This document shows positions 1 to 40,453 of a stretch of 40,453 nucleotides of DNA, piece by piece; the first letter of the stretch is position 1, and each line of letters starts with the position of its first letter. Source of the DNA: a virus; the IMG/VR virus record IMGVR_UViG_3300036835_000336, positions 1 through 40,453 of that record. One strand, written 5' to 3'. Made by a program: the position numbers and the translations under genes. The notes beneath the pieces were generated by a model. The model worked only from the letters and a program-made list of their open reading frames with translations. It was not told where the DNA came from and did not search any database.

Positions 1-118
1 TAGCGCCGCCAGACCGCCCACCGCACGCCAGAAACGCCCCAAAACGCCCCCAGACAGCCCGGCACGCCGCCGCGCACGCCCAAAACCGCCGCAAAACGCC
101 GTTTTCTTCGCGCGCGAG
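1..118. repeat. left copy of the 118-base terminal direct repeat
   Basis: Bases 1-118 are identical to 40336-40453. The repeat means that the sequence closes into a circle. It is either a true short terminal redundancy of the packaged phage DNA or the overlap left when a circularly permuted genome is assembled; sequence alone cannot decide. The join lies only about ten bases upstream of the small-terminase candidate start (40325, minus strand), where a packaging site would be expected. An inverted repeat, CGCGAGC-TT-GCTCGCG, at 113-128 straddles the inner edge of this copy. Confidence 0.97.
7..100. repeat. helically phased CGCC iterons, candidate packaging site
   Basis: Inside the terminal repeat the tetramer CGCC begins at 7, 15, 26, 35, 45, 65, 77, 87 and 97, with a degenerate AGCC at 56, giving steps of 8-12 bases and a mean of about 10. 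Several copies are flanked by AAA or AAAA, so the motif reads roughly AAACGCCCC. One-turn spacing places every copy on the same DNA face and phases the short A-tracts. The array lies directly upstream of a ribbon-helix-helix protein that is probably the small terminase. RHH proteins typically bind tandem short repeats, so a pac or cos site, or an autoregulatory operator, is the natural inference. Confidence 0.55.
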
Positions 119-174
119 CTTGCTCGCGGGGGAGGGACGGCGCGAGGAGGGGATGCCCCCCTATGGTCGTTCAG

Positions 175-215
175 CCGGGGCGGGTGCGAGCTCTGTCCGG
201 GCGAGCCCGCCCCGG
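175..215 (-). terminator. GC-rich hairpin at the end of the leftmost minus-strand gene
   Basis: A perfect 10-base inverted repeat (CCGGGGCGGG at 175-184 and CCCGCCCCGG at 206-215) encloses a 21-base loop. It starts directly after the stop of the minus-strand gene 220-507. There is no U-tract, as is common in high-GC bacteria, so termination is inferred from position and stem stability. It would also insulate the packaging region and the late genes from early transcription. Confidence 0.6.
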
Positions 216-219
216 TGCC

Positions 220-507
220 TCACTCGCTTGAGGTCAGGTCTTCGAGGAGGTTGCCGATGGCGCTGAGCGTCCGGCCCTCGCGTCCGTCGCGTGGGACGCT
301 GACGTGGACCATGTCCTCCTCGATGCTGATGCTGGTGCCTGGGCCGGCGAGTGCCTCGCCCTCCTCCTCGAGCTCCTCGTCCTCGAGCTCTCCGTCTGGC
401 TCTGGCTCTGGCTCCTCCTGCCCCTGCTCCTCCTCCTGCTCTGGCTCCTGGGGCTGGGCCTCCTCGTCTTCTGCCTGGGCCTTGCGGCCTCGCTTCGCCT
501 GCGGCAT
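220..507 (-). CDS. acidic Glu/Pro/Gln-rich protein of unknown function
   Basis: A 95-residue protein with a short basic start (MPQAKRGRK), a long acidic middle rich in Glu, Gln and Pro (about residues 12-52), and a more ordinary C-terminal segment (about 55-95, including SISIEEDMVHVSVP) that could fold into a small beta-rich domain. GAGGAG upstream of the ATG is a good ribosome binding site. It is the last gene of the minus strand and diverges from the small plus-strand genes that start at 579. I do not recognise the family. The strong negative charge would fit a DNA-mimic or a flexible acidic linker, but nothing shows this directly. Confidence 0.6.
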   Translation of the reverse strand: MPQAKRGRKAQAEDEEAQPQEPEQEEEQGQEEPEPEPDGELEDEELEEEGEALAGPGTSISIEEDMVHVSVPRDGREGRTLSAIGNLLEDLTSSE

Positions 508-578
508 CTGGCTGCTCTCCTCTGCGTCGGGGTCTCTGGCGCATCGGTACCCGCTGCGGGCTGTACGCTCGCGCCGCG

Positions 579-779
579 ATGCTCGAGCTCGAGCTCCGCG
601 AGGGCGGGCTGCGGGTGGTCGGCGATGCCGATGCTCTGCGGGCTCTGGCCTCGCTGCTTCTTGAGGCGGCCATCGTGGGGAGCTCGAGCAGGCGGGTGCG
701 CAACGGGACGATCTGGGTCGAGCGGGTAGACGAGGCGGGCGAGGCGGGCGAGGGGGTCGAGCGCGACGGCGGCGGGTAG
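579..779 (+). CDS. small plus-strand protein, unknown function
   Basis: A 66-residue ORF starting MLELELREGGLRVVGD. It resembles a small alpha/beta protein with a C-terminal Glu/Gly-rich tail. The start is preceded by a plus-strand GTACCCG at 547-553, the leader motif found upstream of the phage's early genes, although a convincing TAnnnT -10 box is not visible and the ribosome binding site is weak. It ends ten bases before the ATG of the next plus-strand gene, so the two look like a small operon diverging from 220-507. No family recognised. Confidence 0.5.
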   Translation: MLELELREGGLRVVGDADALRALASLLLEAAIVGSSSRRVRNGTIWVERVDEAGEAGEGVERDGGG

Positions 780-788
780 GCCTCGAGC

Positions 789-953
789 ATGGGCCTGCTC
801 CTGATCATCCTGGGGCTTGTGCTCTGGCTCGCGCTGGGCTGGGCGGTCGTCGGCATCGTGCTGCTGATCGTTGGCCTGGTGCTGCTGTTCGCTCCGTGGC
901 CTGGCGCCTATGGCTATGGCTACTACCGCGACCGCCGGGCACCGCCCCCGTAG
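789..953 (+). CDS. small membrane protein with two short hydrophobic segments
   Basis: A 54-residue protein, almost entirely hydrophobic from residue 2 to about 37 (MGLLLIILGLVLWLALGW, then VVGIVLLIVGLVLLFAPWP), ending in a Tyr/Gly- and Arg-rich tail (YGYGYYRDRR). This is the layout of the short hydrophobic proteins with a glycine-tyrosine tail common in actinobacteria and their phages. It probably sits in the host membrane as a hairpin of two helices. A holin-like or superinfection role is conceivable but not shown. It follows 579-779 by nine bases on the plus strand, and two hairpins lie downstream. Confidence 0.7.
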   Translation: MGLLLIILGLVLWLALGWAVVGIVLLIVGLVLLFAPWPGAYGYGYYRDRRAPPP

Positions 954-998
954 ACCCTCGACTGGTGCGCGCCTCTCTCGTCCACGTATGCTGGCCGC

Positions 999-1108
999 GG
1001 GGGTGGGAGCGGACGGCTCTAGCGGACCGGGCTCCCGCCCCCTAGGCTGACGCTCGAGCTCGCGGCTGATACCTACTGGCCCCGGCCTGGCCCTCTTGTG
1101 CTGGGGCC
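999..1108. terminator. two hairpins between convergent small operons
   Basis: The stretch between the plus-strand gene ending at 953 and the minus-strand gene ending at 1157 contains no convincing gene. It holds two hairpins. One has a 12-base stem with a single G-T pair (999-1010 with 1031-1042). The other has GGCCCCGG at 1078-1085 pairing with CTGGGGCC at 1101-1108 and followed by TTTCC on the plus strand. Their position between converging units fits terminators working in both directions. Confidence 0.6.
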
Positions 1109-1156
1109 TTTCCGACGCCGCACCGTAGCCCCAGCCCGGCCGGGGGCGGCCTCTCG

Positions 1157-1366
1157 TCAGGGTGCGCCGGGGCCGCGGGCTCCCCAGGGCCAGAGCGCGA
1201 CGGAGCTCGCCGTCCCCTGCATCAGCGGCCGGGCGAGCGCCCAGCACTCAGCGCAGAGCAGGACGGGGCGGTCGTTGAGCAGGATGACGGCGGGGGGCGC
1301 GTGGCAGATCCAGCAACGGTCACGCGGGTACCCGGGTAGGGTGCTCCGCCCTATGGCAGGAGGCAC
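1157..1366 (-). CDS. small zinc-finger-like protein, start uncertain
   Basis: The frame carries a CWIC...CAEC pair (two CxxC knuckles 18 residues apart), which suggests a small zinc ribbon, and ends in a Gly/Pro-rich tail. There is no ATG near the end of the preceding HNH gene; the best available start is the GTG at 1366, giving about 69 residues and a 47-base overlap with the HNH gene. The overlap is unusually long for this genome, so either another non-standard start or translation by frameshift from the HNH gene is possible. I do not know its function. Confidence 0.45.
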   Translation of the reverse strand: MPPAIGRSTLPGYPRDRCWICHAPPAVILLNDRPVLLCAECWALARPLMQGTASSVALWPWGARGPGAP

Positions 1367-1607
1367 AGAGGAGCTCGAGGTTGGCGGGGTCGAGACCTCG
1401 AGGCCCAGACGGGCCCCCGTGGTCGCGGTGGTGCGCGACCAGATGGCGGCTCGAGCCGCAGCGTTCGCAGGCCCCTCGAGCCGCCGCTTGCGCCGCGGCG
1501 CGCCGCCACGCCCGCGTTCCATACGCGGCGGCGTGCTGGGCGCAGTGGCGCTTGCCTGGCTCCGCGAGCTCGACGCAGCGGGGCGCCGCGCACAGCGGGC
1601 GGAGCAC
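1320..1607 (-). CDS. HNH endonuclease
   Basis: A 95-residue protein with a complete HNH/zinc-finger layout: CERC, then HLVAHHRDH carrying the His pair, then NLELLCASCH. These are the two CxxC knuckles and the catalytic His-Asn-His core of small phage HNH nucleases, which nick or cut DNA in packaging, replication or as homing enzymes. An additional N-terminal Cys pair (about residues 6 and 22) may bind a second zinc. Start is GTG, overlapping the TAG of the upstream gene (TAGTG) with GGAGG five bases before. It is one of two HNH genes here; the other is at 15055-15381. Confidence 0.85.
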   Translation of the reverse strand: MLRPLCAAPRCVELAEPGKRHCAQHAAAYGTRAWRRAAAQAAARGACERCGSSRHLVAHHRDHGGPSGPRGLDPANLELLCASCHRAEHPTRVPA

Positions 1608-1933
1608 TAGGCCTCCGGGGCTGCGGCCCTGCGCCGGGAGCGCGGCCTGGGCGCCGGCGGCGCTTCCTCCACAGCCGCCGGCTCTGCTTCCTCCACAGCC
1701 GGCGCCGGCGCTTCCTCCACACCGCCGTCCGCCGCTTCCTCCACAGCCGGGCTCTCCGCTTCGTCTGCGGGCTCTCTCAGCCGGCCGGCGAGCGCGCGGA
1801 GTTGGTCTGCGAGCTCCTCCGGCGTGGCGTTCGGGTCGGGGGCGGGCTCGCCGGCCTGCGCCAACGCAACGTCTGCGACGGCCTCGAGGAGCGGCGCGAG
1901 CGGGCTTGCCTGCAAGTGGAACGGCAGGCGCAT
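1607..1933 (-). CDS. unknown protein with Pro/Glu/Ala repeats
   Basis: A 108-residue protein. The first about 65 residues look helical (MRLPFHLQASPLAPLLEAVADVAL...). The rest is an acidic repeat region with variants of PAVEEA at about residues 64-93, and the chain ends in a basic RPRSRRRAAA tail. At the DNA level the repeats show as a recurring CTTCCTCCACAGCCG-like sequence between about 1663 and 1749. A good ribosome binding site (GGAGG) precedes the ATG. The function is unknown; repeat number may vary between related phages. Confidence 0.65.
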   Translation of the reverse strand: MRLPFHLQASPLAPLLEAVADVALAQAGEPAPDPNATPEELADQLRALAGRLREPADEAESPAVEEAADGGVEEAPAPAVEEAEPAAVEEAPPAPRPRSRRRAAAPEA

Positions 1934-1943
1934 CGCCTACCTC

Positions 1944-2096
1944 CTACGGGCCGGCCGGCGGTGCGGGGTTGCCCAGGCGCGCGGCCGTGGCGTCAGCGAT
2001 CGTCTCATCCGTGACCGTCGCGCTCTCCTGCTCGAGGGTCGTCACCGTCGGGTCGTTGGGGTGCTTTGCCCCCAGCGTTTGCACGGGCAGCGCCAT
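1944..2096 (-). CDS. small hypothetical protein
   Basis: A 50-residue ORF (starts MALPVQTLGAKHPNDPTV, ends in a Pro/Gly tail). AGGAGGG lies seven bases ahead of the ATG, the stop comes ten bases before the next start, and its codon use matches its neighbours, so I consider it real. It has no recognisable domain. Confidence 0.6.
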   Translation of the reverse strand: MALPVQTLGAKHPNDPTVTTLEQESATVTDETIADATAARLGNPAPPAGP

Positions 2097-2129
2097 CGCG
2101 GTCCCTCCTGGGTTCGGGTTGGCGCGATG

Positions 2130-2420
2130 CTACCGCGAGCTCGAGCGGCGCCGCTTGCGTGTCCCCGGCCGGCTGAGGACGCCCTTCTGGGGCCCGACGG
2201 TAGGGATGGCGTTCCCCCACTTGCGCCGGACGGCTCTCGCGACCGTCCGGTAGGAGCCGGCCGTCCCGCTCTGGCCGGCGCGCGCGAGAGCGTTGCGGGC
2301 CCGCGCCTTCGTGTCGATGGGGTACAGGCCGCGGCCCTTGCCTCCGACGGGGCTCGAGGGCGGGTAGACGAACGCTGAGGCCGGAAGCTTCTTGCGCCGG
2401 GCCGCCTTGAGCGGGGGCAT
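2130..2420 (-). CDS. actinophage protein with a KLP...RYPID-type domain (DUF6582-like)
   Basis: A 96-residue basic protein. Residues 10-70 carry the pattern LPASAFVYPP...LYPIDTKARARNALARAGQSGT...VARAVRRKWG. This matches a small domain common in actinophages and often found beside capsid or protease genes; its role is not established. It is followed by a basic Ser/Arg tail. I chose the ATG at 2420 because the longer upstream frame runs antisense-like through the neighbouring gene. Basic charge hints at nucleic-acid contact. Confidence 0.65.
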   Translation of the reverse strand: MPPLKAARRKKLPASAFVYPPSSPVGGKGRGLYPIDTKARARNALARAGQSGTAGSYRTVARAVRRKWGNAIPTVGPQKGVLSRPGTRKRRRSSSR

Positions 2421-2430
2421 GAGCGCGAGG

Positions 2431-2739
2431 CTACTCCTGCGCGCGCCTGCCCGCCTCCGGGTCGCCGATGGTGCGCAGCTTCGCCTCGCGATCCTCGAGG
2501 CCGGCGAGTTCGTTGAACCCCTCCGCCAGCGCAACCCCCCACATGGCGCCCAGTTGGCCGGGCCCCCAGCGCCTCCCGGCCGGCATGTCGGCACGGAGGA
2601 GCTCGAGCGGCACGGCGACGACGGAGCGGGCCTCCCTGCCGTCGATGAGGGCGTCGATGTAGAGGCCGACGCTGCCGCCGGCCGGCCTGCCGGCGACGAC
2701 GGGCGGCGGCCCCGTAGCGATGCTCTGCACCTCGATCAT
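2431..2739 (-). CDS. hypothetical protein
   Basis: A 102-residue protein (MIEVQSIATGPPPVV...). The middle resembles a small beta-rich domain (SVGLYIDALIDGREARSVVAVPLELL) followed by a helical C-terminus. No family recognised. The stop codon TAG of the upstream gene lies inside its GGAG ribosome binding site, which suggests coupled translation. The same arrangement, GGAGTAGCCTCGC, recurs at the end of this gene before the next start. Confidence 0.65.
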   Translation of the reverse strand: MIEVQSIATGPPPVVAGRPAGGSVGLYIDALIDGREARSVVAVPLELLRADMPAGRRWGPGQLGAMWGVALAEGFNELAGLEDREAKLRTIGDPEAGRRAQE

Positions 2740-2750
2740 GGGCGGCGAGG

Positions 2751-3050
2751 CTACTCCTCGAGCTCGACGAACGCCCGACCCTCGCTCAGCCGGCCGCGGA
2801 GCCCCGCCTGCCGGATGGCGCTGTAGGCGAGGGCGTTCTCGCCCTGTAGGACGCGGCCCTCCTCGCCCCGGGGAGCCCGCCTGGTGCCGATGCGTCCGTA
2901 GAGCTCGCCCTCGATGCGGCGCCGCTCGTAGAAGTGCTCGCGCGCCTGCGGGTCGCGGGCCCAGACCTCAGCGACGGTCCTGGGGCCACCCATCAGCGCG
3001 TAGACATGGACGAGGAGGCCGCCCTCGACGGCGATGTAGCGGTCGGTCAT
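2751..3050 (-). CDS. hypothetical protein
   Basis: A 99-residue protein beginning MTDRYIAVEGGLLVHVYALMGGPRTVAEVW. The predicted layout is two beta strands, then helices rich in Arg and Glu. GAGGAGG precedes the ATG by about seven bases, and the ATG overlaps the TGA of the upstream gene (ATGA). No family recognised. Confidence 0.65.
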   Translation of the reverse strand: MTDRYIAVEGGLLVHVYALMGGPRTVAEVWARDPQAREHFYERRRIEGELYGRIGTRRAPRGEEGRVLQGENALAYSAIRQAGLRGRLSEGRAFVELEE

Positions 3051-3298
3051 GCCGCCGCCCTCCTCGAGCGCGGCGGCCGGCGGCTCTCGACGCTCTCGAC
3101 GGTATCGAGGCGCACCTCGCGGCCCCCGATGACGTACGTGGGGTCCTTGCCCCAGTTGGCGCGGCACTGCGTCACATGCCCCAGGATGCGCCCTCCGTCG
3201 CGGCGCTCGACAGCGACGAGGACGTCACGGGCCATCGCGTAGTTGAGGCGGTATGCGAGGTCGCAGCGTTTGCGGAGCAGCCAGTCGGGTAGCGGCAT
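3047..3298 (-). CDS. hypothetical protein
   Basis: An 83-residue protein, MPLPDWLLRKRCDLAYRLNY followed by a likely small beta barrel (DVLVAVERRDGGRILGHVTQ...TYVIGGREVRLDTVESVE) and a basic tail. The ATG at 3298 has AGGAGG nine bases upstream. It is the first gene after the candidate promoter at 3318-3337 and heads a unit running down to about 1157. The strand pattern could fit an SH3- or Tudor-like fold, but this is weak. Confidence 0.65.
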   Translation of the reverse strand: MPLPDWLLRKRCDLAYRLNYAMARDVLVAVERRDGGRILGHVTQCRANWGKDPTYVIGGREVRLDTVESVESRRPPRSRRAAA

Positions 3299-3312
3299 TG
3301 GGAGAGCCTCCT

Positions 3313-3352
3313 GGGGGCGGGTACGCGCCGGATGGTAGCCGTACCCGCCCCC
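3313..3352 (-). promoter_or_regulatory. early-type promoter embedded in a 13-base inverted repeat
   Basis: On the minus strand TACCAT (3337-3332) is followed after exactly seven bases by GTACCCG (3324-3318), the same layout as the other early promoters. Here the GTACCCG lies in a perfect 13-base inverted repeat, 3313-3325 and 3340-3352, with a 14-base spacer that contains the -10 box. The right arm begins six bases after the Rpf-like gene ends, so the hairpin may also terminate that gene's transcript. A regulator could bind both arms. Confidence 0.55.
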
Positions 3353-3357
3353 TGAGC

Positions 3358-3696
3358 TCAGCGGTAGCCGCAAACAGGCCAGGGCGCGTAGCCGGCCCGC
3401 CTGATGAGCAGGACTGCGCGGTACTTCTGCTCGAGCTCTGAGTTGCGGTGCGGGTAGCCGCGGCCACCAACGCTCCACCATGTGCTGAGCGTGAATTGAA
3501 GGCCCCCGTAGAAGCCGTTGCCCGTCGCGATGTACCAGCGGCCGGTGCTCTCGCACTGGGCCATACGCTCGAGCTTCGCGTTGTAGGGGCGGACGACGCG
3601 CCAGCGGTTGAGGGCTAGCGCGGGGGCCGGGAGTGCGAGCAGGAGAGCGGCGCTCGCGACCGCGATGAGGCGGGACATGACTGGAACCGCGGCCAC
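3358..3696 (-). CDS. secreted Rpf-like muralytic (transglycosylase-like) protein
   Basis: A protein of up to 112 residues. An N-terminal signal peptide (MSRLIAVASAALLLALPAPALA) is followed by a single transglycosylase-like domain: MAQCESTGRW with the catalytic Glu (E49) next to the first Cys, then NGFYGGLQFTLSTWWSVGG and PWPVCGY with the second Cys. This matches the core of actinobacterial resuscitation-promoting factors, which cleave peptidoglycan outside the membrane. It has its own early-type promoter at 3763-3787 and is far from the lysis genes. The start may be the GTG at 3696 or the ATG at 3678; the latter begins at the signal peptide. It could help lysis, exit from dormancy, or spread. 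Confidence 0.85.
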   Translation of the reverse strand: MAAVPVMSRLIAVASAALLLALPAPALALNRWRVVRPYNAKLERMAQCESTGRWYIATGNGFYGGLQFTLSTWWSVGGRGYPHRNSELEQKYRAVLLIRRAGYAPWPVCGYR

Positions 3697-3762
3697 CTCT
3701 CCGGCGAGAGCGCCTCCTCAGCGCCGCCGGCCGTGGCCGGGGGATGCCTCCTTCCTGGGGGC

Positions 3763-3787
3763 GTCGGGTACGTGGGGCGGCAGCCTA
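3763..3787 (-). promoter_or_regulatory. early-type promoter for the Rpf-like gene
   Basis: Minus-strand TAGGCT (3787-3782) followed after ten bases by GTACCCGAC (3771-3763). The -10 box touches the 3' end of the methyltransferase gene. The spacing is the longest in the set, so it may be a weaker member. Transcription would start near the GTACCCG, about 70 bases before the Rpf-like start. Confidence 0.5.
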
Positions 3788-4894
3788 CTAGGCCGCCATA
3801 GGCGTGCAGAGCGCCGCGGCCTCGCGGGGGTCGCCCTTGACGAAGACGAGGAGCGTCTGGTGGACGCGGGCGATCTTCCCGGAGCCCCGGAGGTAGCGCC
3901 CCACGCGCCGCGGGGCGGTACCGACGCTCGTGGCGAGAATGACCTCGTTGTAGTAGCCCAGGTGCTCCTCGTCGAAGATGCGGATCGTCTCCTGCACCAG
4001 CCCGCGGTACAGGCCCGGCGGAGGCTTGCGCACCTCGCCTACGACGAAGGCGGCGAACCGGTTCGGCAGGAGGCGCGAGCAGGCGTCGGCGATGGCGTTC
4101 TCGTAGCCCTCGAGGAACTCCTCCCACCCCATCTGGGAGAGGTCGCGGGGGTCGTCGGAGTAGCGCTCGAGGTCGGCATACGGGGGGCAGCTGAAGACGA
4201 AGTCGTAGCCGCGGCCTACCTCCTCCGGCGGCTGGCGGGCGTCGCCCTCGAGCCAGCGGGGGCGCTCCACGACGCCGCCCGCCGGGTGCCGGCGCCCATA
4301 GCGCCCCCGGGGGCCGAAGATGCTCATCGCCTGCCGGCGGTTGGCGACGACCTGCTCGCCGCGGAGCTCGACGCCGGTGTAGGGGCGCTCGAGGACGGAG
4401 GCGACGATGCCGCGGCAGGCGCCGCCAGCGAACGGGTCGTAGACGCGGCCCCCTGGCGGGCACCACCAGCGGTAGGCGGCCTCCGCGAGAACGGGGTCGA
4501 AGATGCTGGTCGACCGCTCGATGCTGCCGGCCCGCTCGCTCTGCTCATACAGGCCGCTCTCGAGGAACTCCCGCGTCGAGAGCGAGCGGCCCAGCGCGGC
4601 CTCCGCGACCGCCTTCTTCTCGTAGAACGAGCCGTCGCGCATGTTGGCGGGGAAGTTGAGGAGGTTGTCGTCGCGGCCGATGAACGTCTCCGGCTCGATG
4701 CCCAGCGCCTCCCACTCGCGCCGGCGGTCGAGGTGCTCCTCCGCCATGACGTGCATGACGGAGAACGGCAGGACGAGGAACTGGTCGCGGAGCGTCTTGT
4801 TGGCGACGCCAGCGCGGCCGGCCTCCCCTAGCTCGAGCATCTGCTGGGGCGGCGGCGCGAGCTCGCGGCGGTTCAGCACGGGCGTTTCGGTCAT
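3788..4894 (-). CDS. DNA methyltransferase, N4-cytosine/N6-adenine type
   Basis: A 368-residue protein. DPFAGGACRG (153-162) is the SAM-binding motif I with GVEL following as motif II, and DFVFSCPPYADLE (231-243) carries the catalytic (S)xPPY motif IV. Motif I precedes motif IV, as in gamma-class enzymes. The first about 130 residues are an extension that may read DNA or regulate. It transfers methyl groups from S-adenosylmethionine to exocyclic amines in DNA, probably to protect phage DNA from restriction. Start at 4894 (MTETPVLNRRE) follows TAGGAGG, in which the TAG is the stop of the upstream micro-gene. The target site cannot be read from sequence. Confidence 0.88.
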   Translation of the reverse strand: MTETPVLNRRELAPPPQQMLELGEAGRAGVANKTLRDQFLVLPFSVMHVMAEEHLDRRREWEALGIEPETFIGRDDNLLNFPANMRDGSFYEKKAVAEAALGRSLSTREFLESGLYEQSERAGSIERSTSIFDPVLAEAAYRWWCPPGGRVYDPFAGGACRGIVASVLERPYTGVELRGEQVVANRRQAMSIFGPRGRYGRRHPAGGVVERPRWLEGDARQPPEEVGRGYDFVFSCPPYADLERYSDDPRDLSQMGWEEFLEGYENAIADACSRLLPNRFAAFVVGEVRKPPPGLYRGLVQETIRIFDEEHLGYYNEVILATSVGTAPRRVGRYLRGSGKIARVHQTLLVFVKGDPREAAALCTPMAA

Positions 4895-4904
4895 GCGGGG
4901 CCTC

Positions 4905-4994
4905 CTAGTGGGTGCCAACGAAAACGAGGAGCGCGACGACGCCGCAGAGGAGCAGGCAGCAACAGCAGACGAAGAAGACTGCGGGCCCGCTCAC
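4905..4994 (-). CDS. 29-residue Cys-rich single-span membrane peptide
   Basis: Starts at GTG overlapping the TGA of the upstream gene (GTGA) and stops with a TAG that is part of the next gene's ribosome binding site. The peptide VSGPAVFFVCCCCLLLCGVV... is one hydrophobic helix with five Cys residues, four of them consecutive. The exact overlaps on both sides support translation. Function unknown; palmitoylation-like modification or metal binding would be speculation. Confidence 0.5.
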   Translation of the reverse strand: MSGPAVFFVCCCCLLLCGVVALLVFVGTH

Positions 4995-5314
4995 GCATCG
5001 AACGGTACGGGCGCCCCGTCGTCTACGACGGCGGCTATGAGCTCGATTTGGTGCTCCGTCAGGCGCTCGAGCGGCCGGTAGGGGCTGACGCCCACGGCGG
5101 CGAGGAGCGTGCCGGCGCGGTGCGGGCCCCAGCGCGGCCACCAGAGCAGGGCGTCGTGGACGGTCACGGTAGGGCTCGTGGGCCGCCGGGCGGCCTGCCG
5201 GAACGGGAGCTCGCCGGCGGCGACGGCCCGCCTCGTGGCCGCCATGCTCGCCTTCTTCTTGTTGGCGAGCTCGAGGGCCCGCTTGACCTGCTCGCGGCGC
5301 TCCTGCTCGTTCAT
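4991..5314 (-). CDS. hypothetical protein
   Basis: A 107-residue protein. The basic helical N-terminus MNEQERREQVKRALELANKKKASMAATRRAVAAGELPF is followed by a compact domain, TVTVHDALLWWPRWGPHRAGTLLAAVGVSPYRPLERLTEHQIELIAAVV. The second half resembles a helix-hairpin-helix or H2TH-like segment of DNA-binding proteins (HRAGTLLAAVGVSPYRPLERLT), similar in flavour to integration host factor mIHF of actinobacteria. I propose an mIHF-like DNA-binding role with low certainty. The ATG overlaps the RusA stop (ATGA). Confidence 0.7.
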   Translation of the reverse strand: MNEQERREQVKRALELANKKKASMAATRRAVAAGELPFRQAARRPTSPTVTVHDALLWWPRWGPHRAGTLLAAVGVSPYRPLERLTEHQIELIAAVVDDGAPVPFDA

Positions 5315-5799
5315 GGCTCGAGCCTCCACGCCTGGATGCGGACGCCCGGCTCCCGCCCGTACGTTTTGGCGACGGCGAGCTCGCAGACCGCGGCGTCGTC
5401 GGCGTACAAGATGCCGGTCAGCGCATCCTCGACGGCGCGCGCGAGCTTCAGCGCATCCGGCCGCGGCGTAGGCCGCTTCGGCGCGGAGTCGCGGAGCCGC
5501 CCTGCGTTGCGTCCGGAGCCGTAGTGGCCCTGCGGGCGGGCCCGGACGAAGACGAGCGCCAGCCGGCAGGCCTGCAACCGCGGGCCCCCGTAGACGCGCA
5601 TGACGACCTCGCGGACGTCCTCGCGCCAGGCGGCGCCCTCCGGGCCGCTCGAGTCCTTCGTAAACGTGACGATGCGGCCGTCGGCGCGGCGGATGGGCTC
5701 CCGCTGGCCGTCGGCGCCCTTGCGGTAGGAGACGCCGCTGGTCTTGCTCCCGGCGGGACGAGCTCGCCCAGCGACGAAGACGTCGAGGACCTCACGCAT
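5311..5799 (-). CDS. RusA-family Holliday junction resolvase
   Basis: A 162-residue protein. The C-terminal half shows RusA features: PRPDALKLARAVEDALTGILYADDAAVCELAVAKTYGREPGVRIQA, in which Asp residues (PDALK, and ADDA) bind the catalytic metal, preceded by VVMRVYGG...LALVFVRARP, which fits the core beta strands. RusA resolves four-way DNA junctions made during recombination and replication, so packaging is not blocked by branched DNA. The ATG at 5799 overlaps the end of the upstream gene by eight bases. Confidence 0.85.
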   Translation of the reverse strand: MREVLDVFVAGRARPAGSKTSGVSYRKGADGQREPIRRADGRIVTFTKDSSGPEGAAWREDVREVVMRVYGGPRLQACRLALVFVRARPQGHYGSGRNAGRLRDSAPKRPTPRPDALKLARAVEDALTGILYADDAAVCELAVAKTYGREPGVRIQAWRLEP

Positions 5800-6301
5800 C
5801 GAACAGCGCCTCCGTTGCGGGCTCTGAGGGGTAGGCGAGCGGCGCCTGCGCGCACCATGACGCCCAGGCGTGGGCGACGGCGCCGGACCCCGGGTAGAGG
5901 TCCTCGAGCTCGTCGCCTGGCAGGCAGCCCAGGCAGTCAAACAGCCAGTAGCAGAACTCGAGCGGCTTCGCCCCGGCCACGCCCTGCCGGAGCGTCATCG
6001 GCGCGACGAGGTAGTCGCGGGGCGTCTGCCTCGCCCCGGAGAGGTTGCGCCCTCCCCAGAGGAGGATGGGCTCCCAGGCGTGGGCGGGGTAGACGTGGCG
6101 CTTCCAGGCCGCGAACGACTTGCACCAGGCGAGGATGCGTACCGGCTCGCCGCCCAGGAGCCGCAGGAGCGCCGGCAGCGAGGGGACGGAGCAGGAGAGC
6201 GCCCAGCCGTCGGGGAACTCCGACACCAACCTCGTCAGGAGCTCCTCATGGTCGACCTCCCCCGCGTAGTCGGGGTGCTGCTCGTAGTGCTCGAACCTCA
6301 C
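5792..6301 (-). CDS. DNA-methylase-family protein lacking motif IV
   Basis: A 169-residue protein. It matches the C-terminal part of a phage DNA methylase family: DGWALSCSVPSLPALL, VRILAWCKSFAAWKR, HAWEPILLWGGR, then KPLEFCYWLFDCLG...DELEDLYPGSGAVAHAW, with the SAM-binding (F/Y)PGSG motif near the end. In full-length members a DPPY/W catalytic motif comes before the HPDYAGEVDHEELL segment. Here the GTG at 6301 starts directly at that segment, so the motif is missing and the protein may be inactive or work with a partner. The GTG overlaps the upstream stop (GTGA). Confidence 0.7.
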   Translation of the reverse strand: MRFEHYEQHPDYAGEVDHEELLTRLVSEFPDGWALSCSVPSLPALLRLLGGEPVRILAWCKSFAAWKRHVYPAHAWEPILLWGGRNLSGARQTPRDYLVAPMTLRQGVAGAKPLEFCYWLFDCLGCLPGDELEDLYPGSGAVAHAWASWCAQAPLAYPSEPATEALFDA

Positions 6302-6738
6302 GGCCGGCCCCCAGGCCCCAGCCGGCGCCGACGGGGCTCTGGGGCCTGCCTGCGTCGCTCCCAGGAGGCCTCGAGGCTCGCCCTGCCTGACGCCGACATC
6401 CCCATCTCGCGGACCTGGCGCCAGCCGTTGCGCCGGTAGCCGCAGAAGGCGAGCACCGTTGGGTGCATCTCCTCGAGGGCGCCGGCGAGAATCTGCGCCC
6501 ACGCCTCGAGCCAGGGCGGCGGGGCGGCGCGCACGTCGAGGCAGGCGCGGACGAGAGCCGCAGCTGACGGCCGGTAGTCGCGGCCCTCCTCGATGAGGAG
6601 CCGCAGGCCGCCGGCGAGCTCCTCGTCGCTGTACTCCTCGAGGAGCCCGCGGTAGACGAGCGCCTGCGTCTCCGTCATCTCTGGCCGCCACGCCTCGTTG
6701 AGGACGAGCAGCGTGGCCGCCCACCCCTGCTCCGTCAT
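6298..6738 (-). CDS. probable replicative-helicase loader
   Basis: A 146-residue protein from MTEQGWAATLLVLNEAW. The N-terminal helical domain follows the pattern of phage helicase loader/inhibitor proteins (G39P-like): TETQALVYRGLLEEYSDEELAGGLRLLIEEGRDYRPSAAALVRAC. The C-terminus is basic and Pro/Arg-rich (WERRRQAPEPRRRRLGPGG). Such proteins bring the host DnaB-type helicase to the phage origin. It overlaps the initiator-like gene just upstream (ATGA) and lies near the candidate origin at 7158-7737, which supports the call. Identification is from pattern only. Confidence 0.55.
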   Translation of the reverse strand: MTEQGWAATLLVLNEAWRPEMTETQALVYRGLLEEYSDEELAGGLRLLIEEGRDYRPSAAALVRACLDVRAAPPPWLEAWAQILAGALEEMHPTVLAFCGYRRNGWRQVREMGMSASGRASLEASWERRRQAPEPRRRRLGPGGRP

Positions 6739-7157
6739 CGCATCAACTGGGCGAGGCAGGCGGCGGAGATGGCGGCACCCTCCTCGCGGGGCGTCCGGGG
6801 GCGCTCGACGGCTGGGCGAGCTCGAGCCTGCTCGCGGGCCTGGTCGACGGCCCCCCGCCCGAACACGACGCCAGTGGAGGGCGTCCCGTTCCACCACGGC
6901 CGGCGCGCCGCGGCCTCGATCATCGCGACGCCCTCGCTGAGCGTGATCGGCGGCCAGACGTCGGAGAGGGCGCCCAGGATGCGGGAGAGCGCCGGCGACG
7001 GCGCCCCGCTCCGCCGCAGGGGCGTCAGGCGCGTCCCCATCGTGCGGTTGAACGTCTCGAGGAGGTAGAGGGCGTCCGCGAGGCGGCGCTCCGGGACGAC
7101 GCGCTGGCGGAATACGAGTCGCGGGCCGGCAGGAACGAGAGCGAGTTGCTCCGGCAT
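6735..7157 (-). CDS. probable replication initiator (phage O-type protein)
   Basis: A 140-residue protein starting MPEQLALVPAGPRLVFRQ. The segment LADALYLLETFNRTMGTRLTPLR...SRILGALSDVWPPITLSEGVAMIEAAARRPWWNGTPSTGVVFGRGAVDQARE resembles the C-terminal part of phage replication organiser proteins, which end in a WW-G-P...VVFGP-type motif and bind helicase or loader. A classical N-terminal winged helix is not visible. AGGGAGGAG precedes the ATG. It is the first gene downstream of a 580-base gene-poor region with origin-like features. Confidence 0.5.
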   Translation of the reverse strand: MPEQLALVPAGPRLVFRQRVVPERRLADALYLLETFNRTMGTRLTPLRRSGAPSPALSRILGALSDVWPPITLSEGVAMIEAAARRPWWNGTPSTGVVFGRGAVDQAREQARARPAVERPRTPREEGAAISAACLAQLMR

Positions 7158-7622
7158 TGGGGAAGCTCCTCCCTGTAGGGGGAACGGGGATCGGGCCGCC
7201 CTCGAACCTAGCGCGCGAGCTCGAGCTCCGGCACGCCGTTTTCTGCCGTCTTTGCGGGATGGCCCGTTCTCCACACCAGCGTGTGGAGGAAGCCCTCCCG
7301 GGCCTCGCGCGTGCGCGCGCGCGCGACTGTGGGCCTCCGTCCCTCCCTAGGGCTCCGGCGCCTACTGCCCACTCTGCGGGGCCTGCTGCGGCTAGGAGGA
7401 GCGGAGCCTCTGCACTGGGCTCATCTGCCCAGGTTCCCCACCACCCCGCCCACCAGTGCCGCCCCCCATCAAGAACTACGAGCTCGCGGGAGGTGGGGGG
7501 CCGCTCCTCCGACGGCTGGGGGCCTCTCCCTCTCGCCGGCGGCGCTGCTCAGAGGGCGTGAGCTCTAGCCTGCTCTCCACCCAGTCGCCGGGCCCCGTAG
7601 CGCCGCTGGGCGGTTGTTCCGC

Positions 7623-7637
7623 CGGGTACGCGCGCTA
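7623..7637 (-). promoter_or_regulatory. weak early-type promoter/leader motif
   Basis: Minus-strand GTACCCG at 7629-7623 with TAGCGC at 7637-7632. The spacing of two bases is shorter than the 7-10 in the others, so the -10 box is doubtful. It precedes the initiator gene by about 465 bases, which would give a long untranslated leader across the candidate origin. Confidence 0.3.
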
Positions 7638-7674
7638 GGCTCTGGCCTCCTGCATTGGCACGCATGAACGTATG

Positions 7675-7704
7675 GGGCCCGCCTGCCTCCTGGCAAGCGG
7701 GCCC
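7675..7704. terminator. strong hairpin ending the 9.5-7.7 kb gene cluster
   Basis: GGGCCCGC (7675-7682) pairs with GCGGGCCC (7697-7704); after one mismatch TGCC pairs with GGCA, closing a TCCT loop. It lies 34 bases after the stop of 7738-7911 on the minus strand, so it probably ends that transcript before the candidate origin. Confidence 0.65.
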
Positions 7705-7737
7705 TCTGCGTCATCTCGCTCTCAGCGCAGTTTTCGT

Positions 7738-7911
7738 TCAGGCGCGGAGGTACCGGACCTCCGGGGCGAGCTCCATCGTGCGCCTGAGGTGCTCGTCGTT
7801 GGAGAGCTCTGGCTCTGCTTGCTCGAGGTAGGCGGAGGCGATGTCGGCGTCGGAGTCGGCGGCGGCCTCTGGGATGGCGAGGTAGTCGCTGACGTACTCT
7901 GCGAGGTTCAT
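7738..7911 (-). CDS. small hypothetical acidic protein
   Basis: A 57-residue protein, MNLAEYVSDYLAIPEAAADSDADIASAYLEQAEPELSNDEH.... It is mostly helical and acidic, with no family recognised. Its ATG overlaps the TGA of the upstream gene (ATGA). It is the last gene in a tight string of seven small genes (9458 to 7738). Confidence 0.65.
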   Translation of the reverse strand: MNLAEYVSDYLAIPEAAADSDADIASAYLEQAEPELSNDEHLRRTMELAPEVRYLRA

Positions 7912-8090
7912 TCGTTCACCTCCTCTCCTGGCTCGAGGGGGTGCCAGTTGGCGGCGTTGCTGGCGTGGGCGATGAACAGCGCGACGTGGTCGGGGAGCTC
8001 GCCCAGGCGCATGTTGTCGAGGTAGGCGATGAGGCGGACCATCCCCTCGACGGAGTAGCGGAGGCGGAGCTCGCGGATGTCGTCGCTCAT
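7908..8090 (-). CDS. small hypothetical protein
   Basis: A 60-residue protein starting MSDDIRELRLRYSVEGMVRLIAYLDNMRLGELPDH. It is largely helical. No family recognised. ATGA overlaps on both sides tie its translation to the neighbours. Confidence 0.65.
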   Translation of the reverse strand: MSDDIRELRLRYSVEGMVRLIAYLDNMRLGELPDHVALFIAHASNAANWHPLEPGEEVNE

Positions 8091-8317
8091 CGGCGGCGCT
8101 CCCAGGCCTCCGCGATGGCGGGGAGGCAGAGCTCGCAGACCCAGAGGAGCCCGTCGTCGAGGGTATGGACGCGGCCGTGGCGGTGGTAGGCGCGGTCGCC
8201 TGGGCATTGCTGGGGCCGGCCGGGGCGTTCCCCGCAGACTTCGCAGGGTTCGCCGGCGGGCTCCTCGAGGCCGTAGAACGAGCGGCCCAGGGGGCGGGTT
8301 CCGGGGAGCTCGCTCAT
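8087..8317 (-). CDS. small zinc-ribbon protein
   Basis: A 76-residue protein with CEVCG (about residue 24) and a second CELC knuckle near the C-terminus (VCELCLPAIAEAWERRR), separated by a segment with His residues (AYHRHGRVHTL). This layout suggests one structural zinc. Such small ribbons are frequent in actinophage early regions and may bind DNA or host polymerase. No specific family recognised. Confidence 0.65.
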   Translation of the reverse strand: MSELPGTRPLGRSFYGLEEPAGEPCEVCGERPGRPQQCPGDRAYHRHGRVHTLDDGLLWVCELCLPAIAEAWERRR

Positions 8318-8574
8318 CGGCGGCCCTCGAGGGCGTCGCGGCGCTGCTCCTCCTCGCGGAGGCGGGCGGCGAGGCCGCCGGGCCTGGGCTCGAGCGGCTC
8401 CGCGTCGAACGTGCCGTTGGGGCGGACCCAGCGGCAGGCCTCGACAGCCTCGAGCTCGTCGCCGGGCGGGCCCATGAGCACGGAGCCGTCGCAGTCCTGG
8501 TCGCCGACGTGGGCCTCCCCGTACATCTGGGCGAGGCCCGCGAGGTAGGCGATCTGAGCGCGGGAGAGGATCAT
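8314..8574 (-). CDS. hypothetical protein
   Basis: An 86-residue protein, MILSRAQIAYLAGLAQMYGEAHVGDQDCDGSVLMGPPGDELEAVEACRWVRPNG.... An N-terminal helix is followed by a likely beta segment and a charged C-terminal helix. No family recognised. It overlaps both neighbours by four bases. Confidence 0.6.
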   Translation of the reverse strand: MILSRAQIAYLAGLAQMYGEAHVGDQDCDGSVLMGPPGDELEAVEACRWVRPNGTFDAEPLEPRPGGLAARLREEEQRRDALEGRR

Positions 8575-8765
8575 CGGCTCTGCACCACCGTGATCTGGAA
8601 CTCAGAGCCGTCGGAGAGGCGGAGTACCAGCCCCTCGTTGCGGGTCAAGACGCCGGCGTCCCCGAAGGAGCGGATGTCGCGGGGGGCGGTATCGCCCAGC
8701 GCCTCCTCGAGGTCCTCGCCCCAGAGGGCGAGCTCGAGGGCCTGGCGGATGTCGGTCTCGTTCAT
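8571..8765 (-). CDS. small hypothetical protein
   Basis: A 64-residue protein, MNETDIRQALELALWGEDLEEALGD..., with an acidic helical first half and a C-terminal beta hairpin (EGLVLRLSDGSEFQITVVQ). TAGGAG precedes the ATG, with TAG being the stop of the upstream gene. No family recognised. Confidence 0.6.
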   Translation of the reverse strand: MNETDIRQALELALWGEDLEEALGDTAPRDIRSFGDAGVLTRNEGLVLRLSDGSEFQITVVQSR

Positions 8766-8778
8766 GGCTGGCGCTCTC

Positions 8779-9084
8779 CTAGCGCTGGATGTAGACCTGG
8801 CCCTGCTCGAGCCAGAGGTAGGCGGTCTGGCGGTCCTCGCGGGGCTCCGGCCAGGCGGCCAGGCGCTTGTCGAGGATGACGCGGGCCTCGAGGGCGAGGC
8901 CGGCGCGGAGGTACTCCGCGGCCTCCGCGATGGCGGCCTTGCTTACCTCAGCCAGCGTGTCCCAGCGGCAGGGCTGGGCGTCGAGCATCTCGCTGGCGCC
9001 GGCGGCGCCGCCGGAGAGCTCGAGGCGAGCGCTCCACTTGCGGTGCAGGCCGCGGGCCTCGCGGGCGGTAGTAGGGGCGCTCAT
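8779..9084 (-). CDS. hypothetical helical protein
   Basis: A 101-residue protein starting MSAPTTAREARGLHRKWSARLELSGG and continuing as amphipathic helices (LAEVSKAAIAEAAEYLRAGLALEARVILDKRLAAW). No family recognised. The upstream gene's stop is two bases from its ATG. Confidence 0.6.
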   Translation of the reverse strand: MSAPTTAREARGLHRKWSARLELSGGAAGASEMLDAQPCRWDTLAEVSKAAIAEAAEYLRAGLALEARVILDKRLAAWPEPREDRQTAYLWLEQGQVYIQR

Positions 9085-9086
9085 GC

Positions 9087-9458
9087 TCAGAGGCTCCGGT
9101 AGCCGCAGGCGGGCCGCTCGCAGGTGAGGAGCTCGCTGTACTCAGAGCCGGGCAGGCCGCCCCCGTAGGTGGCGACGGTGCTCGAGGCGAGCGAGCGGCT
9201 GCCGCAGGCGGGGCAGATGCGCCGGCCGCCGGCGCGGCGGCGCGCCTCCTCCTCGCGCTCCTCCTCCTCGAGGTAGCGCGCGTAGGCGGCCTCTGCGGCG
9301 GCCTGCTCGCGGGTGAGGGGGCCCTCGCCCTTGAGGCCGGCGACGTGCCAGCGCTCGATCAGGGCGGCCTCGCGCTCGAGCTCGCGCTCAGCGGCGGCGG
9401 CGCGGGCGGCCTCAGCGGCGGCCTCGCGCTCCTGGGCGGGGTTCAGTTCGTAGGTCAT
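9087..9458 (-). CDS. coiled-coil protein with C-terminal zinc ribbon
   Basis: A 123-residue protein. Residues 1-80 are a charged, Ala/Glu/Arg-rich helix (NPAQEREAAAEAARAAAAERELEREAAL...YLEEEEREEEARRRAGG). The C-terminus is a zinc ribbon, ICPACGSRSL...LLTCERPACGYRSL, with two CxxC-type knuckles. I chose the ATG at 9458 because GGAGGA lies directly upstream and the promoter motif at 9509-9500 leaves a short leader. Function unknown; a nucleic-acid-binding adaptor is plausible. Confidence 0.7.
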   Translation of the reverse strand: MTYELNPAQEREAAAEAARAAAAERELEREAALIERWHVAGLKGEGPLTREQAAAEAAYARYLEEEEREEEARRRAGGRRICPACGSRSLASSTVATYGGGLPGSEYSELLTCERPACGYRSL

Positions 9459-9499
9459 GCTGTCCTCCTGGGGTAGGGCCCGCCCGGCGGGGGCGGGGG

Positions 9500-9522
9500 G
9501 TTCGGGTACGCGGAGCATTGTA
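9500..9522 (-). promoter_or_regulatory. early promoter with GTACCCGAAC leader
   Basis: Minus-strand TACAAT (9522-9517) followed after seven bases by GTACCCGAAC (9509-9500). TACAAT is close to the sigma70-type -10 consensus; the sequence from about 9536 to 9512 is nearly the same as at the 15.0 kb promoter (CTAGTACAATGC). It drives the seven-gene cluster down to 7738. The start of transcription should fall at or next to GTACCCG. Confidence 0.7.
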
Positions 9523-9560
9523 CTAGGTACATCGGCGCCGCGGGCGGGCCTCTTGAGCGG

Positions 9561-9965
9561 CTACGTCGGGCGGTCGGCCTGCCGCTCCGCCCGCCACTGC
9601 GCGATGAGCGGGCCGTCGGCGAGCTCCCAGAGATGCAGGACGTGGGGGTGGACGTTCAGCCACCAGGAGCGCGGCGGGATGCCCAGCGCGAACGGCACGC
9701 CCGGCCGCAGGTCATGGCAGGCGATGACGAGCTCCTCCCATGTGGGGATGCGGCCGTCGAGCCCCTCCTCCCCGTAGCGGAGGCTGATGTGCCAGCGCAT
9801 GTCGCCGCGGGCAATCTCGTCGTAGGTCAGGAACGCGGAGAGCCTGCGGCGGGGGTGCCAGTAGGCGCGGGGGCCTACGCGCGCGGCGGGCGGGTAGAGG
9901 CCGGCGAGCCCGGGCGGGACGGGGAGCTTCTGCCATCCGGCAGCTGACGCGAACATGGTGCTCAC
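9561..9965 (-). CDS. conserved-type phage protein with WHIS...HLW pattern
   Basis: A 134-residue protein. The middle and end carry MRWHISLRYGEEGLDGRIPTWEELVIACHDLRPGVPFALGIPPR...VNVHPHVLHLWEL. This WHIS/PTWDE/HLW pattern occurs in a small protein family common in phages whose role is unknown. The GTG at 9965 overlaps the upstream TGA (GTGA); an ATG three codons further in (9956) is the alternative start. Confidence 0.7.
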   Translation of the reverse strand: MSTMFASAAGWQKLPVPPGLAGLYPPAARVGPRAYWHPRRRLSAFLTYDEIARGDMRWHISLRYGEEGLDGRIPTWEELVIACHDLRPGVPFALGIPPRSWWLNVHPHVLHLWELADGPLIAQWRAERQADRPT

Positions 9966-10342
9966 GTCCCCCAGTCCTCCGTGCTGATGCCCAGGGCGTC
10001 TACGAGCAGCCGCGCGCGCTCTGAGAGGACCTCGACGGCGAGGCGCAGGATGCGGACGTCGTCCTCGAGCTCGAGCTCAGCCCACGCCTCCTCGACGGCG
10101 GCGCCGGAGCCGGCGGCGTCCTGGACGGCCATGACGAGGTGCATAAGGTGGCCGTCGAGGACGCTGATGACGGAGAGCAGGGCGGCGAGGCAGGTCGGGT
10201 CCTGGGGGTCGCCCTTCATGGCTGCCGCCCAGAGCTCGCGGCCCTCGAGCGCGGGGCGCTCCTCCTCTACGAGCGGGGTGCTGCGGGGGCGGTGGTACTG
10301 GCGGGCCTGGCGGTGGCGGGAGTCGCGGTAGCGGCGCGTCAT
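9962..10342 (-). CDS. hypothetical helical protein
   Basis: A 126-residue protein. The basic, probably disordered N-terminus MTRRYRDSRHRQARQYHRPRS is followed by a helical domain (LAALLSVISVLDGHLMHLVMAVQDAAG...DDVRILRLAVEVLSERARLLVDALG). The leading Arg/His stretch could bind nucleic acid. No family recognised. ATG overlaps the stop of the zinc-ribbon gene upstream. Confidence 0.6.
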   Translation of the reverse strand: MTRRYRDSRHRQARQYHRPRSTPLVEEERPALEGRELWAAAMKGDPQDPTCLAALLSVISVLDGHLMHLVMAVQDAAGSGAAVEEAWAELELEDDVRILRLAVEVLSERARLLVDALGISTEDWGT

Positions 10343-10611
10343 GCCGCCCCCCGGGGCTTGCCCCGCCAGCCCGCGGCGTCGGGGCATGTGGCGAAGTGGC
10401 TGGTCCTCAGCGGCCGGCCGTTGCGGCGGGCAAAGTCGAGGGCGTGGTCGGTCAGGACGCCGACGACAATGCGGCCCTCGCGAAGAGCGAGCGCGCATGT
10501 GCCGGCCGGCGAGGGGTCGGCGTCGACGGGCATCCGCTTGCCTGCCTCCGTCTCCGCCCAATAGATCGGGGCGCCGCAGGAGCGGCAGGCGCGGGGGTCA
10601 GGAAGCTCCAC
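10339..10611 (-). CDS. zinc-binding actinophage protein (CRSC...MPVD...HFATC)
   Basis: A 90-residue protein from the GTG at 10611. CRSCGAPIYWAETEAGKRMPVD and, near the end, TSHFATCPDAAGWR give a Cys-Cys...His-Cys zinc site. This is a recurrent small family in actinophage early regions, of unknown biochemical role. GGCAGGAGG is eight bases upstream of the GTG, and the gene overlaps the end of the preceding gene by 14 bases. Confidence 0.75.
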   Translation of the reverse strand: MELPDPRACRSCGAPIYWAETEAGKRMPVDADPSPAGTCALALREGRIVVGVLTDHALDFARRNGRPLRTSHFATCPDAAGWRGKPRGAA

Positions 10612-10774
10612 GGCCGGCCTCCTGCCGCTTGCGCCAGAGGTCGAGCCAGAGCCGCCACTCCGCCTCGTCCTGGGCGAGCTCACCGGGCGTGGGGCGCTCA
10701 GGCTCCGGCGGGAGCTCATCCTCGCGCGCGAGGCGGGCGGCGGCCTCGAGGTCGCGGCTCTCGTAGTCCCTCAT
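10598..10774 (-). CDS. small hypothetical acidic protein
   Basis: A 58-residue protein, MRDYESRDLEAAARLAREDELPPEPERPTPGELAQDEAEWRLWLDLWRKRQEAG.... It is helical and charged, with no family recognised. It is joined by ATGA to the regulator gene upstream and overlaps the zinc-protein gene downstream, whose ribosome binding site lies inside its 3' end. Confidence 0.6.
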   Translation of the reverse strand: MRDYESRDLEAAARLAREDELPPEPERPTPGELAQDEAEWRLWLDLWRKRQEAGRGAS

Positions 10775-11151
10775 GCCTCGAGCCTCGCCCTGATCTGCGC
10801 CGGCGTCACGCCCAGGTCGTCGAGCAGCGAGCGCATCGCGCGGTTCTCGCCTCGCAGGCCGTCGACCTCCCCGGCCTGCGGCGCGGCGGGCCGGTAGAGC
10901 CAGGGCCCGCGCGGCGGCTTCTCGACGTCGACGATGCCGGCCTCCGTCAGCGGCGAGAGGTAGTTGTAGACGGTCGGGGCGCTGGCGCCGGCGCGCTCAG
11001 CGATGGAGTCGTTGGTTGCCTCCTCTCCCAGAGCGGCGAGCTCCGCGATGGCGACGTAGACGGCGACGGCCGTCAGCCGGCGCCCCCCCTTCTCGAAGCG
11101 GTAGCGGGCGAGCTCGATCTCATCGAGCGGGAGCGTTACTGCGGCAGTCAT
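10771..11151 (-). CDS. winged-helix transcriptional regulator
   Basis: A 126-residue protein. A winged helix-turn-helix lies in the middle: VYVAIAELAALGEEATNDSIAERAGASAPTVYNYLSPLTEAGIVDV, where SIAERAGASAPTVYNYL is the HTH. It is followed by a wing and a C-terminal helix (ENRAMRSLLDDLGVTPAQIRARLEA) suited to dimerisation. It has its own early-type promoter (11194-11171), and is a candidate for the protein that reads the shared GTACCCG operator/leader motifs. It could instead be the phage's replication HTH protein. AGGAGG precedes the ATG. Confidence 0.75.
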   Translation of the reverse strand: MTAAVTLPLDEIELARYRFEKGGRRLTAVAVYVAIAELAALGEEATNDSIAERAGASAPTVYNYLSPLTEAGIVDVEKPPRGPWLYRPAAPQAGEVDGLRGENRAMRSLLDDLGVTPAQIRARLEA

Positions 11152-11170
11152 GGCAGGCCCTCCTAGGGCG

Positions 11171-11194
11171 GTCGGGTACAGGCCCCCGACTCTA
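11171..11194 (-). promoter_or_regulatory. early-type promoter for the winged-helix regulator
   Basis: Minus-strand TAGAGT (11194-11189) with GTACCCGAC (11179-11171) nine bases later; AGGAGG and the ATG at 11151 follow within 20 bases, so the leader is very short. If GTACCCG is also an operator, the regulator could control itself here. Confidence 0.55.
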
Positions 11195-11206
11195 CTAGGT
11201 GGGAAG

Positions 11207-11653
11207 CTAGAGGAGCTCGCTCTGGCCGGGCGGGACGCGGACGGGGTGGTTGTGGCGGCGGCCGAAGCGCTCCCGCAGGGCGCCGACGGAGGGCCAGCGG
11301 CCCCGCGTCTGGCGGTAGGCGTCGACGAACTTCCAGACCTCGCGGTGCTCGACGTCGTCCCAGCGCGTCGGCTCATAGAGCAGGTGCCAGGGGACCTCGA
11401 TACGCGACGCCTCGAGGAGGAGCTCCGGCGGCCACCAGTCGAGGACGCGGCGCGCCTGCTCGAGGCGCTCCTCCGGCCCGACGCCGCTCTCCGTCGGGAG
11501 CGCGAAGAGCTCAGCCTGGTGGGCGACGGGGATGCGCAGGAGCTCGTCGGGGTGGCTCTCGAGGGCGGCGCTCGCGCGCGCTACGAGCAGCCAGTGGCTC
11601 GTGGGGACGAGCCGGCCGCGGAGCGGTTCGACGCGGAACAAGCGGACGGGCAT
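11207..11653 (-). CDS. unknown protein next to the divergent promoter
   Basis: A 148-residue protein starting MPVRLFRVEPLRGRLVPTSHWLLVARASAALE. The C-terminal half includes WKFVDAYRQTRGRWPSVGALRERFGRRHNHPV, which looks like a helix-turn-helix (SVGALRERFG) and may bind DNA. It is transcribed from the palindromic promoter at 11685-11698, opposite to 11729-12058. No family recognised; the context suggests a regulatory role. Confidence 0.65.
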   Translation of the reverse strand: MPVRLFRVEPLRGRLVPTSHWLLVARASAALESHPDELLRIPVAHQAELFALPTESGVGPEERLEQARRVLDWWPPELLLEASRIEVPWHLLYEPTRWDDVEHREVWKFVDAYRQTRGRWPSVGALRERFGRRHNHPVRVPPGQSELL

Positions 11654-11666
11654 ATGGGCCTCCTGA

Positions 11667-11710
11667 GTTCGGGTACAGGCCGGCAGCCTATATAGGCTCG
11701 CGGCGTACCC
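11667..11710. promoter_or_regulatory. divergent promoter with a 14-base palindrome
   Basis: AGCCTATATAGGCT at 11685-11698 is a perfect palindrome, so each strand carries the same TATAGGCT-like -10 element. On the minus strand GTACCCGAAC follows at 11676-11667 (8-base gap from TAGGCT); on the plus strand GTACCCC follows at 11705-11711 (6-base gap). The two transcription starts would lie only about 30 bases apart, so the two polymerases or a palindrome-binding repressor should exclude one another, as in a switch. Confidence 0.65.
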
Positions 11711-11728
11711 CTAGCCCAGGAGGCCGTC

Positions 11729-12058
11729 GTGGAGAGCATCGCAGAGCAGGCCGCAGCCCTGAACGGAGGGGGCCCGGAGGTCCCGGAGCCGCCGCCCGTC
11801 CCGCCGCTCGAGGGCGACGGCCAGTTGACGCTCAACCTGGGGACGCTCGCGCGCGGAGCAATCGAGGCGGAGGTCTCGCTGATGAGCGCGGCCGTCCCGC
11901 TCGACGGGATGCTCGCGCCGGGCGAGGAGGTGCTGCTCGAGGTCTCAGCGCTGCCGCAGCGCTACTCCTACGTCCCCGTCCGCGAGAACGGCAAGGTCGT
12001 CCGCTGGAAGCTCCGCCTCCACGTCCGGCCCACATACGTGCGCCGCGCGCGAGCGTAG
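11729..12058 (+). CDS. plus-strand protein of unknown function opposite the early genes
   Basis: A 109-residue protein from a GTG with CAGGAGG five bases upstream. A Pro/Gly-rich N-terminus (GGGPEVPEPPPVPPLEGDG) leads into a compact beta-rich domain (GQLTLNLGTLARGAIEAEVSLMSAAVPLDGMLAPGEEVLLEVSALPQRYSYVPVRENGKVVRWKLRLHVRP). It is the only sizeable gene on the plus strand. It is produced from the palindromic divergent promoter and ends before a long convergent terminator, so it is a self-contained unit. No family recognised; a regulatory or early host-takeover role is inferred from position only. Confidence 0.7.
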   Translation: MESIAEQAAALNGGGPEVPEPPPVPPLEGDGQLTLNLGTLARGAIEAEVSLMSAAVPLDGMLAPGEEVLLEVSALPQRYSYVPVRENGKVVRWKLRLHVRPTYVRRARA

Positions 12059-12062
12059 GCTG

Positions 12063-12120
12063 GGGCGGGGCCGCCGGGCTGGGTTCCCTCGTCGGTTCCC
12101 CCGCGCCGGCGGCCCTGCCT
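12063..12120. terminator. convergent bidirectional terminator
   Basis: GGCCGCCGG (12069-12077) pairs perfectly with CCGGCGGCC (12106-12114), and the stem extends outward to about 12063/12120 with two G-T pairs, giving some 15 pairs around a 28-base loop. It fills the gap between the plus-strand gene ending at 12058 and the minus-strand gene ending at 12126. Confidence 0.7.
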
Positions 12121-12125
12121 CGCTG

Positions 12126-12974
12126 CTACGCGCTGAGCTCGCGCCGCGGGGCCGACTCGCGGCCCTCGAGGATGTCCTCCTCCTCGCCGGAGAAGAACTG
12201 CTCCGTGAGCTCTACCTGCTCGCGCAGATGCACCAGCCCGTCGAGGATCTCCTTCCGCTGCCAGGGCGTCAGCGCCTCGAGGTGCGCGCGGTTCTCGCGG
12301 AGCCACATGAGGGCCCGCGCCCACTCCGTCATCTGCCCGGTGATCGACCAGAACCGCTGAGCGATGGTCGTGGCCTGGGCGTGCGAGGCGTTGCTGCGCC
12401 CCCGCGCGCTCCTGGCCTGGTGCTGGCGGGCCTCCTCCTCGTCGGCCGCCTTCCGCATCGCCTTATTGGCCTTCGGGCTCGCGGCCATCGCCATCTCCGC
12501 CCGCTGGGCGCTCCCGCCGATGGCCTCAGCGGCGAGCGCGCCGCGCTCCTCGTTGCTCATGCCGGCGAGGAGGCTCGAGCGCGTCTCCGGCTTGCGCAGG
12601 GCCTCGCCCACCGCCGGAGCCGCGGGGAGGCCCTTCGTCTGCCGCGCGTCGTAGACCCCAGAGAAGGCAGCGACGGCGGCCTCGCTGACGTCGTAGCCCT
12701 CCGCGTCGGCGGGCACGAGGTCCTGGGCGGGCCGGACGAGCTCGAGCTCGAACAGCCGCTCCCAGGCCTCGAGGTGGCGGACGATGCGATCCTTCGACGT
12801 GCCCGCCTCGCGGGCGAACGCCGTAGCGCTCACCTTCGATTCGGCGCGATCGAGCCGATTCCCGCGGCCCTGGTCCTTCTCGACGGAGCAGGCGACGAGC
12901 AGCGCGAGGCGGACGTCCTTGCCCTGGCGGGAGAGCGCCCCGAACTCCCGGGCGTTCTCCTCTGCGCTCCTCAC
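12126..12974 (-). CDS. HTH-containing DNA-binding protein, function unknown
   Basis: A 282-residue protein from the GTG at 12974 (GTGA overlap with the upstream stop). An N-terminal helical region (GALSRQGKDVRLALLVACSVEKDQGRGNRLDRAESKVSATAFAREAGTSKDRIVRHLEAWERL) contains a clear helix-turn-helix, SATAFAREAGTSKDRIVRHL. The rest is helical and charged, with a hydrophobic helix region near LTPWQRKEILDGLVHLREQVELTEQFF. The HTH plus long helical tail recalls actinophage ParB/KorB-like or WhiB-region regulators, but I cannot assign it to a family. Confidence 0.65.
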   Translation of the reverse strand: MRSAEENAREFGALSRQGKDVRLALLVACSVEKDQGRGNRLDRAESKVSATAFAREAGTSKDRIVRHLEAWERLFELELVRPAQDLVPADAEGYDVSEAAVAAFSGVYDARQTKGLPAAPAVGEALRKPETRSSLLAGMSNEERGALAAEAIGGSAQRAEMAMAASPKANKAMRKAADEEEARQHQARSARGRSNASHAQATTIAQRFWSITGQMTEWARALMWLRENRAHLEALTPWQRKEILDGLVHLREQVELTEQFFSGEEEDILEGRESAPRRELSA

Positions 12975-13534
12975 TGGCCCTGGGGCCGCGGCAGGGCCCG
13001 GTCGATGCTGTTGCGGGCGTCGGCGATCATCGGCGGCACGTGGGCCGCCAGCGCCGGGTTGCGCCGCAGGTCGTCGGCGATGCGGCCCTGCGCGAGCTCC
13101 GCCGCCCTGGCCGCGCGCTCGAGGACCGGGCGGAGCCTGAAGGCCGCGACGATGCTGGGCTCGCAGGAGGCGAACCGCGCCGTCTTGCGCACCACCACAG
13201 AGCCGCCGTCGGCCGTCTGCACGCGGCGCTGGACGCTCGCGGAGCACAGCGAGTAGCCGCCGTTCTCCGTGGGGAAGTCCTCGAGCGCGCGGTAGACGGG
13301 GCCCGCCGGCCTGGTGTCCTCCGTCATGATGCCGTTGAGGTCCTCCGCGACCTCCGCGTCGTAGTCGTCGGCGACGAGAGAGACGCGCATCTCGTCGGCG
13401 ATGAGCGCCTGCTCATCGATGTCGCCGATGTCGCCGACCGCGCGCGCCACCAACTCGTGCGCGATGGCCCTCGCCCTCCGCTCCTCGTTCAGGAGCCTCG
13501 CGGCCTTCAGGACGTCAAAGGTGTCCGGGAGCAT
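12971..13534 (-). CDS. hypothetical protein
   Basis: A 187-residue protein starting MLPDTFDVLKAARLLNEERRARAIAHELVARAVGDIGDIDEQALIADE. An acidic central region is followed by a possible beta segment (GSVVVRKTARFASCEPSIVAAFRLRP) and a helical C-terminus. GGGAGG precedes the ATG, and the promoter at 13629-13610 reads into it. It probably acts with the downstream HTH protein, to which it is coupled. No family recognised. Confidence 0.65.
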   Translation of the reverse strand: MLPDTFDVLKAARLLNEERRARAIAHELVARAVGDIGDIDEQALIADEMRVSLVADDYDAEVAEDLNGIMTEDTRPAGPVYRALEDFPTENGGYSLCSASVQRRVQTADGGSVVVRKTARFASCEPSIVAAFRLRPVLERAARAAELAQGRIADDLRRNPALAAHVPPMIADARNSIDRALPRPQGQ

Positions 13535-13609
13535 CAACTCCCCACCTCCCTCTCGCGGCGCTATGCCGCACTCGTCGGTTCAGGAGCCCCGCCGGCCTGC
13601 CTGGGGCCC

Positions 13610-13657
13610 CGGGTACGCGAGCGACGCTACTCCCCCGCGCTGCCGCTTGCAAGCGGC
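13610..13657 (-). promoter_or_regulatory. early promoter with upstream 16-base palindrome
   Basis: Minus-strand TAGCGT (13629-13624) followed after seven bases by GTACCCG (13616-13610). Upstream, where the -35 region should be, GCCGCTTGCAAGCGGC at 13642-13657 is a perfect palindrome and a likely protein-binding site. It drives 12971-13534 and 12126-12974 with an untranslated leader of about 75 bases. Confidence 0.6.
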
Positions 13658-13667
13658 CGGAAACGGC

Positions 13668-13734
13668 GAGGGCGGCGCTCCCCCCAGGCGCGCCGCCCTC
13701 TACCCGTTCCCCCCGCGGCCTACCCCTAGGCCGC
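13668..13734 (-). terminator. tandem hairpins after the 14.98-13.74 kb unit
   Basis: Two perfect hairpins follow the stop of 13742-13960 on the minus strand: GCGGCCTA (13715-13722) with TAGGCCGC (13727-13734), loop CCCC; then an 11-base stem, 13668-13678 with 13690-13700. Together they separate this unit from the next promoter. Confidence 0.65.
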
Positions 13735-13741
13735 AGGCTTC

Positions 13742-13960
13742 CTAGCGCGGCCAGCCCGTCTCGCCGCTATGCCAGCGCCGCAGGAACTCCCCGCGGTCGC
13801 TGAGCGGCGGGGGCGGCGCCGGAGGCGCCTCGAGCCCCTCCTCGCGCATCTGGCGGGCGAGCTCGAGCGCTACCTCGCTGTCGGTCATGCGGGCGATGGC
13901 GGGCTCCATCTCCTCCGCCGTCATCGCGAGCAGCCGCTCGCGGTTCTCGCGCGCGCCCAT
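13742..13960 (-). CDS. small hypothetical protein
   Basis: A 72-residue protein, MGARENRERLLAMTAEEMEPAIARMTDSEVALELARQMREEGLEAPPAPPPPLSDRG.... It is helical with a Pro-rich linker and an aromatic end (EFLRRWHSGETGW). The ATG overlaps the upstream TGA (TGATG). No family recognised. Confidence 0.6.
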   Translation of the reverse strand: MGARENRERLLAMTAEEMEPAIARMTDSEVALELARQMREEGLEAPPAPPPPLSDRGEFLRRWHSGETGWPR

Positions 13961-14175
13961 CAGAGCCCCCGCTCCCGCCGGATGCGGGCTACCTCGAGGA
14001 GGTCGAGCTCCTGCCCCAGCCGCTCGAGGGCGTCGGCGGGGCCGCCGCCGATGAACTCCCGGCCGGCGAGCTCTGCGCTGGCGGAGCCCCCGGGGGAGCC
14101 CGTGGCGTCTACGACCCGGGCCCCCCACTCGTCGTCGTCGCGCCGCAGCGCGATGCGGATGCTCTCCTCGCTCAT
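13960..14175 (-). CDS. small hypothetical protein
   Basis: A 71-residue protein, MSEESIRIALRRDDDEWGARVVDATGSPGGSASAELAGREFIGGGPADALERLGQELDLLEVARIRRERG. The layout of a short beta hairpin followed by a helix is reminiscent of HicB-type small domains, but a match is not certain. ATGA overlap with the transglycosylase-like gene upstream. Confidence 0.6.
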   Translation of the reverse strand: MSEESIRIALRRDDDEWGARVVDATGSPGGSASAELAGREFIGGGPADALERLGQELDLLEVARIRRERGL

Positions 14176-14984
14176 GCCGCCACCTCCGTGCGGGCCAGCG
14201 CGCGCTCTACGAGCTCGCGGTGGAGCTCGAGCCGGGCGGCCGGCGCCTCGAGCTCGAGCGCGCGGTTGAGGTTCGCGATCGCGCGCGTCAGGCCGGAGCG
14301 CTGGCCGGCGAGGTGCAGGCGGCGCGCCTCAGCGGCGCGGTCGACCCAGGCGAGCCCGCCGTCGAGGTACGTCTTGCGGAAGCGCGCCCACTTGCTCCCG
14401 TCGAAGGAGTCGGCGGCGCCGGTAGCGACGATGAGGTCGAAGCGGCGCTTCGTGTTGACGCGGCCCCAGTGGACCCAGAGCCCCAGGCGCTTCGCCTCGC
14501 GGGCGAGCTCCGCGGCCTCCGGGCCCTCCTTCCACTCCGTGCTGCCGCCGATGAACAGCGCCTCGAGGCGCGGCGCGAGCTCGCGGAGCTCTGAGAGCTC
14601 GAGGCCGTCCTGCGCGACGAAGGCGAGCGGCAGGCCGCGGCGCTCGAGCTCAGGCGCCCAGCGGTCGAAGCTCTCGCGGGTAGCGGCGGCGTCGCCTACG
14701 ACGTCGGGGACGGAGACGAACAGGCAGCCCGGCAGCCCCTCGAGGCGGTCGAGCATGTTGACGAACTTGCGCTCATCGAGGCCCTGGAAGCAGTCGTTGT
14801 CGGCGGCCCAGGGGATGCCGGCCTCCGCGGTGAGCTCGACGCTCGAGAGGTGGCGGGGCTGTAGCAGCCGGCCCAGGCGCGGGTGGACGGCCTCGCCGTT
14901 CGGGCCGGGGTGCTGGTGCAGGCTGGGGTGCGCCGTCGTCACCAAGATGATCGGGGCGGCGGGGGCGTCGGTCGGGCGGGGCAT
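14172..14984 (-). CDS. tRNA-guanine-transglycosylase-like protein (TGT/DpdA-like)
   Basis: A 270-residue protein resembling phage proteins annotated as queuine tRNA-ribosyltransferase-like, with a TIM-barrel style order of motifs: IPWAADNDCFQGLD (57-70, the ADND being a likely catalytic Asp), FVSVPDVVGD (89-98), FVAQDG (122-127), LFIGGSTEWKEG (143-154), VHWGRVNTKRRFD (171-183) and ADSFDGSKWARF (191-202). TGT enzymes swap guanine for 7-deazaguanines in tRNA; DpdA relatives do so in DNA. No preQ0 synthesis genes are visible here, so the substrate would come from the host or be different. The early promoter at 15024-15002 lies directly upstream. Confidence 0.7.
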   Translation of the reverse strand: MPRPTDAPAAPIILVTTAHPSLHQHPGPNGEAVHPRLGRLLQPRHLSSVELTAEAGIPWAADNDCFQGLDERKFVNMLDRLEGLPGCLFVSVPDVVGDAAATRESFDRWAPELERRGLPLAFVAQDGLELSELRELAPRLEALFIGGSTEWKEGPEAAELAREAKRLGLWVHWGRVNTKRRFDLIVATGAADSFDGSKWARFRKTYLDGGLAWVDRAAEARRLHLAGQRSGLTRAIANLNRALELEAPAARLELHRELVERALARTEVAA

Positions 14985-15001
14985 AGCGGGGCTCCTTCGG
15001 G

Positions 15002-15024
15002 GTTCGGGTACGCGCTGCATTGTA
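15002..15024 (-). promoter_or_regulatory. early promoter with GTACCCGAAC leader
   Basis: Minus-strand TACAAT (15024-15019) followed after seven bases by GTACCCGAAC (15011-15002), then GAAGGAG and the ATG at 14984. It shares CTAGTACAATGC and GCGTACCCGAACCCC with the 9.5 kb promoter, making these two the clearest members of the set. Confidence 0.7.
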
Positions 15025-15054
15025 CTAGCTATATCGGCAGCGCTGCCGGGGCCC

Positions 15055-15381
15055 TTAGCCCCCGGGGTCGGGGAGCCGCTCGAGCTCCTCCTCCGCCCAG
15101 GCGAGCCGGAGCTCGAGGCGTGGGTCGGGGCCGTCGTAGCGGCGCGAGAGGTAGGAGTAGGCGCGCGGGCCCAGCCGCTCGAACGCGTAGTCGAGGCAGC
15201 GCTCCGGCAACTGGTCGACGCGGATGCGCTTGCTCCTCGCGTGGTAGCCGTAGTGGCACTCGAGGCAGAGCGAGACGAGGTTCCGGGGGTCCGTCGTCCC
15301 GCCGTGCTGCTCCCAGACGACGTGGTGCTCCTGGCACCAGCGCCGCTCGCCGCAGCGCAGACAGCGCCGCTTACGCGCCAT
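15055..15381 (-). CDS. HNH endonuclease
   Basis: A 108-residue protein: CLRCGERRWCQEHHVVWEQHGGTTDPRNLVSLCLECHYGYH (residues 7-47) contains both CxxC knuckles, the EHH core and the Asn/His of HNH nucleases. The C-terminus is helical (RLELRLAWAEEELERLPD). It may nick DNA during replication or packaging, or be a mobile homing-type insertion between the oxygenase and the transglycosylase-like gene. The ATG overlaps the end of the oxygenase gene by 11 bases. Confidence 0.85.
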   Translation of the reverse strand: MARKRRCLRCGERRWCQEHHVVWEQHGGTTDPRNLVSLCLECHYGYHARSKRIRVDQLPERCLDYAFERLGPRAYSYLSRRYDGPDPRLELRLAWAEEELERLPDPGG

Positions 15382-16582
15382 GCTGGGCGTGGTCGGGGAG
15401 CGCCTCCTCCGCCGCGGCCAGCGCGGCGACCGTCTCGTCCGTGGCGATGGCGTCGGCGACGAGGTGGATGCGCTGGCTCTCCCCGCCGTTGACGGCGGTG
15501 TGCGGCTTGCGGACGTCGAGGAAGTAGACGCCGCCGCGGCGCATGACGAGACTCCGCGGGACGCCGTTGAGGTCCCAGGAGCGGAAGACGACCTCCGGGT
15601 TCGTTACGAGCGGGATGTGGAGGCGGACGAGCCGGCCGGGCTCCGCCCCTGCGTCGGCGTCGGTGATGTCGGCGTGGCGCTCGAGCTCGCCGCCGCCAGG
15701 CGCCAGGCTCATCAGCCTGATGCGCTCGAACTGCTCGCAGGGGAGGGCGGCGAGGATGGGCTCGACCGCCTTCAGCTGCTCCCGCAGCGGCGTGTCGCGC
15801 GGCTCGAGCTCGAGGTCGGCGGGGTGCTCGCGCTTCCACTTGCGGTTCATCTCCGCCGGCTTCTCGATGCGAGCGGGGTCGTCGTAGAAGCCCCGCAGGC
15901 TGAGCGCCGCCCAGGAGCCGCCCTTGTTGTAGGAGGAGTAGTGCTGCGCGTAGCCGCCGTCGAGGGCCTCGACCTGGGCGACGAGCGCGGAGAGCGCGGC
16001 CGGCGAGAGGATGCGCTCGAGGCGCGCGAGGCCGACGGCCTGGTGCTGCGGGTACGGGGGCGGCGCGAGGTCGCGGGGGACGTAGACGCCCCGCATCTCT
16101 GAGCTCGCCGCAATCTTGACGGCGGCGAGCGCGAGCTCGAGGGCGTCGGCGAGGAGCCGCTCCCCTGGGTGCTCCTGCCAGAGCTCAAGCGCGAGTCGCC
16201 GGCGAGCGCCGGCGAGCGTGGCGGCCACGGCCAGCCAGCCCTCCTCGCGCGTATGCCCCTGCCAGGCGACGCGGCTGACATGCCCCATGCCAGGCTCGAG
16301 GCGCAGGCGCGCGGAGCCGGTGAAGTCCTTGACGCCCTGCCGGCGCTGCATCGCGCGCGCCACGAGCGCCCAGAGCGGCCGGCCGTCCTCCGCCGGCGGG
16401 CCCCAGGCGATGCGGCCCTCCTCGAGGGCGCCGACGAGGTCGACCTCACTGAAGCGGCCGAAGCCGCCGTGGATCATCCCGGCGTCATGCTCCGCGAAGA
16501 CTGACGTCATACGCTTGAGCTCCTCGACGGAGTACCCCTTCGCCCACGCGGGCCCCTCATGCCCCTTCTCGAGCTCAGCCAT
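15371..16582 (-). CDS. GNAT-like domain fused to aspartyl/asparaginyl beta-hydroxylase-like oxygenase
   Basis: A 403-residue protein. The C-terminal domain (about 205-380) has the iron and 2-oxoglutarate pattern of the Asp/Asn beta-hydroxylase family: GGELERHADI with H303 and D305, RLHIPLVTNPEVVFRSWD, then FLDVRKPHTAVNGGESQRIHLV with H361 as third metal ligand and R371 for 2-oxoglutarate. The N-terminal 165 residues (IHGGFGRFSEVDLVGALEEGRIAW...VKDFTGSARLRLEPG) look like a divergent GNAT acyltransferase, with less certainty. Such oxygenases hydroxylate side chains or other substrates. Its place beside the transglycosylase-like gene suggests nucleic-acid modification, but a protein target is equally possible. 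Confidence 0.75.
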   Translation of the reverse strand: MAELEKGHEGPAWAKGYSVEELKRMTSVFAEHDAGMIHGGFGRFSEVDLVGALEEGRIAWGPPAEDGRPLWALVARAMQRRQGVKDFTGSARLRLEPGMGHVSRVAWQGHTREEGWLAVAATLAGARRRLALELWQEHPGERLLADALELALAAVKIAASSEMRGVYVPRDLAPPPYPQHQAVGLARLERILSPAALSALVAQVEALDGGYAQHYSSYNKGGSWAALSLRGFYDDPARIEKPAEMNRKWKREHPADLELEPRDTPLREQLKAVEPILAALPCEQFERIRLMSLAPGGGELERHADITDADAGAEPGRLVRLHIPLVTNPEVVFRSWDLNGVPRSLVMRRGGVYFLDVRKPHTAVNGGESQRIHLVADAIATDETVAALAAAEEALPDHAQHGA

Positions 16583-17657
16583 TCGTCATCCCCTCGATCT
16601 CTGCGTCGTCGGCCAGTTTGTGCAGGCCGAAGCGCCGGCCCGTCGCGTACCCCTCGAGGTTGCGGCTGACCTTCCAGCCCAGCACCGCCTCCCCGCGGTC
16701 GGAGCGGACCACGATGGGGCCGTTGTCGCTCACCCAGGCCTTGAGCGCCTTCGTCCGCCGCTCTTTGACCGCATCGGCGACCACCCACTCCGCCGCCCAG
16801 TTCTGGGCGACCTCGAGGTTGCTGATGCCGCCGGCGCCTCGCTGCTCCCGGCTGGCGGGGCAGTGGGCGGGACGCGGGCAGTAGCGGCAGTGGGCGCCGG
16901 GCTGCGGCTCCCAGCGGCCCGTCGCCTTCGCCTCCTCGAGGCCGGCGATGCCGGCGAGGAGCTCAGCCTCGACCTCCTCGAGGTCGCCGCGGTAGAGCGT
17001 TGCCTCGCGCACCTCGTCGACGAGCGGGTACTGCTCCCGCAGCGTGCAGCGCTCGAGGCCCGGGTACGTCTTCAGCACGAGGTAGCCGTAGCTCCTCTGC
17101 TGGAAGTAGCCGCGCTCGCTGATGGCGCTCTTCGGCGGGACCGCCCACGTCAGCTTGTAGTCGAGGACGATGCCGCCGCCGGGCGGGTCTGCGAGCAGGG
17201 CGTCGGGCTGGCCCGTCAGTTGGACGACCTCGCCCGTGTGCGGGAGGTAGAGGTCGGCGTAGAGGCGGTGCTCGACCTGGACGAGGTGCTCGATCGTCCA
17301 GGAGTTGTTGAGCGCCCACTTGATGCAGGCGACCCGTACGTTGCGGAGGTACCGGGCCGGCACATGCGGGGCGCCTGGCGCCACCATCTGCTCGTTGAGG
17401 ATGGCGAGGCAGTCCTCCGGCGAGATGCGCGGCTCGCGCTCCCGCCGCATCGTTCTCAGCGCCTCCGCGAACGTCGCGTGCATAAGCGTGCCGGCCGCGG
17501 CCTCCGGGCCCTGGATGTCTGGGCTCTCGAGCCGCCACTTGGTCGCCAGCGGGCAGTTGTCCCAGGAGGCGAGAACGCTCTGGCGGTACAGGCCGTCGGT
17601 GCCGTCGCCTGGCATCTCGAGCGAGCTCGAGGGCCTCGCGGTCGCCACGGCGCTCAT
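16575..17657 (-). CDS. Cas4/RecB-like exonuclease with Fe-S cysteine set
   Basis: A 360-residue PD-(D/E)XK nuclease. GTLMHATFAEAL gives the conserved His (H60), LTGQPDAL the first Asp (D152), IVLDYKLTW the D-x-K pair (D166, K168) and QRSYGYL the QxxxY motif. One Cys near the N-terminus (NCPL, C35) plus three near the C-terminus (C257, C260, C266 in HCRYCPRPAHC) match the four-Cys iron-sulfur cluster of Cas4, AddB and related nucleases. It resects double-stranded ends so that the RecT-like protein encoded just upstream can anneal single strands. Confidence 0.85.
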   Translation of the reverse strand: MSAVATARPSSSLEMPGDGTDGLYRQSVLASWDNCPLATKWRLESPDIQGPEAAAGTLMHATFAEALRTMRREREPRISPEDCLAILNEQMVAPGAPHVPARYLRNVRVACIKWALNNSWTIEHLVQVEHRLYADLYLPHTGEVVQLTGQPDALLADPPGGGIVLDYKLTWAVPPKSAISERGYFQQRSYGYLVLKTYPGLERCTLREQYPLVDEVREATLYRGDLEEVEAELLAGIAGLEEAKATGRWEPQPGAHCRYCPRPAHCPASREQRGAGGISNLEVAQNWAAEWVVADAVKERRTKALKAWVSDNGPIVVRSDRGEAVLGWKVSRNLEGYATGRRFGLHKLADDAEIEGMTNG

Positions 17658-19114
17658 GCCCGACTCTCGTAGGCGTCGATGGCGGCCCTGAGCTCCGCGA
17701 TGTTGGAGTCGACCTCGTCGACGCTCATGCCCTGCCCCTCGAGGTACTCCGGGTCTGCCTTGACGTCCTGCCAGTAGGCGAGGTCGGCTCTGAGCTCCTC
17801 GAGGTTGGCCTCCGGGACGGAGGAGGCGGCGGGCTCGAGCTCTGGGAGCTCAGTCGGCGCGTCGGGGTCCTCCGCCGCGGGCGGCTGCTCCGGCTCGAGG
17901 GGGTGCTGCGGCTCCTCCGGCTCCGGCTCTGGCGCCGGCCCCGGCTCCGGCTCCGTCGGGGGCGGTTCTGGCTCAGACGGCGCGGGCTCCTCCGCCGGCG
18001 GCTCTGGCTCCTCCTCCCCGATCTCGACGCCCAGCGGAACCGTCGACTCCGGCGGCTCCTCCTCGCGCGCGGGCTGCGCGCGCGCCTCCTCCTGCGCCGC
18101 AAACAGCGCCTCGAGCGGCCCCCCAGCACCCGCCGGAGGGGGAGCCGGCGGGGCCGGAGGCTCCGTCGTCCCTTCCGGAGGCACTGGCGCCGAATCGGGC
18201 CCAGGCGGGGCAGCCTGCGGCTCCTCCGGCGTCTCCTCCACAACTACGGCATCTGCTACCTCCTCGCGCCCCCCGTCGGGAGAGGCGACGAGAGTGGCGA
18301 GCTCGCCCTCGAGGCGCCGGGCGAGCGCGGCGACCATGACGGCGTCCTGGCCGCGGACGAGCAAGTCGATGGAGCCCGGGCTGTAGGAGTTGGGGGCCGC
18401 GGCGTTTATGGCGGCGAACAGCGGCTCGAGCTCCTGGCGGGCCTCGCTCGAGGGCCAGCCGATGTCGACGTCGAGGCTGACCTCGCCGGCGGCGCGCTCC
18501 TCGTTGAGCTCGACCTCGCCCTCGACAACGACGCCAGACAGCGGGATCGCCATCCGGAGCGCCTGGCGCTCAGCGGCGGCGAGAATCATGACGGAGCGCT
18601 GCGACCCCCACGGCGAGTACTTCAGCTTCGCCTCGCTGGTGGGGAGGTACTCCTCGAGCGGCGCGTAGAAGTAGCCGTAGGAGTCGGCGGTGCGCACCTC
18701 GCACCAGGCGCCCACGATCTGGCCCCGCCCCTTCTGCGAGCCGTTGTAGCCGTGCTCGATCTCCCGCGTCCCGTCCTTCAAGCGGTCGACGGTGAAGGAG
18801 TCGTTCTCGCGGACGATGTCGCCGTCGACGGAGGCATGAGCTCGCCGCGCGAGCTTCCGCAGGCCGTCGCGGCCGACCATGATGAGCAGCCGGCCGGTCC
18901 CTCCGTCTTTGCGCTCCGTCTTGACGCACCAGATCTCCCGCGCGAACGGGTCGAGGCCGTACCGGGCAGCGAGCTCGAGGAACATCCCTAGCTCCGCGTC
19001 GGTGGCGCCCTCCGCGACGGTGGCCTTGATGAGGCGGACTTGCTCCGGCTCGTAGTCGTAGCGGCGCCGGCGGAGCGCGGCCTCGTCTGGCGATACGACT
19101 TGGACGTCAGTCAT
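17654..19114 (-). CDS. recT: RecT-family single-strand annealing recombinase with long Pro/Glu tail
   Basis: A 486-residue protein. Residues 20-200 form a RecT domain (EGATDAELGMFLELAARYGLDPFAREIWCVK, LIMVGRDGLRKLARR, then YLPTSEAKLKYSPWGSQRSVMILAAAERQALRMAIPL). Residues about 290-440 are low-complexity Pro/Glu/Ala, and a short helical domain ends the chain (NLEELRADLAYWQDVKADPEYLEG...NIAELRAAIDAYES). Typical RecT proteins have about 270-330 residues, so the tail is an extension. RecT pairs complementary single strands for recombination and possibly genome circularisation. It is the first gene behind the early promoter at 19155-19132. Confidence 0.88.
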   Translation of the reverse strand: MTDVQVVSPDEAALRRRRYDYEPEQVRLIKATVAEGATDAELGMFLELAARYGLDPFAREIWCVKTERKDGGTGRLLIMVGRDGLRKLARRAHASVDGDIVRENDSFTVDRLKDGTREIEHGYNGSQKGRGQIVGAWCEVRTADSYGYFYAPLEEYLPTSEAKLKYSPWGSQRSVMILAAAERQALRMAIPLSGVVVEGEVELNEERAAGEVSLDVDIGWPSSEARQELEPLFAAINAAAPNSYSPGSIDLLVRGQDAVMVAALARRLEGELATLVASPDGGREEVADAVVVEETPEEPQAAPPGPDSAPVPPEGTTEPPAPPAPPPAGAGGPLEALFAAQEEARAQPAREEEPPESTVPLGVEIGEEEPEPPAEEPAPSEPEPPPTEPEPGPAPEPEPEEPQHPLEPEQPPAAEDPDAPTELPELEPAASSVPEANLEELRADLAYWQDVKADPEYLEGQGMSVDEVDSNIAELRAAIDAYESRA

Positions 19115-19131
19115 CCTGCTCCTCCCTCGAG

Positions 19132-19155
19132 GTTCGGGTACGACGGGCGAGCCTA
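19132..19155 (-). promoter_or_regulatory. early promoter for the recombination genes
   Basis: Minus-strand TAGGCT (19155-19150) followed after eight bases by GTACCCGAAC (19141-19132), then GAGGGAGGAG and the ATG at 19114. The leader is under 30 bases. It is the most upstream of the early promoters. Confidence 0.65.
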
Positions 19156-19160
19156 GCGCG

Positions 19161-19388
19161 TGGAGGAGCGGAACGGAGAACGCCAGCGTGCCGCCCCTCC
19201 CGGAAGGCGGCGGCGCCGGCGGCCAATGACGGCGGAGCGAGGCGCGAAGGTCTTGACGAGCCGGGAGACTCGCTGTACCCGAAGTGTTCCCCAGAGAGGG
19301 TCCTTCGCGGGGCGAGTATGAGGCCCCGGCCCTCGAGCGCTGGCGCTACGTCGACGCATCGATGCTACCCGTTGCGGGCCGGCGCGCT
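19161..19388. other. non-coding boundary between early and lysis regions
   Basis: I see no supported gene here. It separates the early promoter at 19132-19155 from the end of the collagen-like gene at 19389. On the plus strand it holds TTGACG (19253-19258) and GTACCCGAA (19275-19283), a possible promoter or operator pointing into the antisense strand of the collagen-like gene. Confidence 0.5.
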
Positions 19389-20030
19389 CTATGGGGCGGA
19401 TGCCACGAGGCAGACGACGACCGTAGCCGTTGCCTCCGGGTTGCGCTGGTGGATGTCCATCGTCGTGCGGGTAGAGCCGGGCGGGCAGTTGAACCCCTGG
19501 CCGTTGTCGCCCTGGCCCGGTGGTCCCTGCGGGCCCTGCGCGCCGGGCGGCCCCTGCGGGCCAGGAGCTCCGGGCTCGCCGCGCTCCCCCTGCGGGCCCT
19601 GCGCGCCGGGCGGCCCGACTGCCCCCGTCGCTCCCTGCGCTCCCGTCGCGCCTCGAGCGCCGGTAGCGCCGTCCTGGCCGGCCGCCCCCGTCTCGCCCTG
19701 CGCCCCGGTCTGGCCGGCCACGCCCCGGAGCCCCCGCGCGCCGCGCTGGCCCGCCGCTCCCGCGTTGCCGGCCGCTCCCGCGGGCCCTGGGTCCCCCGTC
19801 GGGCCCGACGCCCCAGAACGCCCCGTAGGGCCCCTGGCGCCGGCGGCGCCCCGGCTCCCCTTCGGCCCCTGCTCCCCCTGCGGGCCCGGGGGCCCGATGG
19901 CGACGGGCGGCGTCTGCGCGGAGGCGCGCTGCGACCCCGGGCCCGCGTTGGCTGCCATGACGGCCGCGGTACCGGCGCCGACGCCGATGAGGCCGGCATA
20001 GAGGACGACGAGCCAGAGCGCGCGGGTCAT
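19389..20030 (-). CDS. membrane-anchored collagen-like protein
   Basis: A 213-residue protein. One N-terminal transmembrane helix ([24 protein letters not shown]) is followed by about 43 Gly-X-Y triplets (roughly 45-175, such as [13 protein letters not shown]) that should form a collagen-like triple helix. A short C-terminal domain follows with two Cys residues ([15 protein letters not shown]...VVVCLVAS). Phage collagen-like segments are usually in tail fibres; here the protein would be anchored in the host membrane with its rod outside, or the helix could be a cleaved signal peptide. It lies last in the late/lysis transcript. Role unknown. Confidence 0.85.
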
Positions 20031-20353
20031 CGGGAGAGCCAGTCGGTGGGTGGGTTGGGGCCGGGCCCGCGGTCCATGCTCGAGCCCCCCAGCGTGGCGC
20101 GGTCGAGCCGGCCGCGGAGAGCGAGGACGGTCGCGCGGCAGTCGGCCAGCGAGGAGCGCAAGTCGCTGATGTGGGCGTGGAGCTCGTCCTGGACCGTCAT
20201 GGGGTGCGCGGGAGCATCAACGGGCCCCTCCTCCTCCTCCGCCGGCGGCGACGGCTTCAGGAGCTTGTAGGCGGCGACGCAGGCGCCCACCAGGCCCGCC
20301 ATCGCGGTGAGCAGCCCGGCAGCGGAGTCCGCGAACGTAGCGGCGAGCGGCAC
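20027..20353 (-). CDS. small membrane protein, possible second holin or spanin-like component
   Basis: A 108-residue protein from a GTG. One or two hydrophobic stretches near the N-terminus ([26 protein letters not shown]) precede an acidic linker and a helical C-terminus ([38 protein letters not shown]) that may form a coiled coil. It follows the holin candidate in the lysis cluster. A single N-terminal helix with a coiled coil would suit an antiholin or accessory lysis protein; the sequence does not decide. Confidence 0.65.
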
Positions 20354-20357
20354 CGGC

Positions 20358-20687
20358 TCACGGCGCGGGCTCGTTGAACTTCGTCGGGTCGCGGACGTCG
20401 GCTTCGTACTTCTGCCAGCCGTCCAGCCACTTGACGACGGCCGCGGCCAGCGCGCCGACGCCGCCGATGACGCCGACCGTCGATGTGATGTCGAGGTTGG
20501 CGAGCGCCGGCGCCAGCGCTGCCGCTATGCCGGCCAGTGCGCCCAGGCCCGCCACGAGCCGCCCCTTGTTGAGGCCGCCCGGGATGGCGGACTGCGGGAC
20601 CGACTTGACGACGGCCTCGAGCTCCGTCGCTACGACGCTTATCTGCTGGGCGCCGCCGGCCGCCTTCTGCCCTGGCGTCTCGCTCAC
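20358..20687 (-). CDS. holin candidate
   Basis: A 109-residue protein from the GTG at 20687 (GGAGGAGGAG upstream). After a polar N-terminus it has two hydrophobic helices (about residues 44-65, LVAGLGALAGIAAALAPALANL, and 71-88, VGVIGGVGALAAAVVKW) and a charged C-terminus. Two helices with a charged tail beside two peptidoglycan hydrolase genes is the usual pattern of a class II-like holin, which opens the membrane at lysis time. Confidence 0.7.
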   Translation of the reverse strand: MSETPGQKAAGGAQQISVVATELEAVVKSVPQSAIPGGLNKGRLVAGLGALAGIAAALAPALANLDITSTVGVIGGVGALAAAVVKWLDGWQKYEADVRDPTKFNEPAP

Positions 20688-20854
20688 GGCTCCTCCTCCG
20701 CTGGGGGCTCCCCCTCGAGGGGCGCCTCGTCGTCGTCGCCGGCGTCGTCGTCGAACGCGTCGTCGGGCTCGTCGGCGATGTCGGGGTTGCCGGCATCCGG
20801 GGGCGGGAAGGCCTCCTCCGCCGGCTCCTCGCCTTGCTGCTCCTGCTCGCTCAC
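20684..20854 (-). CDS. small acidic protein in the lysis cluster
   Basis: A 56-residue protein composed largely of Glu, Asp and Pro (VSEQEQQGEEPAEEAFPPPDAG...DDDAGDDDEAPLEGEPPAEEE). It joins its neighbour by a GTGA overlap. The composition is like 22062-22241, which also lies next to a hydrolase gene. Probably disordered; function unknown. Confidence 0.6.
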   Translation of the reverse strand: MSEQEQQGEEPAEEAFPPPDAGNPDIADEPDDAFDDDAGDDDEAPLEGEPPAEEEP

Positions 20855-20857
20855 GGC

Positions 20858-21541
20858 TCAGGCTCCGATCAGCTGCTTGATGTAGTCGGCGCGCTCCTTC
20901 CGGTGCATCTGGCCCCAGCCGCTCTTCGCGGCGGCCTCCCGGATCTGGCGCAGTTGGACGGCAAGCTTGCTCTTCGCGCGCGAGGCGCGCTCGAGATGGC
21001 TCTTGTCGACCTTCTCCCACCCGCCGTGGCGTTTGGCGATGCGCCGCTCTTTGACGAGCGTGTCGCGCGCCGCCTTCTCCGCCCCGGTGAGGTACGTGCG
21101 GGGGTGCGGCTTCGGGCGAGCTCGAGGGCTCTCGCCGCGGTGGCGGTCGCGGTCGGGGTTGTACGTCGTATGCCACGCCTCAGAGGGGGCGTCGGTCCAG
21201 GGCCCGCCGCCGCGGATGCCCCACCCGTACTCCGCCCCGTAGCGGCGGACGGCGGCCTGCATCGCCGGCGTCGGCAGGTCAACGGCGATGCCCCATCCGT
21301 GGTTGCTGGTGCCGGGCCTCGCGGCGAGCGCCCCCCTGCCCGACTGGTAGAGGTTCCAGAAGTACTGCTGGTCGGCGTAGGGCCGGTAGGCGGTGCGCGA
21401 GCTCGTCGGGCAGATCCAGACGCCCTGTTCCTTGCCGATGCGCTGGCGGAGCCGCAGCCAGGAGGCGGCGGCGTCCTTGCGCAACCGGCCGCCGGGGATG
21501 TCGGCGAGGTCGGAGTCGGGGAGCCTGCCGTTCTGGGCCAT
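20858..21541 (-). CDS. endolysin, M15 (VanY-type) peptidase
   Basis: A 227-residue protein. The zinc peptidase core is SNHGWGIAVD (H81, D88) and EAWH (E121, H124), the HxxxxxxD...ExxH set of D,D-carboxypeptidase/L-Ala-D-Glu endopeptidases of the M15 family. After a linker, the C-terminal part (about 145-227, LTGAEKAARDTLVKERRIAKRHGGWEKVDKSHLERASRAKSKL) is a basic helical domain that likely binds the cell wall. It cuts peptide parts of peptidoglycan to release progeny once the holin has opened the membrane. Confidence 0.88.
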   Translation of the reverse strand: MAQNGRLPDSDLADIPGGRLRKDAAASWLRLRQRIGKEQGVWICPTSSRTAYRPYADQQYFWNLYQSGRGALAARPGTSNHGWGIAVDLPTPAMQAAVRRYGAEYGWGIRGGGPWTDAPSEAWHTTYNPDRDRHRGESPRARPKPHPRTYLTGAEKAARDTLVKERRIAKRHGGWEKVDKSHLERASRAKSKLAVQLRQIREAAAKSGWGQMHRKERADYIKQLIGA

Positions 21542-21553
21542 GAGAGCCTCCTC

Positions 21554-22057
21554 TCAGATGTAGCGCCGGACCTCGAGGACGTCGGAGCGGTAGTCGTAGG
21601 GCAGAAACAGCGGGCCCGCCTCAGAGCCGTGGCTGATGACGTAGGGCCTCGAGCCCTTGAACGAGACGACCATCGCGACGTGCGAGCCGTTGGGCGGCTT
21701 GCCGTACAGGACGAGGTCGCAGCGGAGGATGTTGTCGTGGTCCTTGACGACCTTGCCGTGCTTGCGCAGCGTGCCGGTAAAGCCGGCGCGCCAGCCCAGG
21801 CCGTTGACGACGTCGCCCATCCCGAACCCCAGATACAGGCCGTTCCAGAGGTACCACGTGCTCGAGCTCGAGCAGTCGCAGTAGGCCGGGAACTGCCCCT
21901 TCCGGGCGTTGCGGCCTGAGCGGATGCCCTCCCAGCGGCGAGCGCCCTGCGTGTAGTGGACGGCGCCGCGGTGGTTGTAGAGCAGCCACGCCGCCTGGCA
22001 GGCGCGGTCGCGGCAACGGATGCGCTGCGCCTTGTCGAGGCCGGAGTAGGAGCCCAC
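21554..22057 (-). CDS. NlpC/P60- or CHAP-like peptidoglycan peptidase
   Basis: A 167-residue protein from the GTG at 22057 (GAGGAG upstream). PAYCDCSSSSTWYLWN holds the likely nucleophile Cys (C62) at the start of a helix; HVAMVVSFKGSRPYVISHGSE supplies His (H126) and a second polar partner (H143), the Cys-His-His order of cysteine endopeptidases. It may be the main lysin or a second one working with the M15 enzyme. No signal peptide, so export would need the holin. Confidence 0.78.
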   Translation of the reverse strand: MGSYSGLDKAQRIRCRDRACQAAWLLYNHRGAVHYTQGARRWEGIRSGRNARKGQFPAYCDCSSSSTWYLWNGLYLGFGMGDVVNGLGWRAGFTGTLRKHGKVVKDHDNILRCDLVLYGKPPNGSHVAMVVSFKGSRPYVISHGSEAGPLFLPYDYRSDVLEVRRYI

Positions 22058-22061
22058 GGGC

Positions 22062-22241
22062 CTACTCCTCGCCGGCCGGCTCCTCAGCGCTGCCGGAGTC
22101 GCCCTCGTCGTCGCCGGCCGGCTCGTCGGGCTCCTCGCTCGTCTCGCCCTGCTGGCGGTCCTGCTCGAGCTCGCCCTCATCGGGCTTGTCGGCGGCGCCC
22201 TCGTCGGGCTCCTCCTGCGGGGCCTGCGGCTCTTCGGTCAT
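22062..22241 (-). CDS. small acidic protein
   Basis: A 59-residue protein that starts MTEEPQAPQEEPDEGAADKPDE and is almost only Glu, Asp, Pro, Gly and Gln. GGAGAGAGGAG precedes the ATG. Low complexity and strongly acidic; likely disordered. Function unknown. Confidence 0.6.
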   Translation of the reverse strand: MTEEPQAPQEEPDEGAADKPDEGELEQDRQQGETSEEPDEPAGDDEGDSGSAEEPAGEE

Positions 22242-22257
22242 GCTGAACTCCTCTCTC

Positions 22258-22464
22258 CTACGGGGTTGGCTCCGGCGCCGGCATTGCCGTCTCAATCGGG
22301 GCGACGGCTCCGCTCTGCACTGTTCCCTGGACGACCTGCTCGACCACGCTTGCGGAGACGAACGCGCCCTCCGGCAGGGAGAGGCCGGCGACGAGCGCCT
22401 CGACGTCCGCGGCGGAGTCGGCGACGTAATTGATGGCGATGGAGGCCTGGACGGTCATGCTCAC
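22258..22464 (-). CDS. small protein after the tail fibre gene
   Basis: A 68-residue protein, MTVQASIAINYVADSAADVEALVAGLSLPEGAFVSASVVEQVVQG..., with a Pro/Glu tail. The GTG overlaps the stop of the collar-domain gene. It may be a fibre assembly factor or minor tail component, judged only by its position. Confidence 0.6.
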   Translation of the reverse strand: MSMTVQASIAINYVADSAADVEALVAGLSLPEGAFVSASVVEQVVQGTVQSGAVAPIETAMPAPEPTP

Positions 22465-23126
22465 GCTCCTGCGTAGATGTAGGCGGGGATCACGAGGGCG
22501 GGGGGCATGTTGCCGTCTGCCGCCCCGGAGCCCTGCGAGGGGATGCTGTGGCTGTGGCGCTGGTTCGCGCCGTAGGAGGTGCGCGCCCCCTCTGCGCTGA
22601 TCGAGAGGCCGAAGCGGTCCGCGTTGACGGCGGCTTGCGCCTGGTTGGTCGCCGTGTACGTCTCGTAGTTGTGGTTGTGGTCGGGGGAGTCGTTGCCTGT
22701 CAGGCCGCCGTGGTTATGGGCGGGCATCGCGGCGAGCGAGACCGTCTCCGCGCCCACCCGGGCCCCCATCGCGCGCGCTGAGAGCCCCACGCCCTGGCCC
22801 GCCCCGATGGCCGCCCGGCCGCGGAGGTCGGGGACGTTGAACGTAGACGTGCCGTCGCCGGCCCCGTAGTTGGTGCCGATGGCGGCGAACAGCCGTGCGA
22901 ACGAGCCCGTCCTCGAGACGGCCGCTCCGTCGCAGGCGAGCCAGCCCGCCGGCGCCACGAGCATCCCCATCCAGCGGATCTCGCCGACGTAGATGAGGCC
23001 GGGGGCTCCGCCCTGGCCGGCGATGGCGTCCGCGAGCGCCTTGATGTCGCGGGGGACGTCGACGTTGTCGTCGGGCGTCGGGTACGGAAGGCCCAGGACG
23101 GGAGTGGAGCCAGACGGGCCGGACAT
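22461..23126 (-). CDS. tail fibre/collar protein (phage tail collar domain)
   Basis: A 221-residue protein. Residues 45-115 match the phage tail collar domain: GEIRWMGMLVAPAGWLACDGAAVSRTGSFARLFAAIGTNYGAGDGTSTFNVPDLRGRAAIGAG. The rest is rich in His/Asn/Gly (MPAHNHGGLTGNDSPDHNHNYET...RHSHSIPSQGSGAADGNMPPALVIPAYIY), usual for the receptor-contacting part of short tail fibres, where His clusters often bind iron along a trimer axis. It probably recognises the host surface. Confidence 0.85.
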   Translation of the reverse strand: MSGPSGSTPVLGLPYPTPDDNVDVPRDIKALADAIAGQGGAPGLIYVGEIRWMGMLVAPAGWLACDGAAVSRTGSFARLFAAIGTNYGAGDGTSTFNVPDLRGRAAIGAGQGVGLSARAMGARVGAETVSLAAMPAHNHGGLTGNDSPDHNHNYETYTATNQAQAAVNADRFGLSISAEGARTSYGANQRHSHSIPSQGSGAADGNMPPALVIPAYIYAGA

Positions 23127-23780
23127 CTAGGGGCCTCCTCGAGAGTTCTCTGTCATGGCGCGGTACGTCGGGAAGATGGGCGGCAGGCTCGCATACGTCC
23201 AGGCGGAGCTCGCGCCCTCATCCGTCATCGCCTGGTAGTCCCAGCCCAGCACGGAGCGGTACGTCAGGACGATGCCGGCGGGCTTCGCGGCCATCAGGGC
23301 GGCGAGCACCTGGGCGGGGTCGGGCGTCTCGCTCTCGACGGTGACGACCTCGAGCGTGTACGGGGGGTCGGCGCCGGAGGGGTCGCGCTCCCGGAAGAAG
23401 ACGGTCTTGCTCCCAGTCAGGAAGAGGCTCGCCGCGGCCTCGAGCGCCGCCGGGGTGCCGCGGCGCTGCGGGGCGAGCGCCGTTATGAGCGCGCGCTGAG
23501 TCGCCTCGTCAGCTGTGGTCGGCAGCGAGAGCCCCGCCAACTGCGCGAGCCAGGGGAGCGCCCAGGCGGGGCAGCGCGCGGGGTCCAAGATCGTCTCGAA
23601 GGACGCGGCGTCGACGGGGTCGAACGCCTCCTGCAACTGGATGGCCTTCGACGCCAGCGCCTCGCAGAGATGGCCCAGCGCGTAGCCCTGGCTCGAGTCG
23701 TCGGGGGCGAGCGGCGCGAGGCGCTCAGCGAGGCGAGCTCCCAGCGGCGAGTAGTCGGGGGGCTGGCCCAGTTGGCTCAC
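23127..23780 (-). CDS. baseplate tail protein I (P2 gpI-like)
   Basis: A 217-residue protein. LPWLAQLAGLSLPTTADEATQRALITALAPQRRGTPAALEAAASLFLTGSKTVFFRERD is the characteristic segment of P2 gpI-type proteins, which join baseplate wedges to tail fibres. Gene order J - I - fibre is that of P2-like baseplates. GTG start overlaps the end of the J gene. Confidence 0.82.
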   Translation of the reverse strand: MSQLGQPPDYSPLGARLAERLAPLAPDDSSQGYALGHLCEALASKAIQLQEAFDPVDAASFETILDPARCPAWALPWLAQLAGLSLPTTADEATQRALITALAPQRRGTPAALEAAASLFLTGSKTVFFRERDPSGADPPYTLEVVTVESETPDPAQVLAALMAAKPAGIVLTYRSVLGWDYQAMTDEGASSAWTYASLPPIFPTYRAMTENSRGGP

Positions 23781-25000
23781 GGCGCCGCCTGCGCGGTGAT
23801 GAGGATGTTCGCGTCGTCGGGCATCGGGAGCGGCGCCGCCCCGGAGAGCGCGATGTCGGCCGCCTGCCAGGAGGAGCCGCCGTTGGCGGTGAGCTCGACG
23901 GAGTCGACCCAGTGGACGCCGTTGGCGCGGTTGAGGTAGTCGACGGCCTCATACAGGCGAACCTTCGTGTCGCGCGCCCAGGACGTCGTCTCCGCCGCCC
24001 CCGGCAGCGTCCCGAACTGCCCGGGGTCCAGCCAGGAGCGCATCATCGCCTCCGCCGCCGCCTCGACGTCCGCCAGCGCGAACCCCGGGAACGCCGTCAC
24101 GGTAGCCCTCACGCCGATCGTCGCGTACGTCGGGCCGATGACGTAGTTGAGGAAGTTGACCTCCCGCTGGGCGTCGAGGCTCTCGTAGACCCGCTGCATC
24201 AGGCCGACGTCAGGGGCGGCCCCGCCAGGCCCCGTTATGGCGACGGTAGTGCAGCGCGGGACGTTGCTGCCGCCGGCGGAGTTGTACTCCGGGGCGTCGG
24301 TATCGCCGACGGGGCTCTCGCTCGCCGGGGGCATGTAGAGGTCGATGGCGAGCGCGCGGCCAACGCCCGGCACTTGGAGCGCGAGCGTGGCGTGGTCCTG
24401 CGGAAGGATGGGGCGAGGAGCGAGCAGCGTAAGCGCGCTCGTCAGGCGGTCGAGGTAGTCGTCGATGTCCTCCTCGTCGGTGCCGCCCTGCGCCTCGCTG
24501 ACCTGGATGCTGTCGACGCCGTCGAGGGCGGTGGCGAGCTCGCTGTCGCCGAAGCTCCCGTTGGCTGCCGCCCCGGGGAGCTCCGCCGTGACGCCGACGC
24601 GGCTCTCGCCTCCTCCCTCTATGGCGACTACGTCGTCGTCGGTGAGGAAGACCTGGGCGTCGCCGGAGGGGTTCGGGACGATGACCTGGGAGCGGGCGTC
24701 GAGCATGACCGCCGGGGTATCCGCCGCCCACGTGATGGTGGCGGTAGCGACGGCGCTCGTAGCGGCGAGGCGTGGAATGCCGTAGATGGTCTGGCCGATC
24801 GTCGCGTAGACCGCCGGCGGCACCTGCGAGGCCTGGTCGAGGACCTCGCTGAGCATCTGGGCGTCGGCCTCGAGCATGACCGTCTCGACGTTCGCTGGGC
24901 GCGCGACCCAGTTGGGGATGGCGCCCTCGAGGTAGGAGAACGCGACGTTCGCCAGGGCGTCGGTATCGCTGACGAGGTCGAGGTCGATGTACTCAGCCAC
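23777..25000 (-). CDS. baseplate protein J (gp47-like)
   Basis: A 407-residue protein with the baseplate J pattern: an N-terminal part (DALANVAFSYLEGAIPNW... LEADAQMLSEVLDQASQVPPAVYATIGQTIYGIPRL), a central beta domain (AGSQV-like QVIVPNPSGDAQVFLTDDDVVAIEGG) and AQGGTDEEDIDDYLDRLTSALTLLAPRPILPQDHATLALQVPGVGRALAIDLY. It builds the outer baseplate wedge with the gp25-like protein. GTG start at 25000 with GAGGAGGAG upstream. Confidence 0.88.
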   Translation of the reverse strand: MAEYIDLDLVSDTDALANVAFSYLEGAIPNWVARPANVETVMLEADAQMLSEVLDQASQVPPAVYATIGQTIYGIPRLAATSAVATATITWAADTPAVMLDARSQVIVPNPSGDAQVFLTDDDVVAIEGGGESRVGVTAELPGAAANGSFGDSELATALDGVDSIQVSEAQGGTDEEDIDDYLDRLTSALTLLAPRPILPQDHATLALQVPGVGRALAIDLYMPPASESPVGDTDAPEYNSAGGSNVPRCTTVAITGPGGAAPDVGLMQRVYESLDAQREVNFLNYVIGPTYATIGVRATVTAFPGFALADVEAAAEAMMRSWLDPGQFGTLPGAAETTSWARDTKVRLYEAVDYLNRANGVHWVDSVELTANGGSSWQAADIALSGAAPLPMPDDANILITAQAAP

Positions 25001-25002
25001 GG

Positions 25003-25323
25003 CTAGAACTCCTCCTCCTCCGCGATGGTGGCGGCGATGCGGACCCGCTGGGCGCCGCGGCCGTCGTCGCTGAGCGTTATCTCGAGCTCCGCCCTGGGCT
25101 CATACAGGCCGACTTGCCGCTCGATCTCCGCGGTGTTGATGGGCGTGAGCTCGAACGCTGGGTCGGTGATGCCGAAGTCGGGCTGCTCCGCCCGCCAGCC
25201 CCGACGGAACGAGAGGAGGACGGCCACAGCTGCGGCAACCTCGTCGTCTGTGTCCTGCTGGATGCTGGCGTAGCTCGAGCCGTCTACGCGGACCGGCCAG
25301 GCGAGGTGCGGGAGGTCGTCCAT
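25003..25323 (-). CDS. baseplate wedge protein (gp25/GPW-like)
   Basis: A 106-residue protein, [84 protein letters not shown], the size and pattern of gp25-like wedge proteins (a polar core, then EPR...). These bind the sheath and the J protein. TGATG overlap with the spike/fibre gene upstream. Confidence 0.82.
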   Translation of the reverse strand: MDDLPHLAWPVRVDGSSYASIQQDTDDEVAAAVAVLLSFRRGWRAEQPDFGITDPAFELTPINTAEIERQVGLYEPRAELEITLSDDGRGAQRVRIAATIAEEEEF

Positions 25324-26630
25324 CAGGCCGCCACCGTGATCCAGCGCACCGCCCGGTAGGGCGGGCGGTTCTCGTGCGCGCCCCCGCCCCCGGAGGTGGC
25401 AGTCGTAAAACCGTGGAGGTGGTCGATGCTCCGGTCGACGCCGTTGGTGCCGAACGACGCCACCCAGGCCCAGCGCACCATCGAGTAGTTCGAGATGCCC
25501 GCCACTCCTCCGCCCTGGTCGAGGTAAATCGTATTGCCGTATTGGACGTGAGCGTGGTCGAGGCTTCGGTCGGCGGCCCCAGTCGTGCCGGTATGCGTAT
25601 GCGATGGCATCTCCGTCGCGCTCAGCGTGTGGCTCGCCTCGCCGCCCGTAGAGCCCACAGCGGCGGCCCCCGCCCCCATCAGGAACTTGTCGCGCAAGTC
25701 GGGGAGGCTGGCCCCGAACAGCGCGTATAGCTGCGGGTACTGCGCCTGCGTGATCCCCTGGCCGTTGAACTCGAGGTAGCCGCTGGGGATGGTCGAGACG
25801 AGCCAGGGGATCGGCGCGCCGACCAGAGCGCCGGCGGGGCCCTGCGGACCGGCGGGGCCCGTCGCCCCCGTATCGCCCTTCGGGCCCTGCGGCCCCGTAG
25901 CGCCCGTTGGCCCCGCGGGACCGACGGCGCCCTGCGGACCGGTGGCGCCGGTCGCGCCGGTCGCGCCGGTGTCGCCCTTCGGCCCCTGCGGGCCAGCGGG
26001 CCCCGTAGGGCCGGGCGGCCCCTGGGGTCCCGGCTCGCCGGGCACCAACACCGACACGTTCATCTGCCGGTTGTTGGCGGGCAGCGCGCCGGGGCCGGCC
26101 TGCTTGAACGTGACCGGGATGCTGACGTAGCCGCCGTGGTCGGTGGCGGGAGCGCTGACGGTGTAGCTCCCCCAGATGTCGGGGTCGTCCTGCTGCTTGA
26201 GGGCGAGCGTCTGCCCGGCCTGGAACGCGGCGAGGTTGCTCTGCGCGCCGGAGGCGGTCTGCTTCGCCAGGTTGACGACGGTGGCGGTAGCCCACGCGCC
26301 GGTGTTGATGCCGACGCGGCCGTTGGCGGCGTCGGTGGTCGAGGTCGTCCAGTTCCACTCGCCGCTGATGACGGTGCCGCCGCCGCCCCCCTCGCCGCCG
26401 GCCGCGGCGGGGTGCACGACGAACGGAGTGCCGTCCTGGGAGACAGCGACGCAGACGCGGTCGCCGGCGACGGCAGCCTCGCCGCCGACGAGCGGCCCTA
26501 GCAACTGCTGGGAGCCGTCGACGACCGCCCAGCGCTCCTCGCGGCGCAGCGTCAGCTTGCCCTCGAGGACGTTCGTCTCCCCCGGGCCCGGGGGGGGCGG
26601 CGCCGTGACCTGGTCGAGCGCCGGCGTCAT
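25323..26630 (-). CDS. baseplate spike-like domain fused to collagen-like rod and tail collar domain
   Basis: A 435-residue protein. Residues about 18-80 ([51 protein letters not shown]) look like the OB-fold of spike or gpV proteins; a beta-rich middle follows. About 34 Gly-X-Y triplets (roughly 203-300) make a collagen-like rod. The C-terminal domain (310-435) is a tail collar type: [41 protein letters not shown] followed by His-rich tips. The fusion suggests a fibre that sits under the baseplate. It is the second collar protein of the phage. Confidence 0.8.
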
Positions 26631-28777
26631 GTCCCCCTCCAATGGCGGGCGACGAACCCGGCGGTGCTCCTCGAGCCCGTCCTCAGCCGGGGCCCGCGAT
26701 CGGACGGCGGCGCCGCCTCCCTGGATGTGTCTGCGAACTTGCCGGAGCCGACGCCCTTGAACTCGATGAAGGTATGGCCCGCGTTCGCCCAGACGGTCAT
26801 CCGCTCGCCGGGCCCGGGCTCCCCCCACGACATCAACTGGCCGGAGCCGGCGCCGGGAGCGCCGGGCCGGAAGCCCAGGCCGGCGGCGGCGAGGCAGGCG
26901 ACGACGTAGCCGGAGCAGTCGAAGCCCGGGGGCGGCCCGGAGTTCTTCGACGGCGTATTCGTCCCGGCGTCCGCCGTCCCCGCCCGCGCGTGGCCGCCGC
27001 CCCAGATGTAGGGGAGGTTGCGGTCGCTGATGGCCTTCGCCTCCGCGTAGGCGCGGCCCGTAGCGGAGCCGTCGGCGGCGACGGAGCCCTCGCCGCCGCC
27101 GCCCTCGACGGCGCTCTGGGCCCGCGAGGCGCGCTCAGAGGCGGGCTCGAGCTTCTGCTTGCCGGGCTGCTTGATCGTGACCTCAGCCGTAGGCTCGAAC
27201 CAGTTGCGCCTGACGCCAGTAATCAGCCAGCGGCCGTCGGGCGGGCCGAACCCGGAGAGGAGGATGACTGCTCCGGGCGGGGCCCCCCAGCGGTCGAGAG
27301 CGACCGTCAGCGTCGCCTCGCTGACCGGCTTGCCCCAGTCGACGTCGTACGTCAGGTCGAGCAGGGCGTCGCTCGCGGCGGTGAGCTCGTAGCGGGGGCG
27401 CCGGCGGAACAGCTGCTCCTCGCTCATGTAGTAGACGGCGGAGCCGACGACGAAGCAGCGCCAGCCGACCTCCTCCGCGAGGCGCTGGATCGCCGTCCAG
27501 GAGTCCTCGTCGGCCTCGCGCGCGAACTGGTAGCTCTTTGCGTACGTGCCGCCGCCGCCGGCCTCGCTCTCCGCCGACGGCGAGCCGCCCCAGGCGCGGA
27601 CGGCGCGCTTGCTCTCAGCCTCCCACGGCGCGTAGCCGCCGACGCTGACCTGGACGGCCTTGATGGCGGCCTCGAACCCGCCCGGGACAGCCTTCAGCGA
27701 GCCGTGCTTCTTCAGCCAGCCCGGCGCCGTCCCATGCCCCTTCGCCTGCGGCGTCCCGGAGAGCAAAAACGCGTTGGTGACCAGGCCGGGGTTCATCGTG
27801 TCGGCGGCCGGTATCCAGTTGCGGCCCTGCTGCATCAGCCCGGTGTCGTCGTTGCCCGTCTGGCCCGCCTGCTCGCCCATGACGGACTCCTGGGTGGCGC
27901 ACGCGAGGCAGGCCGCCATGACGTCGGCGGAGCAGTCGAGGCGCTGCGCCTCGCTGAGGATGCCCTCCATCCGCTTGCGCTGAGCGGCGCTCGCCGGCTT
28001 CCCCTTGACGGTCAGGTTGGCGCCGGAGGCGAACCCGCCCGTCGCGGAGGGGTCGGCCAGCGCGGAGCTCGAGCTCGAGGCCGCCCTCAGCGCCGCCGTG
28101 GAGCTCCTGGGCGCCGCGCGCTGGCTCGAGCCCCCGCTATCGGGGTTGTCGATGGGCTGGCGGACGAGGAGGTCGGGGCAGACGAACGGCGGCTTTATGA
28201 GCGTGACCTCACGGAGGAGGGAGAGGATGAACTGCGCCCTCGTCACCTTCGCCCTCGACGCCCGGCGCTCCCCCTTCTTGCGGCGCAGGAGGTAGACGAT
28301 GCGGTCCTCGAACGTCAGCGTGAGCTCCTCGCCCTGGTGCGCGTAGGCGACGGCGACGAGCCGGAACGTCGCGCCATCGAGCGTCACTTGCATCGCGCGG
28401 CCTATGAGCTCCGGCGCGAGCATCGGCTCCCAGCCCTCGTCTACCTCCCGCGGCGAGCGGTTGCGGGCCTTCTTGGAGTCGGCGACCCGCGCGCGCATCC
28501 GCTTCGCCCACGTGGAGAACAGGAGCCCGCCGGGGTCGCGCAAGACGAGCGTGAGCGTCGAGGCGCCCTCGACGGTGCGCTCAATCTCGATGCTGGTGAT
28601 GGCGCCGCGGGCGTCGAGGTCGACGACGCGGCGGTCCGTCCAGTTGAGGACGAGGTCGCTCAGGTCAAGCGTGGGCGCGAGCCCTACGTTCTCCCAGCGC
28701 GCCCACTGCGCCGACGTAGCCCAGGAGCTCGCCCGCCAGCGGTAGGGGTCCTTCAGAGCTCTCGAGGAGGCCGCCAC
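26627..28777 (-). CDS. tail hub protein with lytic-transglycosylase-like insert and C-terminal NlpC/P60 domain
   Basis: A 716-residue fusion. The hub scaffold (gpD/XkdQ-like) appears in two parts, about 40-200 ([32 protein letters not shown]...) and 410-540 ([32 protein letters not shown]...[20 protein letters not shown]). Between them, 255-400, lies a lysozyme/SLT-like segment with E297 in ATQESVM and GLMQQ. The C-terminus (570-716) is NlpC/P60: GFDCSGY with C621 and AGHTFIEF with H668. As a tail-associated lysin it would locally digest peptidoglycan during injection. GTG start directly follows the LysM gene. Confidence 0.82.
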
Positions 28778-28778
28778 G

Positions 28779-29480
28779 CTACTTCTTCGTCGAGCTCGTC
28801 CGCTTCTTGCGCGCCGGCTTGCGCAGGACCGGGACGCGCAGCCGGGAGCCGACCCGGAGCGCCTGCTTCGCCCCCTTCGTGATGACGTCCTTGTTGAGGT
28901 CGCGGATCTCCGTCCATTTGCAGCGCCGCTTGCGAGCGATGCTCGCCGGGGTGTCGCCCTTCTTGACGGTGTAGACCGTCGTCTTGGACTTGGCGCCCTG
29001 CCGGGCCTTCGCCCGCAGTTGGAGGTACTCCGGCGGGATGTACTCCACGAACGCGAGCGTCAAGTCCTGGCGGACGCGGGAGAAGTCGCTCGAGCGCCGC
29101 AGGACGGTATCGCCCGGCTCGACGGAGTTGAGGACCCACTCGTCGGCGGGCAGCCAGGGGATGCCGTCGATGTCCCAGGTCGACGGCTCGCTCTCGTCGT
29201 CGCCGCGGGCCGCGGCGAGGAGCGCGCGCAGCGCCGGCTCCTGGCTGTAGCCGCCGCCGGCGACCCCGGGCTCCCAGCCGTCGAGCATGACGACGAGCTC
29301 GAGCTCGAACGGGTCGGTGCCCTGCCAGATCGTCATCGAGACCTGCCGGGGGCGCTGGACGGTCTCCCAGCCGCCAACGCCGCCGCTGACCTTCGGGGGG
29401 TCCTCGCCCAGGAGGAACGTCTGGTCGAACTTCGGGTCGGAGCAGCGCAGGCGGACGTAACCGGGAGGCGCGACGGGCAT
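28779..29480 (-). CDS. LysM-domain baseplate protein (XkdP/gp53-like)
   Basis: A 233-residue protein. The N-terminal about 160 residues are beta-rich (VRLRCSDPKFDQTFLLGEDPPKVSGGVGGWETVQRPRQVSMTIWQGTDPFELELVVMLDGW). Residues about 165-222 are a LysM motif (TVYTVKKGDTPASIARKRRCKWTEIRDLNKDVITKGAKQALRVGSRLRVP), which in phage baseplates binds peptidoglycan or the hub. A basic tail ends the protein. It lies between tape measure and hub, as in many simple contractile tails. Confidence 0.85.
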   Translation of the reverse strand: MPVAPPGYVRLRCSDPKFDQTFLLGEDPPKVSGGVGGWETVQRPRQVSMTIWQGTDPFELELVVMLDGWEPGVAGGGYSQEPALRALLAAARGDDESEPSTWDIDGIPWLPADEWVLNSVEPGDTVLRRSSDFSRVRQDLTLAFVEYIPPEYLQLRAKARQGAKSKTTVYTVKKGDTPASIARKRRCKWTEIRDLNKDVITKGAKQALRVGSRLRVPVLRKPARKKRTSSTKK

Positions 29481-29481
29481 C

Positions 29482-31077
29482 TCAGCGCCTCGCCCTCACG
29501 TCGGCGTCCGCCTGCGCCACGGCCGTCATGATGAGGCGGCGGTCGAGGAAGAACTGCGCGGTCGTCCCGCCGGCCGCCACTGGCGCCAGCGCTGAGCTCC
29601 TCAGCGGCGTGATGCGCGTGCCGGCAGGGAAGGAGGCGAGCTCCGGGCCGCGCTCGCCCACCAGGCTGAGGCGCTCCCTCGAGCCGACGACGCCGCCGGT
29701 CGCGTGGCCGCCGATGCCCAGGACGCCGGCGATCTTCTGGCCGATCTTCCCGCCCGGGATGAGGCTCTTGATGGCGTCGAGGATGGCGCCGGGGGCGCTC
29801 TTGATGCCGTTGGCGATGGCCTTGACGATCTGGCCTCCCAGCCGTTGGAAGCCGGAGACGAGCGCTCGAGCTCGCCCGACGGCGCTACGGAAGGCGGAGG
29901 AGAGCGCGCCGCGGATGGTCGAGGCGAGGCGCCCCAGCGTCTTGCCGGCGCTGATGGCGGCGCCGACGAGCGTGCGGATGACGCCGACAATGGCGCGTAT
30001 GAGGCCGATGGTGAACCGGATGTAGACGCCCAGGGCCCGGAACTCCATCTTGAGCAGCTTCAGCGCCACGAACAGAATCGCGCCCACGGCGTAGGCGAGC
30101 ACCTTCAGGACCGGGATGAGGTAGTGGGCGTTCTGGATGATCGGCCGGACCGCCCAGGCGAGTTGCACGGCGGCGTCGGCGGCGGCCCGGAAGATGGGGG
30201 AGAGCGCGCGGCCGGCGGCGCCCAGAGCCCGGGCCCCCGCCCCGCCCTTTGAGAAGAACGGCCCCAGCTTCAGGAGGAGGTTGGCGAGCTTCTCGACGGT
30301 GGGCGCCAGCATCCCGCCGATGCTCTCCTGCAAGTTGCCCATCGCCACCTTCAGGCGCGCGGTGTTCGTAGCCTGAGCTCGAGCGCTCCCCCCGAACTCC
30401 TTGTTGAGCTCGCGGAGGATGACGCCCTGCGCCTTCGCCATATGGCCGTGCTCGACGTACCGCTTGATCGTCTTCTTCTGCTGGTCGTCGAACGTGACGC
30501 CTACCCGGGAGAGCGCGCTGACGCCCTTGATGGGGTCGTTGAGCGCCTTCCCTAGCTGGATGGCCTGCTGCTGGGGGTCGGAGCCCAGCGCCGCGCTCAT
30601 GTCGACGAGCGTCTTGGTCGCCCGGTTGAACACGTCGTTGCCCTTGCCCGTCTCGTTGCGGACCTTCGTAAACGTGAGCAGCATGTTCTCGCCGCCCTGG
30701 ATGACCTCGTCGTCGATGCCCGTCTGGTTGGAGAGAGAGCCGGCGAGGTTGCCGACCTGCCCCGCCGTCACGTTCGCGGTCCCGCCGGTGCTCTTGATGA
30801 CGGCCGCGGTCTGCGCCCCGATCTTGGCGCTGTCCTGGAAGGCCTTGACGGCGTCGACCCCGAACTTGGCTGCCATCAGGCCGCCGCCCACAGCTGCGCC
30901 GGCGGCGAGCGGGCCCAGCGTCCCCATCGCCTTCCCCAGCCGGCCGGTGGGCCGCTCCGCCTTCGTCCCCGCATCGCCGATCTTCCCGACGGCGCCGGCG
31001 GCTCCTCGAGCCTGGCTCTGGAAGGCGGCGGCGCCGGCGAGGCGGAGCTCGATGATGATGGCCTCGTTGGCGGGCAT
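29482..31077 (-). CDS. tail tape measure protein
   Basis: A 531-residue protein. The N-terminus matches phage tail tape measure/minor tail families (LRLAGAAAFQSQARGAAGAVGKIGDAG), then helical segments with KTLVDMSAALGSDPQQQAIQLGKALNDPIKGVSALSRVGVTFDDQQKKTIKRYVEHGHMAKAQGVILRELNKEFGGSAR, a familiar tape-measure motif. Hydrophobic helices occur near residues 325-400. At the usual 1.5 angstrom per residue, it predicts a tail of about 80 nm. It sets tail length and may help DNA cross the membrane. Confidence 0.88.
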   Translation of the reverse strand: MPANEAIIIELRLAGAAAFQSQARGAAGAVGKIGDAGTKAERPTGRLGKAMGTLGPLAAGAAVGGGLMAAKFGVDAVKAFQDSAKIGAQTAAVIKSTGGTANVTAGQVGNLAGSLSNQTGIDDEVIQGGENMLLTFTKVRNETGKGNDVFNRATKTLVDMSAALGSDPQQQAIQLGKALNDPIKGVSALSRVGVTFDDQQKKTIKRYVEHGHMAKAQGVILRELNKEFGGSARAQATNTARLKVAMGNLQESIGGMLAPTVEKLANLLLKLGPFFSKGGAGARALGAAGRALSPIFRAAADAAVQLAWAVRPIIQNAHYLIPVLKVLAYAVGAILFVALKLLKMEFRALGVYIRFTIGLIRAIVGVIRTLVGAAISAGKTLGRLASTIRGALSSAFRSAVGRARALVSGFQRLGGQIVKAIANGIKSAPGAILDAIKSLIPGGKIGQKIAGVLGIGGHATGGVVGSRERLSLVGERGPELASFPAGTRITPLRSSALAPVAAGGTTAQFFLDRRLIMTAVAQADADVRARR

Positions 31078-31080
31078 CGC

Positions 31081-31269
31081 TCAGCGGCTCTTCCGCTGCG
31101 CCTCCGCGTAGGCGTTGACGGCCTCGACCGCCATCGCGCGCATCCACCGCCGCTGGTTCTCCTGGGCTGCCGGTATGGCGGCGACGAGGAGCGCGCGCTC
31201 GAGCGGGCCGGCGCGGAGCAGGTCGCGCGGCGAGACCCCGCAGGCGGCGGCGATGCCCAGGTCGCTCAC
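31081..31269 (-). CDS. tail assembly chaperone, downstream frame
   Basis: A 62-residue ORF, VSDLGIAAACGVSPRDLLRAGPLERALLVAAIPAAQENQRRWMRAMAVEAVNAYAEAQRK. The GTG overlaps the stop of the upstream chaperone ORF (GTGA), so separate translation is possible. It is in the -1 frame relative to the upstream ORF and open across the slippery site at 31287-31281, so it should also be expressed as a C-terminal extension of that protein, as in gpG-GT of lambda and E-E' of P2. Confidence 0.75.
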   Translation of the reverse strand: MSDLGIAAACGVSPRDLLRAGPLERALLVAAIPAAQENQRRWMRAMAVEAVNAYAEAQRKSR

Positions 31270-31775
31270 GAGGCCGGAGCTTCCCCCAGGCCCGGGACCT
31301 CCGCCGGCTGGCGCATCCACTCGAGCAGCCGGGAGGCGTGGGCGTCTATGGCGAGCGCGTTGCCTCCGAACAGCCGCAGGATGACGTCGCGGGCCGTCGG
31401 CTCGAACCCCTCCGGGAACGCGAGCTCGAGGAGCGCGGCGAGCCGGGCGTCGAGGCGGACGGGCTGGCCGTCGAGCTCGAGCTCGCCGCCGGCGCGGTCG
31501 AGGAGGCAGACGCAGGCCTGCGCCATCAGGTCCATGCTCGAGTCGGTCGAGGAGATGTCGGCGAGCTCCCCGCCCTTGTCGATGATGCGCGCGCGCTTCG
31601 CCACGTAGCGGTCCATCTGGCCGGGGTCGAGCGGCCGGTAGCGGACGAACAGGAGCCCCGCGAACGCCCCGCCGATGGGGAGCTCGATTCGCTGCTCCTC
31701 CTGCTGCGCCGCCGCGGCGGCCTGCAACTGGGAGAGGATGCTGCCGGGGGCTCCCTCGAGCTCGAGCTCGCTCAC
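31266..31775 (-). CDS. tail assembly chaperone, upstream frame
   Basis: A 169-residue acidic-helical protein from the GTG at 31775: GSILSQLQAAAAAQQEEQRIELPIGGAFAGLLFVRYRPLDPGQMDRYVAKRARI...DLMAQACVCLLDRAGGELELDGQPVRLDARLAALLELAFPEG.... Position and composition fit the gpG-like chaperone that coats the tape measure during tail assembly. It contains the -1 slippery site near its end, giving a longer fusion with 31081-31269. Confidence 0.78.
   Translation of the reverse strand: MSELELEGAPGSILSQLQAAAAAQQEEQRIELPIGGAFAGLLFVRYRPLDPGQMDRYVAKRARIIDKGGELADISSTDSSMDLMAQACVCLLDRAGGELELDGQPVRLDARLAALLELAFPEGFEPTARDVILRLFGGNALAIDAHASRLLEWMRQPAEVPGLGEAPAS
31281..31287 (-). promoter_or_regulatory. -1 ribosomal frameshift site GGGGGAA
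   Basis: The heptamer GGGGGAA lies in the correct phase (G GGG GAA) six codons before the TGA of the upstream chaperone ORF. Slipping one base back continues in the frame of 31081-31269. GGGGGAA is a slippery sequence used for tail chaperone frameshifting in several actinophages. Position between tube and tape measure genes is canonical. Confidence 0.7.
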
Positions 31776-32218
31776 GACGCCACCAGGCCGACGACGGTGC
31801 ACTCGATCTCAACGAGCGCGGGGTCGTTGCCGGAGGAGTCGTGGTCGGGCATCTGGACCGCCTTGAGCGTCCCCGTAGCCGTGACGGGGTTGCCGCGGGC
31901 GTTGCCGTCGATGTCGAGCGCCTGCTGGCCGATGCTGATGCTGCCGCGGCCCCGGCGGTTGAGGAGGTACCCCATCGAGGGGAGGTCGCGGCCCCAGTCG
32001 AACTCGCGGGAGAGCGTGATGTTCTCCGTCGTCTGCCGGCCGCCCAGGCTGACCTCAGTGGCCATCCCCCCGGGCGTGTACTTCGCCTCTTCGCTGTCGG
32101 CGTTGCCGCCGGTCTTGCGATCCCAGACTCCGAAGTCGACGTCGTCGACGCGGAGCGTAACGAGCCATGTGTCCTCGCGGGTCGGCCGCGCGAGGGGCTG
32201 GTTGAACGGGCCTGCCAT
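31772..32218 (-). CDS. tail tube protein
   Basis: A 148-residue protein, TWLVTLRVDDVDFGVWDRKTGGNADSEEAKYTPGGMATEVSLGGRQTTENITLSREFDW... VEIECTVVGL, beta-rich as expected of a tube subunit. It lies directly downstream of the sheath gene, the order in most contractile tails. The tube stacks as hexamers to form the DNA channel. Confidence 0.82.
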   Translation of the reverse strand: MAGPFNQPLARPTREDTWLVTLRVDDVDFGVWDRKTGGNADSEEAKYTPGGMATEVSLGGRQTTENITLSREFDWGRDLPSMGYLLNRRGRGSISIGQQALDIDGNARGNPVTATGTLKAVQMPDHDSSGNDPALVEIECTVVGLVAS

Positions 32219-32233
32219 CTCCTACTCCTCCTC

Positions 32234-33661
32234 TCAGACCGCCCGCTCGAGCGGCACCTTGGTGATCGGGATGTCGATCCACTCCGCGACCTTGCTCGTC
32301 TTCAGCCGGATGACGGCGATGACGTTGCCGGCCGCGGCGTCGTCGACGGTATTGGCCTCCGCGACCATGACGCGGTAGGCGTCCTGTGGCGTAGCCCCGT
32401 AGAGGGCGTCCATGTCGAAGTAGCGCTGGCAGATCGCGATGAGGTCCTTCGCGAGCTTGGAGTAGAGGTGGCCGCGGCCGTCGATGGGCTCGAAGACGTA
32501 GGGCTGGGCCGCCACGTCCGCCTCGTGCGCGATCGCCATCACGACCCGGCTCTCCCCCAGGAACATCCAGTTCGTCTCCGGGCCCGCCGCCGCCGTCCGG
32601 TAGCCGTACGTCTCAATCGAGCCGTAGACGAGCTTCCCCAGGTTGATGCCCTGGCCGTTCATCGCCTCATGGTCGGCGTCTGACCACTCGTAGAGGAGCG
32701 CGAGCGTGCCGACATGGACGGAGCGGTCGCCGGCCGCTGAGACGGCGGGGTTGCCGGCGGCGTCGACGCGGGCGATGAGGCCCGCCTGGACGGCGCTGTA
32801 GGGGACGATGGTTGTCGCCGGCGCCACGGCCCCCGGGTAGCTCAGCCAGGGAGCGAACAGCCCCGCGTAGCGGCTTGCCTGCGTCGGCTGGATGGCCTCG
32901 ACGGCGGCCTCGAGCTCCGTCCTCGAGCCGGTGTTGGGGGCGTCGAGGAGCGCGACGCGGTGGTGCGTCTCCGCGTGGGCGACGAGCGCCTGGTGGACGG
33001 CGGGCGTCGAGAGCCCGGGGGCGAGCGCCTGGCCGGGCCCCAACTGGTAGCCGAACGCGTCGAGGGCAGCCCCGACGGAGTCGGCGTCGACGGTGTCGTC
33101 GGTCACGCCGCCGGCGAGCGTCGCGGTAGCCGGCGGCGCCGGCAGCGGGTCGGTCGCCGTCGTAGGCGTCAGCCGGATGTACTGGCTGTAGCGGGAGGCC
33201 CAGGCCGCGGCGTCCGCTTGCGTCGCCTCCGCCGGCGAGCGCTCGACCTCCGTGCCGTCGAGCTCGACGACGAGGACCTGCGAGCCCGCCGGCGAGCCAG
33301 AGGGCGGCGCCGCGGTGCTTACCTCGAGGTCGTTGCCCCAGGCGCCGGGCGAGCTCGCATCGACGGTCAGGTCCGTCCCCAGCGTCGCGGTAGCGGCCTC
33401 CGCTGTCGGGCCCGCTATGCGGTTGACGTACAGGGCGGAGCTCGCCTGGCCGGCCTCCGTAAAGAACGCCATGACGGAGTCGCGGAGGACGGAGGGGCCA
33501 GAGCCGAAGAGGTCCTGGTAGTTGCGGAGCGACAGCACCTTCGTCGCGCCGATGGGGCCGCGGTCGGAGAGCCCGACCATGTAGGCCTGTCCGGTATCGA
33601 GGACGGCGCCGCCCCTGGCGGTGTCCTCCTCGATGTGCACTGTGACGCCAGGTCGCGGCAT
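32234..33661 (-). CDS. tail sheath protein
   Basis: A 475-residue protein. The N-terminus PGVTVHIEEDTARGGAVLDTGQAYMVGLSDRGPIGATKVLSLRNYQDLFG is typical of contractile sheath proteins, and the C-terminus (EPIDGRGHLYSKLAKDLIAICQRYFDMDALYG...VAEANTVDDAAAGNVIAVIRLKTSKVAEWIDIPITKV) carries the strand that links neighbouring subunits. It contracts on infection to drive the tube through the cell envelope, which defines this phage as a myovirus. Confidence 0.93.
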   Translation of the reverse strand: MPRPGVTVHIEEDTARGGAVLDTGQAYMVGLSDRGPIGATKVLSLRNYQDLFGSGPSVLRDSVMAFFTEAGQASSALYVNRIAGPTAEAATATLGTDLTVDASSPGAWGNDLEVSTAAPPSGSPAGSQVLVVELDGTEVERSPAEATQADAAAWASRYSQYIRLTPTTATDPLPAPPATATLAGGVTDDTVDADSVGAALDAFGYQLGPGQALAPGLSTPAVHQALVAHAETHHRVALLDAPNTGSRTELEAAVEAIQPTQASRYAGLFAPWLSYPGAVAPATTIVPYSAVQAGLIARVDAAGNPAVSAAGDRSVHVGTLALLYEWSDADHEAMNGQGINLGKLVYGSIETYGYRTAAAGPETNWMFLGESRVVMAIAHEADVAAQPYVFEPIDGRGHLYSKLAKDLIAICQRYFDMDALYGATPQDAYRVMVAEANTVDDAAAGNVIAVIRLKTSKVAEWIDIPITKVPLERAV

Positions 33662-33664
33662 CGC

Positions 33665-34417
33665 TCACCTCTGGGGGTCGGGGAGTTGGTCGTCGGGGCG
33701 GTCCTCCTCGAGGGAGCTCTCCGCCGGCGTTTTCTGAATGCGCGGGTAGACCGCGTCGGTCTGCGGCCAGAGCGGGCTCGTCGGCGCCTCCGGGTCCGGG
33801 GGGACCAGCGGCGTGGCCGGGCCGCGGCCCCACTCGACGACGCGCGGCACCTCAGCCAGGCACAGGACCGTCGCGAGGTGCGTCGAGCGGTCGGAGGTCG
33901 AGGCGAGCTCCGTGTAGCGCTCCCCCTCGACGTCAAGCATCCCCAGCGTCTTGCTCTGGTCGCGCTTCTGGACGAGGGCGCCCCGTACCGCCGTCGCGTA
34001 CATGAGCGCGACAAGCCGCGGCTGCGGCGACGCGCCGTTCGCCGCCTTCAGCGAGCGCGTGACGGTCTGGACGCCTACCTCGAGCGCCCACCGCCACGTC
34101 TGCTGGTGGGAGCTCGCGCCGCCGCCGCGGCGCACCGCCTGCGCTGAGAGCGACCGGACGATGAGGGCGGGGTGCTGGTCCTCCGGCATGTTCTCCATGT
34201 CGGAGCTCACCCGGTAGGAGCGGATCGGGGGGAGCGCATCGGGGGCCCAGCCGGCGCGCCGGCAGATCTCGCAGATGTACGTCCAGAGCCAGGTTTGCAG
34301 GAGCTCCACGACGGCGCCCTCGACGTCATGCGCCCCGATCTGCGGACCAAAGACCTCGAGGGGGTCGTCGTAGGGCTCCGGCCCCCAGGCCTCCGGGAAG
34401 GTTGGGCTGGCGCTCAC
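33665..34417 (-). CDS. tail terminator/neck protein candidate
   Basis: A 250-residue protein. GAVVELLQTWLWTYICEICRRAGWAPDALPPIRSYRVSSDMENMPEDQHPALIVRSLSAQ... resembles a neck or tail-completion subunit (helix then beta sheet), and a Pro-rich C-terminus follows. Placement between the gp10-like protein and the sheath fits a tail terminator. No direct motif assignment, so moderate confidence. Confidence 0.65.
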   Translation of the reverse strand: MSASPTFPEAWGPEPYDDPLEVFGPQIGAHDVEGAVVELLQTWLWTYICEICRRAGWAPDALPPIRSYRVSSDMENMPEDQHPALIVRSLSAQAVRRGGGASSHQQTWRWALEVGVQTVTRSLKAANGASPQPRLVALMYATAVRGALVQKRDQSKTLGMLDVEGERYTELASTSDRSTHLATVLCLAEVPRVVEWGRGPATPLVPPDPEAPTSPLWPQTDAVYPRIQKTPAESSLEEDRPDDQLPDPQR

Positions 34418-34752
34418 GGGCTCACCAGGTCGCTAGCGACGCGCCTCGAGCTCTGCGTGACGAGGACGCGGAGGTTGATCTGCGGCGGCTCCGCCTCCTG
34501 CCGGGCCGTCCCGTAGAAGACGAACCGCGCGTAGGGGACGTCGGAGAGCAGCCGGACGGAGTCAGCTGACGCCTCGACGCGCGGGCGGCTGACGCTGCCG
34601 GAGAGCTTCCCGGAGCGGTTCGTCCAGGCGCCGGGGGAGGCGATGCCGGCGCTCTCGCCGGCGGCCTCGAGGCTCGAGCTCTGGTCCTGCGCCTTCCGGC
34701 CGGCGCGGAGGATGACGGCCTGGGCCCGCTCGTCGCCCTCGACGGTAATCAC
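34414..34752 (-). CDS. HK97 gp10-like head-tail/tail-completion protein
   Basis: A 112-residue protein from the GTG at 34752: ITVEGDERAQAVILRAGRKAQDQSSSLEAAG...TNRSGKLSGSVSRPRVEASADSVRLLSDVPYARFVFYGTARQEAEPPQINLRV. The layout, a helix followed by a VPYARFVFYGT segment, is that of gp10-type neck or minor capsid proteins. GTGA overlap with the upstream connector gene. Confidence 0.72.
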   Translation of the reverse strand: MITVEGDERAQAVILRAGRKAQDQSSSLEAAGESAGIASPGAWTNRSGKLSGSVSRPRVEASADSVRLLSDVPYARFVFYGTARQEAEPPQINLRVLVTQSSRRVASDLVSP

Positions 34753-35381
34753 AGAGTCCCCCGGGTATCGACGTGGCGAGGCGCGGGAGCGATCGGACGC
34801 CCGTCGGCGTCTATGACGCCCCGCCACGTCTCCTGCATCCCCACGAGCCACGCCTGGGCCGCAGAGGGCTCGTAGGGGTCGTCGACGTCGTAGGCCTGCG
34901 GGTTGTTCCAGTTGGCGGGAACGAACAGCGAGGGGCCGGCGCCGCAGGGCTGGTAGGGCGTGCAGAGGTCGTAGGCCCCCGCGGAGCCGCTCTCGCCGCC
35001 GGCGCCGGGCCCCAGCCCGCCATCGACGACGCACTGGTAGAGGCCCTGCAACGCCGCCGTGAGCTCCTCGTTTAGCTGGACGTAGGCGCTGCGGTTGTCG
35101 GCGATCTGCTCCGGGAAGTACGACTTCTCGATGATGCAGGCGGCGGCGAGCGAGACGGCCTGCCGGTAGCCGGCGAGGCAGGCGTCGGGGCTCTCCCAGC
35201 CGACGCGGAGAGCCACCATCGCGTGGGCGACCTCGATCGTCGCCTCGACCTGTAGGACGGTGGGGCGCGTCGCCTCCGTGAAGAGGCCCTGCTCCCGCCC
35301 CTCGTCGTCCTGGGTGCGAGCGCGGAGCCAGACGGCGACATCCTGCGGCGTGCAGATGGGCTCCTCTGGCTCCGTGCTCAT
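34749..35381 (-). CDS. head-tail connector (adaptor) protein
   Basis: A 210-residue helical protein: CTPQDVAVWLRARTQDDEGREQGLFTEATRPTVLQVEATIEVAHAMVALRVG...AGYRQAVSLAAACIIEKSYFPEQIADNRSAYVQLNEELTAALQGL. This pattern of helices with a Pro in between is that of gp6/gp15-type adaptors that bind under the portal. GGAGGGGG precedes the ATG. The Gly/Ser-rich segment after residue 115 is disordered-looking. Confidence 0.72.
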   Translation of the reverse strand: MSTEPEEPICTPQDVAVWLRARTQDDEGREQGLFTEATRPTVLQVEATIEVAHAMVALRVGWESPDACLAGYRQAVSLAAACIIEKSYFPEQIADNRSAYVQLNEELTAALQGLYQCVVDGGLGPGAGGESGSAGAYDLCTPYQPCGAGPSLFVPANWNNPQAYDVDDPYEPSAAQAWLVGMQETWRGVIDADGRPIAPAPRHVDTRGTL

Positions 35382-35398
35382 GGCTCGAGCTCCCCCTC

Positions 35399-36325
35399 CT
35401 ACGCGGTGGCGGTGGTCGCGAACGGGTACGTCGACTGCGGCTGGCCGTCGGCGCCGGTGCCGACATGGTCCGCCACGGCGAACGCGTAGCGGGCGACGGC
35501 GCGGAGAGCGACGGCGTCCTGCTGGGCGAGGTTGAAGATGACCTTCCCGGCGTCATCGCTGATGACGCTCTCGCTGAGCACCTTGTACGTGATGTCCTGG
35601 CGGACGCCCAGGACGGCGCAGGTCCAGTCGCCCATGATCGTCTGGAGGTTCGCCGGCCAGCCCAGCGTGCCGGACGGGTAGACGAGCGGGTAGCCGAACA
35701 GGTCGTTGGGGGCGGCCCCCAGGGAGCTCGCGCCACCCAGCTGCGTCAGGGCGCGCCGGACGGCGCCGCGGACGGCGGCGCGGGCGACGATGCCGTTGAC
35801 GTTGACGTCGTTGCCCTCGAGAAGCGAGAGGGCCTCATCGATGCCGGCGACGACGTCGGCGTTGACGATGGCCTGCGTCGGCGTAGCGGCGGCGGCCCCC
35901 GGCACGATGGCCTGCGCGAACGTCGCCGGCCGGTTGACGCCGAAGACGGTTGCGCTGTCGAGGACCATCGCGAACGCGTCCGCCAGGAGGGGGCGGAGGC
36001 GGGCGAAGATGTCGACGTTGACGTCGGCGATGACCGCCTCCGGGACGGGGACGATGACGGCGAGCTCCTCCGCCGTGAGGTACTTGCCCGTCCAGGAGAC
36101 CTTGGTGGTCTGCTTCAGCCCCGTATCTCCGTTGACCCAGTAGGCGTAGGGGAGGGCGTCGAGGACGGCGGTCTTGACCTGGCCGCTCGACATGGGGATC
36201 TGGCGAAACAGGCTCGCGACGATGCTCGTCCTCGCGATGTCCTGCTGTAGCTCGACGACGACGGGCTCCGGCATGAGGCCCTGAACGTCGGTGCGCGCAA
36301 TCAACTGGTCGTAGATGGGCGGCAC
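35399..36325 (-). CDS. major capsid protein (HK97 fold)
   Basis: A 308-residue protein. Features: helical start after IYDQLIARTDVQGLMPEPVVVELQQDIARTSIVASLFRQIPM, WVNGDTGLKQTTKVSWTGKYLTAEELAVIVPVPEAVIADVNVDIFARLRPLLADAFAMVLDSATVFG (the spine helix), and a C-terminal domain with SVISDDAGKVIFNLAQQDAVALRAVARYAFAVAD. Length and motifs match HK97-type coat proteins without a fused protease. GTG start with GAAGGAG upstream. The 96 bases between it and the scaffold gene hold a small GCGCCC/GGGCGC hairpin. Confidence 0.9.
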   Translation of the reverse strand: MPPIYDQLIARTDVQGLMPEPVVVELQQDIARTSIVASLFRQIPMSSGQVKTAVLDALPYAYWVNGDTGLKQTTKVSWTGKYLTAEELAVIVPVPEAVIADVNVDIFARLRPLLADAFAMVLDSATVFGVNRPATFAQAIVPGAAAATPTQAIVNADVVAGIDEALSLLEGNDVNVNGIVARAAVRGAVRRALTQLGGASSLGAAPNDLFGYPLVYPSGTLGWPANLQTIMGDWTCAVLGVRQDITYKVLSESVISDDAGKVIFNLAQQDAVALRAVARYAFAVADHVGTGADGQPQSTYPFATTATA

Positions 36326-36421
36326 TGCGTGCTCCTTCGGCTAGAGGTATGACGCGCCCCTCGAGGGCGCTCTCCGGCCACTGGCGGGCCTGCTACTGCC
36401 GGCGCGCGCGGCGCCTGGGAA

Positions 36422-36961
36422 CTACCGCGAGACGTAGCCCGCTGCGCCGCGGATGGCGGCGTTGATGCCGTCGTTGGGGCTCGCCTGCGGAGGGGGAGCC
36501 GAACGACTACGCGCCCCGCCGTCGGCGGGCGGACGGGGCTGCTCGCTCGAGGCCGGTCCGAAGTAGGCGGGCGAGTCTGAGGCGAGCGCGGCGATGGCCT
36601 CCGCCGCCCCCTTGACCTGCCCGTCCTCGAGCCGGACGGAGGTTTGGTCTATGAGACGCAGGACGTGGTCGGGGCGGCGGGCCCCAGCCTTGACGGCCTC
36701 CACGAGTAGCGCCATCTCGACGGCCTGCTTCCCGACGGCCGGCTCGAGCTCGCCTACGCGCGCCTTCAGCCGGTCGCGTTCCTGCGCCGCCGGCTCGAGC
36801 TCGCTGACGCGCGCCTTCAGCGTGTCGCGCTCCTGGGAGGCGGCCTCGAGCTTCTCCTGCCACTCCCTGCGGTTGCGGGCGACGATCTGGTCGAGCTCCG
36901 CCTGGCTGAACGAACGCGGGGCGTCGTTGGCGGGCGGATCCTGCGGGGGGTCTGCTTCCAT
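36422..36961 (-). CDS. capsid scaffolding protein
   Basis: A 179-residue protein. Residues 18-80 are a coiled coil (FSQAELDQIVARNRREWQEKLEAASQERDTLKARVSELEPAAQERDRLKARVGELE, with a duplicated RDxLKARVxELEPA element), followed by helices and a Pro/Ser-rich tail ending NAAIRGAAGYVSR. The position between portal and coat genes and coiled-coil makeup fit a scaffold. No protease gene is seen, so the scaffold may leave intact or be cut by an unseen activity. Confidence 0.8.
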   Translation of the reverse strand: MEADPPQDPPANDAPRSFSQAELDQIVARNRREWQEKLEAASQERDTLKARVSELEPAAQERDRLKARVGELEPAVGKQAVEMALLVEAVKAGARRPDHVLRLIDQTSVRLEDGQVKGAAEAIAALASDSPAYFGPASSEQPRPPADGGARSRSAPPPQASPNDGINAAIRGAAGYVSR

Positions 36962-36967
36962 CGGCGG

Positions 36968-38500
36968 TTACGCTACCGCCGGGGCAAACGGACCGCCAGT
37001 CGGCGGCGGGGGCGCGCCGGGCGGCGCCGGCGCCGGCGGGACCGCGGCCGGGGCCGCGGCAGGCGCCCCGCCGGCAGCCAGCCCGTGCTCGCGGGCCTGG
37101 TCGATGGCGTCGAAGAACCCGCTGATCTGCTCCGGCGAGTAGCCGTAGTCCTCCCACAGCTGCTGGGGCGGGACGCCGATGGCGAGACGCTTGACGAGGG
37201 AGTCCGCGAGCGCGCTCTCGCTCCGCCGGCCCGCCGCCGTCCAGTCGAGCGAGATGCGCGGGGAGCCGACGGTGATGCCCTCGATCTCCGCGGCGTAGCC
37301 CATCGCGACGCTGATGCCGGGGCCCATGCTCCGCTGCTTCCCGACGACCTTGTCGGTCATCCCCGTCTCCGCCGCGTCGAGGCTCTCCCCCGACGGCCAG
37401 TTGCCGGAGCCGCTCATCAGGATGTGCGGCGGGATGCGGCTGCGGGAGGCGAGGCTCCGGACATGCCAGTCGAGCGCGCCGGTGTAGTTGCTGAGGTCCG
37501 TCTGCGCGAACTCCCCGAACTTGCCGTCGGGTTTCTCGTTTACCCAGACGCGCTCGACGGCGGCGCGGAACGGCTGGATGGGCAGGCCGGTGTCGGGGTC
37601 GCGCGGCACCTCGAGGCCCGTCGCCCAGCGCTGCCGGAACGCCTGGAACTCGGCGCTGACGAGCATGTTCGTCAGCAACTGGTCGATGGCGTCCTGCGTC
37701 GAGATGAAGTCGGCGATGTCGCTGCGCCCCAGCCCGATCGCGACGTCCGGGGCGTTATGGGGCGGGACGAGGAGAGCGAGCGGCGGGCGGGCCGGGAGCA
37801 TCTGCGGGTCGGAGAGCAGGACGCCCACGGGGACGCGCCCCAGGCGGTTTGCCTCGACGTCGAGCGCCTCGTCCTCGCGCGCCATAAGCCAGGAGTCGCT
37901 GGGGCGCTTGCTCCGCCGGTAGATGGCCTGCGGCGTCCAGAGCGTGACGTACAGGGCCTCCGCGTTCTCGTCCCACCAAGCCTTCAGGGCGGCGGAGAGC
38001 CGGCGGCGGTCGTCGGGGGCGCGCTCAACGATGAACTGCCGGGGGTGCTCGACGGTGATGCGCGCGCGCGCCTCGCCGGCCTCGAGGTAGGGCTCAACGA
38101 GGAGGTAGGCCTCCCCCTGCTGGCCGGCGGCCGTGAAGCCCAGGCCGGAGTCGAGCTCGAGGCCCTCGCGGCGCCAGAGGTCGAGCAGTTGGCGGTCGGC
38201 GAGGTCGCTGCCGCCGCCCTTGAGCGCTTGTACCTCGAGGCGCTGCGCCGCGGCCTGGACGATGAGCGCCATCCAGTTGTCCGACATGCCGGCGAGCATC
38301 GCCCCGAACGCCCGCCGGTACTGCGTGGAGATGAACGCCAGGGCGTGGCGGCCCTCCACGTAGTCGGTGTAGAGGTCGCAGAGCGGCGCTCGCTCCTGAA
38401 GCTGCGTCAGGAGCCGGGCCATCAGGAGCTCAGGCGGCGTGGCGTCAGGCGGGACGCTGAGCGCCACCCACGTCTCGTCTGTGGGGGAGAGCAGGGTCAT
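36968..38500 (-). CDS. portal protein (SPP1 gp6-like)
   Basis: A 510-residue protein. LYTDYVEGRHALAFISTQYRRAFGAMLAGMSDNWMALIVQAAAQRLEVQALKG, GLGRSDIADFISTQDAIDQLLTNMLVSAEFQAFRQRWATG and SGESLDAAETGMTDKVVGKQR are typical of SPP1 gp6-type portals. The 40-residue tail is Pro/Ala-rich. The dodecameric portal is the DNA gate at the capsid vertex and the docking site for the terminase. ATG overlaps the terminase stop by four bases. Confidence 0.88.
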   Translation of the reverse strand: MTLLSPTDETWVALSVPPDATPPELLMARLLTQLQERAPLCDLYTDYVEGRHALAFISTQYRRAFGAMLAGMSDNWMALIVQAAAQRLEVQALKGGGSDLADRQLLDLWRREGLELDSGLGFTAAGQQGEAYLLVEPYLEAGEARARITVEHPRQFIVERAPDDRRRLSAALKAWWDENAEALYVTLWTPQAIYRRSKRPSDSWLMAREDEALDVEANRLGRVPVGVLLSDPQMLPARPPLALLVPPHNAPDVAIGLGRSDIADFISTQDAIDQLLTNMLVSAEFQAFRQRWATGLEVPRDPDTGLPIQPFRAAVERVWVNEKPDGKFGEFAQTDLSNYTGALDWHVRSLASRSRIPPHILMSGSGNWPSGESLDAAETGMTDKVVGKQRSMGPGISVAMGYAAEIEGITVGSPRISLDWTAAGRRSESALADSLVKRLAIGVPPQQLWEDYGYSPEQISGFFDAIDQAREHGLAAGGAPAAAPAAVPPAPAPPGAPPPPTGGPFAPAVA

Positions 38501-39924
38501 GAGAACGCGTAGAACCTCCCGGGCCGCTGGCCCGACGCCAGGGCGTCGCAGCGCGCCTCATAGGCGAGCACCGCGGCGACCGCGAGGTCGATTTTGTTCG
38601 GGCTCATGGGCGTGTCCTTGACAAGGAAGTAGCCTCCTCGCGCCTCGTGCATCCTGGCGTTCATGACCGCCCGCGTCAAGCGCGGGTCGCCGTTGTGGCC
38701 GACCTCGCCGGCGAGCAGATCGGTACGGAAACGCTCGACGGCGGCCAGCATCGGGGAGCGGGCGGTATGGAACGGCGTGACGGCCGGCTGGCCGAACTCG
38801 AGCCCCCAGCGCTCGATGTCTGACTGCCAGAGCGGGGGGTCGAAGTAGCCGCGGACGACGCGGAACGTGTTCATCGCCTGCGCGACGGCGGAGTCGACCT
38901 CGAGCGCCGGCACCTCCCACGTCTGGTCGCGGTGGTGGCCCTCCGGCGCCTCCCAGAGCGCCAACGGCACGCAGAGGGCGTCCTCGAGCCGGCAGGCGCA
39001 CAGCGCCGTCGAGTCGCCGGTCCTCGAGCCGTCGAAGCCCAGGGCGATGCGCTCCCCCGGCAGGATGGTGCCGACGCGGGCCCCCTGCGCCCACTGCTCC
39101 GCCCGCAGCCACCAATCCTCGCTCGCCTGCCAGAGCCCGCACGCAAACCGCGCCCACTGCGCCGGCAGCATCGACGGGCTCTCATAGCGGCGGCGCAGCG
39201 CCTCCTCCGTCTGCCAGGACGCCGGGTTGGCAAGCTTGACGACGCGCATGTCGCCGCGGTCGTCCTCGCGGTCAAGCGCCCACTCGTGGAGGACGAACCC
39301 GCCGTCAGCTGACCGCGCCACCGTATGGCGCCCCTCCCGGCGCAGCCCCTCGAGGGAGCGCGCCGCCGCCCGGATCTCCCCCAACGCCGACGCCTCGCTA
39401 TCGCCGGCGGTGCTGATCGTCAGCATCTGCCCTCGCCGCGGGCCCAGGCCGTCGCGGAAAACCCCGTAGAGGTCCAGGGATTTGTGGCGGTGGAGCTCGT
39501 CGACGAACGCGAGTGTCGGGATGACGCCATCGGCCGTGTCGACGTCGGCGGCGAGGACGCGGATGCGGCCCCGCCCCTCCCTCGCCCGAATCATCCGGTA
39601 GCCGCGCTGCACCCTCATGTGGCGCAGGAGCGAGCTCGAGCGCTCCACGAAGCCGGCGGCCTGCTCGTAGAGGATCGTCGCCTGATCGCGGGAGGCCGCC
39701 GCCACCAGGCACTCCGCGTCCTCGACGGTGAGCAGATGCCAGAGCGCCAGCGCCGCCATCAGCGTCGACTTGCCGTTCTTCTTCGGCAGGAGCGCCAACG
39801 TCTCCTGCGCGCCGGCGAAGTAGTCGGCCAGGAGCTCCGCCTGGAACGGCTCGAGGCGCATCGGCCGGCCGCTCTCGAGCTCGAGGCGCGAGCAGAAGGC
39901 GGCGAACTCCTCGAGCTCGCTCAC
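38497..39924 (-). CDS. terL: terminase large subunit
   Basis: A 475-residue packaging motor. ATPase: LLPKKNGKST (45-54, Walker A) and IPTLAFVDEL (135-144, Walker B with D142, E143). Nuclease: LGFDGSRTGDS (D298), GYFDPP (D362) and SPNKIDLAVA (D446), the three acidic residues of the RNase-H-like fold. It cuts concatemeric DNA and pumps it into the prohead. GTG start at 39924 overlaps the stop of the membrane micro-gene upstream. Confidence 0.95.
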   Translation of the reverse strand: MSELEEFAAFCSRLELESGRPMRLEPFQAELLADYFAGAQETLALLPKKNGKSTLMAALALWHLLTVEDAECLVAAASRDQATILYEQAAGFVERSSSLLRHMRVQRGYRMIRAREGRGRIRVLAADVDTADGVIPTLAFVDELHRHKSLDLYGVFRDGLGPRRGQMLTISTAGDSEASALGEIRAAARSLEGLRREGRHTVARSADGGFVLHEWALDREDDRGDMRVVKLANPASWQTEEALRRRYESPSMLPAQWARFACGLWQASEDWWLRAEQWAQGARVGTILPGERIALGFDGSRTGDSTALCACRLEDALCVPLALWEAPEGHHRDQTWEVPALEVDSAVAQAMNTFRVVRGYFDPPLWQSDIERWGLEFGQPAVTPFHTARSPMLAAVERFRTDLLAGEVGHNGDPRLTRAVMNARMHEARGGYFLVKDTPMSPNKIDLAVAAVLAYEARCDALASGQRPGRFYAFS

Positions 39925-40013
39925 TTGACGACGAGCTCGTAGACGACGAACACCAACGCGAGCGCCAGGCCCACCACGATGAGCGCCGACCCAATCTCAG
40001 CCCAGCGGCGCAC
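39921..40013 (-). CDS. 30-residue membrane peptide between small and large terminase genes
   Basis: VRRWAEIGSALIVVGLALALVFVVYELVVK: a single hydrophobic helix of about 20 residues, positive before and after. The GTG lies three bases after the stop of the small terminase candidate, and its TGA overlaps the GTG of the large terminase (GTGA). Such exact junctions make chance unlikely. Function unknown; a membrane protein inside the packaging module is unusual. Confidence 0.55.
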   Translation of the reverse strand: MRRWAEIGSALIVVGLALALVFVVYELVVK

Positions 40014-40016
40014 CGC

Positions 40017-40325
40017 TCAGGCCCGCCGCCGGCGCGCGGCGAGCTCGTCATCGGGGTCGCCGCTCGAGCTCCCCGCCGGCGGCCCCGCCGCAGCCATCCG
40101 CGCATACTGCACCACCGCCTGCGTCTTGCCGGCGCGCGCCTGCTCCGCCAGAAGCCGCATCGCCTCCGCCGCCGGGTCCTCCCCCTCGAGCGCCTCGCGG
40201 CGCAACCCCAATTCGAGCGCGCGGCGCCCCATCTCCGCGAGGCTCACGCCCTCCTCGAGCGCTCGAGCTCGCAGAGCGTCCGCCAGAGAGGCCGGGACGC
40301 CCAAACGGAGCCGCTGCAACGCCAC
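40017..40325 (-). CDS. ribbon-helix-helix protein, likely terminase small subunit
   Basis: A 102-residue protein from the GTG at 40325. The N-terminal 45 residues read as a ribbon-helix-helix fold (LQRLRLGVPASLADALRARALEEGVSLAEMGRRALELGL). The C-terminal half (AEAMRLLAEQARAGKTQAVVQYARMAA) resembles the end of actinophage small terminases. Position two genes before terL and next to the phased repeats supports a DNA-recognition role in packaging. An ATG further upstream is in another frame; the ribosome binding site is weak, so the start is not certain. Confidence 0.65.
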   Translation of the reverse strand: MALQRLRLGVPASLADALRARALEEGVSLAEMGRRALELGLRREALEGEDPAAEAMRLLAEQARAGKTQAVVQYARMAAAGPPAGSSSGDPDDELAARRRRA

Positions 40326-40335
40326 GGCCGCAGCA

Positions 40336-40453
40336 TAGCGCCGCCAGACCGCCCACCGCACGCCAGAAACGCCCCAAAACGCCCCCAGACAGCCCGGCAC
40401 GCCGCCGCGCACGCCCAAAACCGCCGCAAAACGCCGTTTTCTTCGCGCGCGAG
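40336..40453. repeat. right copy of the 118-base terminal direct repeat
   Basis: Identical to 1-118, including the CGCC iterons (here 40342-40435). It begins 11 bases upstream of the small-terminase candidate start, so the iterons lie in that gene's promoter region. Confidence 0.97.

Follow-up and report, generated by a model that had tools for sequence, protein, structure and literature searches.

Thymidine hypermodification in phages is encoded by cassettes that combine a Tet/JBP oxygenase or hmdU gene, an hmdU kinase, an ADDT/aGPT-Pplase and tailoring enzymes. The tailoring enzymes known from these systems are radical SAM enzymes, PLP decarboxylases, flavin-dependent lyases and acetyltransferases; PALP enzymes act on amino acids. 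It is established that ADDT and the kinase act in thymidine hypermodification (Lee et al. 2018/2022). For Rhodococcus phage Tonitrus, a gene set that includes one hypothetical gene has been described as a system for thymidine hypermodification (PMC11955845). We analyzed a stretch of viral DNA of 40,453 nucleotides (IMG/VR record IMGVR_UViG_3300036835_000336, positions 1 to 40,453; hereafter the window), which encodes a two-domain protein, the target, composed of a GNAT-like half and an AspH-type 2-oxoglutarate (2OG) oxygenase half. Unlike the thymidine hypermodification cassettes, the window, which may be a fragment, contains no Tet/JBP, kinase or ADDT gene that we could find among its ORFs, and no ADDT gene was found in the contig of its closest relative, L001, either.

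The target ORF starts with ATG and encodes 403 amino acids, and its GC content by codon position (0.78/0.49/0.95) resembles that of the window's other genes. It lies in a gene run ordered exonuclease, target, HNH, in which the target start overlaps the exonuclease stop and the target stop overlaps the HNH start (Table 1). A DNA-level search of this region against phages gave zero matches, and no PHROG matched the target protein in a profile search. Searching with the single sequence turned up one close relative, L001, at 70% identity; the two target genes differ at 86, 83 and 150 first, second and third codon positions, indicating that the reading frame is under selection. Elsewhere in the window, an ORF at 5792-6724 (-) encodes a second methyltransferase-like protein of 310 aa with the motif DLYPGSGAVAHAW and no Pfam match, and a collagen-like GXX-repeat protein with a hydrophobic segment at its N-terminus is encoded at 19389-20030 (-).

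Table 1. Features of the window that bear on the target gene and its surroundings.
Feature	Position	Strand	Evidence
Target, two-domain GNAT-like / AspH-type 2OG oxygenase	15371..16582	-	ORF, Pfam, AF2 model
GNAT-topology domain, residues 1-180, degenerate acyl-CoA loop	16043..16582	-	AF2 secondary structure, weak GNAT Pfam matches
Fe(II)/2OG oxygenase domain, residues 181-403	15374..16042	-	PF05118, structure match, invariance
Active-site codons	H303 15674-15676; D305 15668-15670; H361 15500-15502; R371 15470-15472	-	
HNH endonuclease gene, overlaps target 3' end	15055..15381	-	PF01844, E=1.7e-7
Transglycosylase/DpdA-like gene, start approximate	14172..14984	-	phrog_15826, E=1e-42
PD-(D/E)XK exonuclease, upstream neighbour, recombination setting	16575..17657	-	Pfam-type profile evidence
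RecT-family annealing protein, genomic setting	17654..19114	-	Profile evidence
N6/N4-type DNA methyltransferase, cassette-B family, 376 aa, no ParB domain	3788..4918	-	E=1.1e-109

A preliminary description of this DNA had assigned the C-terminal half to the AspH-type oxygenases on the basis of an HxD...H...R set, and our results agree. PF05118 (Asp_Arg_Hydrox) matched residues 282-378 of the target (E=3.2e-6; score 27.5 bits, curated cut-off 22.6 bits) and was matched by 32/36 family members, the best at 5e-17. All of the aligned members (36/36) share H303, D305, H361, R371 and R320, all but one (35/36) have H322, and Y218, W224, P242, E244, M245, R287, R289, D356, R358 and P360 are also invariant; at the level of sequence, the HxD...H...R active site is complete. 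In an AlphaFold2 (AF2) model built with 36 sequences (pLDDT 92.6, pTM 0.90; an earlier model with 5 sequences, pLDDT 44, was discarded), the C-terminal domain is a double-stranded beta helix of the AspH/proline-hydroxylase type. The structure search used the whole target model and its results are dominated by the oxygenase domain, for which VIA-align Z ranged from 14.9 to 16.1: Cpz10 of caprazamycin (7v4f/7v4m) reached 16.1, L-proline cis-4-hydroxylase (4p7w/4p7x) 15.9 and human AspH about 15, with values less than 1 apart counted as tied. L-proline cis-4-hydroxylase also ranked first in the profile search of PDB sequences (E=2.2e-7), and an NCBIfam model of nonproteinogenic amino acid hydroxylases matched weakly, under its cut-off (E=1.5e-4).

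The substrates of these nearest structural relatives are free amino acids or a free nucleoside that bears an amino acid, not DNA. Cpz10 and L-proline cis-4-hydroxylase, the top structural matches, are free-standing enzymes with about 20% identity to the target and no GNAT-like domain; the substrate that Cpz10 hydroxylates is alpha-amino-beta-hydroxybutanoyl-glycyluridine (PMC9814697). Human AspH shares PF05118 with the target, and in it Arg735 and Ser668 serve the 2OG C-5 carboxylate while Arg688 and His690 lie near C-1 (PMC6817910). The AspH order H, RxH, H, R is kept in the target as H303, R320/H322, H361 and R371 (PMC6817910), and so is the spacing of ten residues between the final H and R. 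However, human AspH has only two Fe ligands (a two-His site), whereas the target has the full HxD...H triad with D305 as third ligand, and the TPR domain of AspH is absent from the target, whose N-terminal domain is modelled as mixed alpha/beta.

The same preliminary description had called residues 1-170 GNAT-like, and the AF2 model bears this out: the DSSP element order of residues 19-169 is a1-a2-b-b-b-a3-b-a4-b-b, as in GNAT proteins. Only 18 Pfam families match any N-terminal domain of the family, among them weak GNAT-clan matches (Acetyltransf_18, _3, _1 and FR47; best E 0.012), and positions 7-116 of PF00583 match the domain of the relative L026 (E=0.003). Matches to FRG, DpnI and GAP1-N2, each to single N-terminal domains, were taken as chance. 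The N-domain profile gave no credible match among PDB sequences; hhalign to Mu Mom returned a probability of 0.1% with a single sequence as its target, and hhalign to RimJ gave no match, a weak test in that RimJ was also a single sequence. The acylation step once proposed for this half lost ground. The acyl-CoA loop Q/RxxGxG/A is at its proper place in just 3/36 members (RxxGxA at the b4-a3 junction of L010, L014 and L022), and the window's protein reads RVAWQG there. In one branch of the family, clade A, just 10-15 residues separate b4 from b5, so that helix a3 is missing together with the loop. With the loop degenerate in the one case and absent in the other, acyl transfer by the N-terminal domain appears doubtful.

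A profile of the C-terminal domain retrieved 57 IMG/VR viral loci, and the family, window included, clusters to 39 groups at 90% identity. Every complete member has the same two-domain layout, identities to the window's protein reach down to about 25%, and locus GC ranges from 0.39 to 0.73. Two scans of 85k bacterial and archaeal genomes found no relative of the target, so the family looks viral. As had been suggested, it is rare in known phages: the sole member among 50,697 phage records is gp4 of Mycobacterium phage LilMcDreamy, a cultured phage of M. smegmatis mc2 155. LilMcDreamy gp4 is listed as a hypothetical protein, with an Asp/Asn/Pro hydroxylase domain in UniProt, and is a full-length homologue with the same two domains (predicted-structure TM 0.81/0.89); it differs in belonging to clade A, in a cassette unlike the window's, and in lacking helix a3. 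The tree splits clades A and B at 100/100 and places the window and L001 inside B at 100/98. One relative (L034:1109-2983) carries an apparent intein (C...WMAGILDGEGYV...HN) at the conserved HY|SSYN site of the oxygenase domain.

By clustering the ORFs that flank the target family loci we defined two cassettes. Cassette A (11 groups) comprises a ParB-like protein, a Tet/JBP oxygenase (PF12851, weak in most and above cut-off in one), an ADDT amino acid:DNA transferase (PF18724, E=2.7e-12), the target and a P-loop kinase (PF18751, Ploopntkinase3, E=3e-71). Cassette B (25 groups) comprises a ParB + N6/N4 methyltransferase (PF02195, ParB_N, and PF01555, N6_N4_Mtase), the target and a PALP-type PLP enzyme (PF00291) with a conserved GG(S/T)K lysine and a GSG loop. 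Motif IV of this methyltransferase is (S/T)CPPY, with Cys at the place that D, N or S takes in N6/N4 methyltransferases. Genes of cassette A or B are found within about 5 kb of the target in 36/39 groups, mostly adjoining it; the L008 locus is ended by the contig end, and the window and L001 are dispersed cases with partners further along the contig. The base rates of these genes by tblastn are low (17 transferases, 3 PLP enzymes and 25 methyltransferases in the 50,697 phage records). These results show that the family is found almost only in two kinds of DNA-modification cassette. Full-text literature searches found no description of the GNAT/AspH enzyme or of cassette B.

The target protein of the window belongs to the cassette-B clade, and a cassette-B methyltransferase is encoded in the same phage, on the target's strand at a distance of about 10.5 kb; its E value in Table 1 is for a match to a profile built from the methyltransferases flanking the target in other loci. 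This protein has DPFAGG as motif I and FSCPPY as motif IV, and it scores best against the methyltransferases of L014, L016 and L021/L022, whose target proteins are the sister group of the window's, which fits the expected joint inheritance. It is a probable functional partner of the target. The L001 contig carries on a single strand the target, a PLP gene (1127-1804) and a methyltransferase (39578-40702) 64% identical to the window's; if the contig is read as circularly permuted, target and methyltransferase would be about 10.9 kb apart, near the distance in the window. The PLP gene present in L001 was not found in the 40-kb window fragment.

The genes downstream of the target were identified as HNH and transglycosylase-like from profiles (Table 1), as the preliminary description had read them, and phrog_15826-type relatives of the second carry a DpdA-like annotation. 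The three-gene set that they were thought to form with the target is another matter: the HNH gene recurs only in L001 and the transglycosylase-like gene in none of the 57 related loci. Adjacency is thus not conserved, the set fails the co-occurrence test, and both genes are probably outside the system. Base exchange via a TGT-like gene was rejected because no such gene co-occurs with the target in other loci, and a queuosine/7-deazaguanine (DpdA) system because a DpdA-like gene is near the target in none of them. Relatives of the small transglycosylase/DpdA-like protein are scattered over mycobacterial, Arthrobacter, Rhodococcus, cyanobacterial, Vibrio and Erythrobacter phages. In the Erythrobacter phages R6L and ZS04 such a gene is a few kb from a methyltransferase-PLP gene, which, as one lineage only, does not rescue the base-exchange idea.

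In cultured phages the same pre-terminase locus holds alternative cassettes. Vincenzo, which shares its host with LilMcDreamy, has a ParB-methyltransferase and a PLP enzyme ('carboxylate deaminase') as gp1-2, and Phelemich has ParB, Tet/JBP, ADDT, a flavin (FAD)/NAD oxidoreductase and a kinase; LilMcDreamy has the GNAT/AspH protein in the slot that Phelemich gives to the oxidoreductase. In Wooper and Tonitrus a Rossmann-like protein follows the kinase in a ParB-Tet/JBP-ADDT-kinase cassette. Cluster B mycobacteriophages carry differing base-modification cassettes just before the terminase (L103, L102 and L002, bases 1-6000). Two labels in these phages stand beside other profile matches: gp2 of LilMcDreamy (L002:855-1787) and Phelemich (L102:810-1673), labelled 'queuine tRNA-ribosyltransferase', matches Tet/JBP, and gp5 (L002:3761-4333 and L102:3330-3869), labelled 'terminase small subunit', matches the hypermodification-type kinase (PF18751 / KIN profile). 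The ParB-methyltransferases of Erythrobacter phage ZS04 (L100:2326-4764) and of Pam4 (L104:4053-6542) are interrupted midway by a PALP-type PLP domain; this arrangement, in the Erythrobacter phages R6L and ZS04 and in Pseudanabaena phage Pam4, ties the two activities together. Since methyltransferase and PLP modules occur without a target relative in Vincenzo, Mae-JY30 and the Erythrobacter phages, the target protein is an accessory.

A base-modification role of the target family is well supported by this context. Within it, we regard the target as probably an oxygenase that tailors an amino-acid-like group carried by phage DNA bases. Both cassettes would first place such a group on the base. 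In cassette A, Tet/JBP would hydroxylate a 5-methyl pyrimidine, the kinase would phosphorylate it and the amino acid:DNA transferase would attach an amino acid; in cassette B, the ParB-guided methyltransferase-like enzyme and the PALP-type PLP enzyme would do the equivalent step. The AspH/proline-hydroxylase-type domain would then use O2, Fe(II) and 2-oxoglutarate to hydroxylate the base-borne group; the GNAT-shaped domain may position the modified base or, less likely, acylate it, and the final product would protect phage DNA against host nucleases. In the window's phage, with its dispersed genes, the methyltransferase and the tailoring oxygenase of this proposed pathway are present. We infer the amino-acid-like group and its hydroxylation from the role of ADDT and the kinase, the amino-acid nature of the closest oxygenases' substrates and the action of PALP enzymes on amino acids. 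Several observations count against this reading: PLP, ADDT, Tet/JBP and kinase genes are missing from the window, its methyltransferase stands 10 kb off and has no ParB domain, the nearest structural relatives do not act on DNA, and methyltransferase and PLP modules occur elsewhere without the target. Cassettes A and B are linked by the target enzyme that they share, which suggests that the base finally carries a similar group in both. Tentatively, the DNA base made by cassette B might belong to a new class: an amino-acid-like group would be placed on it without the hydroxymethyl-kinase-transferase route and then hydroxylated.

Part of this evidence could be read in other ways. By sequence and by fold the target comes closest to hydroxylases of free proline (4p7w/4p7x, 1e5r); these matches, together with the weak one to the nonproteinogenic amino acid hydroxylase model, would suit an oxygenase that hydroxylates a free amino acid or PLP product before the cassette attaches it to the base. 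We consider such a precursor role unlikely, because a GNAT-shaped fusion in every complete member and a slot held elsewhere by other oxidoreductase-like genes fit late tailoring better, and because Cpz10, the top match by Z, works on an amino-acid-bearing nucleoside. It is rather less likely still that the cassette-B oxygenase oxidizes, in AlkB/TET-like fashion, the methyl group that the ParB-methyltransferase places on adenine or cytosine. In its favour are the adjacency of the two genes in most cassette-B loci and the 2OG oxygenase fold of the domain. Against it, amino-acid hydroxylases are nearer to the domain than AlkB is, the PLP enzyme would have no explained role, and cassette A, which has no methyltransferase, is already provided with a Tet/JBP oxygenase, so that a function shared by the two cassettes would be lost.

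Mom has been described by jumbo-phage authors as a GNAT acylating N6-adenine (PMC7824862). The GNAT topology of the modelled N-terminal domain, and the RxxGxA loop kept in three members of the window's sister group, could point to a comparable enzyme whose N-terminal half acylates the base or adduct and whose AspH half hydroxylates the acyl group; but 33/36 members, the window's among them, have a degenerate loop, clade A lacks both loop and a3, and the profile comparison with the single Mu Mom sequence, a weak test, gave no match, so this too is improbable. The fold is also common to AspH and protein prolyl hydroxylases, as would be expected if the substrate were a host protein, for example EF-Tu or a protein of the ribosome; since the context is consistently one of DNA-base modification, and the target has no domain for protein binding of the kind that human AspH has in its TPR, we give this very little credence. 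The genomic context likewise offers no support for the tRNA or host-protein targets named in the preliminary description. Its pathway of transglycosylase exchange, acylation and hydroxylation by three adjacent genes hardly deserves any weight: the genes adjoin in the window, but in the window only, with the HNH gene common to L001 alone. What survives of that pathway is base decoration itself, by cassette context, and not the HNH and transglycosylase-like partners proposed for it.

Among described systems, the ParB-methyltransferase/PALP module of Vincenzo, R6L, ZS04 and Pam4 has a methyltransferase of the same family as the window's; the literature search found no published function for this module, and no GNAT/AspH relative was detected in those phages. 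By pointing out the second cassette, in which a ParB-methyltransferase and a PLP enzyme accompany the target, our analysis adds a module that may be chemically new. The clade-A members stand in exactly the set of genes that defines the thymidine hypermodification cassettes, which usually carry a further tailoring-like gene where the clade-A target stands. As a tailoring enzyme, the fusion of a 2OG oxygenase with a GNAT-like domain is unlike the classes known from thymidine hypermodification. The target family likely adds a new class to the tailoring enzymes of phage DNA hypermodification, as a new family inside a known kind of system.
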